From contig JANSWU010000003.1 of assembly GCA_024743315.1 (NCBI GenBank), positions 62,001-126,000 on the forward strand: a stretch of 64,000 nucleotides of DNA. Direction: 5' to 3'. Numbering within the stretch: position 1 is the stretch's first letter; each line of letters opens with the position of its first letter. The DNA is from Hyphomonadaceae bacterium (GTDB lineage: Bacteria; Pseudomonadota; Alphaproteobacteria; Caulobacterales; Hyphomonadaceae). The position numbers were made by a program, and so were the translations under genes. Below are positions 1 through 64,000 of the stretch, piece by piece. Under the pieces are notes generated by a model. It was given only the letters and a program-made list of their open reading frames with translations, had not been told where the DNA came from and did not search any database.

Positions 1-1108
1 GCAGACCGCGTGCCAGGGCATCTACCCCCCCGATATGACCGTGGAACAGATCTTCTGCATCAATGCTCTGACGTCGAACTTTGGAGTCGAAATTGAACCC
101 GCCTGTTGTAAAGCCGCCATGCTTCAGAATGTGAATCATTGATCGTGTGATTTCCAGCGGCTCCATCCAGAACTGATCTGTGTCCCAGCCATTCTGCGGA
201 TCGCCGCGATTGGCGTCGATAGATCCAAATATGTCATGGGCGAAGGCCATTGCGATCTCATGATCCATGGCATTGCCTGCCAGTGTCGCATGATTGGTCT
301 CGATATTCACTTTTACATCGTCCAGAAGGTCATAGCGTTGCAGAAACCCGAAGACGGTTTGTGTATCTCGGTCGTATTGGTGCTTGGTCGGCTCATGTGG
401 TTTTGGCTCAATCAAAAGCGGTCCTTTGAACCCGATCTTGTGCTTGTGTTCGACCGCCAAAGAGAGCATGCGCCCCAGCTGGTCCAGTTCCTGGCCGGGA
501 TCCGTATTCAGCAGCGTGTCATACCCTTCGCGGCCACCCCATAGAACATAGTTCTCTCCGCCCAATCGATGGGTCGCTTCAAGCGCCTGACGAATTTGCA
601 TCGCTGCGCAGGCGAAGACTTCTGGATCCGGATTGGTGGCAGCGCCCGCCATATAGCGTGGATGACTGAAGACATTTGCAGTTCCCCAAAGGAGCTTCAT
701 CCCAGTGCGTTCCATCTGCGCTTGCAGCGGATCCAAGATGCGCGCAAAGTTTTCTGTATGCTCCGTCATCGTCTCAGCAGGCGCCATTACATCGACGTCG
801 TGAAAGGCAAAATAGGGCCACCCCAGCCGGGCGAAAAACTCAAACGCTATTTCGAGCTTGGCTTCCGCCATTTCCTGGCCCGCAAGGGCGTGCCAGGGGC
901 GATTGAACGTGCCGGCGCCAAATACGTCGAACCCGTCCCAACAGAAGGTGTGCCAATAACACGTGGAGGGACGAAGGTGATCTTCCATGCGTTTGCCGCG
1001 CACCAATCGATCTTTATCATAATAGCGATACGCGAGTGGGTTCGCACTCTCTGGGCCTTCGTAAGCGATGGGGCCGATCCCCTCATAAAAGCTGGTCGTA
1101 TCAAACAT
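1..1108 (-). CDS. xylA: Xylose isomerase, 3'-truncated by window edge
   Basis: Cytoplasmic enzyme converting D-xylose to D-xylulose, the first step of the isomerase pathway. The minus-strand frame is open from the ATG at 1108 to the window edge, giving about 369 residues against a usual 430-440, so the C-terminus lies outside. Family signatures are visible: the N-terminal [18 protein letters not shown] segment, [20 protein letters not shown], the metal/substrate-binding region [29 protein letters not shown], and [12 protein letters not shown]. It starts 11 bp after xylB and reads in the same direction, so it is the last visible gene of a secreted-CBM/xylB/xylA operon. The identification is secure; only the terminus is missing. 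Confidence 0.95.
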
Positions 1109-1119
1109 GGTCTAATCCT

Positions 1120-2565
1120 TCAGAGTATATTTTGGGTGCCGCGATAAAGCGCCCGATAGCGCTCAAGCTGCTCCGCCATAAAACGTGTTTCGCTTGGCTT
1201 GGCTTCGATTTCATATTCAATCTCTGGCGCGTCAAAGTCGGGTTTCCGCAAACCCTGTGCACCCATCTGAGCCAGTCGCGCGGCGCCGAGTGCCGGTCCG
1301 ATATCGGCATTCTTGCGATAGATCAGAGTCTTATTCAGCGCTGCGGCAAGGATCCGTCCCCAATAGGCGGAGCGGGCACCGCCACCAATGACGCTAATCG
1401 CTTCAATATCATTTGCGGAGGCCAACACATCCAGGCCATCTGCGAACCCAAGCGCCACCCCCTCCAAAACGGCTTGCGCGACCGTGCTTGCATCACTTTC
1501 GTGCGTGAGGCCGAAGATAACCCCCTGCGCGTTGGGATTGTTGTGTGGGGTTCTTTCCCCAGACAGATAAGGCAAAAATAGCGATCTCGACCTGCCAAAT
1601 TCGTCCGCGGCGTCTGCAGCAGCGATCAATGCCCCGACATTTGCGAGACCGGTCAGCCGCACTGCCCAATCAAGGCAGCTGGCCGCCGACAGCATCACGG
1701 ACATTTGGTGCCAGACGTCCGGCAGAGCGTGACAAAAGGTGTGAACGCCGCTGCTCGCATTCGGGCGATACGAAGCATCCGCTGTAAACAAGACGCCAGA
1801 GGTGCCGAGCGAGAGAAAGGCATCCCCTACCCCGAACACGCCAATCCCGACCGCACCAGCTGCATTGTCCCCTCCGCCTGCAATCACAGGCGTTGCATTC
1901 GGCACGCCCCATTCCTGCGCCACGCGATCGCGGAGTTGGCCGGTAATCTCAGAGCCCTCATATGCGCGTGGCATCTGCTCGATGGTCAGATCACAGGCTT
2001 TGAGCAGATCCTCAGACCAAGCGCGTTTTTCTACATCGAGCCAAAGTGTGCCGGCGGCGTCAGATACGTCCGTCGCATAGTCGCCGGTCATTTTGAACCG
2101 AATATAGTCTTTTGGCAGCAAGACCTTTTTGACACGGCTAAAATGCTGAGGCTCATGGGTCTTCAGCCAGATCAGCTTGGGCGCTGTGAACCCGGGCATG
2201 GCGAGGTTGCCAGAAATATTGTGCAGCTGCGGGCAAGCGCTTTCCAAGATTGCGCACTCATCTGCGCTGCGCCCATCATTCCAAAGTATCGCTGGGCGAA
2301 TGACCTGATCGGCCTCATCCAGCAGTGTGGCGCCATGCATCTGCCCGGCCAGGCCGATTGCCTTTACGGCGCGCCGATCATGGTCCGGCAAACGTTGCAC
2401 GGCGACGCCTGTCGCGCGCCACCAATCTGCAGGGTCTTGTTCAGACCATAATGGTTGCGGCCGCGATACCGGCAACGAGGCCGTTGCCTGAGCAACGACC
2501 TCGCCGGATGCGTCAATGATGATCGTTTTGACCCCGGATGTACCGATATCAATCCCGAGATACAT
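1120..2565 (-). CDS. xylB: Xylulokinase (FGGY family)
   Basis: ATP-dependent phosphorylation of D-xylulose to xylulose 5-phosphate, feeding the pentose phosphate pathway. At 481 residues it matches the family length. The N-terminal phosphate-binding motif GIDIGTSGVKT lies at residues 4-14, the sugar-binding segment QMHGATLLDE near 74-83, GGGDNAAGAVG near the domain junction, and the FGGY C-terminal motif VIGGGARSAYWGRILA near residue 395. A GGAAGGGG stretch lies upstream of the ATG at 2565. It sits between a secreted carbohydrate-binding-like gene (24 bp upstream) and xylA (11 bp downstream). This pairing with xylA makes xylulose the likely substrate rather than another pentulose or glycerol. 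Confidence 0.94.
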   Translation of the reverse strand: MYLGIDIGTSGVKTIIIDASGEVVAQATASLPVSRPQPLWSEQDPADWWRATGVAVQRLPDHDRRAVKAIGLAGQMHGATLLDEADQVIRPAILWNDGRSADECAILESACPQLHNISGNLAMPGFTAPKLIWLKTHEPQHFSRVKKVLLPKDYIRFKMTGDYATDVSDAAGTLWLDVEKRAWSEDLLKACDLTIEQMPRAYEGSEITGQLRDRVAQEWGVPNATPVIAGGGDNAAGAVGIGVFGVGDAFLSLGTSGVLFTADASYRPNASSGVHTFCHALPDVWHQMSVMLSAASCLDWAVRLTGLANVGALIAAADAADEFGRSRSLFLPYLSGERTPHNNPNAQGVIFGLTHESDASTVAQAVLEGVALGFADGLDVLASANDIEAISVIGGGARSAYWGRILAAALNKTLIYRKNADIGPALGAARLAQMGAQGLRKPDFDAPEIEYEIEAKPSETRFMAEQLERYRALYRGTQNIL

Positions 2566-2589
2566 GCCGGAGCCCCTTCCCAGCGCGCG

Positions 2590-3183
2590 TTATTCAGTGC
2601 TCGCGCCGCGCGTGACCGCGAAGAATGGCCCTAATTGAATGGTTTGTTTCTCGAACGCTAAATCGAACCCCATATCTGACTCAGAGACTTTGAAATCGCT
2701 CTCTGCCAGACCCGAGACCTTGTACATTTTCCAGTCTTCACCAGGCATAATTTCCTGATTGATTACTGTGTCATAAGGCTCAACATTCCGCCCCAGCACA
2801 ACGCCGATTCTACCCGCATCTTTGCCTCTCGGGATCTTTTCGGCACGGGCCCAGAAATAGATCTCAATCTGCTCGCCTTTTGAAACATCTTGCTCATACG
2901 GAGCTCGCATGCGGATATTCCAAGGTTCTTTGATGTTTCGGCGTCTGATTTGGAATTGGATCGCCTGTCCGCCCGGAACACCTTCCGCTTCTACAATAGA
3001 TACGCGCTTATTTCCGCCTTCTGGATTCCATTTGATCGCCAGAGGGTTATGCAGCAGGTCCCCAGGCACACTGACATGGCTGACGGGTTCCACTTCAAAA
3101 TTTGGATCTGAGAACGCGGTTGGCGCGAATGCCAGAGCAGCCGCAAGCGTGCTCATCGCAATTACGGATTTTACAGTTTTCAT
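2590..3183 (-). CDS. Secreted carbohydrate-binding-like beta-sandwich protein, first gene of the xyl operon
   Basis: A 197-residue exported protein with a Sec signal peptide (MKTVKSVIAMSTLAAALAFA, cleavage near AFS). The mature part has the pattern of galactose-binding-like CBM4/9 modules: KGEQIEIYFWARAEK, then GRIGVVLGRN, PYDTVINQ, W-K-M-Y-KVSG and a terminal IQLGPFFAV strand. No catalytic domain is visible. The start was placed at the ATG at 3183 because GGGAGGAG lies 7 nt upstream; an open frame continues 120 bp further but has no ribosome site and would bury the signal peptide. It heads the unit CBM-xylB-xylA, with a candidate LacI-type operator about 95 bp upstream. I infer a periplasmic or surface xylan/xylo-oligosaccharide-binding role; the family assignment rests on fold pattern only. 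Confidence 0.7.
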   Translation of the reverse strand: MKTVKSVIAMSTLAAALAFAPTAFSDPNFEVEPVSHVSVPGDLLHNPLAIKWNPEGGNKRVSIVEAEGVPGGQAIQFQIRRRNIKEPWNIRMRAPYEQDVSKGEQIEIYFWARAEKIPRGKDAGRIGVVLGRNVEPYDTVINQEIMPGEDWKMYKVSGLAESDFKVSESDMGFDLAFEKQTIQLGPFFAVTRGASTE

Positions 3184-3278
3184 CGGTTTCTCCTCCCTAT
3201 TTCGTCGGGCCCAGTTCCCGGACATTTTTTTCGCGATGAGTATCACTTTGGCGTTATTCGTTGAACTCTCACGGATAA

Positions 3279-3292
3279 TGTTAGCGCTACCA
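3279..3292. promoter_or_regulatory. Candidate XylR-type (LacI family) operator upstream of the xyl operon
   Basis: TGTTAGCGCTACCA on the plus strand is an imperfect palindrome centred on TAGCGCTA, 96 bp upstream of the start of the CBM-xylB-xylA unit. From memory, the same core occurs in the xylose-inducible promoter of Caulobacter crescentus, where the LacI-family repressor XylR binds. On the minus strand, TTGCTT and AGCTAT spaced by 17 bp lie just upstream and could be the -35 and -10, placing the operator around the transcription start. No xylR gene is inside the window. Confidence 0.6.
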
Positions 3293-3375
3293 TAGCTTGT
3301 CATAAATGGCCATTAAGCAATTGAAGTCGGATTGCGATTTTTGACAGTTTTAAAGCAAGAGATCCCAATGATCGC

Positions 3376-4101
3376 CTATTGAAGTTTGACTTCGCCGCTC
3401 AGCGCCATGCGCAAATGGTCACGGCGTTCGACAATTTCTTGTTTCGCTTCACAATCCCGGCACCTTTTCAAAATGCCTTCGATTTTCTTGAGTTCAGATT
3501 CTGCGGTTTTTGAGTCGCCGTTCAGCAATTTGATCAAGGCGATCTTATAATGGGCGTCGTACAGGATTTTACTGTCGCTGGTTGCGCGCTCGAAATTCCG
3601 CAGGGCTTCGTTCGTTTTACCCAATTGGATTTGAGACAATCCTGCAAAATAAAGCTGCCGCGCACGCTTCTCACATGTGCGGTCATATGTGCTTTCTATA
3701 TTCCGCGCTGCAACGTCATCGAAAGCACCCACACCGGTCGGCGTTTGCTGACCGCTACCAGCGCTGGCACCGCGCGAGGACGCCCCTGAGTCGACATTAT
3801 TGCTGGCCGTCGCGAAGAGATCGGCCCGAACCGAATTGCTCTGTGCCGTTCGAATTGAGCTCGTAAGGTTACGTTCGCGGCGCAAGGCACACATGGCGTT
3901 ATCGAGAAACTCGACCTCAGCGGTCTCAAAATCGCCAGCCCGGAATGCCGCCATGGCAGCATCGTTCTGGACTCCCAAGACTTCTACCGTATCGAGCACA
4001 CGCTCGCCGGAGGCTTCAGCTTCCTGCTCCTGCGCTTGCGCTAGACCCATACTGCAAGCCAGCAATATGGTTGAGAAAAGTATTCTATTCGCGTTTTTCA
4101 T
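3376..4101 (-). CDS. Secreted TPR-like protein, last gene of the halogenase operon
   Basis: A 241-residue exported protein with a signal peptide (MKNANRILFSTILLACSMGLAQAQ). The mature protein begins with an acidic stretch, then VLDTVEVLGVQNDAAMAAFRAGDFETAEVEFL, which resembles the first TPR helix pair. A Ser/Gly/Asn-rich linker follows, then two further TPR-like helix pairs (ARQLYFAGLSQIQLGKTNEALRNFERA and YDAHYKIALIKLLNGDSKTAESELKKIE). A C-terminal CRDC pair is present. The start at 4101 has AAAGG upstream; an open frame extends to 4374 but overlaps the preceding halogenase and lacks a signal. It lies 46 bp behind the last halogenase. Small TPR proteins are often found beside TBDR/halogenase genes in Caulobacterales; a scaffold role in the periplasm is inference. 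Confidence 0.7.
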   Translation of the reverse strand: MKNANRILFSTILLACSMGLAQAQEQEAEASGERVLDTVEVLGVQNDAAMAAFRAGDFETAEVEFLDNAMCALRRERNLTSSIRTAQSNSVRADLFATASNNVDSGASSRGASAGSGQQTPTGVGAFDDVAARNIESTYDRTCEKRARQLYFAGLSQIQLGKTNEALRNFERATSDSKILYDAHYKIALIKLLNGDSKTAESELKKIEGILKRCRDCEAKQEIVERRDHLRMALSGEVKLQ

Positions 4102-4147
4102 TGTAACGGCCTTTGACTGACAGATCCCCACTTCTCCCAAGGAGAAC

Positions 4148-5656
4148 TTACGCGCTTTGCACCAATCTGTGAAGGTAGGTGGCGTGATCTTCGAACGCAT
4201 CGAGACACTTATACATCGCGCGCCGAATCTCCGACATCCGCCGATCCAACATTTCGTCAGACATATTATCAATGACTGGGTGATATCGCTTTGGTCGTAA
4301 ATTCTGGCCTTCAAAGACGGCAAACCAGCTGTTTTCGCTGAACAGTTCATTATTCTCTCTGTAGAGGCGACCATTTTCCATATAAATGTCTATGCGTTGT
4401 CTGAGCGACTCTGGCAGCTCCATCGTACGAACATAATTCCAAAACGGGCTGTCAGTTCGTTGCGTGGCGCAATAGTGCAAAATTAGGAAATCTCGAACCT
4501 GCTCATACTCCAATAGCGTCTTTTGATTGTAGAAATCGATGTCGTATTGATTGAAATTCTTGTCCGGGAAATTGGTCATTAGCCGTGCCACTGCGGTCTG
4601 AATGAGATGGATGGAGGTCGACTCCAATGGCTCTAGGAACCCGCTAGCCAGCCCCAGGGACACCACGTTCTTGTTCCAAGCCTTCTTCCGCACGCCGGTT
4701 GTGAAGCGCAGGAATTTTGGCTCCTTCAACGGCGCGCCATCCAGCCCTGATTTGAGTTGGGCATAGGCCTCATCATCGCTGATATATTCGCTGCAATAAA
4801 CGTGACCATTGCCGATCCGGTTCTGCAGCGGGATCCGCCATTGCCATCCCGCTTTATGTGCAGTCGCCCGCGTATAAGGGATTGGCGGGCCGTCGGATTC
4901 ACAGCCCTGCGCAACCGCGCGGTTGACCGGCAGATAATGCGACCAGTCATCATATCCAGTCTTGAGCGTTTGCTCGATTAACAGCCCCCGGAACCCCGAG
5001 CAATCAATGAACAGGTCGCCAGACACGGCCTGACCAGACTCTAACACGACGCTGTCTATAAAGCCGTCTTCTGGTCGTTGTTTGACCTCGACCACCTTGC
5101 CTTCGATCCGCTCAACACCACGCGATTCGGCAACACCGCGCATATATTTGGCATACAAGGCAGCATCAAACTGAAACGCATACTCAATCGAACTCAGAGG
5201 CGACCCGCGCATTTCGGGTTTTGGATGCGCAAATTTACTGAGCTTAGATCCCAGACAATGCAGGTTGTAATCATCTGCAGGTGGGGCACCTTCCTTGCGA
5301 GCATGGCGCAACCAGAAATGATGGAAATGTACGCCTTCCATGTTCACGCCATAGGGGCTGAAGGAATGGAAATAACGGTCGCCAATTTGGCCCCAATTGA
5401 CGAATTCAATGCCCACTTTGAATGTCGCATTCGTCCGCTTCAGGAAGTCGTTCTCATTCAGACCGAGCAACTGATTAAAGTACCGGATATGCGGAATCGT
5501 CGCCTCGCCGACCCCGACGGTCCCGATCTGCTCGGATTCGATGAGGCGAATTTTCACGGACGGATTCCGCAACAGGATTGAAATCGCGGACGCGGCCATC
5601 CAACCGGCCGTTCCGCCTCCGACAATCACGATATCTTTGATGTTCTGGTCGTTCAT
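4148..5656 (-). CDS. PF04820 flavin-dependent halogenase, intact active site (copy 1)
   Basis: A 502-residue FADH2-dependent halogenase of the tryptophan-halogenase family. In characterised enzymes flavin hydroperoxide reacts with halide to give HOX, which is passed to an active-site lysine. The GGGTAGW dinucleotide motif is at residues 13-19, the catalytic lysine is K80 in TFKVGIEFVNW, GWQWRIP is at 270-276, and the Glu-Ser pair is E345-S346 in LEPLESTS. No signal peptide is seen, so it should be cytoplasmic. It is the fourth gene of a five-gene operon with 13 bp to the upstream halogenase. Relatives beside TBDRs in Xanthomonas and Brevundimonas are reported to brominate indole; the native substrate here is unknown. 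Confidence 0.9.
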   Translation of the reverse strand: MNDQNIKDIVIVGGGTAGWMAASAISILLRNPSVKIRLIESEQIGTVGVGEATIPHIRYFNQLLGLNENDFLKRTNATFKVGIEFVNWGQIGDRYFHSFSPYGVNMEGVHFHHFWLRHARKEGAPPADDYNLHCLGSKLSKFAHPKPEMRGSPLSSIEYAFQFDAALYAKYMRGVAESRGVERIEGKVVEVKQRPEDGFIDSVVLESGQAVSGDLFIDCSGFRGLLIEQTLKTGYDDWSHYLPVNRAVAQGCESDGPPIPYTRATAHKAGWQWRIPLQNRIGNGHVYCSEYISDDEAYAQLKSGLDGAPLKEPKFLRFTTGVRKKAWNKNVVSLGLASGFLEPLESTSIHLIQTAVARLMTNFPDKNFNQYDIDFYNQKTLLEYEQVRDFLILHYCATQRTDSPFWNYVRTMELPESLRQRIDIYMENGRLYRENNELFSENSWFAVFEGQNLRPKRYHPVIDNMSDEMLDRRMSEIRRAMYKCLDAFEDHATYLHRLVQSA

Positions 5657-5669
5657 ATCTTTACATCCA

Positions 5670-7187
5670 TCAACTCAACATGGGCTCGGCGGCCCACGCA
5701 TATTTTCTGAGAAAGGCTTCATGCGTCGGCATTTTCGCCGTTGCGGTGTCCATTGCCCTTTGCATAGAATTCAAGCTATTCGTTATCTGCGCTTCATCGA
5801 TCGTATTGACGATCGGATCGACCGAGCGCGGCACGATATTCTGGCCCAACATCACAGCCACCCAACTTGGCTTCGAAAACAATTCGTCTTCATACCGAAA
5901 GAACCGACCCGCCTCTTCGAATAGTTCAATCTTTTCTGTGAGGCTGTCTGGAACATCCATGTTCCGGCATTGAATCCAGAATTCGGAGTCATCTCGTTGC
6001 GTGGCCTTGTAGTGCAGGATGATGAAGTCCCGCACCTGTTCAAACTTCTTCTCTAACAGCCGGTTATATTCCCGGGTCACGGTCGCCGGCATGTCGGCTG
6101 TCGGGAACAAGGCAATGAGTTTGCTGATGCCTTCCTGGATCAGAAACAGAGACGTCGATTCCAGTGGCTCAAGAAAGCCGCTGGAGAGGCCAATCCCGAT
6201 ACAATTCTTTTCCCAGAATTTGGCGCGATGACCAGTCCGGAACTTGATCTTGCGCGGTGTGCCAAGCGCCGCGCCATCCAGGTCTGCGAGCAGGCTCTCA
6301 ATCGCCTCATCATCGCGCATGAACGCACTGGAATATATATGCCCATTGCCGGTGCGATGCTGAGTTGGGATACGCCATTGCCAACCGGCTGTCTTGGCGG
6401 TCGAGACCGTATAGGCGCGCAATGGCCCAGATCGCTCGCACGCAACCGTCTGCGCTGTGTCGCAAGGCAACCAGTGCGACCAATCTTTAAAATCGACGCC
6501 CAGCGCCTGCCCCAACAACAAGGCCCGGAATCCGGTGCAATCGAAGAACAGGTCCCCCGGTATGCACTCGCCACTTTCCAGTGTCACGGACTTAATGAAA
6601 CCTGTCTCTGGCACTTGCTCTACGCTGGTGACCTTGCCTTCAATCCGGCGTACGCCGCGCGCTTCGGCATAAGACCGCAAATACTTGGCATAGGCGGTTG
6701 CATCGAAATGATATGCATAGCGGATTTGCGAAAGAACAGAGCGCGGATCATTCTCAGGCAATGTGAATTTATGGTGCTTGGCTGCGACCGCGCTGAGACT
6801 GAAATTTTGAATTTCACTCTCTGGATGACGGGCTTTGTACCGCATCCAGAACTGGTGAAAATCAACCCCGTTCATATCGACGCCGTGCTGACCGAACGGG
6901 TGGAGATAAGATTCGCCGATCCGACCCCAATTGACGAATTCTATGCCGAGCTTGAACGTGCCATTCGTCGCTTTCAAAAACTCCTGCTCGGGGATGCCCA
7001 GCATGGCGTTAAAGTTGATCACATCCGGGATCGTCGCTTCACCAACACCAATCGTCCCGATCTGCTCCGACTCGATCAAGGAGATTTGAACAGCGTGCGG
7101 CGGCAATAGGCTGGAGAGCGCCGCTGCCGTCATCCAGCCTGCGGACCCGCCGCCAACAATCGTGATCTGTTTAATCGCTTCAGGCAT
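5670..7187 (-). CDS. PF04820 flavin-dependent halogenase, intact active site (copy 2)
   Basis: A 505-residue tryptophan-halogenase-family protein. GGGSAGW is at 12-18, the catalytic lysine is K79 in TFKLGIEFVNW, GWQWRIP is at 268-274, and E343-S344 lie in LEPLESTS, so all residues known to matter are kept. I chose the ATG at 7187, which has GAGAA upstream; a TTG 15 bp earlier is also in frame. The start overlaps the 3' end of the degenerate paralogue (stop at 7180), suggesting translational coupling. It differs clearly from its neighbours in the substrate-side region (for example DTAQTVACERSGPLRAYT where copy 1 has NRAVAQGCESDGPPIPYT), so it may act on a different aromatic substrate. Confidence 0.9.
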   Translation of the reverse strand: MPEAIKQITIVGGGSAGWMTAAALSSLLPPHAVQISLIESEQIGTIGVGEATIPDVINFNAMLGIPEQEFLKATNGTFKLGIEFVNWGRIGESYLHPFGQHGVDMNGVDFHQFWMRYKARHPESEIQNFSLSAVAAKHHKFTLPENDPRSVLSQIRYAYHFDATAYAKYLRSYAEARGVRRIEGKVTSVEQVPETGFIKSVTLESGECIPGDLFFDCTGFRALLLGQALGVDFKDWSHWLPCDTAQTVACERSGPLRAYTVSTAKTAGWQWRIPTQHRTGNGHIYSSAFMRDDEAIESLLADLDGAALGTPRKIKFRTGHRAKFWEKNCIGIGLSSGFLEPLESTSLFLIQEGISKLIALFPTADMPATVTREYNRLLEKKFEQVRDFIILHYKATQRDDSEFWIQCRNMDVPDSLTEKIELFEEAGRFFRYEDELFSKPSWVAVMLGQNIVPRSVDPIVNTIDEAQITNSLNSMQRAMDTATAKMPTHEAFLRKYAWAAEPMLS

Positions 7188-8610
7188 AATTTCGTTTCTC
7201 AAAATACTTTTTCATGTTGGCGACATAAAGATGATGCGGCGGCATACGCGGCACCATCTGCTCAATCGCTTGTCGCATTCGCGCTAGTTCAGTGCGCGCT
7301 TGCGCCTCAGACAATTGTTGCGCTTGTAAATCATAATGCCTCGGCCGACGCCCCAGTCCAAAATGGAGGATGGTCCAGTCTTCGTCATTGAACGGCTCAA
7401 GATCGAAGCGTACTAAAACCCCGCGATTCTCAAATTGTGCCACTTTACGCTTGAGCTTGGGGGATTGCGCGGTAGTCGCAGCCAGCCTCCAGAAGTCGCT
7501 TCGAGGCTCCTGTTCAGAACAGTAAAACGCGCCCTGAAACAAAGCTGCGTGATCAACATCATCTTTGAAACGGCGATTGAACTCTCGCCGCTCCGCGTTC
7601 GAATCGTCAGAAAGCGGGATAAGCTCCAGCAAACGCTCTATATCACGTTGCAGCAGAATCATCGGAGCCGGCGTGAGCGGCTCAAGCGCACACGCCGCTT
7701 GACCGATCGCCACACAATTTCCGATCCACGCGACATCAACAGATCCGAGCGCAAACTCTATGCCTGGCATATTTCGAGGTGCATCAATGGACTGAACCCG
7801 CACGGTATCAATCGCTTGCTGCAAATGAGTTTTAGAGGTCCAGCCGAAAGGGTCCGCTTCGACAATGCGGTGCGGCCATCCGAGCTCTGGCGCCGCGGCG
7901 CGCGTCGAAGATGAAAAGACGGATCTGTTCTCAACAAATTTGCCGCCAAACTCACTCAAGGCCCGTCTCTCTGGACCTGTGCAATCCACAATCAGATCAG
8001 TTTTTAGCACCTCGCCGGACTCAAGCCGCACAGCTCCATGCCCGAAATCGTCAAAATCAATGCGGGCGAGCGGGGTGCCGTAAGTTGTAATTGAACTTTT
8101 GGCGATTTCTGCCTCAAGCAAACGCGTCCAATCCGCGACCGAAAACTGATATCCATACTCGGCGCGCGATAGCGGCACATTTGGATCCTCAGGCGGGTGC
8201 GCAAATCTTCCCTTCAACGCGGCTTGTGCAGACACTAGAACGGGTTCCAATGGCAGCTCTGCCCGCGTCAGATGATGCACCAATGGGACGCCCGCGATAT
8301 TTTGAAAGGGTTGCGCATAGCCCTGCATCCAAGACCGTCCGCCGAGCCAATTTTGATACCACGTTCCGTAGCAAAACGAGGTCCCGGACCGGGTGAAGAG
8401 TGCCGGCTCATCCAGCCCCAATTTTCTAAGAAAGTCATAGGCTGAAGGGGCTGTTACACTCCCGTATAGAATATCTGCCTCAGTCGAGTTGCCAGAGCGC
8501 ACGAAATGTATCGCATAATTTGACGGCAATTCCCGGAGCAAACTCATCGCCGTCATAGCGGCCGCGAAGCCGTCGCCACAAACAACAATATCAAATCGTT
8601 CAGTGCGCAT
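7180..8610 (-). CDS. Catalytically degenerate tryptophan-halogenase paralogue
   Basis: A 476-residue member of the same fold, aligned with its neighbours over the full length but without their active site. The flavin motif GGGTAG is GDGFAA (residues 12-17). The catalytic lysine position (K80 in copy 1) is C80 in SFCYGTWYQNW. GWQWRIP has become FGWTSKT (255-261). The catalytic Glu-Ser is T313-P314 in LEPLTPAP. The adjacent VGEATIP motif is also changed to YGSVTAP. The frame is open, with a normal start (8610) and 13-22 bp couplings to both neighbours, so it is a maintained gene rather than a pseudogene. It may be a partner subunit, a substrate-binding protein or a flavoenzyme with another chemistry; halogenation by the known mechanism is unlikely. 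Confidence 0.85.
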   Translation of the reverse strand: MRTERFDIVVCGDGFAAAMTAMSLLRELPSNYAIHFVRSGNSTEADILYGSVTAPSAYDFLRKLGLDEPALFTRSGTSFCYGTWYQNWLGGRSWMQGYAQPFQNIAGVPLVHHLTRAELPLEPVLVSAQAALKGRFAHPPEDPNVPLSRAEYGYQFSVADWTRLLEAEIAKSSITTYGTPLARIDFDDFGHGAVRLESGEVLKTDLIVDCTGPERRALSEFGGKFVENRSVFSSSTRAAAPELGWPHRIVEADPFGWTSKTHLQQAIDTVRVQSIDAPRNMPGIEFALGSVDVAWIGNCVAIGQAACALEPLTPAPMILLQRDIERLLELIPLSDDSNAERREFNRRFKDDVDHAALFQGAFYCSEQEPRSDFWRLAATTAQSPKLKRKVAQFENRGVLVRFDLEPFNDEDWTILHFGLGRRPRHYDLQAQQLSEAQARTELARMRQAIEQMVPRMPPHHLYVANMKKYFEKRNYA

Positions 8611-8623
8611 GGGGCTCTACCAT

Positions 8624-10156
8624 TTAAGACGCTGCGCCCGCGACGAGCTGCGGCGATTGTGACGCTGCGCCATAACGCGCAAGAAAATCGCCTTGTCGCG
8701 GCGTTTGCTCAACTGCATGCATTGTCCTGGATTTTATATCCTCTAGCACCCGCTCCAATTCTGATTGGTCCGGGCGATCGGCACGAGGATCATGTCCGGT
8801 CGGGATAAGATTTTGCCCGAGCATGACCGCCACCCAGCTCGGCGGTAGAAACACGCCAAACTCATATTTCAAAACATAGCCCCGCGACATCCAAGCCTGT
8901 GTCTTTTCTTCCAGACTGTCGGGCAGTTCCATGCTGCGGAAGTATCGCCACATCTCACTGTCATCGCGTTGTGTGGCAACATAGTGGAGCAAAAGAAAGT
9001 CGCGCACGCGCTCGAAATCCAGCCCCATACGATCATTATACTCCTCCACGTCCAGTGGATCGACATGCTCAATCGGAAATAGCTCAATCAGGGCGGTGAT
9101 TCCCTCTTGAATGAGGTGGATTGAGGTTGATTCCAGCGGCTCCAGGAAGCCCCCGGATAGACCGATACTGACAACATTCTTATTCCAGAATTTCCGTCGG
9201 CGCCCGGTTTTGAAGAAGAGCTGCTTCGGCTCTGCCAAAGCCGGTCCCTCCAGCGTGCTCATAAGCTGATGCGTGGCTTCATCATCGGAGATGAATTCAC
9301 TCCAATAGACGTGCCCATTGCCGGTTCGATGCTGTAGCGGAATGCGCCATTGCCAACCTGCTTGGCGCGCCGTGGCACGTGTATAAGGAACCATTTCTCC
9401 ACGCGCTTCGCACGGCACCGCGACGGCACGATTACAAGGCAACCAATGGCTCCAATCGTCATATCCGGTTTCTAGTGCCTGCTCGATCAGAATGCCGCGG
9501 AATCCGGAGCAATCGATGAAAAGATCCGCTTCAATTTCGGCGCCACTTTCAAGCTTTATCTTGTCCACGTTGCCGGTCTCTGGATTCAACTCGGTGTCGG
9601 TCACGCGCCCTTCCGTGCGCTTGACGCCATTACCCTCGCAATACGTGCGCAAAAATTTCGCATAGAGACTTGAATCGAACTGATAAGCGTAGCCGAAATT
9701 AGAACCGATCTGATTCAGGTCTTCACCGGGCATCTGAAAACGCCCCTGTTCCGCAGCGATGATCGGATAAGAATAGTCGTCAAGGCGAGACACGAGCCCT
9801 TGCTGATTCAAGCGCAACCAAAACTGATGGAAATCCAAACCATGCAGCGGAATCCCGTAATCCCCAAACGGGTGGATATAGTGATCCCCCAGCTTGCCCC
9901 AGTCGCAAAACTCGATTCCCAACTTGAACGTTGCTTCGGTGGCTTTCATGAAAGAACGTTCGTCGATTCCAAGGGCCTGATTAAAAAAACGAATGTGTGG
10001 CAAAGTTGCCTCACCGACACCAATCGTACCGATTTGATCGGATTCCACGAGTTCAATATTCAAGCCTAATGCGCTGAATTTATTAGAAAGTGCCGCTGCG
10101 GTCATCCAACCGGCAGTGCCTCCTCCCAGAACACATATTTTGGATATGCGGCTCAC
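8624..10156 (-). CDS. PF04820 flavin-dependent halogenase, intact active site (copy 3), first gene of operon
   Basis: A 510-residue halogenase. GGGTAGW is at 11-17, catalytic lysine K78 in TFKLGIEFCDW, GWQWRIP at 267-273 and E342-S343 in LEPLESTS. The start is a GTG at 10156 preceded by GAGGGAGG, a strong ribosome site seen before several sugar-locus genes here. It opens the operon copy 3 - degenerate paralogue - copy 2 - copy 1 - TPR protein and is divergent from the TBDR at 10470. Its HWLPCNRAVAVPCE segment is almost the same as that of the halogenase at 33783, making these two the closest pair by eye. Confidence 0.9.
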   Translation of the reverse strand: MSRISKICVLGGGTAGWMTAAALSNKFSALGLNIELVESDQIGTIGVGEATLPHIRFFNQALGIDERSFMKATEATFKLGIEFCDWGKLGDHYIHPFGDYGIPLHGLDFHQFWLRLNQQGLVSRLDDYSYPIIAAEQGRFQMPGEDLNQIGSNFGYAYQFDSSLYAKFLRTYCEGNGVKRTEGRVTDTELNPETGNVDKIKLESGAEIEADLFIDCSGFRGILIEQALETGYDDWSHWLPCNRAVAVPCEARGEMVPYTRATARQAGWQWRIPLQHRTGNGHVYWSEFISDDEATHQLMSTLEGPALAEPKQLFFKTGRRRKFWNKNVVSIGLSGGFLEPLESTSIHLIQEGITALIELFPIEHVDPLDVEEYNDRMGLDFERVRDFLLLHYVATQRDDSEMWRYFRSMELPDSLEEKTQAWMSRGYVLKYEFGVFLPPSWVAVMLGQNLIPTGHDPRADRPDQSELERVLEDIKSRTMHAVEQTPRQGDFLARYGAASQSPQLVAGAAS

Positions 10157-10469
10157 GTTTCCTCCCTCGCTGCCTTTTATATCTCAGTTTTATGACTCGC
10201 CTCTTGCCTAAAAGGAAGAAAAAATGATAGCGCTATCAAAACTAAAAAACATGCTCAAAACCTATTGGTGTGAGACGTGAAACAAAGGCGAGGAAAACGT
10301 GTGGTCGTTCCGGCGATCCAACTTCAGGGGAAGGTATCAGTTCAATAACAGTTTGGGCGGTTGTCATGGCATCCTTTTTGCCTGTTCACCGCGCACATAC
10401 AAGAGCGCACAACTTACGGGTTTGCTCTTTTGAAAAATGTCACTGAGTTCGATTTAGGGAGGTAAATCA
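10157..10469. other. Divergent control region between halogenase operon and TBDR
   Basis: This 313-bp stretch holds no gene. It must carry promoters for both the minus-strand halogenase operon and the plus-strand TBDR. It contains one perfect 14-bp LacI-type palindrome (10225-10238), an A-rich tract beside it, and the TBDR ribosome site AGGGAGGT at its right end. I see no clear riboswitch or terminator. Confidence 0.6.
10225..10238. promoter_or_regulatory. Perfect LacI-type palindrome in the halogenase/TBDR divergent region
   Basis: TGATAGCGCTATCA is perfectly self-complementary and shares the TAGCGCTA core with the candidate xylose operator at 3279-3292 (pattern TGnTAGCGCTAnCA). It lies 69 bp upstream of the first halogenase start and about 230 bp upstream of the TBDR start. 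Shared control with the xyl operon is an inference; a paralogous LacI regulator with a slightly different site is the alternative. Confidence 0.6.
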
Positions 10470-13400
10470 GTGAATTCGAAGTCGAGACTTGGTCGTAAAG
10501 GACCAAACAAATTTATGCTTCTTGGGACTACCGCCATGGTTGCCGCATTCGGCCTACCAGGCGCGATGGCTCAAGACGACGCAGCCGACGAAACGCCGGT
10601 TGAAAATGTTAGCGATAACACAACTGAAGACGAGGCCCGTCAGGACGTGGTCGTTGTTCAAGGGGTCCGCGGCGCTCTGCAAACCGCCCGGAACCTAAAA
10701 CGCGATTCCGACACGTTCGTTGATTCGATCACTGCCTCTGACGTTTCTCAGTTGCCAGATCTTTCTGTGGCTGAAGCGCTCGCGCGTGTTCCTGGGGTTG
10801 TAACCCAGCGTTTTGAACTTGGCGGCAGCGATGGCGACTTCCCATCCCCTGAGGGCTCGGGCAACATCGTTCGTGGCCTGCAATATGTCCGTTCTGAGTT
10901 TAACGGTCGTGACGCCTTTTCTGCGAATGGCGGACGCGCTCTGGAATGGGCCAGTATTCCACCAGATCTGATTGGCGCGGTTGACGTTTTCAAAAACCAA
11001 ACCGCCGATATGATTGAAGGTGGCATTGCTGGTACGGTGAACCTTCGTACTCTTGAACCATTTGATCGTGACGGGCTTGTTGCCGTAGCGGTCGCAGACG
11101 GTACGTTTACGGACCAACGTGAAGAGTTCTCTCCCGGCTACAGTGTCATTCTCGGCAATCGTTGGGATACAGACTCTGGTGAGTTCGGTCTCTTGGGCTC
11201 TTTCTCAACCTCCGAGCTACAGTCCTCTGTACAAGGCTTCCAGTATGGTCAGTTAATGGCCATTCCGCATCCGGATATTGACGGTCAAACGATCGCGCTT
11301 CCTGGCGGCTGGCAGGCGCGCGACTCGCGCATCGATCGCGAGAGAGACAGCTACTATCTCGCTGGACAGTGGCGTTCGCCAGATGGCGATATGGAGCTTA
11401 CCGTCAAAGCCACGCGTGTTGAGAACGACATCCTGACTCAGGAAAACACGCTTGAATTCTTTACCGATGCGGAATCCTGGGCGAACTGGACCATCCTCGG
11501 TGGCCCTGCGACCCGCAGCATCGTGCCGTTCACATCAGCCGGCATCCCGCGCTGTAACGGCAACGGAGAAGCGGCCAATGGCGGCGACGGCATCTGTGAG
11601 CAATTGTTCGCGATTGATGGCGGTCTTATGGAATCAGGTCTTGTCTCGAACAACCTTCGTGACTGGCTGGGCCAGACCGGCAACTTGCAGACCCCGCTTC
11701 AGTCGCTTGCGATCAATCAGCGAAATGAATCAATCACACAAGATTTCAGCGCAAATCTGAAATGGCGCGTGAACGATCAGTGGTTCATCGAACTTGATGG
11801 TCAATACACAGACGCGGAAGCCACACTGGAGCGCCTTTGGGCCGGTGGTAACCACTTTGCCGATTACGCATTCAATTTCTCAGATCCAGAAGATCCCCGG
11901 ATCAATCTGTTCATCTCTGACGAAGTTCGTCTCGCGGATTGGGGCGGCACCTTCCGCGGCGCTGATCCAGGCGTATTCGGAAACCTGAGCGATCCTCGCT
12001 TCAACTTCCCGCTCTACGCAGCTGACCAGTATGAAGACAATACGGGTGACCTCGTCGCATTCCGTGGCGATGCTACTTATGAGTTCGAGAATGACGGTTG
12101 GTTTGACTCGGTCAAATTCGGGGCGCGTTACTCGGAGCGCGAACAGCGCAACCGCAGTGCAGGCCTCAACTGGGGCGGCATCGCGCCACCATGGGCCGGC
12201 GGCTACCTGCCATATGCAAACCTTGAGAACCAAGACTTCTACGAAGAATTCGATTACAGCAACTTCCAGGGCGGCGGCGTCTTTGTGGGTGACATCACAT
12301 CTGTGATCTTCCCACGCCAAGCCCTGATGTCGGACATTGATGCCTTTGTTGACGGTCTCTCTAACGAGCCGCTCTTGGGCTCTGGCATCAATGCGGATGG
12401 CAATTTGCAAATTGGTGACTGGGTACCGTTGCGCCAGAACGGCGTGATTGACTATGCCGGCCGCGGGATTGACGGCAACGTCAAGGAAGAAACGATCAAC
12501 CTCTATGGTATGATCAATTTCGGCCAGGAGTTCGACAACGGTCAGGCCCTTAGCGGTAACGTTGGTCTACGCTATGTCCGTACGGAGAATACCGGCGGCG
12601 GCGTCCTAGGATATGCGGAGTTCGCTCCGGATGATCCGACGGACAACACAGAGCCTCGTGACTTCTTGCCGCAAATGGCAGCCTTGTTCGACACGCCAAA
12701 CGCGCCAAATGCGGTGGATAGCAGCTATGAATATGTCCTGCCATCGCTCAACCTGAAGTATGAGCTCAATGATGAGATGATCATCAGATTTGCGGCGAGC
12801 CAGGCGATTACGCGTCCTGACATCGCAGCGATCAACGCTTCACAGACCGCCGTTGGCGCCCTCGGCTTCGTTGTCGACAACACGGTGGCACCTCCTGTGA
12901 TCCAGGGTGTTGTGCCTGATCAGATCAATCTGTTCGGCGGAAACCCATTGCTGGAGCCAATCGAAGCGACCAATTTCGATCTATCCTACGAATGGTACTT
13001 CGGCGATGAAGGTCAGTTCTCTGTGTCTGCCTTCTATAAAGACCTGAAGAACATCATTGTGTACGGAACTGAAACGATCGACGTTGTAACCTTGGATGGG
13101 TTCGAAGTTCCGATTGTTGCTAACAGCAATCTCAACTTGAATGATGGTACCGTTGAAGGTGTCGAATTTGCTTACCAGCAATTCTTCACAGACCTTCCAG
13201 GACTGTTTGGAAACCTCGGTGTTCAGGCCAACCTGACGCTGATCAGTTCCGAAGCAACGCCACTGACCCCGGTCTTTGATACGGACGGTGACGGTGTTGA
13301 AGGCTTCTTGACGGTTTACCGTTGGGGGATCGATGAGCTGCTTGGTTTGTCGGACACGTCCTACAACATTATCGGTATCTATCAGGATGATCGTTTCGAA

Positions 13401-13673
13401 GCACGTCTCGCCTATAACTGGCGGTCTGAGTATTTCAGCTCTTATCGTGACTTCGTAACCGGTAACCCAATCCTTCAGGATGATATTGGGTTCCTCGACG
13501 CATCATTCCGCTTCGATCTGACTGACAATGTCGAGCTACGTTTCCAGGCAGCGAACCTGCTGGACACACAAGCCACGGCACGTCAGCAAGTTGATCAAGC
13601 CGGGCAGACATTTGCCCGCTCGGTCTTCGACAATGATCGTCGCTATGAGATTGGTATCCGTTACCAGTTCTAA
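10470..13673 (+). CDS. TonB-dependent receptor, probable (xylo-)oligosaccharide uptake
   Basis: A 1067-residue outer-membrane active transporter energised by TonB-ExbBD. It has an N-terminal signal (FMLLGTTAMVAAFGLPGAMA) and a TonB-box-like segment DVVVVQGVRG. The plug domain begins at SITASDVSQLPDLSVAEALARVPG and includes GIAGTVNLRT. The 22-strand barrel ends in the typical aromatic C-terminus (GIRYQF). The start is a GTG at 10470 with AGGGAGGT about 7 nt upstream. It is divergent from the halogenase operon and near xylAB, so a xylose-polymer ligand is plausible, but specificity cannot be read from the sequence. A hairpin terminator follows the stop. Confidence 0.9.
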   Translation: MNSKSRLGRKGPNKFMLLGTTAMVAAFGLPGAMAQDDAADETPVENVSDNTTEDEARQDVVVVQGVRGALQTARNLKRDSDTFVDSITASDVSQLPDLSVAEALARVPGVVTQRFELGGSDGDFPSPEGSGNIVRGLQYVRSEFNGRDAFSANGGRALEWASIPPDLIGAVDVFKNQTADMIEGGIAGTVNLRTLEPFDRDGLVAVAVADGTFTDQREEFSPGYSVILGNRWDTDSGEFGLLGSFSTSELQSSVQGFQYGQLMAIPHPDIDGQTIALPGGWQARDSRIDRERDSYYLAGQWRSPDGDMELTVKATRVENDILTQENTLEFFTDAESWANWTILGGPATRSIVPFTSAGIPRCNGNGEAANGGDGICEQLFAIDGGLMESGLVSNNLRDWLGQTGNLQTPLQSLAINQRNESITQDFSANLKWRVNDQWFIELDGQYTDAEATLERLWAGGNHFADYAFNFSDPEDPRINLFISDEVRLADWGGTFRGADPGVFGNLSDPRFNFPLYAADQYEDNTGDLVAFRGDATYEFENDGWFDSVKFGARYSEREQRNRSAGLNWGGIAPPWAGGYLPYANLENQDFYEEFDYSNFQGGGVFVGDITSVIFPRQALMSDIDAFVDGLSNEPLLGSGINADGNLQIGDWVPLRQNGVIDYAGRGIDGNVKEETINLYGMINFGQEFDNGQALSGNVGLRYVRTENTGGGVLGYAEFAPDDPTDNTEPRDFLPQMAALFDTPNAPNAVDSSYEYVLPSLNLKYELNDEMIIRFAASQAITRPDIAAINASQTAVGALGFVVDNTVAPPVIQGVVPDQINLFGGNPLLEPIEATNFDLSYEWYFGDEGQFSVSAFYKDLKNIIVYGTETIDVVTLDGFEVPIVANSNLNLNDGTVEGVEFAYQQFFTDLPGLFGNLGVQANLTLISSEATPLTPVFDTDGDGVEGFLTVYRWGIDELLGLSDTSYNIIGIYQDDRFEARLAYNWRSEYFSSYRDFVTGNPILQDDIGFLDASFRFDLTDNVELRFQAANLLDTQATARQQVDQAGQTFARSVFDNDRRYEIGIRYQF

Positions 13674-13700
13674 GACGCTGAAAAATCGTCAAATGAATAA

Positions 13701-13730
13701 GGGGAGGCTTTATCAGCCTCCCCTTTTTTT
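13701..13730 (+). terminator. Rho-independent terminator after the TBDR
   Basis: A perfect 9-bp stem GGGGAGGCT / AGCCTCCCC with a 5-nt loop is followed by seven T. It begins 28 bp after the TBDR stop. On the minus strand it also lies downstream of the DUF1467 gene, so it may separate both convergent units. Confidence 0.93.
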
Positions 13731-13746
13731 CATCCCGAGTTTTTGC

Positions 13747-13986
13747 TTATTGGGCCGCCAGCCACGGCACGACAAAGAAATGCGCGATCAAAGTCAGGAC
13801 AATCGCGCCAGCGCTCGCCCATAGAATCTTCTTTTTCAGCATTGGCTCTTTCGGCGCACCTTCTTCGGTCCCTTCGACGACATGCCCATCATCTTCAAAC
13901 TGGCCCTGAACACCGATCGGCAGCACGCAAAAGAAACTCAGCCACCAACAGATGACGAAAACGACAATAAAACCGACCGGGTCCAT
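13747..13986 (-). CDS. DUF1467 family small membrane protein
   Basis: A 79-residue inner-membrane protein with two hydrophobic helices (about residues 4-28 and 55-78) separated by an acidic loop (GQFEDDGHVVEGTEEGAPKEP). The pattern, including PIGVQGQ, matches the DUF1467 proteins found beside mce and rnj in many alphaproteobacteria. It begins directly after the mce stop and is the last gene of the long nuo-birA-coaX-rnj-mce run. Its function is unknown. Confidence 0.85.
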   Translation of the reverse strand: MDPVGFIVVFVICWWLSFFCVLPIGVQGQFEDDGHVVEGTEEGAPKEPMLKKKILWASAGAIVLTLIAHFFVVPWLAAQ

Positions 13987-14421
13987 TTAGTGGTGCCCCT
14001 CTTTCGGGCTTTCCATCAATTCGACAAGGACGCCATTTGAATTCTTGGGATGGACAAAGATGATCATCGTGCCGTGCGCGCCGATGCGCGGCTCGCCTAA
14101 CACCGTCGCACCACGGGCTTTCATTTCGGTGACGGCAATATTGATATCATCGACTTCGAAACATACATGGTGCTGCCCGCCACGCGGATTCTTTTGAATG
14201 AAATTGTGGATCGGGCTGTTTTCATCCAACGGCTCGATCAGTTCGATCTGACTATTCGGAAGATTGACGAAACAGACCTTCACGCCCTGAGCGGGCATGT
14301 CGAAGGGTTCCGTAATGTCAGTCGCCCCGTACAAGGTGCGATACGTGTCCATCGCCGCCTCGATATCGGGCACGGCAACGCCGACATGATTGAGTGGGCC
14401 GATTTTGAATGATCCGTCCAT
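13987..14421 (-). CDS. mce: Methylmalonyl-CoA epimerase
   Basis: A 144-residue VOC-fold metalloenzyme interconverting (2S)- and (2R)-methylmalonyl-CoA on the propionyl-CoA to succinyl-CoA route. Visible motifs are LNHVGVAVPDIEAAMD with the first metal His, GQHHVCFEVDDI with the second, and the C-terminal IFVHPKNSNGVLVEL with the metal Glu. The ATG at 14421 has GGAG 8 nt upstream; a TTG two codons earlier is less likely. The stop precedes the DUF1467 start by one base, and the gene follows rnj closely, the usual alphaproteobacterial order. Confidence 0.93.
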   Translation of the reverse strand: MDGSFKIGPLNHVGVAVPDIEAAMDTYRTLYGATDITEPFDMPAQGVKVCFVNLPNSQIELIEPLDENSPIHNFIQKNPRGGQHHVCFEVDDINIAVTEMKARGATVLGEPRIGAHGTMIIFVHPKNSNGVLVELMESPKEGHH

Positions 14422-14438
14422 GATCAAAACTCCTTTGA

Positions 14439-16124
14439 TCAGACCCTTAGCACACTCACATCGACAATGGGTTTGCGACCGAACGTCCGCTCGCAGGCTT
14501 TCTTGACGGCGCGGGCCAGGACACGCTCGACTTCTTCTTCATCCTGACGCTTTCGCCGCTTCATGCCGTTCATCGCGTCTTCGACCGCTTCGTCTACCTC
14601 GATCAGGCTTTCATCCGCCGTACTGCCATCCGGCTCGGAGAGACCACGCGCGGTCAGCAAAGGCCCATCCACCACCTCGCCATTCTCATCAATCGCGACC
14701 GCAACACTGACATAGCCCCAATTGGAGAGCGCACGACGTTCCTTGATCCCTTCACTTTCAGCCGGAACCAATCGGTTTCCATCGAGATAAAGCCGTCCAT
14801 TCGGAACTGTGTCGATCACCTTGGCACTACCTGGCGCCAGTCGAATGAGATCACCGTTTCTCGGCGTCACCGCCTCACTGACTTGAAGGCTCTTGGCATA
14901 GGCGGCGTGTTCAACAATATGTCGCCGTTCGCCATGTACGGGCACGGAAATTTTTGGCCGCACCCATTGATACATCCGTCGCAACTCATCCCGGGCCGGA
15001 TGCCCTGAAACGTGAATGGGGCCATCCGTCATCTTATCGGTGATGATGCGCACGCCTTTCTCGGCGAGCGCGTTCTGCATGTCATAAATGCCCTTCTCAT
15101 TGCCAGGAATAACCCGGCTGGAGAAGATCACCGTGTCGCCCTCACCGAGGCTGATATGACGGTGATCATCGCGTGCAATCCGTCCCAGTGCCGCGCGTGG
15201 TTCGCCTTGCGAGCCTGTGCACAGAAATAGCAGATTATCATCCGGCAAGCTCCCAGCCTGGTCTTCGCTGATCAGGTCCGGCAAGTCTGCAATCACGCCT
15301 GTGGCGACGGCGGCATCCGTAATCTTGTGCATGCTACGCCCCACCAGGCAGACACTCCGTCCCGCCAGGCGCGCCGCTTCAATGACGCTGGCAACACGGG
15401 CGACATTGGAGGCAAAGGTCGTCACCGCGACGCGGCCCTTCAGGCTTCCAATGAGCTCAATCAGGTTCTGGCGCACAACCCCTTCCGAACCGCTTTCGCC
15501 CTCGACAAACACATTGGTGCTGTCGCAGATCATGGCCAGCACGCCGGACTCGCCCAATGCCGTCAGCGCTGCTACATCGGTTTCTGAGCCCAGTTGCGGA
15601 TCAGGATCAATCTTCCAGTCGCCGGTATGAAGGATTGTGCCGAGCGGTGTTTCGAGCGCCAATGCATTCGGCTCCGGGATCGAATGCGTCAGTGTGATGT
15701 ATCGGACTTTAAAAGGCCCCGCTTCGACTTCCCCGCCTAAAGGCAGGACATTGATACTGGTCTTTTTTTGTCCGCGTTCGATCAGTTTGGCCTGGGCCAG
15801 GTGTGCGGTGAACGGTGTTGCATAAATCGGCGCCTTGGTCTGCAAGCGCGGCAATATCAACCCGATCGCACCGATATGGTCTTCGTGGGCATGGGTGAGA
15901 AATATCGCGTCAATCTTATCGCCCTGGTCTTCGAGGAAGGCGGGATCGGGGGTGATCAAATCGATACCCGGCGTGTCATCGCCGCCAAAAGTCACGCCAA
16001 TGTCGATCAGGATCCAGCGCCGGTCATGCTCTGGTCCGTAGCCATAGGCGTTCAAATTCATTCCGATCTCGCCGCATCCGCCGAGTGGCAGGAACACGAG
16101 TTCATCCATTGTCTTGTCGATCAT
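14439..16124 (-). CDS. rnj: Ribonuclease J
   Basis: A 561-residue metallo-beta-lactamase/beta-CASP nuclease with 5'-3' exonuclease and endonuclease activity in rRNA maturation and mRNA turnover. The zinc motif HAHEDH is near residue 78, followed by LTHSIPEPNALAL and LHTGDWKID. The beta-CASP region contains CDSTNVFVEGESGSEG and LFLCTGSQGEPRAALGRIA, and VHVSGHPARDEL-like residues (PIHVSGHPARDEL) and VPVHGERRHIVEHA come after. The length fits the family. It lies 9 bp after coaX and is part of the nuo-downstream gene run. Confidence 0.94.
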   Translation of the reverse strand: MIDKTMDELVFLPLGGCGEIGMNLNAYGYGPEHDRRWILIDIGVTFGGDDTPGIDLITPDPAFLEDQGDKIDAIFLTHAHEDHIGAIGLILPRLQTKAPIYATPFTAHLAQAKLIERGQKKTSINVLPLGGEVEAGPFKVRYITLTHSIPEPNALALETPLGTILHTGDWKIDPDPQLGSETDVAALTALGESGVLAMICDSTNVFVEGESGSEGVVRQNLIELIGSLKGRVAVTTFASNVARVASVIEAARLAGRSVCLVGRSMHKITDAAVATGVIADLPDLISEDQAGSLPDDNLLFLCTGSQGEPRAALGRIARDDHRHISLGEGDTVIFSSRVIPGNEKGIYDMQNALAEKGVRIITDKMTDGPIHVSGHPARDELRRMYQWVRPKISVPVHGERRHIVEHAAYAKSLQVSEAVTPRNGDLIRLAPGSAKVIDTVPNGRLYLDGNRLVPAESEGIKERRALSNWGYVSVAVAIDENGEVVDGPLLTARGLSEPDGSTADESLIEVDEAVEDAMNGMKRRKRQDEEEVERVLARAVKKACERTFGRKPIVDVSVLRV

Positions 16125-16133
16125 ATGCCCCGT

Positions 16134-16907
16134 TTAATCTTTCGTGTTGCGGCGATAGACCTCGAGCAGGCCGACCTCCATCAAACTCTGATCAAAATGA
16201 TCTATGGTATCGCTTGCCCCTTCAAAGAGTGACGCAACGCCACCTGTGGCAATTACGGTCAGTGGTGCTGCATATTCAGCCTTCACCCGACGCACTAAGC
16301 CATCAATCAGGTCAACATAGCCCCAAAATACGCCGGACTGCATCGCAGAGACCGTATCTTGGCCAATCGTTTGCGGGGGGCGCTGAATCGCAATGCGCGG
16401 CAACTGTGCGGCGGCGTCATGCAGGGCGCGCATCGACAGGTTGATGCCGGGCGAAATAATCCCGCCCTCAAACCCGCCATCGGGTCCGACGACGTCAAAG
16501 GTTGTCGCCGTGCCGCTATCAATGACCAGCTTGGCGCCCGGATAGAGTTGATGCGCGCCAATCGCCGCCACCAATCGGTCGGCGCCCACCTGTTCAGGAC
16601 GGCGAATTCGGATCGGAACGTGCAATTTGGTTTCGGGCTCTCCGACGAACATGGGTTCGGCATCGAAATAGCGCCGCGAAAGATTTCGGAAATTGAACTT
16701 GGCCTGCGGCACCACAGACGAAATGATGCAGCCAGTGATCCTGGAGAGCTCCAGGTCTTCCATGCGCATCAATGTACCGAGCCAGACTGCATAATCGTCG
16801 GCCGTGCGCGTCGCATCAGTCGCGCTGCGCCAGCTCGACACCCAATCTTCCCCACTATGAAGGGCAAACACTGTATTCGTGTTGCCGACATCGATGACCA
16901 AAAGCAT
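16134..16907 (-). CDS. coaX: Type III pantothenate kinase
   Basis: A 257-residue ASKHA-fold kinase catalysing the first step of CoA synthesis. The N-terminal phosphate motif [11 protein letters not shown], the pantothenate-side [11 protein letters not shown], and the diagnostic [11 protein letters not shown] are all present, as is [15 protein letters not shown]. The length is typical. Its ATG abuts the birA stop (one base shared), indicating coupled translation. Confidence 0.95.
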
Positions 16908-17647
16908 CAGTTTACCCGTTTCACCAAATCTACGTCTCCGGCCCTTATGGTGCGTGTCGAACCATCGCGCAAACGCAAGATCAGACCCCCATCTGGCGCC
17001 AGACCTTCAAACACACCTTCGATCCGGTCATTCACAGGCCCGGCCTCGACCGTCTCTCCGAATCCTTCAGCGTGGTCCAGCCACGCTTTGAGGAGCTCTG
17101 CAAAGTCCAGGCGGGCTTGTTCCACGCGACTGGCAAGCGTCATTCTGAGGTCCTCGAGCACATGTTCAGGTTGGAGCGCACTCGACGCGCCTTCCTTGAT
17201 GAGGCTTGTCGCATCCTGCCCTACCCCTTCGGGGGCGTGCTGAACATTAATCCCCATCCCCAGCGCGACCCAGATCACGCCATTGGTTTCACCCGACTCG
17301 GTCAGGATGCCGCTGATCTTTTTGCCCGATATCCGCACATCGTTCGGCCATTTGAGCTTTGCTGGCAGGTTTGGAATAGCGGCCACACAGGCGTCACGCA
17401 CAGCTAAGGCTGCGGCAAATGGAATGCGCGCGGCCATCGCCAAGCCACCTGGCTCCGGGAACAGAACCGTGCTGAACAGATTGCCAACGGGAGAGGCCCA
17501 GATTCGCCCGAGCCGGCCTTTGCCCGCGCTTTGCTGGCGCGCGGCGATCCAGACAGCGCTGGTCTCCCCCCGGCGCGCCCGGCGCTTGGCTTCTTCGCTC
17601 GTGCTATCAATGTCATCATACCAGTAAACTGGCGCGGATTGGATCAC
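16907..17647 (-). CDS. birA: Biotin--[acetyl-CoA-carboxylase] ligase
   Basis: A 246-residue biotin protein ligase that attaches biotin to carboxylase carrier proteins. The motifs [11 protein letters not shown] (biotinyl-AMP loop), [19 protein letters not shown] and GMGINV are clear, and a short C-terminal SH3-like domain follows. There is no N-terminal DNA-binding domain, so it is the monofunctional type. The start is a GTG at 17647 overlapping the nuoN stop as GTGA; a longer open frame upstream lies inside nuoN and is rejected. Confidence 0.93.
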
Positions 17648-19074
17648 GAGATCAGACTCGCCGCGGCTGACGCTGCAAGCTCGCTCAGCGGATTGATGAA
17701 GATAAGCAGCGCGACGCTGACCAGAGCTGTGACATAGACGGTCAGGGTCACCCAAGCATCAACAGACTCGAAATCTTCGGCCTGCTCATCGAACCACATG
17801 ATTTTGACGATGCGCAGATAATAATACATCGCGATCACCGAACTGAGCACCAGGATTATAATCAGTGGCATCAAGCCCGCATTCCAGCCGGCTTCAAGAA
17901 CAGCCAGCTTACCGAGGAAGCCAAATGCGAGCGGGAAACCAGAGACCGATACCAACAGAATTGTCAGCGCAGTGGCCAGACCGGGCTGACGCCGGATCAA
18001 TCCGGATAGCTCATCAATGTTTTCGACCATGCCGCCTTCGCGGCGCATCGAAAGCACGCCGCCAAACAGGCCGAGCGAAGCGATCACATAGGCGGTCATA
18101 AAGATCAGCAAGGAGCCAGCCCCGAACTGCACGCCGGCAGCCACAGCCACCAAAGCGTAACCCATATTCGCAATGGATGAGTATCCAAGCAGGCGTTTCA
18201 GATTGGTCTGCGGCAACGCCCCAATCGCCCCAATCAGCATCGACGCCGCGGCAATGATGCCGATGATCATCTGCCAATTGTCGAACGCCATGGCCTGCGG
18301 GAAGGCGGTGTACATGACGATGGCAAACACCACCATGCTCGCCATTTTCGGCGCTGTCGCAAAGAACGCGACGACCGGGCTTGGAGAGCCCTCATAAACA
18401 TCCGGAGTCCAAACGTGCATCGGCGCCGCGGACACTTTGAACGCAAGCCCCGTAATCATCAGCACCATGCCGAACATCAGGCCCATTGAAGCGTCTGAAC
18501 TGGCGATGACTTCATAGCTGGTGCTGCCGGTAAAGCCGTAAACCAGTGACATTCCGTAAAGCAGCAAGCCCGAGGCCAGCGCCCCCAGCACGAAATATTT
18601 CAGGCCGGCTTCGGCTGAACGCGGGCTGTCACGATGGAAGGATGCGAGCACGTAAGATGACAAGCTCAGCGTTTCGACTCCGAGATAGAGCGTCATGAAG
18701 TTCGTCGCCGACAGGATGATGCCCATGCCGAGCGCCGCGAAAATTACCAGCAATGAGTATTCATAACGCATGGTCCGATGGCGACGCAGGAAGCCTTCCG
18801 CCATCAGCAAAGCCACACCGCCCGCGACAAAGCTCACGATCTTGGCAAAATTGGCAAAGCTGGTGGTTTCGACCAGGCCATCAAACGCCCGGCCACCTTC
18901 CCAATAGTACCCTGCTAGAACGGCTGCCGCAAAAAGAACCAATGCGCCGAGCTTAAACGAAATCCCGTTAAACCGGTCGCCGAAGATGGCCCCGATGGTC
19001 ACACCGAGCAGGCCCGCAGCCGCGAGCAGCATTTCTGGCGCGATTGTGGTCAGAATAGCTTCAAGATCAAACAT
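17644..19074 (-). CDS. nuoN: NADH-quinone oxidoreductase subunit N
   Basis: A 476-residue antiporter-like proton-pumping subunit of the complex I membrane arm, with about 14 transmembrane segments. The conserved Lys-bearing helices are visible ([55 protein letters not shown]). It is the last nuo gene, 5 bp after nuoM, and its stop overlaps the birA start. Confidence 0.96.
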
Positions 19075-19079
19075 GAGCC

Positions 19080-20570
19080 TTACCCTCCCGCCATCTGAGC
19101 GAGGGCGTGAAGTGAGGATTCACGCGTAATATCGAAAATGAGATTAGGCAGAATGCCTAGCAGGATCGTCCCAAACGCCAATGGCACGAGGCAAATCAGC
19201 TCTTTTGTGTTGACGTCCTGGATGGTGTCCAATTCGGGATTGGTAATCTCGCCAAACACCGTGCGCCGGTACAGGGTGAGCATGTAAACGGCAGAGAAGA
19301 TCACGCCGAGCGCGGCCCCCGCAGCAGCCCAGGTATTGGCTTGGAAGGCGCCAACCATGGTCAGGATCTCGCCGACAAAACCGCTGGTTCCGGGCAATCC
19401 GACATTGGCCATGGTGAACAACATGAAGAAACTCGCATAGACCGGCATGCGATGCACCAGACCGCCATAGGCGGAGATATCCCGTGTATGCATCCGGTCA
19501 TAGACTACGCCAACAATCAGGAAGAGCGCGCCGGAAATCAGACCATGGCTGAGCATCTGGAAAATCGCACCTTGCACACCAATCTCGGTGAAGGAGAAAA
19601 TGCCGAGCGTGACAAACCCCATATGCGCCACGGATGAATAAGCAATCAGCTTTTTCATATCCGTCTGACGCCAGGCCACCAGCGACGCGTAGACGATCGC
19701 CACAACCGACACCACAAAGACAAAGGGCTGGAAGAACAGGCTGGCATCCGGGAACATAGGCAGGTTGAACCGCAGGAAGCCGTAACCGCCCATTTTCAAA
19801 AGCACGGCCGCCAGGATGACCGAGCCCGCTGTCGGCGCCTGAACGTGCGCGTCGGGCAGCCAGGTATGGACCGGCCACATTGGCAGCTTCACAGCAAAGG
19901 ACGAGAAGAAAGCCAGCCAGAGCCAGATCTGGGCGCTCTTGGAGAATTCAAACTGTTCCAGCACCACCACGTCTGACGTGCCCGCAGTGAGGTACATGTA
20001 AACCACCGCCGCCAGCATGAAGAGCGAGCCGAGCAGTGTGTAGAGGAAGAATTTGAAACTCGCATAAATCCGATCGACCCCGCCCCAGACGCCGATGACG
20101 ATAAACATCGGGATCAATCCAGCCTCGAAGAAGACATAGAACACGACAAGATCGAGTGCGCAGAACACACCGATCATGAAGGTTTCAAGGATCAGGAAGG
20201 AGACCACGTATTCGGTCAGGCGGTGTTTGATCGAGCCAATGCTGGCAATCAGTGCGATCGGGGTCAGCAATGTCGTCAGCAAGATCAGCAAAACGGACAT
20301 GCCGTCGACGCCCATCTTGTATTTAACGCCCGCAAACCAGTCGACTTCCTCAACCAGTTGATAGCCGGTCCCGGACGTATCAAAGCTCAGGAACATCACC
20401 ACCGAGACGACAAAAGTCGCTATACTGAACAACAGGCCGGCATAGAGAACGCGATCATCTTCGCTACCATCAGGACGCATTTGTGCGCCCGTGAGCGCAC
20501 GGATCAAGAGGATCAAAATGGCACCAGCCAGCGGTAAGAACGTGACCGCCGAGAGAATTGGGAAATCCAT
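19080..20570 (-). CDS. nuoM: NADH-quinone oxidoreductase subunit M
   Basis: A 496-residue antiporter-like proton-pumping subunit. [13 protein letters not shown] begins the protein; the ATG at 20570 shares a base with the nuoL stop (TAATG), so the 41-codon upstream extension of the open frame is rejected. Typical family segments include [13 protein letters not shown] with the conserved Glu, [41 protein letters not shown] and [11 protein letters not shown]. Confidence 0.96.
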
Positions 20571-22690
20571 TAGCCCGCGCCTCCGCTGCGCCAGAACAGG
20601 ATCGCGCCGAAGACCAGGGCTGCCCCAATGATCACGAACGCATAATGATAGAGATAGCCGGTATGCATGGCTGAGAGGCGCCGTGAGCTCCACCGAACAA
20701 GCGACGCCACACCATCTGGCCCGATGCCATCGACAACTTTCTTGTCGCCGATTTTAAACAGGTCGCCGAGCCAGGCCGAACCGCGCACCAAGGTCGCATT
20801 ATACAGCTCGTCAAAGTACCACTTATTGGCAAACAGGCCGTGCAAGGGGCCGCCACTGTCGGCGATGCGCTGGCCAACACCGCGATTGAACAGGTATGTA
20901 AAAGTCGCGATCACAAAGCCAGTCACGGTAACGATGAGCGGTGCCCAGAACACCCATTCCGGGACATTATACTTGTCTTTCAGAACCGTATTTTCTTTCG
21001 CAGCGTAAATCGCGCCGTCCCAGAATTCTTTATAATCGTGGCCGACAAAAGCATCATAGAAATACCAGCCGCCAAACACGGCCCCGACGCTCAACACGCC
21101 AAGCGGTATCAGCATGACCAGGGGCGACTCATGCGGATCGCCATGATGATGGCCGTGTCCGTGATCATCATGCGCGTGTGCTTCATCATGATGCGGCTCA
21201 GCGCGCGGACCGTGGAACGTCATATAGATCAGGCGCCAGGAATAGAAGCTGGTCAGCAAGGCCGCGACAATCCCGAACCAGAAAGCCAGCTGCGCAAACG
21301 GCACACCATTGGTGCCCGCCGCAAAGGCCGTTTCAATGATCGCATCCTTGGAAAAGAAGCCCGACAGGCCCCATACATGCGGGATACCCAATCCGATAAT
21401 CGCAATCGTCCCGATCATCATGGCGCCATAGGTCAGCGGCATGTAGCGGGCAAAGCCACCCATGTTTCGCATGTCTTGCTCATGATGCGCGCCATGAATG
21501 ACCGAGCCTGCGCCGAGGAAGAGCAAAGCTTTGAAGAAGGCGTGCGTGAACAGGTGGAACATGGCCGCTTCATAGGCGCCAATGCCTGCTGCAAAGAACA
21601 TGTAACCGAGCTGTGAACAGGTGGAATAAGCGATGACCCGTTTGATGTCGTTCTGCGCCATTCCAACGGTTGCAGCATAGAGCGCTGTTACGGCGCCGAT
21701 CAGGGCGATCATAGAGGCTGCGAAAGGTGCGTACTCGTAGATCGGAGAGACCAGGCAGACCAGATAAACGCCCGCGGTCACCATGGTCGCGGCGTGGATC
21801 AATGCCGACACCGGGGTAGGGCCTTCCATCGCATCCGGCAACCAGACATGCAGGAAGAATTGAGCCGATTTGCCCATCGCGCCGATGAACAGGAGGACGC
21901 CGATCAGTTCCAGCGCCGGGATGTCCCAGGCAAGGAATGGCACCACAACCTCGCGAACCGCGCCAGCTTCGGCCAGCGCCAGAGGCACGACTTCAGCATT
22001 CTCTTTGATCGCGGTCAGAACCGGGCCGAATTCGACGGACCCAAAGACCAGGAAAACCGCCATGATGCCAAGTGCGAGACCAAAATCGCCAACCCGGTTG
22101 GTGACAAAGGCTTTAATCGCCGCATCATTTGGCGCGTCCTTGTGATACCAGAAACCGATCAGCAGATAGGAGGCGAGGCCGACGCCTTCCCAGCCAAAGA
22201 AAAGCTGGATGAAATTGTCTGCGGTGACCAGCATCAGCATCGCGAAGGTGAACAGCGACAAGTATGAGAAGAAGCGCGCCTTGTGCGGGTCGTCCGCCAT
22301 ATAGCCCCAGCTATACAAGTGCACGAGGCCGGAAACACCCGTGATCACTGCCATCATCACGATTGACATGGCGTCGACGCGGATCGCCCAATCAGCTTTG
22401 AAACCGCCAACATCCATCCAGGTTATGAGATGGATAATATGCTGGCCGACATAACTTGTGGCAGCGCCTGTATCGGCGGCGAGCGAGGCGTGCTCAACAT
22501 GGCCCGCGCCGCCTGCGCCAGCCGCATATGCGAACAATTGATAGAGCGAGAAGATCCCGGCCAGACCGACCGTCGCCGTGGTCACAACCATGGCTCCGCG
22601 ATCACCGATAAATCTCTGGAACAGCCCGGCAATCAGAGCCGCAAGCCCCGGTCCAAGCACGATAAACTGGATAAACTGATCAGGTAACAT
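20570..22690 (-). CDS. nuoL: NADH-quinone oxidoreductase subunit L
   Basis: A 706-residue terminal proton-pumping subunit with the long lateral helix at the C-terminus. Signature regions are [50 protein letters not shown] and [15 protein letters not shown] histidine/aspartate-rich loop (about residues 488-510, containing [12 protein letters not shown]) interrupts the region before the last helices; such loops are common in alphaproteobacterial NuoL and could weakly bind metal. Confidence 0.96.
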
Positions 22691-22696
22691 CGTGCC

Positions 22697-23005
22697 CTAC
22701 CCCTTCATCAGGTCGACGCTCTCGACCGCGATGTCTCCGCGATTGCGGAAGTAAACGACGAGAATGGCGAGCCCGACAGCCGCTTCTGCGGCTGCGACGG
22801 TGAGCACCAGCATTGCGAAGATCTGGCCCTCAATCGTGCCGGAATAGACCGAGAAAGCGACCAGGTTGATATTCACCGAAAGCAAGATCAGCTCGATCGC
22901 CATCAGAATGACAATGATGTTTTTCCGGTTCACAAAAATCCCAACAACCCCGATCGTGAACAGGATCGCAGACACGGTGAGGAAATGGTTGATCGTCAAT
23001 TCCAT
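22697..23005 (-). CDS. nuoK: NADH-quinone oxidoreductase subunit K
   Basis: A 102-residue three-helix subunit of the membrane arm (ND4L homologue). The two conserved glutamates of the proton path lie in [17 protein letters not shown] and [15 protein letters not shown]. It fits between nuoJ (2 bp upstream) and nuoL (6 bp downstream). Confidence 0.96.
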
Positions 23006-23007
23006 GC

Positions 23008-23601
23008 CTAGATCCCCCGCCCTGGTTCAACGGCGACCTTCTCGATTGCGTCTTCACGCCGCCGTGAGGTTTGCTTGGCGATATTCTGGCGCTTGACGCC
23101 TGGGCGCTCGCGCAACGTCAGAACAATCGCCCCGATCATTGCCACCAGCAGGATCAAGCCGGCCAATTGGAAGAGTAGGAAATAATCGGTGTACATGACC
23201 TGACCGATCGCTTCGGTATTGGTGTCTGCGCCCGGCGAGGCATCGAAGCTGGTATTGGTGCTCGCCTGACGGGCGAAGCTGGCCAGCGCGATCTCGGCAA
23301 TGAAGGCCAGGCCGATGAGCCCGGCAAATGGCCAATATCTGAGCGTACCCTGTTTCAGCTCGACAAAATCGACATCGAGCATCATCACGACAAACAGGAA
23401 CAGCACAGCGACCGCCCCGACATAGACGACGACCAGGAGCATCGCCAAAAACTCAGCCCCAATCAGGACGAATAGGCCCGCTGCGGTGAAGAAGGTCAGG
23501 ATCAGCCAGAGCACCGAATGCACCGGGTTCTTGGCCATAATCACAGCCAAGGCCGACACGGTCACAATGGCCGCGAATATATAGAAGGCAATCAGTTCCA
23601 C
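23008..23601 (-). CDS. nuoJ: NADH-quinone oxidoreductase subunit J
   Basis: A 197-residue five-helix membrane subunit (ND6 homologue). The conserved third-helix stretch [26 protein letters not shown] is present. It starts 51 bp after nuoI, the widest gap between two nuo subunit genes in the operon's distal half. The C-terminal tail is hydrophilic and rich in Arg. Confidence 0.95.
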
Positions 23602-23652
23602 TGTTTTAGCCCCAGTTCCTCCGGCGGTGACCCGCCCCTCATTTTGCGGCCG

Positions 23653-24138
23653 CTACCGGTAAGGCGCGTCCAGTTCCAAATTCTTTGCGATGAGTCGCTC
23701 CCAGCGATCCCCATTCGCCAGCAGTTTCTCTTTGTCATAATAAAGTTCTTCGCGCGTCTCGGTGGCGAACTCGAAATTCGGCCCCTCGACAATCGCATCC
23801 ACCGGACAGGCTTCCTGGCAGAAGCCACAATAGATGCATTTCACCATATCGATGTCATAGCGCGTCGTGCGGCGCGAGCCGTCCTCGCGGGGTTCCGCTT
23901 CGATCGTGATGGCTTGAGCCGGACAGATCGCCTCGCAGAGCTTACAGGCAATGCAGCGCTCTTCGCCATTCGGATAACGGCGCAGTGCATGCTCTCCGCG
24001 AAAGCGCGGGCTGACCGGGTTCTTCTCAAACGGATAATTCACCGTCGCCTTGCGGCGGAACATTTCGCGCAGGCCAAGGCCGAAGGCGGAGAGAAAATCC
24101 GTCAAAAGCGCGCCGCGAATGGTTTGGACGAAACTCAT
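23653..24138 (-). CDS. nuoI: NADH-quinone oxidoreductase subunit I
   Basis: A 161-residue TYKY-type ferredoxin subunit carrying clusters N6a and N6b. Two complete 4Fe-4S motifs are visible, [12 protein letters not shown] and [12 protein letters not shown]. The ATG at 24138 overlaps the nuoH stop as ATGA. Confidence 0.97.
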
Positions 24139-25211
24139 GCCTGAACTCCCGCATAAACAACATAACCACCAACAATTACGACGGCCGCGAGCGCTGTTGG
24201 CAGGAAGATCTTCCAGCCAAGCCGCATCAGCTGGTCATAGCGATAGCGCGGCACCACCGCTTTCACGAGCGCGAACAGGAAGAAGAAGAAAACCAGTTTG
24301 GCCATGAACCAGGCCAGGTGCCCGAGATTCACGATCCAGGCTGGGAACATGTTCACAAAGTCGGCCCCAAGCGGCACCGGACCATGCCAACCGCCCAGGA
24401 AGAGCAAAGTCATCATCGCGCACATCAGGACGATGTTGAGATATTCGCCGAACATGAAGAGCAGGTACGGGGTAGAGGAGTATTCAACCTGATAGCCCGC
24501 GACAAGCTCGGATTCGGCTTCCGGCAAATCGAAGGGCGGGCGATTGGTTTCCGCCAGCGCTGAGACAAAGAACATCACGAAGGCGACGACCATGACTGGC
24601 AACATCAGAATGTGCTCAAGGGTCAACAAGTGCCAGGTGAATAGGCCGCCATCTTGGGCATTGACGATCTCGGTCAGATTCATTGAACCCGCCAGCAGGA
24701 TAACAGTAATGATGATCAGGCCGATCGAAACTTCGTAAGAGACCATTTGTGCGGCGCTGCGCAGCGAGCCGAGGAAGGGGTATTTCGAGTTCGAGGCCCA
24801 GCCGCCCATGATTATGCCATAGACGCCGAGCGAGGAAATCGCGAACAGGTACAGGATACCGACATTGATATCCGAGATCACCCAACCTGGCGCCACCGGG
24901 ATCGCCGCCCAAGCAGCGAAGGCGAGTGTTAGCGTCAGGATCGGTGCCAGCAAGAAAACGGTTTTATTCGCCCCAGCCGGAATGATAATCTCTTTGAGAA
25001 GGAACTTACCGAAATCGGCAAAGCTCTGCATCAAGCCGAAGGGGCCGACCACATTCGGCCCTTTGCGCATCATCACAGCCGCCCAAACCTTGCGATCCAG
25101 CAGCAACAAAAAGGCAATCGACAAGGACAGGATCAGCGTGAAAAGGCCAATTTGGCCGAGCACAAGTAGCCAGCCCGTCAGAACGCCATGTTGTTCGATC
25201 AATCCGCTCAT
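24135..25211 (-). CDS. nuoH: NADH-quinone oxidoreductase subunit H
   Basis: A 358-residue ND1-type membrane subunit at the quinone-binding junction. Conserved loops are seen: [49 protein letters not shown], and the acidic [26 protein letters not shown]. It lies 9 bp after nuoG and overlaps nuoI. Confidence 0.97.
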
Positions 25212-25220
25212 CGCGCCGCC

Positions 25221-27320
25221 CTACTCCGCTGCTACCGCAGTTTCAAGACCCTGTTTCTGTAGAGAACACTCGGCCATGGTTTTTGATGCGCGCGCGATTG
25301 GATTGGTCATATAGAAATCCCCAATTGCGGCAGTGAATGGCGCCTTGCTGACTCCGTCAGAGGAGACGCTTATTTTAGCTTTCAGCGCATCAGCGCCTTC
25401 GTGTCCCGGCGCGTAACCGAGCCCGGCAAAGATCGGATTGGCCTCCCGCAAAACCTCGCGCAATGCGTCGGCCGAATCATAGGGCAGCGTCTTGCCGACC
25501 ACATCTGACAGCGCCCGGAAAATTGCCCAGCCTTCGCGCGCTTCCCCTTTCGGCTGCACGGCCCGCCGGGTCATCTGTACCCGCCCTTCCGTGTTGACAT
25601 AAGTCGCCACCATTTCAGTGTAGGCCGCAGACGGCAGGATGATATCAGCTTTACTGGCCCCGGCATCGCCATGGCTACCAACATAGATCATGGTCGCACT
25701 GCTGGTCTTGGACAGGTCGGCCTCATCAACGCCGAGCAAGACAAGGGTTTCCATATCCCCACTCAGCATCGCCGCCGTATCGGCGCCGCCCTCTCCCGGC
25801 ACAAAGCCGGTGTCGAGCGCACCAACGCGGCCTGCGGCGGTGTGCAGAACTCCGAAGCCGGCCCAGTCGTCTTTGATCGCCTGGATTTCCAGCGCATAAT
25901 CATGCGCCGCCGCCAGGATCGCGTCGCCATCTTCACGCGCCAAGGCGCTTTCGCCGACAATCACCATGGGCCTTTCAGCATTACGCAAGGCTTCCGCGAT
26001 GGCGCTATCCTTATTGAACAGGCCTTTCAGCGCGTCAGGGCTGTCGCCTAAATGCTCATAATCATAGGTCAGGTCTACGGCCTCACCGATGACACCGACC
26101 TTTAGATCGTTCCACAGCCAGGCTTTTCGGATCCGGGCATTCCAGACCGCGGCTTCGAGGCGCGGATTGGTGCCGATCAAAAGCAACGCGTCGGCTTCTT
26201 CCACGCCGAGGAGCGTTGGATTGAGCAGATAATGCTCCCGCACGCCGCTCTTGCCATAATTTGCGCCCGCGGGGCGGCAATCCGTGTTCTGGACGCCAAG
26301 TGCCCGTGCCAAATCGAGCGCCGCTTTGGCTTGTTCAACCTCGATCAGGTCACCGGCGACAAATCCGATCTTCTCAGGCGCGACTGAGAGCGCCCCCTTG
26401 GCCGCCTCGAAGGCTTCACCCCAATTGACCGGAGTCAGCTTTCCATCTTTTCGAACGTATGGCTTGTCGAGGCGCTGGCGTGCGAGACCGTCCCAAATGA
26501 AGCGCGACTTGTCCGAGAGCCACTCTTCATTCACTTCTTCATTGATCACCGGCATGATGCGCATCACCGCATCGCCTTTGGCGTCGACGCGAATATTCGC
26601 CCCCATTGCGTCCATAATGTCGACGCTTTCGGTTTTCCGCAGCTCCCAGGGCCGCGCATTATAGGCATAAGGCTTCGAAGTCAGCGCGCCGACTGGGCAC
26701 AAGTCAATGACATTGCCGGACAATTCCGAGGTCAGGCTTTCTTCGAGATAGGTCGTGATTTCAGCGCTCTCACCGCGCGAGATCATGCCAAGCTCTTCAA
26801 CCCCTGCCACCTCCGCGGCAAAGCGGACACAGCGCGTGCATTGAATGCAACGGGTCATGATCGTCTTGACCAGCGGGCCCATATTCTTGTCTTCAACGGC
26901 GCGCTTGTTCAGCTCATAACGACTGTCGGCGCGGCCATAGGCGACCGCCTGGTCCTGCAAGTCACACTCGCCGCCCTGGTCGCAAATCGGACAATCGAGC
27001 GGGTGGTTGATGAGCAGGAATTCCATCACGCCGTTACGAGCTTTTTCGACATAGTCGCCCTTGGTCGAAATGTTGGGCGGCGTGCCGTCCGGGTTCATTC
27101 GCATATCACCGACCGTTTGCGCACACGAGGCGATCGGCTTCGGGGCGCCGTGCCACTGGACCAGGCACATGCGGCAATTTCCAGCCACGGACAGGCGCTC
27201 ATGATAACAGAAGCGCGGGATCTCGGCGCCCGCTTCCTCACATGCCTGCATCAGCGTGTAAGAGCGCGGGACTTCGACTTCCTGGCCATCAATATTCAGT
27301 TTGAAAAGATCGTCAGACAT
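25221..27320 (-). CDS. nuoG: NADH-quinone oxidoreductase subunit G
   Basis: A 699-residue 75-kDa-type subunit in the peripheral arm. The N-terminal 2Fe-2S site is CYHERLSVAGNCRMCLV. The His-ligated N5 site is HPLDCPICDQGGECDLQD. The N4 region is CIQCTRCVRF followed by VIDLCPVGAL. The remaining length is the molybdopterin-oxidoreductase-like domain without cofactor. It starts 9 bp before the nuoH coding region and 5 bp after nuoF. Confidence 0.97.
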   Translation of the reverse strand: MSDDLFKLNIDGQEVEVPRSYTLMQACEEAGAEIPRFCYHERLSVAGNCRMCLVQWHGAPKPIASCAQTVGDMRMNPDGTPPNISTKGDYVEKARNGVMEFLLINHPLDCPICDQGGECDLQDQAVAYGRADSRYELNKRAVEDKNMGPLVKTIMTRCIQCTRCVRFAAEVAGVEELGMISRGESAEITTYLEESLTSELSGNVIDLCPVGALTSKPYAYNARPWELRKTESVDIMDAMGANIRVDAKGDAVMRIMPVINEEVNEEWLSDKSRFIWDGLARQRLDKPYVRKDGKLTPVNWGEAFEAAKGALSVAPEKIGFVAGDLIEVEQAKAALDLARALGVQNTDCRPAGANYGKSGVREHYLLNPTLLGVEEADALLLIGTNPRLEAAVWNARIRKAWLWNDLKVGVIGEAVDLTYDYEHLGDSPDALKGLFNKDSAIAEALRNAERPMVIVGESALAREDGDAILAAAHDYALEIQAIKDDWAGFGVLHTAAGRVGALDTGFVPGEGGADTAAMLSGDMETLVLLGVDEADLSKTSSATMIYVGSHGDAGASKADIILPSAAYTEMVATYVNTEGRVQMTRRAVQPKGEAREGWAIFRALSDVVGKTLPYDSADALREVLREANPIFAGLGYAPGHEGADALKAKISVSSDGVSKAPFTAAIGDFYMTNPIARASKTMAECSLQKQGLETAVAAE

Positions 27321-27325
27321 CTCTT

Positions 27326-28630
27326 TTACTCCGCCGCCACTGTGTGGCCTTGCACGAGCGCGCGCGGGGCGCGGTATTGCGTGATCCGGTCTTCGATTTC
27401 GTGGCGGAAATGGCGGATCAGGCCCTGAACCGGCCAGGCCGCCGCATCGCCGAGGGCACAGATCGTGTGACCTTCCACCTGTTTCGAGACATCGAGCAGC
27501 TTATCGATATCGTCATGGTGGGCCTCGCCTTTGACCATTTGTTCCAGCACGCGCCACATCCAGCCAGTGCCTTCCCGGCACGGTGTACACTGGCCACAGC
27601 TTTCATGCTTGTAGAAATAGGCAATCCGTGAAATCGCCTGGATCAGGTCCGTTGACTTGTCCATGACGATAACCGCCGCCGTGCCGAGGCCCGATTGCAA
27701 GTCGCGCAACGTATCGAAATCCATATGCGCGTCCATGATCTGATCCGCTGGCACCATGGGCACAGACGACCCACCTGGGATAACCGCTTTGAGATTATCC
27801 CAGCCGCCGCGAATGCCGCCGCAATGGGTCTCGATCAGGTCGCGGAAGGTGATCGACATCTCTTCCTCGACATTGCACGGCTTGTTCACATGGCCGGAAA
27901 TGCAGAACAGCTTGGTGCCGGTATTGTTCGGGCGGCCGAAACCGGCAAACCAGCTCGCACCCCGGCGCAGAATGGTCGGCACGACGGCAATCGACTCGAC
28001 ATTATTGACCGTGGTTGGGCAACCATAAAGCCCGGCATTGGCGGGGAATGGCGGCTTCAGGCGTGGCTGGCCTTTCTTGCCTTCAAGGCTCTCGAGCAGC
28101 GCTGTTTCCTCGCCGCAAATGTACGCCCCAGCGCCATGATGCACATAGAGGTCAAAGTCCCAGCCGTTCACATTGTCCTTGCCGATCAATTTGGCCTCAT
28201 AGGCTTCCTTGACGGCTTTCTCGAGCGCCTCACGTTCGGCGATATATTCTCCGCGCAGATAGACGTAACAGGCATGCGCGCGCATGGCCCGGCTCGCAAC
28301 CATGCAGCCTTCGATCAAAAGATGCGGATCGTGGCGCATAATCTCCCGGTCTTTGCACGTTCCGGGTTCAGATTCGTCAGCATTTACAACGAGATAATGC
28401 GGGCGGTCGCCAACGGATTTCGGCATGAAGGTCCATTTCAGCCCCGTCGGGAAGCCCGCGCCGCCGCGACCGCGCAGACCGCTTTCCTTGACCTGATTAC
28501 AAAGCCATTCCGGCTCTTGGGCGAGCATTTCACGCGTCAGGTGCCAGGCCCCACGCTTCTTGGCCTCTTCCAGGCCAGGATCATGCGCTCCGTATAGATT
28601 GGTGAAGATACGATCTTTATCCTGAAGCAT
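27326..28630 (-). CDS. nuoF: NADH-quinone oxidoreductase subunit F
   Basis: A 434-residue NADH- and FMN-binding subunit. NADH/FMN motifs [16 protein letters not shown] and [16 protein letters not shown] are clear, and the N3 cluster is [10 protein letters not shown] with the later Cys in [13 protein letters not shown]. The ATG at 28630 has AGGAG 7 nt upstream; a 7-codon extension of the frame is rejected. Its 5' end overlaps the preceding small membrane gene by 14 bp. Confidence 0.97.
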
Positions 28631-28832
28631 CTTTTTGCTCCTTAATCTCACGCATGGCCGAGAGGATCAGCGGCAAGCTCACAGCCGCCCCGATCGCAAT
28701 CGCGCCAAAAATCCACATCATGCTGCCCGATGTCACGAACAGGGCCACACCCAGCAAAAGGATGATCGAGTCCAAAGCCCCAGCGAGCAGCAGTTTCTTT
28801 CGAGGGTCAGGCTTCTCCACGAGTGCCATCAT
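28617..28832 (-). CDS. Small two-helix membrane protein embedded between nuoE and nuoF
   Basis: A 71-residue protein with a charged N-terminus (VEKPDPRKK), two transmembrane helices (about 14-35 and 39-58) and a charged tail. It is translationally coupled on both sides: its ATG overlaps the nuoE stop (ATGA) and its end overlaps the nuoF start by 14 bp. I do not recognise a family. The tight packing suggests co-expression with complex I, perhaps as an assembly or accessory factor, but nothing in the sequence shows this. Confidence 0.75.
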
Positions 28833-29908
28833 GCCTCCCCCTCATCCTTGGAAGACTCCACTTCGCCAGCATCGACGCGTTTGGAAAACTCGGTCTCTGC
28901 CCCTTCGGCCAAAGTCTTGGCCTGAGCGATCCAGTCTTCGCGCTCAATACGCCCCGGGAAGGACATGAAGTCCTCGACCCAGTCGACATTGGCCGGGGTC
29001 CAGGCGGCGATTTGGCTGAACTTGAAGATTCCAAGCTCGTTCAAGGCCTTCTCATTCACCGGACCGATGCCCTTGATCCGCTTCAGGTCATCTTCTTCGC
29101 CATCGGCGACTTCGATGATTTCAGGCTTGTCCTCTGGCTTTGGCGTCGGCTTGGAGTCCTCGATTAGCGTGGTCTTGCCATTCTCGCGCTTGGTATTGGT
29201 CGGCGGCGTTTCTTTTGGCAGGGCAGCAGCATCCGGCGCGGGCTGATCCGGCGCCGCGCCCGGCAGGTTCGGCAGAGACGCAATCGCATTGCGTGAGCCA
29301 TCGAACAAGTCCGCCTCTAGAAGGCTGGTCGCCCCACCCTCTGGCGCGGAATTCAAGCGATCGACAAACGGACCCGGCTTCACGTCCGCACCGTTCTGCA
29401 ATTTGCTCAGGACCTCTTCGAATGTCTCTGGAGTGAGATCTTCGTAATAATAGTCATTGATCTGAACCATTGGCGCGTTCACGCAGGCGCCGAGGCATTC
29501 AACTTCTTCCCAGCTCAGACGGCCATCATCAGTGACATGCATCGGCTTGCCGATTTTTTTGGCGCAGACCTCTTTCAGGTCATTTGCCCCGCGCAGCATG
29601 CAAGGCGTGGTGCCACAGAGCTGGATATGATGTTTGCCGACCGGCTGAAGTCGAAACATCGTATAGAAAGTCGCGACTTCGTAGACGCGAATATACGGCA
29701 TTTCGAGCCGATCCGCGACTTCCCGCATAGCCGGCTCAGACAACCAGCCTGCATTATCCTTTTGCGCCAGCCATAGCAGCGGAATCACCGCCGAACGCTT
29801 TTTGTCCTCAGGATATTTGCCCAGCCAGAACGCGATGGTCGGCTCGGTTTCCGGCTTGAACGCGAAACTGTCGCCGCCGGCCTCTAAATCAAATCGTCTC
29901 AGCGCCAT
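28829..29908 (-). CDS. nuoE: NADH-quinone oxidoreductase subunit E with C-terminal helix-hairpin-helix extension
   Basis: A 359-residue protein, well above the 160-240 usual for the 24-kDa subunit. Residues 1-180 form the thioredoxin-like N1a domain with ligands in CGTTPCMLRG and CLGACVNAPMVQ. A long low-complexity Pro/Ala/Lys/Glu linker follows (about 190-275). The end (276-359) carries LKRIKGIGPVNEKALNELGI, a helix-hairpin-helix pattern, then FSQIAAWTPANVDWVEDFM. Similar extensions occur in other alphaproteobacterial NuoE proteins. The ATG shares a base with the stop of the VOC gene upstream. Confidence 0.95.
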   Translation of the reverse strand: MALRRFDLEAGGDSFAFKPETEPTIAFWLGKYPEDKKRSAVIPLLWLAQKDNAGWLSEPAMREVADRLEMPYIRVYEVATFYTMFRLQPVGKHHIQLCGTTPCMLRGANDLKEVCAKKIGKPMHVTDDGRLSWEEVECLGACVNAPMVQINDYYYEDLTPETFEEVLSKLQNGADVKPGPFVDRLNSAPEGGATSLLEADLFDGSRNAIASLPNLPGAAPDQPAPDAAALPKETPPTNTKRENGKTTLIEDSKPTPKPEDKPEIIEVADGEEDDLKRIKGIGPVNEKALNELGIFKFSQIAAWTPANVDWVEDFMSFPGRIEREDWIAQAKTLAEGAETEFSKRVDAGEVESSKDEGEA

Positions 29909-30357
29909 TACGCTGTCTCCCCGGTCGGCAGGACCACACGGCCGGCCTCATCAAATTTCCAGAATGGGTTGAATGCGACTTCCCAGGCATTGCCTTCAGG
30001 ATCCGCGAAATAACCAGAATATCCGCCCCAGAACGCCTTGTGCGGCGGGGTCGTGACTTCAACGCTTGCCGCTTTGAGGCGATCAAATATGCCATCGACC
30101 TCTTCGATCGAGCGCGCATTGTAAGCCAACGCCACATTGCGAAAGCCGTCCGCCGGGCGCGGCGCCTGGCCAGCATCTTCCGCCAGCTTGTCAGCCTCCC
30201 AAAGCCCAAGCACAAAGCCGCCCATATCGAACATGGTCATACCTTCTGGGCCGACATTCTTGAAGCCGATCACGTCTTCATAGAAATTCGTCATCGCCGC
30301 GCGGTCTTTGACGCCCAGCGTGATGATGGAAAGGCGATGTTCTGGGAAAACCGTCAT
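29908..30357 (-). CDS. VOC (glyoxalase/dioxygenase fold) family protein inside nuo
   Basis: A 149-residue single-domain VOC protein: RLSIITLGVKDRAAMTNFYEDVIGF, a middle RNVALAYNARSIEEVDGIFDRL, and the closing YFADPEGNAWEVAFNPFW. The usual metal His/Glu ligands are only partly evident, so enzyme activity cannot be assigned. It is coupled to both neighbours (ATGA with the upstream membrane gene, TAATG with nuoE). The substrate and link to complex I are unknown. Confidence 0.85.
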   Translation of the reverse strand: MTVFPEHRLSIITLGVKDRAAMTNFYEDVIGFKNVGPEGMTMFDMGGFVLGLWEADKLAEDAGQAPRPADGFRNVALAYNARSIEEVDGIFDRLKAASVEVTTPPHKAFWGGYSGYFADPEGNAWEVAFNPFWKFDEAGRVVLPTGETA

Positions 30358-30716
30358 GCAACTTGCCCTTCCAACGCGATAAAAGCGACGATTAAGGCGC
30401 CGATACCCGCCAGGATATGCGGGAGGACGGCGGTCTTGGCGCGGGCATACGTGGCCGCATCAAAGAAGGCGACGCCGGCCAGCCCTAGAAACACATAGGC
30501 CAGTTGTTGCAGGGTCCCGGTCAGGGCGACGCCAACCGCGACCAAAACCATAAAGAAATAACGCCCAGCCATGATTGTCGGCAATTGATCTGCACGGTGC
30601 TTGGTTATCGCCAAACCACGCGAGGGCGAGAGCGCAAACACGATCCCGAGCACAGCCAGGAACCCGCCTGTGACATAAGCCAAAAAGGTGGCTGAGGAGG
30701 CTGGGATGGGCAGCAC
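30354..30716 (-). CDS. Four-helix membrane protein between nuoD and the VOC gene
   Basis: A 120-residue integral membrane protein with four predicted helices (about 10-32, 48-66, 70-86, 95-114). A conserved-looking loop SRGLAITKHRADQLPTIMAGRYFF joins the first two. Its start shares a base with the nuoD stop and its stop overlaps the VOC start, so it is part of the nuo transcript. I do not recognise the family; resemblance to small DUF4345-like membrane proteins is only by topology. Confidence 0.75.
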   Translation of the reverse strand: MLPIPASSATFLAYVTGGFLAVLGIVFALSPSRGLAITKHRADQLPTIMAGRYFFMVLVAVGVALTGTLQQLAYVFLGLAGVAFFDAATYARAKTAVLPHILAGIGALIVAFIALEGQVA

Positions 30717-31921
30717 TAGCGGTCGACCTCACCAAACACGATATCGAGCGAGCCGAGGATCGCGGACGTGTCGGCCAGTTGGTGGCCCTTGCACATATGA
30801 TCCATGGCCTGCAGATGCGCAAAGCTCGGTGCGCGCAATTTCACGCGATAGGGACGGTTCGAACCGTCAGACACGAGATAGACGCCAAATTCTCCGGCGG
30901 GCGCTTCGACGGCGGCATATACCTCGCCTTCTGGCACGTGAAAGCCTTCCGTGTAGAGTTTGAAATGATGAATCAGCGCTTCCATGCTGGTTTTCATCTC
31001 AGCCCGGCGCGGTGGCGAGACTTTGGTGCCTTTCGCCAGAACGGGGCCCTTTGGCATATTCTCGATGCACCATTTCATGATGTCGCAAGAGACCAGCATC
31101 TCTTCCATGCGGACAACATAGCGATCGTAATTGTCGCCATTCTTGCCGATTACAACCGGAAAGACCGAAGACGGAATTTCGGAATAGACTTCATAGGGCT
31201 GCGACCGGCGCAAGTCCCAGGCGAGACCGGAGCCACGAACCATAGGGCCGGAGAAGCCGAATTGCATAATCGTCTTTTCGTCGACGACGCCAATATCGAC
31301 ATTGCGCTGCTTGAAGATGCGGTTCTCGGTGATCAGGCTTTCCAGGCGGTGCATGATGGCCGGGAATTCCTCGCACCAGGTCATGATGTCATCGATCAGA
31401 TCCTGCGGCAGGTCTTGGTGAACCCCGCCCGGGCGGAAATAGGCCGCATGGAGCCGGGCACCACAGGCCCGCTCATAAAAGCCCATCAGCTTTTCGCGCT
31501 CTTCAAACGCCCAAGTGATCGGGGTCAGCGCGCCGACATCGAGAATGAATGTGCCAATGTTCAGCAGGTGCTCGAGAATCCGGCCCATCTCGCAATAGAG
31601 CACACGAATGAAGCTGCCGCGGCGCGGGACTTCGAGGCCCAAGAGCTTTTCAATGGCCAGACACCAGGCATGCTCCTGGTTCATCGGCGCCGAATAATGG
31701 AGCCGGTCGAAATATGGCAGGCCCTGCAAATAGGTCTTGTATTCCAGCAGCTTTTCCGTGCCACGATGCAACAGCCCGATATGACAATCGATCCGGTCGA
31801 CCAGCTCGCCATCCAAATCCATGACCATGCGCAGCACGCCGTGCGCAGCCGGATGCTGAGGCCCGAAATTCAGCGTAAACGTGCGATCTTCGCCCGGAAC
31901 AGCTTTGATATCATCGGCCAT
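30716..31921 (-). CDS. nuoD: NADH-quinone oxidoreductase subunit D
   Basis: A 401-residue 49-kDa-type subunit lining the quinone site, related to the large subunit of NiFe hydrogenase. The quinone-facing [16 protein letters not shown] lies at the N-terminus, [14 protein letters not shown] follows, and the C-terminal DIVFGEVDR is the standard end. The start shares a base with the nuoC stop. Confidence 0.97.
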
Positions 31922-32547
31922 TATGCGCCCTCCTCTTCGGTGGTCGCTTTTTCATCGCCCGGGATTTGGGAGGTCATCCCTTCCCAGGGCGAAAGGAAGT
32001 CGAAGTTTCGATATTCTTGGGTCAGCTCAACCGGCTCATGCACGATGCGTTTTTCCAGATCATCATAGCGCACCTCGGTAAAGCCCGTCAGCGGGAAGTC
32101 CTTGCGCAAGGGATGCCCCTCAAACCCGTAATCGGTCAGGATCCGGCGCATGTCCGGGTGCCCGGAGAAGACAATGCCATACATGTCGAAGGCTTCGCGC
32201 TCGAACCAGTCCGCGCCGCGATGCAGATCGACAATGCTCGGCACGGGCGTGTCTTCATCGGTCGATATCTTGACCCGGATACGCTGGTTCAGGCGCATGG
32301 ACAGCAAGTGATAGACGACCTCAAATCGCTGGCTACGCTCGGGATAGTCGACCCCGCAAAGATCGATCATCATCTCGAACATGCACATCTGATTGCGCTT
32401 CAGGAAGTCCATCAGCGGCACGATCTGATCGCGCTCAGCATAGACATTGAGTTCGCCGACACGGACTTCAAATTTACGCACCGCGTCCGGCATCTGGCTC
32501 GCAATATGCTCGCCGAGTTCGGTCAGCGCTTCGGTTTCAACAACCAT
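31921..32547 (-). CDS. nuoC: NADH-quinone oxidoreductase subunit C
   Basis: A 208-residue 30-kDa-type subunit, separate from NuoD as in most alphaproteobacteria. The signature ERLAWDMFGI-type motif appears as [38 protein letters not shown]. It lies 12 bp after nuoB. Confidence 0.97.
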
Positions 32548-32559
32548 GGTCAGAGCCTT

Positions 32560-33129
32560 CTAGCGGTCGATCGAGCCTTCGCGGCGGATCTTTTTCTGAA
32601 GTTGCAACAGGCCATAGACCAACGCTTCTGCGGTTGGAGGACAGCCTGGAATGTAGATATCGACCGGGACGATCCGGTCACAGCCACGCACGACGCTATA
32701 GCTATAATGATAATAGCCGCCGCCATTGGCGCACGAGCCCATCGAAATCACGTAGCGCGGCTCCGGCATCTGGTCGTAAACCTTGCGAAGCGCTGGCGCC
32801 ATTTTGTTGGTCAGTGTGCCGGCGACAATCATTACATCCGATTGGCGCGGCGAGCCGCGCGGCGCCATGCCGAAGCGCTCAAGATCATATCGCGGATTGC
32901 CCGCTTGCATCATCTCAATCGCGCAGCAGGCCAGCCCGAACGTCATCCACATCAGCGAGCCGGTTCGCGCCCATGTGATGAGATCGTCGGCTTTCGCAGT
33001 GAAGAAGCCCTTATCGGCAAGCTCATCCGATAAGCCCGCGTAGAATGGATCATCCGGGCGAACATCAAAGCCACCCTCAACGCCAGCCCGACCGCTGCTC
33101 AATGCATAAGGTTTGAATTCCCCTGACAT
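32560..33129 (-). CDS. nuoB: NADH-quinone oxidoreductase subunit B
   Basis: A 189-residue PSST subunit carrying cluster N2. The ligand residues are visible in [25 protein letters not shown] and [13 protein letters not shown]. The ATG at 33129 follows GGAG by about 10 nt; a 20-codon extension upstream overlaps nuoA and is rejected. Confidence 0.97.
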
Positions 33130-33142
33130 AGGTCGTGATCTC

Positions 33143-33517
33143 CTAATGCCACTCAAGCGCGCCACGGCGCCACTCATAGATGAAGCCAATGGTCAGAACG
33201 CCGAGGAAAATCACCATCGACCAAAACCCGAAGACACCAATCGTTCCCAGGCTCACCGCCCAGGGGAACAGGAAGGCGACTTCCAAGTCGAAAATGATGA
33301 ACAGGATGGCGACCAGATAAAATCGTACATCAAACTTCATCCGCGCATCGTCAAAGGCATTAAACCCGCACTCATAGGCCGAGTTTTTCTCCGGATCCGG
33401 ATTGCTCGGCGCAAGGATCGCGTTGCCGACAATGAATAGAAGCGACATGGCTAAGCCGATCCCCAAAAACAGGATGACTGGCATGTAATCGAGCGCGAGG
33501 CGTTCTACTTCAGACAT
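33143..33517 (-). CDS. nuoA: NADH-quinone oxidoreductase subunit A, first gene of nuo operon
   Basis: A 124-residue three-helix ND3-type subunit. The conserved loop [39 protein letters not shown] is intact, including the switch-loop Cys. The ATG at 33517 has GGGAGGG upstream; a GTG three codons earlier sits too close to that site. Promoters for the whole nuo operon should lie in the 265-bp divergent gap to the halogenase at 33783. Confidence 0.96.
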
Positions 33518-33687
33518 AGCGCGCACCCTCCCAGATTAGCGTGGCGAACTGATATTTGCGCCCGGATAAGACGCTTTCCGTTGCAGCGCAATATTCGGAC
33601 TTCGGTTTATCCTACCCTTTTTCAGTGTTAATGCTTCCCCTTCTCTGTGCGGCGAGGCGTCACGGCTCTGAGAACGATTTGCAACTG

Positions 33688-33700
33688 AGTGCTAAGCACT
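33688..33700. promoter_or_regulatory. Palindrome in the nuoA/halogenase divergent region
   Basis: AGTGCTAAGCACT has perfect 6-bp arms around a central A. It is 82 bp upstream of the halogenase start and 171 bp upstream of nuoA. A half-site TTGCAA lies just to its left (33679-33684). It looks like a repressor or activator site but I cannot name the regulator. Confidence 0.3.
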
Positions 33701-33782
33701 TGTTTTAGCTGCACAGTCCATGTCTTGATGCTCGCCGGAATGTCTGTTTTTTGGGAATGACAGTTAGACTGGGCAAGACCTG

Positions 33783-35297
33783 ATGAGCGACCCGAATTCA
33801 GCCATTGAAAAAATTGTGATTGTCGGCGGCGGCTCGGCCGGATGGATGACCGCCGCCGCGCTTGTGAACGACCTTGGCGACAGCTGTGAAATCACGCTGA
33901 TCGAGTCTGAAGCCATCGGCACGGTGGGGGTCGGCGAGGCAACCATCCCTCCTATCCGTTATTTCAATCAACGCCTGGGCATTGATGAAGCAACTTTTGT
34001 CCGAGAGACGAACGGTTCTTTCAAGCTTGGCATTGAGTTCATCAACTGGTCACGAAAAGGGCACGCCTATTTCCACCCATTTGGACACTATGGCGCTGAA
34101 TTCGACAGTGTCCCGTTCTATCAATATTGGATGCGCGAGCATTTGAACGGGGATCCCACACCAATTGATGAATATTCGATGGGATGGGTCGCCTCCAAAG
34201 CCGGAAAATTTGTCCACCCATCTCGTGATCCGCGAAACGTCCAATCGCGCTTTGATTATGCTTATCATTTCGATGCGACGCTCTACGCTGGCTATTTGCG
34301 CAAATATGCCGAAACGCGCAGGGTCAAGCGCGTTGAGGGCCGCGTCACAGATGCCTCAATCGATGCAGAGACTGGATTTCTTTCAACCGTCACTTTGGAG
34401 GATGGCCGCACTTTTGCAGCAGACCTGTTCATTGATTGCTCTGGCTTCTTCGGATTGTTGATCGAGCAGACGCTGCAGACTGGTTATGAGGATTGGTCAC
34501 ACTGGCTGCCCTGCAATCGCGCCGTCGCTGTGCCATGCGAAAAGACGTCCGAGATTTTGCCATACACCAAATCGACCGCTAAAGATGCTGGTTGGCAGTG
34601 GCGGATCCCGCTGCAACACCGCACTGGCAATGGCTATGTCTATTGCAGCGAGTATCTCGACGAGGAAGCGGCTGAGGCCGAACTCTTAAGCTCACTCGAC
34701 GGTGCGCCAACGGCAGACCCGAAACATTTGCGCTTCGTCACAGGTCGACGGAACAAATTCTGGAACAAAAATTGTGTGGCCATCGGGCTGTCAGCGGGGT
34801 TCATGGAACCCCTGGAATCGACTAGTCTGCACCTCATCCAGTATGGCATCATGCGCTTGCTCGCCCTGTTTCCGGACCGCAATATGTCGCCGCTTTTGGC
34901 CGACGAATACAATGCCCTGACAATTGCAGAATATGAGCGCATTCGCGACTTTCTGATCTTGCACTATACGGCCACCCAGCGGGAGGACACCGCGTTCTGG
35001 CGCTATTGCAAAAACATGCCGATTCCTGAGCGCTTGGCGTACAAGATCGAGCACTTCAAAACGCATGGCATGGTGATTTCAGACGAGCGGGAACTGTTTC
35101 ACAATCCGAGCTGGATCGCCGTCTATCTCGGCCAGGATATTTTTCCACAACGCGCGCCTGCGATGGCGCGGCACCGCAGTCACACCCCGGTTCAGGAACG
35201 GATGCAGCAGATCCGGTCCGCCATGTCAGAAGCCGTCGCCGCCATGCCATCGCACGAGGCGTTCATCGATCGCTATTGCAAATCGGCTTTGCAGTGA
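33783..35297 (+). CDS. PF04820 flavin-dependent halogenase, intact active site (copy 4)
   Basis: A 504-residue halogenase. GGGSAGW at 15-21, catalytic K81 in SFKLGIEFINW, GWQWRIP at 270-276 and E345-S346 in MEPLESTS are all present. It is a single plus-strand gene divergent from nuoA and convergent with the halogenase at 35273, with which it overlaps by 25 bp at the 3' ends. The ribosome site is weak. It is closest by eye to copy 3 (8624-10156), sharing HWLPCNRAVAVPCE and most of the C-terminal half, so it may stem from duplication of that gene. Confidence 0.9.
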   Translation: MSDPNSAIEKIVIVGGGSAGWMTAAALVNDLGDSCEITLIESEAIGTVGVGEATIPPIRYFNQRLGIDEATFVRETNGSFKLGIEFINWSRKGHAYFHPFGHYGAEFDSVPFYQYWMREHLNGDPTPIDEYSMGWVASKAGKFVHPSRDPRNVQSRFDYAYHFDATLYAGYLRKYAETRRVKRVEGRVTDASIDAETGFLSTVTLEDGRTFAADLFIDCSGFFGLLIEQTLQTGYEDWSHWLPCNRAVAVPCEKTSEILPYTKSTAKDAGWQWRIPLQHRTGNGYVYCSEYLDEEAAEAELLSSLDGAPTADPKHLRFVTGRRNKFWNKNCVAIGLSAGFMEPLESTSLHLIQYGIMRLLALFPDRNMSPLLADEYNALTIAEYERIRDFLILHYTATQREDTAFWRYCKNMPIPERLAYKIEHFKTHGMVISDERELFHNPSWIAVYLGQDIFPQRAPAMARHRSHTPVQERMQQIRSAMSEAVAAMPSHEAFIDRYCKSALQ

Positions 35298-36781
35298 GCA
35301 TTGATGAAATCCTGATGTGTCGGCAGATCCTTGGTTGCGCGTTGGATCAGTCTTTGAACATCATTTAGAAAACCGGATAGCTGCTCGGAACTTAGCCGAT
35401 TGGCCATTGCGTGGAAGTTTTTCGGCATCAGCCCCTGCCCGACCATGACCTGAACCCAGCTCGATTCCCGGAACAGATCATCCGCGTCCTTATAGAGCAG
35501 GCCATTGCCTTCAAACAACGCCATTTTCTCGGTCAGCGATTCCGGCACGTCCATGTGTTTGCAATACCGCCAGAATTCTGAATCTTCACGATCCGTCCGG
35601 TGGTAATGCAGGATCAGGAAATCCCGGATCAGCTCATACTCGTGCCCGACCTGGCGATTATATTCGATCTCATTCGAGGCATCGAACGCCTTGTCCGGAA
35701 ACAGCTCGATCAGTTTCGACACATTCGATTGAATCAAATGAATCGAGGTCGATTCCAATGGCTCAAGAAATCCACTCGCCAGCCCTAAAGAGACACAATT
35801 CTTATGCCAGAATTTGTCGCGTCGCCCGGTGGTAAACCGTAAGCGTTTCGGGTCGGAAATCGGCGCGCCATCAAGATTAGCGAGCAGCGTTTCTGTCACG
35901 GCTTCTTCAGTCGTGAACTCCTCGCAAAAAACATGACCATTGCCGGTCCGGTGTTGCAATGGGATCCGCCACTGCCATCCCGCATCATGCGCCGTGGCCT
36001 TGGTATAAGGCAGTAAAGGCGCTGTGCTCTCACACCCAACCGCCACCGCCCCATTACAGGGCAACCATTTCGACCAGTCCTGATAGCCGACGCCAAGTGC
36101 GTCACCGATCAGCAATCCACGAAATCCTGAGCAATCGACAAACAGGTCACCGCTAATGGTTTCGCCGCGGTCGAGCGTGACTGAGTCGATGAACCCTGTT
36201 TCAGCCGCGAGCGCGACATCGACAATCTTGCCCTCGACCCGGGTGACGCCGCTCGCCTCGGCGAGTTTGCGCAAATAGCGCGCATACAGTCCCGCGTCGA
36301 AGTGAAAGGCATAAGCCAGGCCCGTCATGGACGTGTTGCCGACCCGATCCAGGCGCCCGAATTTATGATTGTAGGCAGCCTTATGGTGTAAGGAATAATC
36401 CCAGAGACCGTTCGGGTTTCCTTCGGCGCGGCTACGCAGCCAATATTGGTGGAAATGCAAGCTCGCCAGATTAATCCCGGCATCGCCGAAAGTGTGCAAA
36501 TATGACTCACCGAGATGGCCCCAATTATTGAATTCGATGCCGAGCTTGAACGTGCCATTTGTCTCGCGAACGAATTCGTTTTCGTCGAGCCCGAGCACGG
36601 CATTGAGCCGGCGAATCTGTGGAATGGTTGCTTCACCAACGCCAACTGTGCCAATCGCGTCCGATTCGATCAGGGTGATCTTGACGCCTGCACCGAGCAT
36701 TTTCGACATCGCAGCAGCCGCGATCCAGCCTGCTGTTCCGCCACCGACAATCACTATGTTTTCAATGTGTTGGCTTTCCAT
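35273..36781 (-). CDS. PF04820 flavin-dependent halogenase, intact active site (copy 5)
   Basis: A 502-residue halogenase with GGGTAGW at 12-18, catalytic K79 in TFKLGIEFNNW, GWQWRIP at 268-274 and E343-S344 in LEPLESTS. It follows the MalA-like TBDR (stop at 36893) on the same strand, separated by 111 bp containing a hairpin, so its expression may be lower than that of the receptor. Its 3' end overlaps the opposing halogenase; both end in the pattern CK..LQ-stop. Confidence 0.9.
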   Translation of the reverse strand: MESQHIENIVIVGGGTAGWIAAAAMSKMLGAGVKITLIESDAIGTVGVGEATIPQIRRLNAVLGLDENEFVRETNGTFKLGIEFNNWGHLGESYLHTFGDAGINLASLHFHQYWLRSRAEGNPNGLWDYSLHHKAAYNHKFGRLDRVGNTSMTGLAYAFHFDAGLYARYLRKLAEASGVTRVEGKIVDVALAAETGFIDSVTLDRGETISGDLFVDCSGFRGLLIGDALGVGYQDWSKWLPCNGAVAVGCESTAPLLPYTKATAHDAGWQWRIPLQHRTGNGHVFCEEFTTEEAVTETLLANLDGAPISDPKRLRFTTGRRDKFWHKNCVSLGLASGFLEPLESTSIHLIQSNVSKLIELFPDKAFDASNEIEYNRQVGHEYELIRDFLILHYHRTDREDSEFWRYCKHMDVPESLTEKMALFEGNGLLYKDADDLFRESSWVQVMVGQGLMPKNFHAMANRLSSEQLSGFLNDVQRLIQRATKDLPTHQDFINAHCKADLQ

Positions 36782-36830
36782 TCCTTCGTCCTAGCCCGGA
36801 AGTTCATTGTCGCCTAGCGTCCACAACCTG

Positions 36831-36864
36831 GAATAAGAAAAGGCCTGCACCAAGGCAGGCCTTT
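36831..36864 (-). terminator. Hairpin between TBDR and halogenase copy 5
   Basis: A perfect 10-bp stem AAAGGCCTGC / GCAGGCCTTT with a 6-nt loop lies just downstream of the TBDR stop on the minus strand. The following minus-strand bases are T-rich but not a pure T run, so it is probably a partial terminator or attenuator rather than a full stop. Confidence 0.7.
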
Positions 36865-36892
36865 CCCCATTTTTCTAACTCTCACTCAAGAC

Positions 36893-39667
36893 TTAGAACT
36901 TCTTAGATACCGTAATATTGTAAGTCGTTCCATACTCTTCGTGACGGCTTGGGAAAACAACGCTTGGGTCCGTTGTTTCTGCTTCCGTAACGAATGGCTC
37001 ATTGGTCAGGTTGAAGACCTCAAAGTTGACGCCAACCCCTTGCAGCGGGCCATCGTCCCACTCATAGCCGATTTGCAGATCGACAATGGTTTCGTCCTGC
37101 GCTTCCGCACCGGTCAGCGATCCGTCAAACTGTGGTACTTCTGACAAGAAGCCAGAGCGATGACGCGCACTGATCCGAGAGCGCCAGCCATGGTTTTCAT
37201 AATAGATGTCACCCGACCAAACATTATCGGAGTAGCCCGGGATACGGATATCATTACCCGTCACTGCGCCAGACAGGTTGCTGTCTGCATAGGTGTAGCT
37301 GGCATTGAAGCCGAAGCCTTCGTATCGTTCCGGCAGGAAGTCATCCAGGCTCATACGAAGTGTGGCTTCGAGACCGGTGATCGAGCCATCAGAGATATTC
37401 TCTGGGAAGCTTGATACCGCCGTTGCGACTTCTGGGTTTGCCGCAACGAACGCGTCGAGCGCCGGAATGCCGATATCTGACAACTGGCTAGAGATATCGA
37501 CGGTCCGCGTGGCTGTTTCGACCCAGTCTGAAAGCTCTTTGTGGAACACAGCGACAGACAGAGCTGTGGTTGGCCCAAAGTACTTTTCATAAGAGACGTC
37601 GAAAGACGTCGACTGATATGGCTCGAGTTGCGGATTACCACCACCAATGTTGAAACAGGCATTCGTCGGCAATGTGAAGCCGACCAGAGAATCCGGAACG
37701 AAGTCACCATCGGTATCCGCACAGACCTGGTTGTTGATGTTCACGTTCTGATTGGCCGCGAGATTGTCCAGGCGTGGACGAGTCACCGTTTGCGCCGCTG
37801 CGAAACGCAGGAAGGTATCTGGAGACACTTCGAACGAAATATTCGCACTCGGCAGGAAGTAGTTATTCGATGCACCCAGCGTTTGCTGACGCTCACCACC
37901 ACCCTGAAGTTTCGCCGTCGAAGATTGATCTACATCCTGGTATTGGAAGCCGAAATTACCGAACATCGGCACACCGTTAAAGGTGCTGTCGATCTCAGCC
38001 ATAGCATAATAGGTGGTGATCTCTTCTTCCACGACCCACTCAACGTCGAAGGTTGCTTTTTCGAGCGTGTAAGTGCCGTCGGTAAGGAAGCTCGAAGGAT
38101 CATAAGCGATGATATCGAGACCGATATTGCCGCTATTCGTAGACCCGACAATGCGGTTTGATGGAATCGCGAGTTCGCCATTCACGAAGCTCGGACCCGC
38201 GCGCAGGAAGTCTTCGTTCGAGTCGAAATTCTTCTCACGATCCGTGAACAAGACGCCAGCTTTAACACCGCTGATGAAGGAATTGTCGAGGTCATATTCT
38301 GCTTCGAGACGGAGCTGGTTGAGCTCATCGTCAATTTGTGGACGCTTCAAGAAGCCGACCTGCCCCCAGCCACCTGGGTCGGTCAGAACAACCACACCTG
38401 GATCGGTATAATCAAGACCGGCCAGAATGCCGTATTCGCCATCATCATCGAAACCGAAGCCAAGTGTGTCCGTTGGGCCTGATCCGGCAAAGCCGGTACC
38501 AGCATACGACTCATAATCGATGTCGCTGCGCTCAAGCGTTGAACGGGCATAGTCACCGGTGAGCTTCAAGCGATCTGAGACTTGGTAAGACGAATTCAGG
38601 CCAATCGCGAAGATTTCTGCCGTATTTCCTTCCGTATCGGTCCGCAGGAAGGTTGTGACATTGTTATATGTCGCAGCGTCTGCAAATCCGGAAGTACCTT
38701 CTGCGCCTTGGAATTGCGCGGTGGACCAGGATGCGATCGGCGTCTCAACACCGCGGAAGATACCTGCATCTTCGGTGTCGGTGTAGAAAGCATCGATTGT
38801 GGTCTGCCAACGATCATTTGGCTCAAACTGCAACGCACCGGCAACAGAAGTCCGCTCAAACTCACGAGACACGACACCGGTCCGCGGATTGTCTGATGGA
38901 TAGACAAGGCCGGTCACCGGATCGATTGAGGTTTGACCACTATTGGTTTTCAGCTCGCGAGACGTGAACTGAGTTGGGTTTGACTGAATGGTTGCCGCCA
39001 GAGACCAGCCAACCGTACCATTCTCGTTCTGATCAATGTAAGATCCGAAAAGACGGTAGCCGTCTTCGTCAAAGTCTGGGTTTGGCTGATCATTATCATT
39101 AAAGACATACTTGCCGGAGACGTTCAGCTGACGCTCGGTATAGTCAAGCGGACGCACAGTTCTCAGGTCGATCGCACCGGCAATACCGGTGGCTGCCAGG
39201 GTCGCGTCCGGGGTCTTGTAGACCAGGCCTTGAGAAACGAGCTCAGATGGGAATTGGTCGAACTCGACGCCGCGATTGTTGCCGGCGGAGACGACTTCAC
39301 GGCCATTCCACAGCGCCAGAGAGAAGTCTGGGCCAAGGCCGCGGATAGAGATTTGCTGCGAGCGACCACGAACACGCTGCGCGGTGACACCCGGCAGACG
39401 TGCGAGCGAGTCGGCAATCGACAGGTCTGGCAGCTTACCAATGTCTTCCGCTGAAATGGCTTCAACGATCGAGGTTGCATTTTTCTTGGCGTTCAGGGAG
39501 TTCTGGATCGAACCGCGAATACCCGTGACCGTAACTACGTCGAGGGTCGCTTGCTCGTCTTCTTCTTCGACAGCCGTATCCTGAGCATAGACTGGCAGGC
39601 TCGTCGCAAGCGCCAGGGCCGCGGTGCCGAGCAGCCAACTTCTCTTATTGGTAAATGATGGTTTCAA
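36893..39667 (-). CDS. TonB-dependent receptor, MalA-like, probable maltodextrin uptake
   Basis: A 924-residue outer-membrane receptor. The signal peptide (KRSWLLGTAALALATSLPVYA) precedes an acidic stretch and the TonB-box-like LDVVTVTGIRGS. The plug has SISAEDIGKLPDLSIADSLARLPGV-type residues, RGRSQQISIRGLGPDFSLALWNGREV and GIAGAIDLRTVRPLDY. The barrel ends in TVSKKF. I place the start at the TTG at 39667, because AGGGAGGA sits 4 nt before it; a frame 14 codons longer has no ribosome site. The position beside LacI, amylase and glucosidase genes argues for an alpha-glucan ligand, as for Caulobacter MalA. Confidence 0.88.
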   Translation of the reverse strand: MKPSFTNKRSWLLGTAALALATSLPVYAQDTAVEEEDEQATLDVVTVTGIRGSIQNSLNAKKNATSIVEAISAEDIGKLPDLSIADSLARLPGVTAQRVRGRSQQISIRGLGPDFSLALWNGREVVSAGNNRGVEFDQFPSELVSQGLVYKTPDATLAATGIAGAIDLRTVRPLDYTERQLNVSGKYVFNDNDQPNPDFDEDGYRLFGSYIDQNENGTVGWSLAATIQSNPTQFTSRELKTNSGQTSIDPVTGLVYPSDNPRTGVVSREFERTSVAGALQFEPNDRWQTTIDAFYTDTEDAGIFRGVETPIASWSTAQFQGAEGTSGFADAATYNNVTTFLRTDTEGNTAEIFAIGLNSSYQVSDRLKLTGDYARSTLERSDIDYESYAGTGFAGSGPTDTLGFGFDDDGEYGILAGLDYTDPGVVVLTDPGGWGQVGFLKRPQIDDELNQLRLEAEYDLDNSFISGVKAGVLFTDREKNFDSNEDFLRAGPSFVNGELAIPSNRIVGSTNSGNIGLDIIAYDPSSFLTDGTYTLEKATFDVEWVVEEEITTYYAMAEIDSTFNGVPMFGNFGFQYQDVDQSSTAKLQGGGERQQTLGASNNYFLPSANISFEVSPDTFLRFAAAQTVTRPRLDNLAANQNVNINNQVCADTDGDFVPDSLVGFTLPTNACFNIGGGNPQLEPYQSTSFDVSYEKYFGPTTALSVAVFHKELSDWVETATRTVDISSQLSDIGIPALDAFVAANPEVATAVSSFPENISDGSITGLEATLRMSLDDFLPERYEGFGFNASYTYADSNLSGAVTGNDIRIPGYSDNVWSGDIYYENHGWRSRISARHRSGFLSEVPQFDGSLTGAEAQDETIVDLQIGYEWDDGPLQGVGVNFEVFNLTNEPFVTEAETTDPSVVFPSRHEEYGTTYNITVSKKF

Positions 39668-39726
39668 TTGTTCCTCCCTGAAACGCAGTCGATGGCACTC
39701 CGCCATCATGTGACTCGTTTGTCTTA

Positions 39727-39744
39727 TTGCAAATTTATGAAAAC
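39727..39744. promoter_or_regulatory. TTGCAA-type candidate operator, TBDR-proximal
   Basis: TTGCAAATTTATGAAAAC matches the site at 39891-39908 at 16 of 18 positions. It lies 60 bp upstream of the TBDR start. The adjacent LacI-family protein is the most likely binder; this is inference. Confidence 0.5.
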
Positions 39745-39890
39745 GCCAACCCCTGTCGCATACTTGTCATGCCTTTTCGCAGACAAGTTGTGACGAATTT
39801 GCACCATTTCTGCTTGTTATTAGGACCAAGTGGCCATTTATGCTGCTTGAAATTCAATCAGACGACGTGTTTTCGGCGCTTTGCAGGATT

Positions 39891-39908
39891 TTGCAAGTTT
39901 ATGCAAAC
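39891..39908. promoter_or_regulatory. TTGCAA-type candidate operator, inverted repeat
   Basis: TTGCAAGTTTATGCAAAC contains an inverted repeat TTTGCA-N6-TGCAAA when one flanking T is counted. A second TGCAAAC follows 21 bp later, two helical turns away. Such paired sites suit a tetrameric or looping LacI-family regulator. Confidence 0.5.
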
Positions 39909-39957
39909 CTGATCGAAATAATTGCAAACAGGCAACACTTTACCCGGGGTTCGTGTG

Positions 39958-40977
39958 CTACAGCGCTCCGCAGGACGATCGCACGATCAACTCGGCTGGG
40001 ATACGGTCATTGTCTGGCCCGCGCTGGCCGGACGAGTCGAGCAGTTTCGACACCAATACCCGGCCGGCTTTGTTTGTGTCCTGATCTATCGTGCTGAGCG
40101 GAACTTCTGCGTACACCCCGAACGGGACATTGTCGTAACCGACCACAGCGATGTCGCCGGGCACCGAGAGACCGGCGCGTCGAATGGCTTGAATCGCCCC
40201 CAGAGCAATCAGGTCACTGGCGGCAAAAATCGCATCGAAATCGGCCTGCTCCGCGATCAGGGTCTCAACGACAGCGCGCGCAGAGGCCACCTGGAAATGT
40301 GAAGGCACGATCAGCCGATCATCATAGCTCAGGCCGGACTGCTCCAACCCTTCGCGATATCCGCGCATCCGTTGTCCCGCCTCTGGCGCATCTGAGTCCC
40401 CGAGAAAGATGATGCGTTTACGCCCGAGACGCGCGAGATGTGCCGTGGCGCGTCGGCCGCCAGCAATATTATCGCTACCGACCGAGCAATAGTTCTGATC
40501 CGGCAATGATGCCCCCCAGACGACAAATCGGTCTTCAACTTCAGACAAGCGATTGAAGGCATCGTGCAAGGTCGATTGTCCGAGGAAAATGACGCCATCC
40601 GATCGACTGGTCGACATCGCGGAGGCCAACTCTTCATAGGAGGATGGCGCAATATAGCTCAGCAGGATGTCACATCCTCGCTCGCGCGCGGCATCGCCAA
40701 TACCCGCGAGCAATTCGAAAAAGAACGGGTCTGCCATCCGACCGCCGCGGCTTTGAGGGCGCGGCACAACGATGGAAATGGTCGCATTCGCCCCAATCGG
40801 CCCCGCTGGCATATAATGGCGGAACGGATAATCGAGCTCTTTGGCCAGCTTCCAGATTTTCTGTTTCGTTCGAACATTAACCGCTGGACTGTCATTTAGC
40901 GCGCGAGACGCCGTTGAAATCGAAACGCCTGCCAATTTGGCGAGGTCCTCCAAACGAGTTGTTGGCTTGGTCTCCAT
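39958..40977 (-). CDS. LacI-family transcriptional regulator of the alpha-glucan locus
   Basis: A 339-residue regulator. The helix-turn-helix is at residues 7-30 (TRLEDLAKLAGVSISTASRA, then LNDSPAVNV) with the hinge helix after it, and residues 63-335 form the periplasmic-binding-protein-like effector domain (FVVWGASLPDQNYCSVGSDN, FAASDLIALGAIQAI, VVGYDNVPFGVYAEVPLSTI). AAAGG lies upstream of the ATG. It is the third gene of an operon amylase - glucosidase - regulator, 18 bp after the glucosidase. It likely represses the TBDR and glycosidase genes until a maltodextrin-derived signal appears, through the TTGCAA-type sites. Confidence 0.92.
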   Translation of the reverse strand: METKPTTRLEDLAKLAGVSISTASRALNDSPAVNVRTKQKIWKLAKELDYPFRHYMPAGPIGANATISIVVPRPQSRGGRMADPFFFELLAGIGDAARERGCDILLSYIAPSSYEELASAMSTSRSDGVIFLGQSTLHDAFNRLSEVEDRFVVWGASLPDQNYCSVGSDNIAGGRRATAHLARLGRKRIIFLGDSDAPEAGQRMRGYREGLEQSGLSYDDRLIVPSHFQVASARAVVETLIAEQADFDAIFAASDLIALGAIQAIRRAGLSVPGDIAVVGYDNVPFGVYAEVPLSTIDQDTNKAGRVLVSKLLDSSGQRGPDNDRIPAELIVRSSCGAL

Positions 40978-40995
40978 TTCAAGGCCTTTCGATAA

Positions 40996-42648
40996 TTAGA
41001 TCGCGCGTACCCACACCCCCGAACGGGGCGGTAAGACCTTGGTGCTTAGAGGATTTTCCTTAAGAGGCCTTGAAGACAGGACAACATCCCCAGACAAAGA
41101 CGGGGCGCTCGGAATCTGCATCGCGGCATGTCCGAAATTGAACAGTGCAAACACTGCCTGATCCTGCAATTTTCGTTCAATGATCAAGATATCGTTTGAA
41201 CCGGCATCGAAGAAACTCATCTGACCCGTCAGCAGAGCGTCATGCCGCTTGCGGGTGGCAAGGGCGTCTTTGGTGAACCGCAATACGCTGTCATTTCCTT
41301 GCTGCTGATCGACGGCCAATTTCGCATGCTCTGGATCGACCGGTAACCAGGGTTCGCCGCTGGAAAACCCAGCATGCTTTTCAGCCTGCTGCCAAGGCAT
41401 CGGGGTGCGCGCGCCATCCCGTCCCAGCGTCTTCGGCCAATTCATGATCGCCTCAGGATCCTTAAGATGCGAAAACGGCACATGCGCTTGTGGCAATCCC
41501 AGCTCTTCGCCTTGATAGATGATCGGGTTCCCGCGCAGCGTCAGCAACAGCATCATGTAAAGCCGGGACATCTCATCCCGGTGCGCTGGGCTTGCCCAAC
41601 GCGTCACCGCTCGTGGTGCATCATGGTTTGAAAAGGCCCAGCTCGGCCAACCTTCATCGGCAGACTGATCCCAGAGATTAGCTGACTGCATCACTCTCGG
41701 CGCGTTCAAATTCGGCGCATACAAGAAGTCGAAATTGTAGGCCGAATTCAAACGCTGATCGCCTGTCGTGAAAGCCTTCATCTCTTCGATCGGATTAGGG
41801 CCCCCCACTTCAGCGACCGTGAAGGTTCCGGGATAGGCATCCAGCATGGCCCGGAACTTTTCGATAAACCCAACAATCTCCGGCTGGGACATGTTGTATT
41901 TATGGATCTGCATGTCGAATGGACGCGTCGCCTCATGCGCCGATACGCCGGAGGGCGGATTATCCCGCAGACTGCGATCATGCATTGAGAAGTTCAGCGC
42001 ATCGAGGCGGAAGCCATCGACACCGCGCTCCAGCCAGAACCGCCCGGCAGCAATTAGCGCATCCTGCACTTCTTCATTATAGAGATTGAGGTCCGGCTGC
42101 TCTTTCAGGAAGTTGTGAAAGTAATACTGACCACGGCGCGCATCCCATTCCCAGCTTGGACCACCGAACACCGATTGCCAATTGTTTGGCGGGGATCCGT
42201 CGGCCTTTGGATCGGCCCATACATACCAATCAGCACGGGGGTTATCGCGGCTCGAACGGCTTTCTATGAACCAGTCATGATGATCCGAGGTGTGCGAATA
42301 GACCTGGTCGATAATCACTTTCAAGCCCAGGCGGTGGGCTTTCTCCACCACGTCATCAAAATCCTGGAGCGTTCCAAAGATGGGGTCGACCCCGCAGAAA
42401 TCGGCGACATCATAGCCATAATCAGCCATTGGTGACGTAAAGAATGGCGAGATCCAGATCCCGTCGACGCCGAGCGACGCGATATGATCGAGCCCTGACA
42501 GAATGCCCTTTAGATCGCCGATGCCATCGCCATTCGTATCGAGGAAACTTCGCGGATAAATCTGATAGATCACCGCGCCTTTCCACCATGGGAGCGCTCC
42601 CATTGCTGTGCCCGTCACAGCGTTTGCTGAATCCGCAAGGTCAACCAT
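40996..42648 (-). CDS. GH13 alpha-glucosidase, cytoplasmic
   Basis: A 550-residue family GH13 enzyme hydrolysing alpha-glucosidic bonds of maltose or short dextrins. No signal peptide is present. The catalytic nucleophile lies in GVDGFRLDALNF, the acid Glu in FTVAEVGG and the third Asp in FSNHDAPRAV; VYSHTSDHHDWF, GYDVADF and IYQGEELGLPQ are also typical. Homology is closest to alpha-glucosidases and oligo-1,6-glucosidases. Its ATG overlaps the amylase stop (TAATG), so the two are coupled. It would finish degradation of the imported sugars. Confidence 0.93.
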   Translation of the reverse strand: MVDLADSANAVTGTAMGALPWWKGAVIYQIYPRSFLDTNGDGIGDLKGILSGLDHIASLGVDGIWISPFFTSPMADYGYDVADFCGVDPIFGTLQDFDDVVEKAHRLGLKVIIDQVYSHTSDHHDWFIESRSSRDNPRADWYVWADPKADGSPPNNWQSVFGGPSWEWDARRGQYYFHNFLKEQPDLNLYNEEVQDALIAAGRFWLERGVDGFRLDALNFSMHDRSLRDNPPSGVSAHEATRPFDMQIHKYNMSQPEIVGFIEKFRAMLDAYPGTFTVAEVGGPNPIEEMKAFTTGDQRLNSAYNFDFLYAPNLNAPRVMQSANLWDQSADEGWPSWAFSNHDAPRAVTRWASPAHRDEMSRLYMMLLLTLRGNPIIYQGEELGLPQAHVPFSHLKDPEAIMNWPKTLGRDGARTPMPWQQAEKHAGFSSGEPWLPVDPEHAKLAVDQQQGNDSVLRFTKDALATRKRHDALLTGQMSFFDAGSNDILIIERKLQDQAVFALFNFGHAAMQIPSAPSLSGDVVLSSRPLKENPLSTKVLPPRSGVWVRAI

Positions 42649-44555
42649 TAGTCGGCTCCAAATTCTGACTTACAGACCACGACATCCAGCGCTGGCACCT
42701 TCATGGCGTAACTGGTCGGTGCCGTCGCGCTCGTCGCGCACTGCCCCAGCAGAGCTGAAAACGTTTCGGATCGGCCATCCACAGCCACGTTCAATTCTTG
42801 CGCTGTATCTTCAGCATTGATCGCCACCAGGATTTCGGTGCCGGCATCATAATCGATCCTAGAGAAGACAAAGACACTGTCTTCGCGATGCGCGAGACGG
42901 GTAATCTGCTCGCCGCGACGCAGCGCTGGCTCGGCGGTACGGATGGCCGCAAAGTTGCTGATCGCTTTGTATAGCGGGTGTTCCGTGTCGAAATTGCTTT
43001 CTGCCGTTGTCGCATCGGTGCCGATCAGATCATTGTCATTGTAGAGATCAGTCTGGCTCGGAAACATATTCTCTCTAGCGAGACGATCACCGCCATCGGA
43101 CACAAATCCCTGTTCGTCGCCATAATACACCGTTGGCACGCCGCGCCCGAAAAACATCAAGGCATTGGCCAGCCGCACTCGCGCCAACATGTCCTCATCA
43201 CTCATGTCAGGATCGCTTTCGCGCAGGAAGCCAGCGAAGCGGCCCATATCGTGATTGCCGAGGAAGGTTGGGAGTTGCCGCGCGGTTTCCGTGCCATTCT
43301 CATAAATGACGTCCGCCCGATACAGTTCGTCCATGAACAGACCTGGCACACCATCGACGATCAAGGCGCGAGCGCTGCCCTGAAACGCGAAATCCAGGAC
43401 CGTGGGCAGCTCTGCATTGGTCGTGAATTTGGCAAGATGCTGTGGCTTTTGCCCGTCCACATAGACCTCACCGAACATATGGAAGTGATCAATGCCGAGC
43501 CCAGAGGCGTGTTCCAGGATGGCAGGTGCAAATTGCTGCCAGAACTCGTCGCGCACATGTTTCGCCGTGTCGATCCGGAAGCCATCCACACCATAGGCGG
43601 TGACCCAATCCTTATAGATGTCGATCATCCCCGAAACGACGCGCGGATGCGCCGTGTTAAGATCGTCCAAGCCAGCGAAATCCCCATACAGGGAATCTTC
43701 GTCAATGAAGTCGGTATCGCCGCGATTGTGATAGTAGATTGGATCATTCAGCCAATCCGGCACTTTGACCCCTTCAAATTGCTCCGGCACAAACGGCGTA
43801 TAGGCCCAAGTCGCCTCAGTAAGATTGGCAAAATTTTCCTCAGTCTGGTGAACCGCATCATCACCCAGAAAACCGTCATTGATCGCAGCCCCATCGCTGG
43901 CGCGGCGGGTCCACGGATAATCGCCAATATAGCGATACTCACACCGGAAGGTCGGACCACCCGTCACTTCCGGATCATGACACTCACGATAGGCGATGAT
44001 GTCGGCGGTGTGATTGGTGATGATGTCCATATACACCTTCATGCCACGCGCATGCGCTGCGTCGACAAAGGCTTTGAAGTCTTCGCGCGTGCCAATATGC
44101 GGATCGACATTGGTGAAATCGGTGATCCAGTAGCCGTGATAGCCGGACGATTCGAGCCCTTCCGGGCCCTGCACCGGATTGTTCTCAAAAATCGGGGTTA
44201 GCCAGATCGCCGTCATGCCAAGCCCCTGGATGTAATCCAGTCGATCCGTCAGACCCTTCAGATCCCCGCCATGATAAAAGCCGAAATCGGTGGGGTCGTA
44301 CCCGTCTTTCAAGCGTCCGCCGTCAATACCGCCACGGTCATTGGACGGATCACCATTTTCAAACCGATCTGGCAAGACGAAATAAATGATCTCATCCTCG
44401 ATCCGCCGGTCGCCAAAATCTGTCGTTTGGGCTGTCGCTGCTGGGAGAACTTGAAGCGCGTCACCTGCATCACCTGCGCCAGCACAGCTTGCCAAACTGC
44501 CGACGCTCAATAAAGCCCCCAGACCTATTGAAACCGATGTTTTGCGAAACCGCAT
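42648..44555 (-). CDS. GH13 alpha-amylase-type lipoprotein
   Basis: A 635-residue GH13 enzyme with a lipoprotein signal (VSIGLGALLSVGSLASCAG, acylated Cys in LASC). The catalytic residues are seen in YGVDGFRIDTAKHV, HMFGEVYVDG and FLGNHDMGRF, and the calcium-type DIITNHTADI motif is present. Two cysteines (YRECHDPEV and FRCEYRY) probably form a disulfide, fitting a periplasmic or surface location. The ATG at 44555 follows AGGGAGGT. It heads the minus-strand operon amylase - glucosidase - lacI. Confidence 0.92.
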   Translation of the reverse strand: MRFRKTSVSIGLGALLSVGSLASCAGAGDAGDALQVLPAATAQTTDFGDRRIEDEIIYFVLPDRFENGDPSNDRGGIDGGRLKDGYDPTDFGFYHGGDLKGLTDRLDYIQGLGMTAIWLTPIFENNPVQGPEGLESSGYHGYWITDFTNVDPHIGTREDFKAFVDAAHARGMKVYMDIITNHTADIIAYRECHDPEVTGGPTFRCEYRYIGDYPWTRRASDGAAINDGFLGDDAVHQTEENFANLTEATWAYTPFVPEQFEGVKVPDWLNDPIYYHNRGDTDFIDEDSLYGDFAGLDDLNTAHPRVVSGMIDIYKDWVTAYGVDGFRIDTAKHVRDEFWQQFAPAILEHASGLGIDHFHMFGEVYVDGQKPQHLAKFTTNAELPTVLDFAFQGSARALIVDGVPGLFMDELYRADVIYENGTETARQLPTFLGNHDMGRFAGFLRESDPDMSDEDMLARVRLANALMFFGRGVPTVYYGDEQGFVSDGGDRLARENMFPSQTDLYNDNDLIGTDATTAESNFDTEHPLYKAISNFAAIRTAEPALRRGEQITRLAHREDSVFVFSRIDYDAGTEILVAINAEDTAQELNVAVDGRSETFSALLGQCATSATAPTSYAMKVPALDVVVCKSEFGAD

Positions 44556-44687
44556 CAAGACCTCCCTATGAGCTGTTTTCTTATCTGCTCACCAGCACTC
44601 TTTTCATTATTTTGCAGAACTGACAAGCGCCTTATGCTTAACATGCATGATGATATCGAGGATTCTTGGACAATTTGAATTTCTGAA

Positions 44688-44706
44688 TTGCAATGATTTG
44701 CAAAAC
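44688..44706. promoter_or_regulatory. TTGCAA-type candidate operator in the amylase/esterase region
   Basis: TTGCAATGATTTGCAAAAC holds two TTGCAA hexamers 10 bp apart, one helical turn, and resembles the sites near the TBDR. It lies 133 bp upstream of the amylase start. Confidence 0.45.
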
Positions 44707-44740
44707 CCTCATACTGGCCCAAATTCTACAGGAGACACCT

Positions 44741-45016
44741 GTGAAAACCCGCTTTGAAAGGCACTTGTTAAAGTACGCAAGGATCTCAAATGCTCGAAAC
44801 ACAGCGCCCGCCATCAGTTACGGTTTTATCACCGAAGCGTGGGTTCATCGCACAGCCCCGCCGGAATTATCGCTCATCTTCGGTGGCGGACAAATGTACG
44901 AATCGTTGATTAACCAAGATCATGATGTTGCCCCCAAGCAAGCCGCAACCAAGTCGGACCCGGCGGCATCAAGCCCGTCAATTCCGGCGATGACCTGCGC
45001 GTCAGCGAGGCGCTGA
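44741..45016 (+). CDS. Doubtful small ORF or gene relic
   Basis: A 91-codon frame starting at GTG 44741 with AGGAG 8 nt upstream. The predicted product (begins VKTRFERHLLKYARISNARN) is basic, has no signal peptide, membrane helix or motif that I recognise, and its C-terminal half is low-complexity Ala/Ser/Pro. The last 100 bp also read in another frame as a protein-like stretch (GPGGIKPVNSGDDLRVSEAL). It may be decayed coding DNA from an ancestral gene upstream of the esterase rather than a functional gene. Confidence 0.2.
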   Translation: MKTRFERHLLKYARISNARNTAPAISYGFITEAWVHRTAPPELSLIFGGGQMYESLINQDHDVAPKQAATKSDPAASSPSIPAMTCASARR

Positions 45017-45066
45017 TGAGATTGCCTCCCCCTCGTCCAAACCCGTCAAATAACGGAGACTCGAGA

Positions 45067-45076
45067 TTTTGCAAAA
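45067..45076. promoter_or_regulatory. TTTTGCAAAA palindrome at the esterase start
   Basis: A perfect 10-bp palindrome that covers the presumed TTG start codon of the esterase. It matches the core of the TTGCAA-type sites in this locus; binding here could block translation initiation region transcription. Chance occurrence is possible. Confidence 0.3.
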
Positions 45077-46040
45077 AATGATGAACAGCCTTTCCGCACT
45101 TCTCCTCTTGGGCGCCTGTGAGCTGTCAAATTCGCCTGAAACGGGAATTGTACAAAAGTCCGAATCGGAGAGTGGGACTGTCAATGTGCAAACACTTCCC
45201 AGCCGTTCGCAAGCTCAATTAGTCGAGCACGTGAGTTTTAATTCTGAATTCGTTGAGGCTCGGAATATATCGATCTGGCTCCCGGAGGGGTATCTGCCCT
45301 CTGGTGGCGAAGACTATCCGGTCATTTACGCGCATGACGGACAGAACATGTTTCATGCTGGGCACGCTTATGGCGGCGTAGAATGGGGCGCCGATGAAAC
45401 CGCGCAACGGATGATGGCGGAAGGCCTCGTCCGCCCAGCAATCATTGTTGGCATCTGGAACACGAGTGACCGCTGGCAGGAATACGCACCGCAAAAGGCA
45501 CTCCAATTGATCCCGCAAGACACGCCGTCAGACTGGCTCGGGCCGGTGATCCCTGAATTGAAAGCGGATGCGTATCTTCGCTTTATCGTCGAAGAGCTAA
45601 AACCGTTCATTGATGCGACCTATCAGACGCGAACGGGGCCGCAGGATACGTTCATCATGGGCTCGAGCATGGGCGGCCTGATCTCGCTTTACGCCATGGC
45701 GGAATACCCCGACACATTCAGCCGCGCGGCCGCCGTCTCTATTCACTGGCCGCTGACCGAACCCGATGGCGCGATCGCTCAACAAGCTGACGCCGCAATG
45801 CAGACCTATCTCGCCGCGAGCGCGCTCGATCCAGAAAAGCACACAATTTGGTTCGATCACGGCACCGAGACGCTCGACGCCGCCTACCCACCACATGCAG
45901 ACGCGATGGAAGCCTGGTTTCGCGCTCAAGGGTGGGCGCCGGATCAGGCCGTTTTTAGAGCTTTTCCCGGTACCGATCATAGCGAAGCAGCCTGGGCGGA
46001 TCGCTTCGATCAGATCCTGACTTTCCTTCTCGAAGAGTGA
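45069..46040 (+). CDS. Lipoprotein esterase (Esterase D / PF00756-type alpha/beta hydrolase)
   Basis: A 323-residue secreted hydrolase. The lipobox is in SALLLLGACELS. The family features are ISIWLPEGYLP, PVIYAHDGQNMFH, the nucleophile elbow GSSMGG near residue 198, and the catalytic His region FPGTDHSEAAWADR. The start is uncertain: TTG at 45069 has GGAG 10 nt upstream; ATG at 45078 gives a shorter but still complete signal. Its 3' end meets the convergent glucoamylase. Homologues deacylate sugar esters or S-formylglutathione-like substrates; here an acetyl or acyl group on glucans is a guess from context. Confidence 0.85.
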   Translation: MQKMMNSLSALLLLGACELSNSPETGIVQKSESESGTVNVQTLPSRSQAQLVEHVSFNSEFVEARNISIWLPEGYLPSGGEDYPVIYAHDGQNMFHAGHAYGGVEWGADETAQRMMAEGLVRPAIIVGIWNTSDRWQEYAPQKALQLIPQDTPSDWLGPVIPELKADAYLRFIVEELKPFIDATYQTRTGPQDTFIMGSSMGGLISLYAMAEYPDTFSRAAAVSIHWPLTEPDGAIAQQADAAMQTYLAASALDPEKHTIWFDHGTETLDAAYPPHADAMEAWFRAQGWAPDQAVFRAFPGTDHSEAAWADRFDQILTFLLEE

Positions 46041-48443
46041 TCAATCCGGCAACGCATTGCGCGGCGAGGCGCGATAACGATCCTCGACGATCTCGTAGCG
46101 ATCCCAGACCTTACCGTCCGAGACAGAACGCAGCAGTTTGATGTATTCGGCATGGGTCCAGGCCAACGGTGTAGCTGAATTCGTGCCTTCACCGATTTCG
46201 TATCCAAACGGATTTGGCCCGACGCCGTCCCAGACTTGCTCAGGCAGACTGAGCCCCGGATTAGCGAACGCTTCCATGCTCTTGATCAGGGTCCGCAGCA
46301 TCGTTTTGGTGACCACGAGCTCGGGATGACGATCCCCTCGCGTGTGTTCCAGATCCTGCAGCTGCGCAATCAAGGCATGTCCGCGCTCACCCGAGAAGAA
46401 GGGCCAGACACGCCCTCGCTGACCGGGCGTGTTGCCGCCATCAATCTCGTGATAATTGGTGCCGCCTTCCCCATCTTCGCCATAGCCATCATTGCCATAG
46501 CGGCGCCATCCCGTGAGCGTTTCCCAGGGCACTTCTCCCTCGCCAAAAGTGTATCGCACGCGCAAATTGTCTTCGTGTTCAGCGTCAAATTCTTCGAGCG
46601 TTTCAAGGATGCTCGGGGCATTCCAGGCCCGCACGCCATAGCGAACGAGCTCGAGGAAGCCGCCATCCAGAATCTCATCTTCAGGCAAGCCGGGGCGACC
46701 ATTATTGTCGCCGAGCGGCGCCTTATTGTTCGGGTCTTTATCCCGGCTGATGCGAAGAAAGTATTCGCCGTCCCCGAGTGAGCCCTCAGTGGTGAAAGTC
46801 CAGGCTTCGAGATTGGCTTCGAGTTCATCGGCCGCAGCGAGATAACTCGCGGCATCGGCTGCGTCGCCGAACCGCTCCGCCAAGTCCGCAGCCGTCACTA
46901 GGCCTGAAATCACCGCCGCGATGGTGGAGGGCGAATAGCCCTCCTGCTCTTCCCAACGCTCTTGCTGGGTGTACCCCAGCGAAGCCTCGAATTCTGTGTT
47001 CCAGAGCAAGTTGGGCCGGCCGCCTTCGACCAGGAAATCCGCCGCGGGCTTGAGCATGTTTTGATAGCTTAGCGCCATCTCTTCGTCGGAAATGACCCCC
47101 GTTTTCCAAAGCTGCCAGCCGAGCATGATCGGCATCGCGGTTTGATCCTGCTGGATGGCAACCCATTCCAGCGCGCCATCAACATGCGTCTTTTGCAGGA
47201 ACCATCCTGTTACACCCGAATTACCCGGCGTGTCCTCAGTCACCTGCACGGTTGGAAGGTACCGGTAGGATGCGCGTGCGGTTTCTTCGTCGCCCATAGC
47301 CACAAACGCCGATGCGACCTGAAAGAAATCCCTTGGCCAAACCGCCTTATAACCCGTCTGCGGTTCGATGGCGGGGGCGGTCTCCCCCCACGGATTAGAC
47401 AGAGACGCGATCAACGCCCCGGCATGCGTTTTGTCTTCCATGATCTTCAGATTAAGCGCCGACATGTATGCGAGCGCACCGCCATCTTCAGCGGCTTTAG
47501 CGAGTGCTGGCAGGTGTTCCAAGCCGGCGAGATAGTCGATCCAGCCGGCACGATAATCCTCGAGAATGACGTCTTCGCCGCGCGCTTTGCTGGCACGCGC
47601 TTCAGCGAGCGCCGCTTCTGCTGTGGCTCCGAAACCAACATATATGGCGGTGCTCACATCACCCGTCGGAATGGGCAGCTCCGTCCATGCGGCTACGTTT
47701 CCAGCATCATCACCTGTTGTCGCATGAACCGATCCGTTGAGCACTGCGTCCAACGAATCTGAGTGTCCGACAAATCCGACCGATTGCATAACATCGCCCG
47801 CATGTTTCAAGGTCACTGAAAGCGCTGCGCCCTCGGTCTCTGCGTTCAACACGCCTTGATCCACCCAGGCCCGATCCCCGATCCCAGAATTGCCAAGCGC
47901 GGGATCAATATAGGCGAACACCCGCAAGTCTTCGCGCTCGCTCAACAGGCTAACCTGGGCGACTAAAGTCTGATGATCTGGATCCGTGAAAGTGACAATT
48001 TTCAAGACACCAAATTCGGGACCATAATCCTGCTTGATGACGTGCAGAGGCGCCTCAATGCTGCCACCTGAATTTCCGCGGGTCACCGGCAGAATGTCGA
48101 TATTGAGTGGCGCGATGGCGCCATCGTCTCCGACGAGTTCAAACTTGATCTCTCGAAGCTGGGCTTCATGGATCAGCCCCGACATGACTTCTGTGATGCG
48201 ATCGCGGCCGAGTGAAAACCAGACTTTGGAGATCGGCGCGGTCGGGCTTTGCTCCGAGAACTGGCCTGACGCATCATAGGCTTCATATGCTGTTCCGATG
48301 CCGGCTTTCTCGGCATTTGACCAGGTCGGCAAATCGCCTGGGGCCCCGGGCGCGACTTGCGGTGTCGTATTGATCTCAGGGCTTAGACAGGCGCTCAAAG
48401 TCAGCGCCGCAATTGCGACCATTGGCAAGCCCAAGACTTTCAT
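46041..48443 (-). CDS. GH15 glucoamylase (glucan 1,4-alpha-glucosidase), lipoprotein
   Basis: An 800-residue exo-acting enzyme releasing glucose from chain ends. A lipoprotein signal (LPMVAIAALTLSACLS) is followed by an N-terminal beta-sandwich (glucodextranase-N-like, about 30-290) and the alpha/alpha barrel. Substrate motif KAVWPRDFFQVASAFV, general acid in ERWEEQEGYSPSTIAA and general base in VWPFFSGERGHALI are visible. The ATG at 48443 has GGGAGAG upstream; a five-codon extension is rejected. It is divergent from the plus-strand amylase and convergent with the esterase. Location is periplasm or cell surface. Confidence 0.92.
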   Translation of the reverse strand: MKVLGLPMVAIAALTLSACLSPEINTTPQVAPGAPGDLPTWSNAEKAGIGTAYEAYDASGQFSEQSPTAPISKVWFSLGRDRITEVMSGLIHEAQLREIKFELVGDDGAIAPLNIDILPVTRGNSGGSIEAPLHVIKQDYGPEFGVLKIVTFTDPDHQTLVAQVSLLSEREDLRVFAYIDPALGNSGIGDRAWVDQGVLNAETEGAALSVTLKHAGDVMQSVGFVGHSDSLDAVLNGSVHATTGDDAGNVAAWTELPIPTGDVSTAIYVGFGATAEAALAEARASKARGEDVILEDYRAGWIDYLAGLEHLPALAKAAEDGGALAYMSALNLKIMEDKTHAGALIASLSNPWGETAPAIEPQTGYKAVWPRDFFQVASAFVAMGDEETARASYRYLPTVQVTEDTPGNSGVTGWFLQKTHVDGALEWVAIQQDQTAMPIMLGWQLWKTGVISDEEMALSYQNMLKPAADFLVEGGRPNLLWNTEFEASLGYTQQERWEEQEGYSPSTIAAVISGLVTAADLAERFGDAADAASYLAAADELEANLEAWTFTTEGSLGDGEYFLRISRDKDPNNKAPLGDNNGRPGLPEDEILDGGFLELVRYGVRAWNAPSILETLEEFDAEHEDNLRVRYTFGEGEVPWETLTGWRRYGNDGYGEDGEGGTNYHEIDGGNTPGQRGRVWPFFSGERGHALIAQLQDLEHTRGDRHPELVVTKTMLRTLIKSMEAFANPGLSLPEQVWDGVGPNPFGYEIGEGTNSATPLAWTHAEYIKLLRSVSDGKVWDRYEIVEDRYRASPRNALPD

Positions 48444-48452
48444 TTCACTCTC

Positions 48453-48470
48453 CCGCAAGTTTTTGCAAAT
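48453..48470. promoter_or_regulatory. TTGCAA-type candidate operator upstream of glucoamylase
   Basis: CCGCAAGTTTTTGCAAAT matches the site at 39891-39908 at 14 of 18 positions, including GCAAGTTT and TGCAAA. It is only 10 bp upstream of the glucoamylase ATG, overlapping the likely leader, and within the divergent region to the amylase at 48612. Confidence 0.45.
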
Positions 48471-48611
48471 CGGCGAACACCTTCTCGTGTTCGCAAAACC
48501 AGGTCAACTGGATTTTCTCGCGCTCAGAAATTGCCAAAGAGCTCAAAATAGGATTAGGTCCCTCATAATAACGGCGCAGTGGTCATAAAGCGCTCGTGGG
48601 AGGAATAAGAA

Positions 48612-50027
48612 ATGCTGATACGCGTATTCGCGGCGGTCACGCTTGGCGTCTTAACCGCTTGCTCCACCCCTCTGCCAGTTACGCAAACTCTTGCAAATAT
48701 GCCTGAGACCGCGCAAAATTTTGCACCAAAACCCTACGTGCAGGTTGCACATCCCGACTGGGCGCAAGACGCGGTGATTTATCAGATCAACACCCGTCAG
48801 TTTACGCCCGAGGGGACCTTTAAAGCGGCTGAGGCACACTTGCCACGCCTCAAAGACCTTGGAGTCGATATTCTCTGGCTGATGCCGATCCACCCAATTG
48901 GCGAGGTTAATCGCAAAGGCTCGCTTGGCAGTCCATATGCGATCAAGGACTATTTTGGCGTCAACCCAGAGTTTGGCACCGAGCAAGAGTTTCGGGACTT
49001 TATCGACGCCGCCCACGCGCAAGGCTTCAAAGTCATTCTCGACTGGGTCGCCAATCACACCGCCTGGGACAATCCACTGGTTGAGCAGCACCCGGACTGG
49101 TATGAGACCGATTGGAAAGGCGATTTTCACCCGACGCCCTGGACCGATTGGGCCGATATTATCGATCTCAATTATGACAATGCGGACCTTCGCGCCTACA
49201 AGACCGCGGCATTGAAATACTGGGTCGAAGAGTTTGATGTGGATGGCTATCGGTGTGATGTCGCGGGCTATGTCCCGCTCGATTTCTGGGAGACGGCCCG
49301 CGCTGAATTGGATGAGATCAAGCCGGTTTTCATGCTCGCCGAGTGGCAGCAGCGCGATTTGCACCGCAAGGCGTTTAATGCGTCTTATGGCTGGGCCTGG
49401 AAAGAAGCGGCGCAACGGATCGCGAAAGGGCAATCGGATGCCGGTGACCTGCGCGGATTTCTCGGCGACCAGATTTCAACTTGGCCGCTCGATGCTTATC
49501 GCATGCTGTACACGGAAAACCATGACCAGAATGCCTGGGATGGCTCGACCGGTGAGATTTATGGCGACGCCTATCACGCCATGCTGACGCTCTCCTTTGT
49601 CACGGAAGGCATACCTCTGATCCATAATGGCCAGGAAGTCGGCAATCAAAACCAGTTGGAATTCTTTGAGCGCGACCCGATTGACTGGGGCGATTTCAGT
49701 CATCCGGATGGCGACCTGATCAAGCGCTTGATCGCAATCAAGAAAGCTAATCCAGCGCTGCATAATGGGGCGGCTGGTGGGCGGATCATTCCAGTCTCGA
49801 CAGATAATCCAAGCCAGATCCTGAGCTTTGCCCGGGAAAAAGATGGCAATCAGGTTCTGGTATTTTTCAATCTCTCAGATCAACCGGCAGAGTTTCAGAT
49901 CACTGACGGACCTGCGGCGGGGGCGTGGACGGATGCGTTGACGGGGAACAAAGACACAATCCGGCTTGGGGTCACGCGGACCTATGGACCGTGGAGTGGC
50001 ACCGTCCTGGTTTCAAACAAGAATTAG
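48612..50027 (+). CDS. GH13 alpha-amylase-type lipoprotein, second copy
   Basis: A 471-residue GH13 enzyme, shorter than the one at 42648. The signal ends in a lipobox (VTLGVLTACSTP). The barrel shows DILWLMPIHPIGEVNRKGSLGSPYAIKDYFGVN, ILDWVANHTAWDN, nucleophile in FDVDGYRCDVAGY, acid in VFMLAEWQQRD and YTENHDQNAWDG. GGGAGG precedes the ATG. Two further TTGCAA-like elements fall inside its first 120 bp, including the palindrome GCAAAATTTTGC at 48713-48724. It forms an operon with the MFS transporter 12 bp downstream. Confidence 0.92.
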   Translation: MLIRVFAAVTLGVLTACSTPLPVTQTLANMPETAQNFAPKPYVQVAHPDWAQDAVIYQINTRQFTPEGTFKAAEAHLPRLKDLGVDILWLMPIHPIGEVNRKGSLGSPYAIKDYFGVNPEFGTEQEFRDFIDAAHAQGFKVILDWVANHTAWDNPLVEQHPDWYETDWKGDFHPTPWTDWADIIDLNYDNADLRAYKTAALKYWVEEFDVDGYRCDVAGYVPLDFWETARAELDEIKPVFMLAEWQQRDLHRKAFNASYGWAWKEAAQRIAKGQSDAGDLRGFLGDQISTWPLDAYRMLYTENHDQNAWDGSTGEIYGDAYHAMLTLSFVTEGIPLIHNGQEVGNQNQLEFFERDPIDWGDFSHPDGDLIKRLIAIKKANPALHNGAAGGRIIPVSTDNPSQILSFAREKDGNQVLVFFNLSDQPAEFQITDGPAAGAWTDALTGNKDTIRLGVTRTYGPWSGTVLVSNKN

Positions 50028-50039
50028 CGGAGGAAGACG

Positions 50040-51605
50040 ATGGCTGTATCAGGAGGCGCCGCCACTGCGGACGACAATATCCGAAAGCCGGAACTAAACC
50101 TGTTCCAGATCATCAATATGTCGTTTGGCTTCTTCGGCATTCAGATCGGCTTCGCGCTGCAGAACGGCAATGTCAGCCGGATTTTCCAAACCCTTGGCGC
50201 GGATATGAGCACCCTGCCCCTGCTTTGGTTGGCGGGGCCGATCACCGGCCTGATCATGCAGCCTATTGTTGGCTATTTCAGCGATAAGACCTGGGGGCCA
50301 CTCGGGCGACGTCGACCCTATTTCCTGGTTGGCGCGATCCTGACCACAATGGCGCTCTTCATCATGCCGAACTCGCCCTATCTCTGGATTGCGGCGGGCA
50401 CGCTCTGGATTCTTGATGCCAGCCTCAACATCACAATGGAGCCGTTTCGCGCCTTTGTCGGCGACATGCTGCCCAGCAAGCAGCGCCCGTTTGGCTATTC
50501 CATGCAGACCATTTTTATCGGCGCCGGAGCTGTGCTGGCATCTATCGCCCCATTTGTTTTCAACGCGCTGGGTGTGTCCAATGAGGCGCCCGAGGGCGTC
50601 ATCCCGGACAATGTCAAATGGTCGTTCTACATTGGCGGCGCTGCCCTGTTCATGGCGGTGATGTGGACGGTTTTCTCAACCAAGGAATACTCACCCGAAG
50701 AGCTCGAAAAGTTCGGAAAGGATGAAGACAATATCTTCGAACAGGAAGGCGGCTTTGAAATGGATGAGCGACCGGAGTCCGGTTTCTTCTCCAAATGGGG
50801 TCTGATCATTGTCGCACTGGGCGCAGCCTTTACAGCAGCGGTCTTCTATTCAGGTGGCGACCAGCAATTCTACATTCTCGGTGGCGGCTTGATCTTTCTT
50901 GGCATTCTGTATCTCTGGAATAGCACGCTGGTGAAGTCGGATCGAAACGCGCGAAACTTCCTCTCTGATGTGCTCGGCGACCTGACGACGATGCCGAGCG
51001 TCATGAAACGCCTGGCCTTTGTCCAATTCTTTTCCTGGGTCGGCCTGTTCATCATGTGGATCTATACCACGCCAGCGGTTGCGCTCCAGGCATGGGGGAC
51101 CGCAGATGCCACTTCAACGGCCTATCAAGATGCAGGCGACTGGGTCGGCATCATGTTTGCCGTCCAAAATGGCGTCGCAGCCGTTTATGCGCTGGTCATC
51201 GCAAACATCGCTCGTACCGTGGGCACGCGCAGTTTGCACGCTTTCAACTTACTCGCCGGAGCCGCAGGATTTGTTGGCTATCTCATTTTCGGGTCTCAGT
51301 ATGGCCTGCTGATCCCAATGATTGGTCTCGGCATGGCCTGGGGCTCGATCCTTGCCCTGCCCTATGCCATCCTGGCCGATGCGCTGCCGGTGCGAAAAAT
51401 GGGGATCTATATGGGCATCTTCAATTTCTTTATCGTGCTGCCACAAATCCTGGTTGGCGGAACCATGGGCCCTATCCTACGAACGCTCGAGAACAATGTC
51501 GCGCCTCTGGTCGGTGGCGTTCCGTTATTGGCCGTTCTGTTCGGGGCGGCCAGCTTCTGTCTCGCCGCATTCGCCATGAGTTTCGTGAAAGTGCAGCGCG
51601 CATAA
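50040..51605 (+). CDS. MFS sugar symporter (GPH/SLC45-like), probable maltose transporter
   Basis: A 521-residue inner-membrane protein with about 12 helices. Family signatures are FGFFGIQIGFALQNGNVSRIFQTLGA, GLIMQPIVGYFSDKTWGPLGRRRPYFLVGA with the MFS loop motif, EPFRAFVGDMLPSKQR, and GMAWGSILALPYAILADALP. A long charged loop (about 220-255) separates the halves. The gene follows a lipoprotein amylase with GGAGG at its start. Proteins of this type in Caulobacter (MalY) and Xanthomonas serve maltose or sucrose import; here maltose/maltodextrin is the best reading. Confidence 0.9.
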   Translation: MAVSGGAATADDNIRKPELNLFQIINMSFGFFGIQIGFALQNGNVSRIFQTLGADMSTLPLLWLAGPITGLIMQPIVGYFSDKTWGPLGRRRPYFLVGAILTTMALFIMPNSPYLWIAAGTLWILDASLNITMEPFRAFVGDMLPSKQRPFGYSMQTIFIGAGAVLASIAPFVFNALGVSNEAPEGVIPDNVKWSFYIGGAALFMAVMWTVFSTKEYSPEELEKFGKDEDNIFEQEGGFEMDERPESGFFSKWGLIIVALGAAFTAAVFYSGGDQQFYILGGGLIFLGILYLWNSTLVKSDRNARNFLSDVLGDLTTMPSVMKRLAFVQFFSWVGLFIMWIYTTPAVALQAWGTADATSTAYQDAGDWVGIMFAVQNGVAAVYALVIANIARTVGTRSLHAFNLLAGAAGFVGYLIFGSQYGLLIPMIGLGMAWGSILALPYAILADALPVRKMGIYMGIFNFFIVLPQILVGGTMGPILRTLENNVAPLVGGVPLLAVLFGAASFCLAAFAMSFVKVQRA

Positions 51606-51630
51606 ATTGCCACATTAAAAGTATTTATGC
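51600..51630. promoter_or_regulatory. Inverted repeat between transporter and AraC gene
   Basis: Perfect 8-bp arms GCATAAAT and ATTTATGC are spaced by 15 bp, beginning at the transporter stop. There is no T run, so a terminator is unlikely; it could be an operator for the downstream AraC-family gene. Evidence is the repeat only. Confidence 0.25.
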
Positions 51631-51768
51631 TGGTTTCTCTAATTATTGAGACACCAGGACAATGAATGTGCATCGACTCCCGGTCGATTACTCCAATACA
51701 CTTCACCTTGTCTTGAGCTGATACGGGCGCTCGTGAGCGGAGCGGTCCCAAATGCGATTGAGGGGTGC

Positions 51769-52803
51769 ATGAAGCCGCACGTTTATGCCGCGAACCCGGC
51801 CCGAATTCCGGTCTATGAACATATTCAGAAAGGTCCGCTGGATCTTTGGCTGAGTGCCTGCGCCGCAATTTTTGGATTGTCCCCGATCGAACGCGAAGAC
51901 GCCAGAAAGGATTATGCGGTCGCCGCCTGGTTTGCCGAACCGATTACCATCATCAATTCGCAATATCACGGCATGGTCACCCAGCATTCACGTTGGCATG
52001 TCGAAGAAGCGGGAAACCAAATTCACGTTCACCGATACGCTAAGGGACGCGCCTCGGTCGAAACCGCCGGTTTGCCGATTGAGTGCGAACCGGGCGCCAT
52101 CACCCTGCTCGATTATTCGCGTCCGTTCACATCGCTGCACACCGAAAATGATTGCCACAGCTTTTTCGTACCGCACACCGCAATTAATTATCAGCCCTCG
52201 GACGCTTTGCACGCGCCCGTCTATGGTCCCGACAGCCTGATTGGCCAACTCCTCGGGGCTGAAATGGATCATCTTATGGGGCTGATGAAATCCGGCGCCA
52301 CGTCAATTGATCCGGAGGACATCAAACGCTTCCTTGGATGCGTTGAGGTTGCCATGTCACCACAAGCTGCGTCGATGAGCGCCCGGGCGCAGGCCCGGGA
52401 AAGCCTTAAAACCGCGATCAAGGCCCATATCGAGCAAGACCTCGCGTCGCCCAAGCTCGACGTCACCCAGATTCTCCAGAATTTCGGGGTGTCACGGGCA
52501 TCGCTATATCGCATGTTTGATCAAGAAGGCGGCGTGCGCACTTATATTGGTCGCCGTCGATTGTATCGCGCCGTGATCGAACTGTCGGCGACCCCGCATC
52601 AGCGCGGTAAGATCCATGAGGTCGCCGATCGTTGGGGCTTTACCACCGACGCCAATTTTAATCGGGTCGTGCGCCGGGAATTCGGGGTCGCGCCCGGATC
52701 GCTGTTCCGCATGCCGGTAACACAAGTGCAGGATTTTGCGCCGCTGTCTCAGGTGCATATCTTGATGAACCGCGCAGCACGGCCAGGGCGGCTCCAAGCC
52801 TGA
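51769..52803 (+). CDS. AraC-family transcriptional regulator
   Basis: A 344-residue regulator with an N-terminal AraC-binding-like cupin region (VEEAGNQIHVHRYAKGRASVE, AITLLDYSRPF, HSFFVPHTAINY) and a C-terminal pair of helix-turn-helix motifs (VTQILQNFGVSRASLYRMF and IHEVADRWGFTTDANFNRVVRREFGVAPG). I chose the ATG at 51769, preceded by GAGGGG; the frame is open 41 codons further upstream without a ribosome site. It follows the maltose-transporter gene and may control it, although the ligand is unknown. Confidence 0.85.
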   Translation: MKPHVYAANPARIPVYEHIQKGPLDLWLSACAAIFGLSPIEREDARKDYAVAAWFAEPITIINSQYHGMVTQHSRWHVEEAGNQIHVHRYAKGRASVETAGLPIECEPGAITLLDYSRPFTSLHTENDCHSFFVPHTAINYQPSDALHAPVYGPDSLIGQLLGAEMDHLMGLMKSGATSIDPEDIKRFLGCVEVAMSPQAASMSARAQARESLKTAIKAHIEQDLASPKLDVTQILQNFGVSRASLYRMFDQEGGVRTYIGRRRLYRAVIELSATPHQRGKIHEVADRWGFTTDANFNRVVRREFGVAPGSLFRMPVTQVQDFAPLSQVHILMNRAARPGRLQA

Positions 52804-52816
52804 GTAAGCCAAGGAA

Positions 52817-52901
52817 TGGTGCGGATGGAGGGACTTGAACCCCCACGCCTCGCGGCGCCAGAACCTAAATCTGGTGCGTCTACCAATTTCGCCACATCCG
52901 C
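52817..52901 (-). tRNA. tRNA-Leu (anticodon UAG)
   Basis: The minus strand reads GCGGATGTGGCGAAATTGG at the 5' end and folds to a cloverleaf: acceptor GCGGATG paired with CATCCGC, D-arm, anticodon arm CCAGA-TTTAGGT-TCTGG with anticodon TAG, a long variable arm as in class II tRNAs, T-arm GGGGGTTCAAGTCCCTC and encoded CCA. The anticodon reads CUN leucine codons. Confidence 0.96.
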
Positions 52902-53103
52902 ATCAGTAGAACGCGGCATTTAACGACCGATTGGAGCCGCCTCAACCCCTTTGCTCGGTTTTCTCTGCAAAAGGTCGCTGACACGGCGTGGACACAGGCG
53001 CTGCCCTGCCCTATAGGACGCCGTTTCAGATCACAAAACGCCAAAAATGGCGCGGGTTTTTGCTCATCCTAGCCAACCCGACCCGCAATAAGGAATGACC
53101 AGT

Positions 53104-54438
53104 ATGGAATGCGTTGAAACCTCCGAGGGCCTCAGCCGTATGTATAAGGTCAGCGTACCGAAAGCTGACCTGCAGAGGCGGTTCGATGAGCGTATCGAGG
53201 AAATCCGTCCGCAGATGAACCTCAAGGGCTTTCGCCCGGGAAAGGTTCCAGCCTCTCACGTCAAGAAAATGTTCGGCAAGGACATTATGGGCGAAGTGGT
53301 CCAGGCTTTGGTACAAGAGACTAGCCAAAAGGCCATCGAAGATGCTGATGTGCGCCCGGCCGGACAACCGGAAATGCACATGGAAAGCGACATGGAAAAG
53401 GTCCTGTCAGGGGACGAAGACCTTGCCTATCACATGCATGTCGACATCATGCCCGAATTCGAGCCCGTCGACATAAAGAAGCTGGCCATCACTAAGCCTG
53501 TCGCCGAAGTGAATGATGCCGAGATTGACGAGCGTCTCGGACAGATTGCAGAAGCCAACCCGAAATACGAAAAGCGCGCCAAGACGGCGAAAGCCCGCGA
53601 CAAGGATGCGGTCGTCATCGATTTCCTCGGCAAGCTGGACGGCGAGCCGTTTGAAGGCGGCGCCGCGGAAGAGCATACGCTGGTTCTCGGCTCTAACTCT
53701 TTCATCCCTGGGTTTGAAGATCAGTTGATCGGATCGAAGGCGGGCGATGAAAAAGACGTGACCGTCACCTTCCCAGAGAATTATCAGGCGGAGCACCTGG
53801 CCGGTAAGGAAGCTGTCTTCGAAGTCAAAGTGCACGAAGTGCGCGCGGCCAAAACGCCGGACATTGATGACGAGTTTGCCAAAGGCTTAGGCCTCGACGA
53901 CCTCGCCAAGCTGAAGGAATTGGTCACCGAGCAGATCCAGAATGAGTTTGGCGGCGCCTCTCGTGCCAAAGCCAAACGCAACTTGCTCGACCAACTCGAC
54001 GAAAAGCATGATTTCGACCTGCCCCCGAAAATGGTTGATCAGGAATTCAATCAGATCTGGCAACAATTGCAGGCTGAAATGGACGCCGGTCGCACCGCTG
54101 AGGAAGATAAAGGCAAGTCAGAAGACCAGCTGAAGGAAGAGTACCGCAAAATTGCCGAGCGCCGTGTGCGCCTCGGTTTGGTGCTGGCTGAAATCGGTCG
54201 CCTGGCCGAAGTTCAGATCTCTGAACAGGAAGTCCAGCAAGCGCTCATCCGCGAGGCGCGCAACTTCCCTGGCCAGGAGCGCCAAGTCATCGAATTCTTC
54301 CAGAAAGATCCAAACGCGATGGCGCAGCTGCGCGCCCCGATCTATGAAGACAAAGTCGTCGATCACATTCTGGAAACCGCCAAGGTCAAGGAAGAAACTG
54401 TGTCCAAAGAGGACCTTCTGAAGGAAGACGACGAGTAA
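53104..54438 (+). CDS. tig: Trigger factor
   Basis: A 444-residue ribosome-bound chaperone and peptidyl-prolyl isomerase. The ribosome-binding signature is GFRPGKVPASHVKKMFG near residues 42-58. The FKBP domain lies at about 160-245 (KDAVVIDFLGKLDGEPFEGG, SFIPGFEDQLIG, VTFPENYQAEHLAGKEAVFEVKVHEV), and the rest is the helical chaperone domain. I start at the ATG at 53104 because AAGGA is 9 nt upstream; the earlier ATG at 53095 directly abuts that site. Confidence 0.96.
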   Translation: MECVETSEGLSRMYKVSVPKADLQRRFDERIEEIRPQMNLKGFRPGKVPASHVKKMFGKDIMGEVVQALVQETSQKAIEDADVRPAGQPEMHMESDMEKVLSGDEDLAYHMHVDIMPEFEPVDIKKLAITKPVAEVNDAEIDERLGQIAEANPKYEKRAKTAKARDKDAVVIDFLGKLDGEPFEGGAAEEHTLVLGSNSFIPGFEDQLIGSKAGDEKDVTVTFPENYQAEHLAGKEAVFEVKVHEVRAAKTPDIDDEFAKGLGLDDLAKLKELVTEQIQNEFGGASRAKAKRNLLDQLDEKHDFDLPPKMVDQEFNQIWQQLQAEMDAGRTAEEDKGKSEDQLKEEYRKIAERRVRLGLVLAEIGRLAEVQISEQEVQQALIREARNFPGQERQVIEFFQKDPNAMAQLRAPIYEDKVVDHILETAKVKEETVSKEDLLKEDDE

Positions 54439-54463
54439 CCCACTCTCGTCTCACGGAAATTCG

Positions 54464-54498
54464 AAAGCCCGCATCTTCGCTGATGCGGGCTTTTTTTT
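54464..54498 (+). terminator. Rho-independent terminator after tig
   Basis: Stem AAAGCCCGCATC / GATGCGGGCTTT (12 bp, perfect) with a 6-nt loop TTCGCT and a run of eight T. It lies 25 bp after the tig stop. The A-rich left flank lets it act also for the convergent membrane gene. Confidence 0.95.
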
Positions 54499-54502
54499 GG
54501 GA

Positions 54503-55225
54503 TCAAATTTGTCCGAATAGCCAACTGGTTCCGGAAACTAATCCGATGATCAGCGCCACCAAAACGATGGCGAGCCCCAGAGCCAACCACCACCGCGTCT
54601 CCCCTTTTCGGAAGAAAAACCAAAAGTACAGCCAAAGCGAAATACCGAAAATCGGAATCGAATTGAGGCTATAGAGCAAGAAGCCCATCTCCTGATTTCC
54701 ACTGTTTACGCGATAGGCATCGATGGCGGCGCTCGATAATAAGATCCAGCAAATGGTCACGCCAACTTGATAGAACGCTGCCCGCACCGCAATCCGCATG
54801 GTCCACCAATCGCCAATCAAGGGACGTAGGATTTGCGAGGACAATGCGATCACAATGGCAATGGCATAGATCGGCGCGATCAGAGAAATCGTTTTCCAGA
54901 TGTCGCCCTCACCCGCTGCTGTTGCCACCGAAACCGCCAGTGCAGGACCGATGGCGCCACCATTGCTGGCGACAGTTTCAGACGTTGTGACTGCCGCGGC
55001 AAGCAAGAGAACGACCGTCAGGCCGAGCGGTAGAAACGCCCCTGGACTCAAGATCATGTTCTTATGCCCGTCAGGTTCGTCGCCCTGGATCAGAGGCACC
55101 AGCTTCCACGGTTTGATCAAGGCAATCGCCAGGGTCGGAAACACCGCGATTGCGGCCAGGGCGACATTCGTGACCAGGCGATCCAATCCTCCGACCGCAT
55201 TCTTTTGTTCAAAATCAACGTCCAT
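54503..55225 (-). CDS. Polytopic inner-membrane protein of unknown function
   Basis: A 240-residue protein with about six hydrophobic helices. The N-terminus is hydrophilic (MDVDFEQKNAVGGLDRLVTN). Segments SPGAFLPLGLTVVLLLAAAVT, LIAPIYAIAIVIALSSQIL and WWLALGLAIVLVALIIG are membrane spans. The layout recalls Yip1-type or permease-like small proteins but no motif settles it. The ATG at 55225 was taken because GGGG precedes it; a ten-codon extension exists. It is a single gene convergent with tig. Confidence 0.75.
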   Translation of the reverse strand: MDVDFEQKNAVGGLDRLVTNVALAAIAVFPTLAIALIKPWKLVPLIQGDEPDGHKNMILSPGAFLPLGLTVVLLLAAAVTTSETVASNGGAIGPALAVSVATAAGEGDIWKTISLIAPIYAIAIVIALSSQILRPLIGDWWTMRIAVRAAFYQVGVTICWILLSSAAIDAYRVNSGNQEMGFLLYSLNSIPIFGISLWLYFWFFFRKGETRWWLALGLAIVLVALIIGLVSGTSWLFGQI

Positions 55226-55273
55226 GACCCCAGTGCTAATCCGATTGAGGCGCACAAAACAGCCCTGTCAGCC

Positions 55274-55301
55274 AAAAAGAAGCCCCGGCTTTCGCCGAGG
55301 C
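55274..55301 (-). terminator. Rho-independent terminator after the usher-like gene
   Basis: On the minus strand GCCTCGGC - GAAA - GCCGGGGC forms an 8-bp stem with one G-U pair and a GNRA loop, followed by TTCTTTTT. It begins 15 bp after the stop of the gene at 55316. Confidence 0.9.
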
Positions 55302-55315
55302 CTGTAATACGCGCG

Positions 55316-58300
55316 TCAAGGTTCCCCGAGCACGCCAGCAGAAAGATCAATCCCCCCGCCTTTGTCGGCGAGGTCCGGCGGGATCGGGATGGGCACGATC
55401 GCGAACGGAGACTCACCGTCAATTGTGATATCCTGGACAACAGGCTGCCCGGAAATCGTTGTCTTCAGTGTGTAGTGACCAGGCGCAACATTCTCGAAGC
55501 CGTATTGGCCAAATGAAGCCGAGTGCAAGGTCTGTGGCTGGCTGTCTTCATCCTGCGGGATGAGCGAGATCCACTGTCCTTCCAAACGGCGTTCGCCAGC
55601 ATCGGCTTGGCCATTGGCATTGTCATCGACAAAGATCGCTCCACGCACCTGGCCCGACAGGATCAGCGGGATGTCAACATCGGTGCGGCGGCCGCTGCCG
55701 ACGGTGACCCGCGGTTGCGCATTTTCGGGCACGAGATAGCCAAGCGGCAAGGTTTCGCGACTAACGGTCACCGCATAAAGTCCTTGCTTGATATTTTGAA
55801 TGGTAAAATAGCCTTCGCGCGACGTGTTGAGCCCGAGGCGGGTGCCAATCAGCATAACGCGAACGCCGGGGATGCCCGGTTCGCTGTCCTGACGAATACC
55901 ATCCCTGTTGCGGTCGAGAAACACGCGTCCGTTGAGCACGCCCTTCCCCTCATCCGGCAATCGGCTTGCCCGCGGTGGATTGAACCTCAAGGATCCCCGC
56001 AAACCGATTGAGAGATCTGACCGCCCCTGAAGGTCATCGGTGTAAATCGCGGTGAGCAAGGCATTTTCCGAGATCCGATAACGCGCTTCAATGGCGCCGA
56101 GATAACGTGTGCTCTCCGCTGCCTCATCATCCGCGGTAAAATCCGAAAAGGCCGAAAACCGCGCCTGGACAGAGAGTTTGGCCCCAAAAAGACTGCCGGC
56201 ATCCGCGAGCGCTGAAACGCCTGCGTTCACGCGGGTCTTGTGGCCGTCCCAATTCACCGTCGCATTCGGACCCACCTGCACCATCGCGCCTTTTTCGAAG
56301 CCTTTACGAAGTGGATTGGCCTGCGCCGTGGCAACAAATTGCTGGATCGCGGGCTCTTCCCCAGTCTCAGAATGCGCGTAAGAGGCCGTCACAGAGCCAT
56401 GCTTAAATCGCTGAACACCACGCACACGAACTGTTTTGGTGTCGATCCGCTCGCCGGAGCTGTCATCACTGTTTTGCTGCGCGATCACAGAGAGGGTTGG
56501 CCCGGTCTCACCGAGCTGCGAATTGACCGCAACGCTGAGATTGGTCGCGGTTTGAGGTTCTTCGCCGCCGGTGTGTCGGCCCGAGACGCGAGCACTCAGG
56601 GCAAGCCGATTGAACACGCCGATCTTTTGGTCAGCCCGCCAATTCGCGCCCAAAGAGACATTTGTGCGGGCTCCATTGCGCTGATCGAAAACCCCCTCGA
56701 ATGATGGACGATCAGCACCGCCAGCAAATTTCGCACCTTCATAATTGACCGAGCCCGTCAGACCGCTCTGCCGGTCAATCGCATAGTTTGCTGAGCCTCT
56801 CAGCCTCAGGTCTGCGCCACTGGCGTGGCCGGAGAAGAGCCCTAGATCGCCGGCGATATAGGCGGATTGCAAACCTCGCTCACGCTCATCGAAGTAAAAC
56901 GCCTTCTGACCATTTGCGACCAGCGACGCGTTGCTGCCATCTTCCGAAATCGCTGCCGCGACGCCAATATCCTGTGCCTGGTCTTGTGAGACCAAGCGAC
57001 CGCCTGCAGCGAAGCCACCGAATTCCGGAACAGACACCTCAGCGCTGTCCTGGCTCGCGCCCGTGAGCGGGGCGCCTGCAGCAATCGCAACGATCGAGCC
57101 ATCTTCGCGTTGGGTTCGCCACGATGCGCCGCGAATGCGGCTGGCGCCAACGCCGGACAATTCCCGGAACGCAGACGAATAATCGCCAACCGTTGCGTTC
57201 CAACCCTCAAGCGAGGCAATATCAACCGACGCCCATCCCGGTTGCTGGGTGGCCAAATTGTCGATACCGCCGGCCGTTTCGACCTGGGCGCGGAAATTAT
57301 ACGTACTCCAGTGGCCCTGCAGCTCAGCGCGCAAGGGCCCGCGATCGCTGAGAAAATAAGTCAAAGTTTCAAGCGTCAGCGGCGTGTCCTTGGCTTCGTC
57401 AGCGATATCGACTCCGGGCAAGGCCGTGCTGGTCAGGCGATTGTCTAAAGTAACCTCCACCCGATTGGTCATTGGAACCAGTTTGATATGCGTGCCGGTC
57501 AGGGCCTCAACCGCACCAAAAGGCAGGATTAGAAGATCGCGTTCAGCGAGCTGCATATCCGGCGTAATGCCTCTCGGCGTCGTGTTGACAGAGACAAGAC
57601 CCGTTGCGAGCTCAAGGTTGATATTAGCCTGATCCTGCTGTCGCCGGACCGTAATCGTCCCACCTGTCACGTTCATTTCATGCCCCAACGCGTCCACAAC
57701 CGGCTGTAATGGCACGAGCAAGACCGGTCCCACTGTCCGTGGCTCATTGCCAAACGTGTCGATCGGCACGCCATCGACCCAGAGTTCCAGCCCGAATTTC
57801 GGCTTCAGACGCTCATCCAGTGCGAGCACCGTCCGGCCTTGAGCATCTTCAGACGCATGCGTGCCAGTCATGATCGTTACGGCATTGAGATTGATCCATG
57901 GATCGGCAGTCTCACGTGGTTCAAACCCAGGAAGTTTGCCAAGAACGGTCTTGTTGGAACGCACCTTGCCGTCCACCATATTGATGGACATCAGAGCGCC
58001 ATCCTGAACACGATGATATCCAAGCAAGGTCTCGTGCAGCTCCACCCGACTCTTAAGCGGTGCGGCGATATCCGTCAGGTTGAACCAACGTTCCGAGTCA
58101 CTGATCTGCCGGGCCCGGACTGAGACCAGCTCCCCCTCGATGATCATATCTTCATGTTCAATGCTGATCGCGCTCTCTGGCGCTGGCGCCAGCACGACTT
58201 CATCGGAGGAGCTTTCAATTTCAATCCGATCCGGACTTTTGGTCTCGGTGAGTTCAGTATGTGACGCAGGTGCAACCGACTGCGCGCCAGCGCTCAACCA

Positions 58301-58354
58301 AGCACTGGCAAAAACGGCAGCCGCCGCGATCAGAAGACCGGTCCTAAAACGCAT
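55316..58354 (-). CDS. Large usher-like outer-membrane protein with Cu-amine-oxidase-N-like and SdrD-B-like domains
   Basis: A 1012-residue exported protein (signal FRTGLLIAAAAVFASAWLSAGAQ). After an acidic linker, residues about 75-310 contain two repeats resembling the copper amine oxidase N-terminal domain (VLLVPLQPVVDALGHEMNVT and DLLILPFGAVEALTGTHIKLV). Residues about 330-800 have the alternating pattern of a large beta-barrel (many G-x-aromatic strands). The C-terminal part has two SdrD-B-like modules with calcium-type loops (FLDRNRDGIRQDSEPGIPG and FVDDNANGQADAGERRLEG). The architecture recalls chaperone-usher outer-membrane proteins. It follows a small secreted protein by 21 bp, probably its client or partner. 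The function is unproven. Confidence 0.7.
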   Translation of the reverse strand: MRFRTGLLIAAAAVFASAWLSAGAQSVAPASHTELTETKSPDRIEIESSSDEVVLAPAPESAISIEHEDMIIEGELVSVRARQISDSERWFNLTDIAAPLKSRVELHETLLGYHRVQDGALMSINMVDGKVRSNKTVLGKLPGFEPRETADPWINLNAVTIMTGTHASEDAQGRTVLALDERLKPKFGLELWVDGVPIDTFGNEPRTVGPVLLVPLQPVVDALGHEMNVTGGTITVRRQQDQANINLELATGLVSVNTTPRGITPDMQLAERDLLILPFGAVEALTGTHIKLVPMTNRVEVTLDNRLTSTALPGVDIADEAKDTPLTLETLTYFLSDRGPLRAELQGHWSTYNFRAQVETAGGIDNLATQQPGWASVDIASLEGWNATVGDYSSAFRELSGVGASRIRGASWRTQREDGSIVAIAAGAPLTGASQDSAEVSVPEFGGFAAGGRLVSQDQAQDIGVAAAISEDGSNASLVANGQKAFYFDERERGLQSAYIAGDLGLFSGHASGADLRLRGSANYAIDRQSGLTGSVNYEGAKFAGGADRPSFEGVFDQRNGARTNVSLGANWRADQKIGVFNRLALSARVSGRHTGGEEPQTATNLSVAVNSQLGETGPTLSVIAQQNSDDSSGERIDTKTVRVRGVQRFKHGSVTASYAHSETGEEPAIQQFVATAQANPLRKGFEKGAMVQVGPNATVNWDGHKTRVNAGVSALADAGSLFGAKLSVQARFSAFSDFTADDEAAESTRYLGAIEARYRISENALLTAIYTDDLQGRSDLSIGLRGSLRFNPPRASRLPDEGKGVLNGRVFLDRNRDGIRQDSEPGIPGVRVMLIGTRLGLNTSREGYFTIQNIKQGLYAVTVSRETLPLGYLVPENAQPRVTVGSGRRTDVDIPLILSGQVRGAIFVDDNANGQADAGERRLEGQWISLIPQDEDSQPQTLHSASFGQYGFENVAPGHYTLKTTISGQPVVQDITIDGESPFAIVPIPIPPDLADKGGGIDLSAGVLGEP

Positions 58355-58375
58355 CGAAACCCGAAACGGGGCGCT

Positions 58376-58795
58376 TTAGCCTTGGCAGGCCTGCTGCGAA
58401 GCGATCAGAGCGGCGCAGACGCCGCCTGTCTGACACGCCCGGTCGATCTCTGCGGAAAAACGCTGCACGCCGCCACGTCCATTTGACGTCACGGTAATTG
58501 TCGGCGACGCCGCATTGGTGTCGATTTCGAACAATTGATCCAGCGTCGCGAGCCCGCGGCCGATCGAAACCAGTTCAATCGTGTGCGAGACCCACGTTGT
58601 CCCGGTCTGGACGGCAGGATCGAGCGCTTTCAGGCACGGCCCGGTCATCCACAGCGCGCCTGTATCTTCGTCGAGCAGAAACCCGCTCTGATTGTCTGAA
58701 AATCCGATCCATAGGTCGGAATCGCGCAAATCGGCGTACGCCGTTTGCGTTTGAGCCACCGCCAGCGCGGCAAGCCCAGTCATAGCCCATCTCAT
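58376..58795 (-). CDS. Small secreted protein paired with the usher-like gene
   Basis: A 139-residue exported protein (signal MRWAMTGLAALAVAQTQTAYA). The mature part is beta-rich with four cysteines (GPCLKAL, RACQTGGVCAAL, QQACQG), able to form two disulfides. No family is recognised. It is the first gene of a two-gene unit; the 21-bp gap to the usher-like gene suggests joint expression and perhaps that it is the exported subunit. Confidence 0.7.
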   Translation of the reverse strand: MRWAMTGLAALAVAQTQTAYADLRDSDLWIGFSDNQSGFLLDEDTGALWMTGPCLKALDPAVQTGTTWVSHTIELVSIGRGLATLDQLFEIDTNAASPTITVTSNGRGGVQRFSAEIDRACQTGGVCAALIASQQACQG

Positions 58796-59004
58796 TTAAA
58801 CCACCATCGGTATTTTTTGTTATGAGCAGAGCTTAGGCGTTTATGGTTAATATCACCCTTACTCAGCCAGCCACGACTGCGTTTGGAGGACGGTGCAGCT
58901 TACAAATGCGTGCTTTCCATCGCATGGGACAGATTTGCCGATTGCCTCAGCTCCAAATTCACGCATTATACTCTCGTTAATTGGAACTAAAGGACCGTTT
59001 TTAA

Positions 59005-59547
59005 ATGATTTTTTCTGCTAGATATGTCGTTGCATCGAGCGCTGCACTGGCTTTGGCCGCCTGTGGCGGCGGTGATGCGGCTGATCCAGCTCCAACCGAT
59101 AGTTCAACACCTGCTCAAAGCACCACGGAAACCACTTCAACAGAAACACCAATTTCAGCCCCAGCAGAAACAGTTGAAATCTCTGTTTCAGAAGCGTTTG
59201 CAGCGCTACCTGAACCGTACAAAAGTGCAGATTATGATCGTGGACGTCGAACCTACAAGCTTTGTCAGTCCTGTCACACTCTGAATGAAGGCGGCCCCAA
59301 CCTGGTTGGACCGAACCTGTATGGCATGTTCGGGCGCGGAATTGGCGCGGTGGAAGGCTTCAACTATTCGAAAGCCGTGCAGGACTCAGATATTATTTGG
59401 ACCCCCGAGATTCTGGCTGAGTGGCTGGAAAGCCCGCGCAATTTCCTACCGGGCAACAATATGAGCTTCGCAGGGGTTCGAAAGCCAGAAGATCGGACAG
59501 CCGTGATCGCCTACATCATGTCGGAAACTGGGTACTCGAGCGAATAA
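59005..59547 (+). CDS. Lipoprotein c-type cytochrome
   Basis: A 180-residue cytochrome c of the class I type. The N-terminal signal ends in a lipobox (ALALAACGGG), then a Thr/Pro/Ser/Glu-rich linker (about 30-68) tethers the haem domain. The haem motif is CQSCH at residues about 89-93, and the distal Met is probably in NNMSFAGVRKPEDR. GRGIGAVEGFNYSKAV and YIMSE fit cytochrome c2/c550-like folds. It stands alone, so its electron partners are unknown. Confidence 0.9.
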   Translation: MIFSARYVVASSAALALAACGGGDAADPAPTDSSTPAQSTTETTSTETPISAPAETVEISVSEAFAALPEPYKSADYDRGRRTYKLCQSCHTLNEGGPNLVGPNLYGMFGRGIGAVEGFNYSKAVQDSDIIWTPEILAEWLESPRNFLPGNNMSFAGVRKPEDRTAVIAYIMSETGYSSE

Positions 59548-59557
59548 ATTTGCCTGC

Positions 59558-60241
59558 TCAAAACTGATTGGCGACGGCCAGGAAGATGCTTTCTTCCTGG
59601 AATGCGCCGCCGACTTCCTGGCGATAGCCAAACGAGAAATCCGCAAGATCCGTGCGCCACATTAGCTCGGACTGGATTTTGTAGGATTGCGCATTCGGCG
59701 ATCCGCGCTCGATCCAGACCTGCGTGATGTTCCAGATATTCTCTGAAACCTGGCGCCCAAATCCAGCGTCAAAGCGCTCACGTTGACAGGCATCATAATA
59801 CCGCCCGGCGATTTCGCCGAAGGCATACGCTTCTCGATCGCGCCACATCCCGGACCAAGCCAATCCGGTTCGGGCTTCTAGCCCAAGCGAGTCACACCCA
59901 TTTCGCCCACCAATCGCCGCGCCCTGCAAGGCGCCGACCTCACCCGCGGCCGTGAAGGATCCGAAGCGCCAAATTTGGCGCCTGACCGTGGCGCGCCAAC
60001 CATCACTGTTGAAATCAGGCGCGTCGCCATATTGGATACGTTCAGTCTTAAAGGTCAGTGTCCAATCCGGACGGGCGCCATATTCGGCATAGGCGTCGCT
60101 GCGAATGCCGCTCAATCCCTCGACGACCTCATCGGCGACCGAAACCCGCGCATATAGCGATCCCTCCTCCTGAATCCATGGCGCTGCCGCAGCCTGAGGC
60201 CACGACAGCGCGCATGATAAGAGAAGCAGGGTTTTGCTCAT
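59558..60241 (-). CDS. Probable outer-membrane beta-barrel protein, unknown
   Basis: A 227-residue exported protein (signal MSKTLLLLSCALSWPQAAAA). The remainder has alternating polar and hydrophobic strands with many aromatic residues and ends in VANQF, an outer-membrane barrel C-terminus. Two cysteines (NGCDSLG and YDACQRE) may pair. No family is recognised. It converges with the cytochrome gene and lies 40 bp from the end of the marR-type gene on the same strand. Confidence 0.7.
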   Translation of the reverse strand: MSKTLLLLSCALSWPQAAAAPWIQEEGSLYARVSVADEVVEGLSGIRSDAYAEYGARPDWTLTFKTERIQYGDAPDFNSDGWRATVRRQIWRFGSFTAAGEVGALQGAAIGGRNGCDSLGLEARTGLAWSGMWRDREAYAFGEIAGRYYDACQRERFDAGFGRQVSENIWNITQVWIERGSPNAQSYKIQSELMWRTDLADFSFGYRQEVGGAFQEESIFLAVANQF

Positions 60242-60281
60242 CCCAAATATAAATAAAATATTCGGGACGAGGTAAACTTAT

Positions 60282-60797
60282 CTATAGTTGAAAACGGATT
60301 TGATCTGTCCAAAACCTTTCGAGACGAGACACCGTCTTGTTCAGCTGACTAAGATCATCCTGACGCACGCTCGCGGTTGGCTCGAGCGCTGTTGCTTGAC
60401 GCTCAAACAGATCCACCACGCGCTGGCGGACTTTGTGACCGCGCTCTGTCAATTTAAGGCGCACGGTGCGCTTGTCACGCTCCGAGCGCGACTGGATGAG
60501 ATAGCCACCCTCTTGCAGTTTCTTGACATTATAAGACAGGCTGGTGCCTGCGAATGCACCGCGAGACCGCAGAGCAGAGGCTGGGGTTTCGTCTTCGCCA
60601 ATTTCATAAAGCAGAAGCGCTTGCACACCAGTGAGATGACGTTCACCGCCACGCTCAAGATCGTCTTTCACAACATCGTGGAGACGGCGATGTGCCTGCT
60701 CCAGAAGCGAAAGAGATTTTACGAAAGATTCAGCGACGCTCACAGGCTCGCTCACGGCCTCAGCCGCGCCATAGGACATTGTCATTACCATCACCAC
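60282..60797 (-). CDS. MarR-family winged-helix regulator
   Basis: A 171-residue regulator with an N-terminal helix (SVAESFVKSLSLLEQAHRRLHDVV), the winged helix at about 55-115 (LTGVQALLLYEIGEDETPASALRSRG, SLSYNVKKLQEGGYLIQSRSERDKRTVRLKLTERG) and a C-terminal dimerisation helix. Several in-frame starts exist (GTG 60797, ATG 60788 or ATG 60779); none has a strong ribosome site. The group resembles LdtR-like alphaproteobacterial regulators of envelope genes. It is divergent from a membrane-protein gene, which it may control. Confidence 0.87.
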   Translation of the reverse strand: MVMVMTMSYGAAEAVSEPVSVAESFVKSLSLLEQAHRRLHDVVKDDLERGGERHLTGVQALLLYEIGEDETPASALRSRGAFAGTSLSYNVKKLQEGGYLIQSRSERDKRTVRLKLTERGHKVRQRVVDLFERQATALEPTASVRQDDLSQLNKTVSRLERFWTDQIRFQL

Positions 60798-60820
60798 TCA
60801 ACTTTTGTTGTAGTTTGAGT
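60796..60820. promoter_or_regulatory. Inverted repeat at the marR-type start
   Basis: ACTCAA and TTGAGT are perfect 6-bp arms spaced by 13 bp; the inner CAACTTTTGTTG is itself a 4-bp-arm repeat. It covers the upstream edge of the regulator gene in the divergent gap and is a natural autoregulatory operator candidate. Confidence 0.4.
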
Positions 60821-60949
60821 AGATTTACAGGCACGAACCTTATATATCGTTAAGCACATCTTGTTTTCGACTTGTTTTGGTTAACAAAACCGGCGAAAAA
60901 GTTACTTTTGGGGACCAATTCGCGAGAAATCGCGAGAATTGGAGTCTCC

Positions 60950-61453
60950 ATGCTTAAAAAATCTATTGCGGCCACAACCATCAGCCTTGCCATTGCTGAC
61001 ACCATGATGTTGGCTTTTGCTCAAAATGAAGCCTCTTTTGACTCCGGACATGGAGCGCTGCAGCGTTTCGATGCAGCAGGCATAGCGGCGACGCCGCTCT
61101 GGGTGCAGATCTGGCTGACCTTTCTTGCCATCACCTTCCTTTCCAGTCTCTTCTTCATCAGAAAACACGCCATCGCGCGTTGGGCCATTGGCGGCATACT
61201 TCTGTCTGTCCCGCTCACGCCGATCATCGCTCGATCGCTTGGATTCCCGTTTTTGGGCGGCGCCATCGCGATTGGGCACATCGTGTTCTGGAGCCCCGCT
61301 TTGGTCCTGCTGCTGATAAAAAGGCCCTTCCTCGATGAGACCAATAGTCTGCCTTATCGAATCTGGTCAGCTGCGATGACCTTTGTCATCGCCTTCTCTT
61401 TTATATTCGATATCAGAGACTCGATCATCTATATCGGGCACTTTGCCGCCTGA
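60950..61453 (+). CDS. Multi-helix membrane protein, unknown
   Basis: A 167-residue integral membrane protein. The N-terminal hydrophobic stretch (SIAATTISLAIADTMMLAFA) may be a signal or first helix; four more helices follow (TPLWVQIWLTFLAITFLSSLFFI, WAIGGILLSVPLTPIIA, IAIGHIVFWSPALVLLLI, AAMTFVIAFSFIFDI). The ATG at 60950 has GGAG 5 nt upstream; a 26-codon extension lacks a ribosome site. A direct repeat CGCGAGAA occurs twice, 10 bp apart, in its leader. It is divergent from the MarR-type regulator. No family is recognised. Confidence 0.7.
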   Translation: MLKKSIAATTISLAIADTMMLAFAQNEASFDSGHGALQRFDAAGIAATPLWVQIWLTFLAITFLSSLFFIRKHAIARWAIGGILLSVPLTPIIARSLGFPFLGGAIAIGHIVFWSPALVLLLIKRPFLDETNSLPYRIWSAAMTFVIAFSFIFDIRDSIIYIGHFAA

Positions 61454-61465
61454 CGCGTCTCCTGC

Positions 61466-61891
61466 CTAACCGCCGAGTGGGGTTCCTCGCGCAGCCCAGG
61501 CAGCGACCTCCCCATCGGCGACGGCAGCGACGGCTTTCCAGCGTCCGTCAACCCGTTGCAGAATGTAAGCCGCTGTCCAACCCGCAATCTGAGCGCCATG
61601 CTGGTCCAGCATCCTGTCTTTTACGGTCAGACTAATGGCTGTCTCGCTCATCGGGAGCACGGCGTCGACCTTGCGCTCAACCGTCTGCACATTCTGGTTT
61701 TGGTAGAAGCTGAGGAGCCGCGCCGTGTTCTTTTCAAAATGCTCGGCCGATGTGAAGGCGAAGGATTTGCCCGCTTGCGTGGTCAAAGCTGGAAAGGTCC
61801 AATGCGCGGCAATGCACGCCGCATCCCATGCCATGAAGGCACTGATATAAGAGGCGCACCAGTCTTCGAGCTCTGATCTGAGATCACTCAA
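61466..61891 (-). CDS. NTF2-like (SnoaL/DUF4440-type) protein
   Basis: A 141-residue single-domain protein with the cone-shaped NTF2 pattern: an N-terminal helix (LEDWCASYISAFMAWDAACIAAHW), the middle SFAFTSAEHFEKNTARLLSFYQ and closing strands with WTAAYILQRVDGRWKAVAAVAD. Its start overlaps the end of the hydrolase gene upstream, so the two are co-transcribed. Substrate or binding role is unknown. Confidence 0.75.
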   Translation of the reverse strand: MSDLRSELEDWCASYISAFMAWDAACIAAHWTFPALTTQAGKSFAFTSAEHFEKNTARLLSFYQNQNVQTVERKVDAVLPMSETAISLTVKDRMLDQHGAQIAGWTAAYILQRVDGRWKAVAAVADGEVAAWAARGTPLGG

Positions 61892-62945
61892 AACTCAACT
61901 CATCCTCACCCAGGGGCGCGAAGTATCGGTCCACGTCCGCGTCGCTGACGCCTTCCAGTGTTGCCGGAGACCAAGCTGGTTTGTGATCCTTATCGATGAT
62001 CACTGCGCGAACGCCCTCAATAAAGTCCGGCGACTGCACCTTGCGCCACCCAATCCGGTATTCCATCTGCATATTGTCTTCGAAGGTCTCACACTTGGCC
62101 CCTTCGCGCACCTGGCGGAGCGCGACCTTGACCGTTTCCGGGGATTTCGTGCGGATCGTTTCGGCTTGTTTTGTGGCCCATTCAGACCCGTCTTCTTCGA
62201 GGCGCGCGAGGATATCTTCAGCCCGATCGCCGGAGAAACACACATTGATCATATCCATCTGCACTTCGAAACTGCCTGCTGGCACCGAATGGGTCAGGCG
62301 CGACAGGATTTCGCCGAGCATTTCGGCAGCGCCGGCCGAAAAATCGGCTTCTGCAATTTGCGCTTTCAAATTTGGGATCAGTTCTGACGGCAGGAAATGG
62401 GTGGCCACGCGTGCCGCCGCGACGTCGACGCCTTTGAGCCTTGCACCGGTCAACGCCAACCAGGTCCCCAGCTCACCCCGCAGCCTAGGCAAGAACCAGC
62501 CGCCGCCAACATCCGGGAACAGGCCAATCCCCGTCTCAGGCATCGCGAACAAGGTCCGCTCTGTCGCGATCCGATGCGATCCATGCACCGACAGCCCGAC
62601 CCCGCCGCCCATGGTTACGCCATCCATCAAGGCGAGATAGGGTTTCGGAAACGCCTTGATCGCGGCGTTCATTCGATACTCTTCGGCAAAGAAGGCTCGG
62701 GCTTCTCGGCCATCCCCCATGCCGCTTTCGCGCAGCATGGCGATATCGCCGCCGGCGCAGAACCCGCGTGTACCGTCGGCATGATCAATCATCACCATGT
62801 CGACGCTCGGATCCTGCGCCCAGACGCGCAGCGCGGCGAGAATGGTTTCACACATTTCTAGATTAAGTGCATGCAGCGCCTCGGGCCGGTTCAGCGTGAT
62901 ATAGCCCACGCCCCCTTCCGATCTTGTCAGGACAGTCTCAGTCAT
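61884..62945 (-). CDS. 3-hydroxyisobutyryl-CoA hydrolase
   Basis: A 353-residue crotonase-fold thioesterase of valine degradation. The oxyanion regions are RGFCAGGDIAML and ALMDGVTMGGGVGLSVHG, and the catalytic area is FAMPETGIGLFPDVGGGWFLPRL, which with the long C-terminus marks the HIBYL-CoA hydrolase subgroup rather than simple hydratases. The ATG at 62945 has GGGGA upstream; a 38-codon extension of the frame is rejected because it overlaps the region after the SulP gene and lacks homology. Overlaps the NTF2-like gene by 8 bp. Confidence 0.92.
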   Translation of the reverse strand: MTETVLTRSEGGVGYITLNRPEALHALNLEMCETILAALRVWAQDPSVDMVMIDHADGTRGFCAGGDIAMLRESGMGDGREARAFFAEEYRMNAAIKAFPKPYLALMDGVTMGGGVGLSVHGSHRIATERTLFAMPETGIGLFPDVGGGWFLPRLRGELGTWLALTGARLKGVDVAAARVATHFLPSELIPNLKAQIAEADFSAGAAEMLGEILSRLTHSVPAGSFEVQMDMINVCFSGDRAEDILARLEEDGSEWATKQAETIRTKSPETVKVALRQVREGAKCETFEDNMQMEYRIGWRKVQSPDFIEGVRAVIIDKDHKPAWSPATLEGVSDADVDRYFAPLGEDELSFE

Positions 62946-62988
62946 CTGTCCCCGGTAAACTGCGTACGAGCAAGGGTCTAGGGGTGAC

Positions 62989-64000
62989 CTAGTGTCCGCC
63001 GCCAAAGATCCCCGTGCGAACATTATAGTCTGCAGCGACTTCATAGTCCGGGTCATCAACGCTATCGATCATCAGCTGACCGGCCTTGCTGAGCAGCGTA
63101 TGGCAATCTCTGGAGAGGTGACGCAGTTTCAGGGTTTTGCCTTTCGCCTCATACTTAGCGGCAAGGTCCTCAATCGCCTGCAAGGCGGATTGATCAACCA
63201 CACGCGATCGCATGAAATCGACAATCACCACATCCGGGTCATCATCCGGGTGGAACAGTTCGGCAAAGCCTGCCGTCGACCCGAAAAAGAGCGGACCTTC
63301 GATTTCATAAACCGTGGCCCCCGGCGTTCGGATGGAATCCCGCTGAAGAATCCGAATACGCTTGGCATTATTCCAGGCATAAGCCAGCGCGCTGACAATA
63401 ACGCCGACCACGACGGCGACGGCGAGATCGTGCCATACAGTCACGCCGGTGACCAGAATGATGACAAAGGCATCCGTCCACGGGATCTTGGACATGATCC
63501 GCAAACTGTTCCAGGCGAATGTCCCGATCACGACCATGAACATGACCCCGACCAGAGCCGCCAATGGGATCATCTCGATCCATTGCGAGCCAATCAGGAT
63601 AAAGGCGAGCAGGAACATGGCTGCCGAAAATCCGGACAACCGCGTCCGACCGCCGGATTTCACATTGATCATGGACTGGCCGATCATTGCGCAACCGCCC
63701 ATGCCGCCAAAGAACCCGGTGACTACATTGGCTGTGCCCTGGGCGACACATTCCTGAGACGCGCCGCCGCGCTGATTGGTGATTTCGCCGACCAGGTTCA
63801 GGGTGAGGAGACTCTCGATCAGGCCAATCGCCGCGAGGATGACGGCATATGGCAGAATGATTTCGAGCGTTTCCAGATTGAGCGGGACAACGGGAATATG
63901 GAAACTCGGCAGACCGCCCTTGATGCTCGCGAGATCGCCGACCACGGGCGTATTGATGCCGAAGCCAATGACCAAGGCGGCGACCACGGCAATGCCCGCA
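62989..64000 (-). CDS. SulP-family anion transporter with STAS domain, 5'-truncated by window edge
   Basis: The C-terminal 337 residues of an inner-membrane sulfate/bicarbonate-type transporter. The frame stays open to the window edge, so the true start lies beyond it. Visible parts are the last helices of the transport domain (VILAAIGLIESLLTLNL, GFFGGMGGCAMIGQSMINVKSGGRTRLSG, LAVAVVVGVIVSALAYAW) and a cytoplasmic STAS domain (VYEIEGPLFFGSTAGFAELF, VVIVDFMRSRVVDQSALQAIEDL). The substrate cannot be set from the sequence; sulfate or bicarbonate are the usual choices. Confidence 0.92.
   Translation of the reverse strand, partial: AGIAVVAALVIGFGINTPVVGDLASIKGGLPSFHIPVVPLNLETLEIILPYAVILAAIGLIESLLTLNLVGEITNQRGGASQECVAQGTANVVTGFFGGMGGCAMIGQSMINVKSGGRTRLSGFSAAMFLLAFILIGSQWIEMIPLAALVGVMFMVVIGTFAWNSLRIMSKIPWTDAFVIILVTGVTVWHDLAVAVVVGVIVSALAYAWNNAKRIRILQRDSIRTPGATVYEIEGPLFFGSTAGFAELFHPDDDPDVVIVDFMRSRVVDQSALQAIEDLAAKYEAKGKTLKLRHLSRDCHTLLSKAGQLMIDSVDDPDYEVAADYNVRTGIFGGGH

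Follow-up and report, generated by a model that had tools for sequence, protein, structure and literature searches.

A disarmed halogenase homologue, conserved beside intact copies in TonB receptor-linked operons of Proteobacteria, as a probable pseudoenzyme subunit

In the window, the whole 64,000-nucleotide stretch of Hyphomonadaceae DNA analysed here, four PF04820 genes stand in a row on the minus strand in the order H1, slot 2, H3 and H4. H1 occupies slot 1 (8624..10156, minus strand) and encodes a halogenase of 510 aa that is intact as judged by Pfam and alignments; its clade has a support of 95-96 in the trees. Slot 2 (7180..8610, minus strand), the subject of this study, is an intact open reading frame with an ATG start that encodes a disarmed PF04820 protein of 476 aa. 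H3 (slot 3; 5670..7187, minus strand) and H4 (slot 4; 4148..5656, minus strand) are again intact halogenases by Pfam match and alignment. The initial annotation had described the slot-2 frame as intact and closely coupled on both sides, and so it is: it lies 13 nt from the H1 stop, and its own stop overlaps the ATG of H3 by 8 nt. A divergent gene (10470..13673, plus strand) encodes a TonB-dependent receptor of the TIGR01782 type, recognized by domain matches. H4 is followed by genes for two proteins with weak matches to TPR and carbohydrate-binding families, respectively, and then by xylulokinase. The CBM-like and TPR-like proteins (window positions 2590-3303 and 3376-4374) trail the operon in several genera, the TPR-like protein also in some Alteromonadales, and both may be part of an uptake system.

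A search of the source genome found six PF04820 genes, all inside the window. The remaining two, H5/H6, are intact halogenase genes (33783-35297, plus strand, and 35273-36781, minus strand) that lie end to end with a 25-nt overlap. They adjoin a second TonB receptor and LacI, alpha-amylase, GH15 and MFS genes (alpha-glucan genes), and no disarmed copy was found beside them.

The slot-2 protein matches PF04820 above the cut-off with 184.5 bits over residues 7-433, compared with 616-644 bits for the five intact copies. A structure model predicts a full flavin-dependent halogenase (FDH) fold, in keeping with the end-to-end alignment to the neighbours first reported; the refinement is that identity to the intact neighbours reaches only 23-25%. 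All six PF04820 proteins were aligned with PrnA, as had been proposed. The reference was Burkholderia PrnA (538 aa, gene adjoining prnB; K79, E346 and S347 checked), and all five intact copies retain the Lys and the Glu-Ser pair, neither of which is kept in slot 2. Here Cys80 (codon TGC, 8371..8373, minus strand) stands at the catalytic Lys79 and Thr313-Pro314 (codons ACG CCG, 7669..7674, minus strand) at Glu346-Ser347, exactly the replacements first described, while A315 falls at T348 and P316 at G349. The flavin motif reads GDGFAA (residues 12-17; 8560..8577, minus strand) instead of GxGxxG, again as annotated. The reported loss of GWxWxIP stands in part. Larger alignments place GWTSKTH (residues 256-262; 7825..7845, minus strand) at this site, with the GW at 256-257, and the small PrnA alignment places GWPHRIV (residues 244-250) there; W-x-IP is lost in both, but GW itself is retained in 95% of 44 relatives, in which the second Trp is never found. 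The window protein thus lacks the equivalents of Lys79, Glu346-Ser347 and GWxWxIP that mark functional halogenases, and differs in K79, E346, S347 and W-x-IP from the tryptophan halogenases of the PrnA/RebH type. Among related PF04820 halogenases such as BrvH (6frl) and Xcc4156 (6y1w), BrvH has both Lys and Glu, of which the window protein has neither.

Close relatives of the slot-2 protein occur in six other genomes of a family sample (101 genomes, the window's own included; 349-492 bits, next score 152) and in 29 others of an order sample (398 genomes; 183-511 bits, next score 159). In a class sample (385 genomes) clade-level scores were reached only by the window's genome (671 bits) and G416 (579), with the next at 297; the same two genomes alone reached that level in a phylum sample (398 genomes), the next score being 307 bits (G1113). 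The slot-2 and H1 counts in the order sample come from the best four and best three candidates per genome, respectively. Scanning the contigs of named genomes with the single window protein as query gave no match; scanning with alignment A1, which comprises 29 of 31 slot-2 sequences (two truncated ones were omitted), gave 43 loci out of 57 stretches via one conserved motif. Since 20 of the 30 order-sample loci duplicate named-genome loci, the total with G416 is 54 distinct relatives, with 33-49% identity, from Hyphomonas/Maricaulis-type bacteria, Asticcacaulis, sphingomonads and Alteromonadales. The named loci include Maricaulis, Oceanicaulis, Henriciella, Hyphomonas, Hellea, Litorimonas, Robiginitomaculum, Asticcacaulis, Parvularcula, Sphingomonas and Qipengyuania, and the gammaproteobacterial ones Marisediminitalea, Aestuariibacter, Paraglaciecola, Alteromonas and a Colwelliaceae bin. 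The row of halogenases beside a nutrient-uptake receptor is found in many marine and freshwater bacteria, and the relatives in the order sample and the named genomes rule out a private oddity of one genome.

Across these 54 relatives the Lys site holds Ser in 48, Cys in four and Ala in two, and the Glu site holds Thr in 49 and Ser in four, one protein ending before it. No relative keeps the Lys (0/54) or the Glu (0/53), none has a VGEAT motif, and the old Glu-Ser site mostly reads T-P-A-P. The initial annotation had proposed to check whether C80, T313 and P314 are conserved among orthologues: Cys is not the usual state at its site, whereas the loss of Lys is, and Thr-Pro prevails at the other. 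The intact copies of the named loci keep the Lys in H1 (42/42), H3 (42/42) and H4 (40/40), 124 of 124 in total, and the Glu-Ser in 123 of 124 (H1 42/42, H3 41/42 with one gap, H4 40/40). Judging from these sequences, the loss of Lys and Glu-Ser is old and not private. Of 111 columns that are near-invariant in the 124 intact copies, the disarmed clade keeps 33 and loses 52; outside these 111, 22 columns are near-invariant in the disarmed clade with residues absent from the intact copies. By alignment, the clade-special residues at the old active site include D46, Y49, W94, Q96, T313, A315 and P316, and the 22 together could mean a new pocket. At the flavin site, the first Gly of GxGxxG is kept in 100%, the second in 88% and the third in 35% of 44 relatives. 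The acid after strand 2 is present (Glu or Asp) in just 13 of 43 disarmed proteins, against Glu in 122 of 124 intact ones, and GxG is replaced by GNT or GNS in five of the eight members from Gammaproteobacteria. Because most members of the close clade retain GxGxx[A/G] and the whole length, flavin binding is possible.

The position of the gene is as constant as its losses. H1 lies directly upstream of the disarmed gene in all 52 testable loci (the contig ends in two of the 54), and an intact copy lies downstream in 52 of 52, with two contig ends again: H3 in 51 and an H4-like copy in one (L134). The disarmed gene is thus accompanied by intact copies wherever there is sequence on the side concerned, a point that the initial annotation had proposed to check. 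A related TonB receptor occurs within the examined stretch in 49 of 54 loci. In two Hellea loci (L146, L147) H4 lies across the receptor, while H1, slot 2 and H3 remain together; H4 was looked for and not found in the Parvularcula (L145) and Alteromonas 5E99-2 (L131) loci. In the order sample, the genomes with H1 orthologues above 700 bits, a line drawn where the scores drop from 720 to 665 bits, together with one that has a truncated H1 (G083), are exactly the 30 of 398 genomes with the disarmed gene, the window's own included. The recurrent genes flanking 45 loci, clustered and typed by Pfam on one member per cluster, are GH3 family (14), LacI regulators (9) and MFS transporters (7), with GH16 (4) and GH17, GH31 and SSF (3 each) rarer. 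They suggest glycan uptake, and no evident halogenase substrate was seen among the flanking genes of these 45 loci.

A more distant series of the operon comprises ten loci from the protein search and 20 chosen via more distant H1. They show the same layout or part of it. In 29 of the 30, H1 is followed by a degenerate gene; the remaining locus (L171) has an H1-like gene and no slot 2. The Lys is kept in seven of 29 distant slot-2 proteins (L095, L098, L158, L166, L172, L173 and, at a gapped place, L043) and the Glu in three (L097, L157, L176); the two residues never occur together in any of the 29, and neither Glu-Ser nor VGEAT is found in them, L174 being gapped at the Glu. Distant slot-2 proteins are often without the flavin motif and some are without the beta domain, yet they are still in position. 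In L043 and L045, from the window's genus, slot 2 is about 300 aa long and lacks the beta domain with GWxWxIP, with the C-terminal helices retained; shortened frames were noted at L043:10074-11234, L045:8687-9676 and L097:7575-8948. L158 and L163 have no halogenase genes besides H1 and slot 2 within the 16 kb examined, and in L159-L161 a further intact copy lies across the receptor. L170 (G265) likewise has only H1 and slot 2 in the 16-17 kb examined; its slot 2 and receptor appear split into several frames, which may be decay or an assembly error. A Niveispirillum plasmid (Rhodospirillales) carries the receptor and H1 - slot 2 - H3 - H4 beside GH43 genes. Its slot-2 protein (L177:8986-10419; S83/G319) has neither Lys nor Glu-Ser, yet is annotated 'tryptophan 7-halogenase', a mislabelling that we flag here.

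In a tree rooted with PrnA and three other halogenases, 35 slot-2 rows form one clade (support 99), as do H1 (96) and H4 (99). This tree, in which the close clade is represented by ten rows, gave long-branch warnings for several rows. A smaller rooted tree holds 21 slot-2 rows, without the long-branched L044, L099, L159-L161, L163, L168 and L170 and without the near-copies L098, L166 and L173; the 35-row tree added the left-out distant rows plus L157, L176 and L097. Distant slot-2 frames below 440 aa (L043, L045, L169, L174, L175) are in neither rooted tree, and H3 is not one clade in either, two changes being needed. An unrooted tree of 186 rows groups H1 of both series together (96) and places all 44 slot-2 rows outside the clade of intact copies.

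The disarmed gene is under constraint, weaker than that on its neighbours. In 15 close pairs its dN/dS is 0.12-0.26, compared with 0.02-0.23 for the intact genes, and it exceeds the neighbours' value in every pair where both are computable; these tests used stop-to-stop frames, in which short non-coding leaders may raise dN. Distant slot-2 pairs gave 0.18-0.40, the value of about 0.40 for L043/L045 being obtained at high divergence, and H1 was saturated in the tests for L118/L119 and L043/L045. In the 35 of 44 loci with all five genes present, the disarmed gene evolves faster than H1, H3 and H4 (slope about 1.6-1.8). Even so, 29 slot-2 proteins from two classes share 35 invariant columns. The initial annotation had named orthologues that keep Lys and Glu, random substitutions or frameshifts, and dN/dS near 1 as signs against its reading; in the close clade we found universal loss, patterned substitutions in open frames, and dN/dS far lower. 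Partial correlations with slot 2 in a mirror-tree search for its partner, over the same 35 loci, were 0.32 for H1, 0.38 for H3, 0.20 for H4 and -0.18 for the receptor; H1 was not singled out, H3 being as high.

What such a protein does can be read in several ways. That it is a decaying duplicate is scarcely credible: its faster evolution and raised dN/dS are what decay would bring, yet the low absolute ratios, the open frames and the columns held invariant over two classes speak against a pseudogene, strongly so for the close clade. Nor do we give much credence to a slot 2 that still halogenates with other residues replacing Lys and Glu. The same fold and operon, and the distant proteins that keep one of the two residues, could be cited for it; against it, both residues are never present in one slot-2 protein, and Glu-Ser and VGEAT are absent from all of them. 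The prolines at 314 and 316 also remove backbone NH groups at the place where PrnA binds halide. In BrvH the exchange K83A abolishes activity, according to the sections available of PMC5945002.

The main rival, unlikely in our estimate and still the strongest of these alternatives, is that slot 2 is a flavoenzyme with different chemistry; it might, for instance, hydroxylate or oxidize the same substrate as the halogenases via a C4a-hydroperoxide without halide, acting before or after them. The full fold predicted by the model, the retained first two glycines of the flavin motif, and the patterned replacements with 22 clade-special residues all fit such an enzyme. The rarity of the acid after strand 2, the GNT/GNS variants, and the distant proteins that keep the position without flavin motif or beta domain do not. 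QhpG, LodB and GoxB are distant flavoprotein relatives with other chemistry. The window protein scores 18.9 bits with the NCBIfam model of GoxB, far under the equivalog cut-off of 400, and has no LodB or QhpG match at E 0.001, and a GoxB/LodB-type maturase was rejected. Less probable again is a stand-alone binding protein, such as a sensor or carrier of substrate, FADH2 or an imported ligand, without stable contact to H1. The clade-specific conserved residues would suit it, but slot 2 adjoins H1 in 52 of 52 close loci and in 29 of 30 distant ones, and the genes are closely spaced or overlap wherever their starts are annotated or clear, an arrangement more usual for subunits.

We consider it probable that slot 2 is an ancient pseudoenzyme subunit that belongs to a multi-gene halogenase unit and most likely pairs with H1. 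The first reading had offered a pseudoenzyme partner or a flavoprotein with a new reaction; the pair is supported, and of the two the partner agrees better with the gene order and with the shortened slot-2 relatives. On sequence grounds slot 2 appears to be a pseudoenzyme, its catalytic residues lost clade-wide under purifying selection. A binding role is preferred to a flavoenzyme because the FAD-site residues are eroded and slot-2 proteins of about 300 aa do without the beta domain. H1 is named as partner because the dead homologue always follows one live copy, and because L158 and L163, and the broken-looking L170, have H1 and slot 2 alone; gene order and these few loci carry the identification. 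Against a partner role stand L171, which has no slot 2, the H5/H6 pair, which has no pseudo-copy, and the mirror-tree result.

Known systems offer parallels. In type II polyketide synthases, a dead homologue (CLF) is the obligate partner of KS in one cluster (PMC13311259), and slot 2 resembles it in that it strictly co-occurs with an active homologue and adjoins it; KS-CLF has another fold and a proven complex. Among published proposals, Ams8-Ams9 from the armeniaspirol cluster comes nearest: in the available portions of PMC13311259, a halogenase homologue without the Lys (N90) is suggested to serve an intact one as an auxiliary partner, and its deletion is cited as abolishing production. That case concerns one cluster, is compared with PltA rather than BrvH and, in the same portions, has a predicted complex only, whereas slot 2 is a clade over two classes with a fixed gene order. 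Our search of the open-licence literature, at the level of titles and abstract starts, found no description of such an operon or of disarmed PF04820 proteins at TonB receptors, PMC13311259 being nearest. BrvH keeps Lys and Glu, brominates indole, elutes as a dimer and has an open substrate site, as stated in the accessible text of PMC5945002; Xcc4156 has an open site too, and the accessible text of PMC7336383 states that neither BrvH nor the Xcc enzymes had a known native substrate.

The conserved unit consists of the TonB receptor and H1 - pseudo-halogenase - H3 - H4, with slot 2 inherited together with H1. Its halogenases may function as dimers, like BrvH, and the pseudo-halogenase would replace one protomer or dock on a dimer, most likely that of H1, where its role could be to mould the open substrate site or to hold a large substrate. 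The halogenating centres would come from H1, perhaps also from H3 and H4, following the KS-CLF logic of an obligate dead homologue, and the substrate is perhaps tied to nutrient uptake by the receptor.

Halogenases of the BrvH/Xcc type are of interest to biocatalysis, and no native substrate is known for them (PMC5945002, PMC7336383, as far as the consulted parts of these papers go). A disarmed homologue inherited with halogenases over two bacterial classes implies that these enzymes may naturally work as a complex. As a more speculative extension, which we advance tentatively, the TonB-linked halogenases of Proteobacteria could form a heteromeric machine with an obligate dead slot-2 subunit and modify a large substrate linked to the uptake of nutrients at the receptor. 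If true, this would account for the lack of known native substrates for single enzymes of this type.
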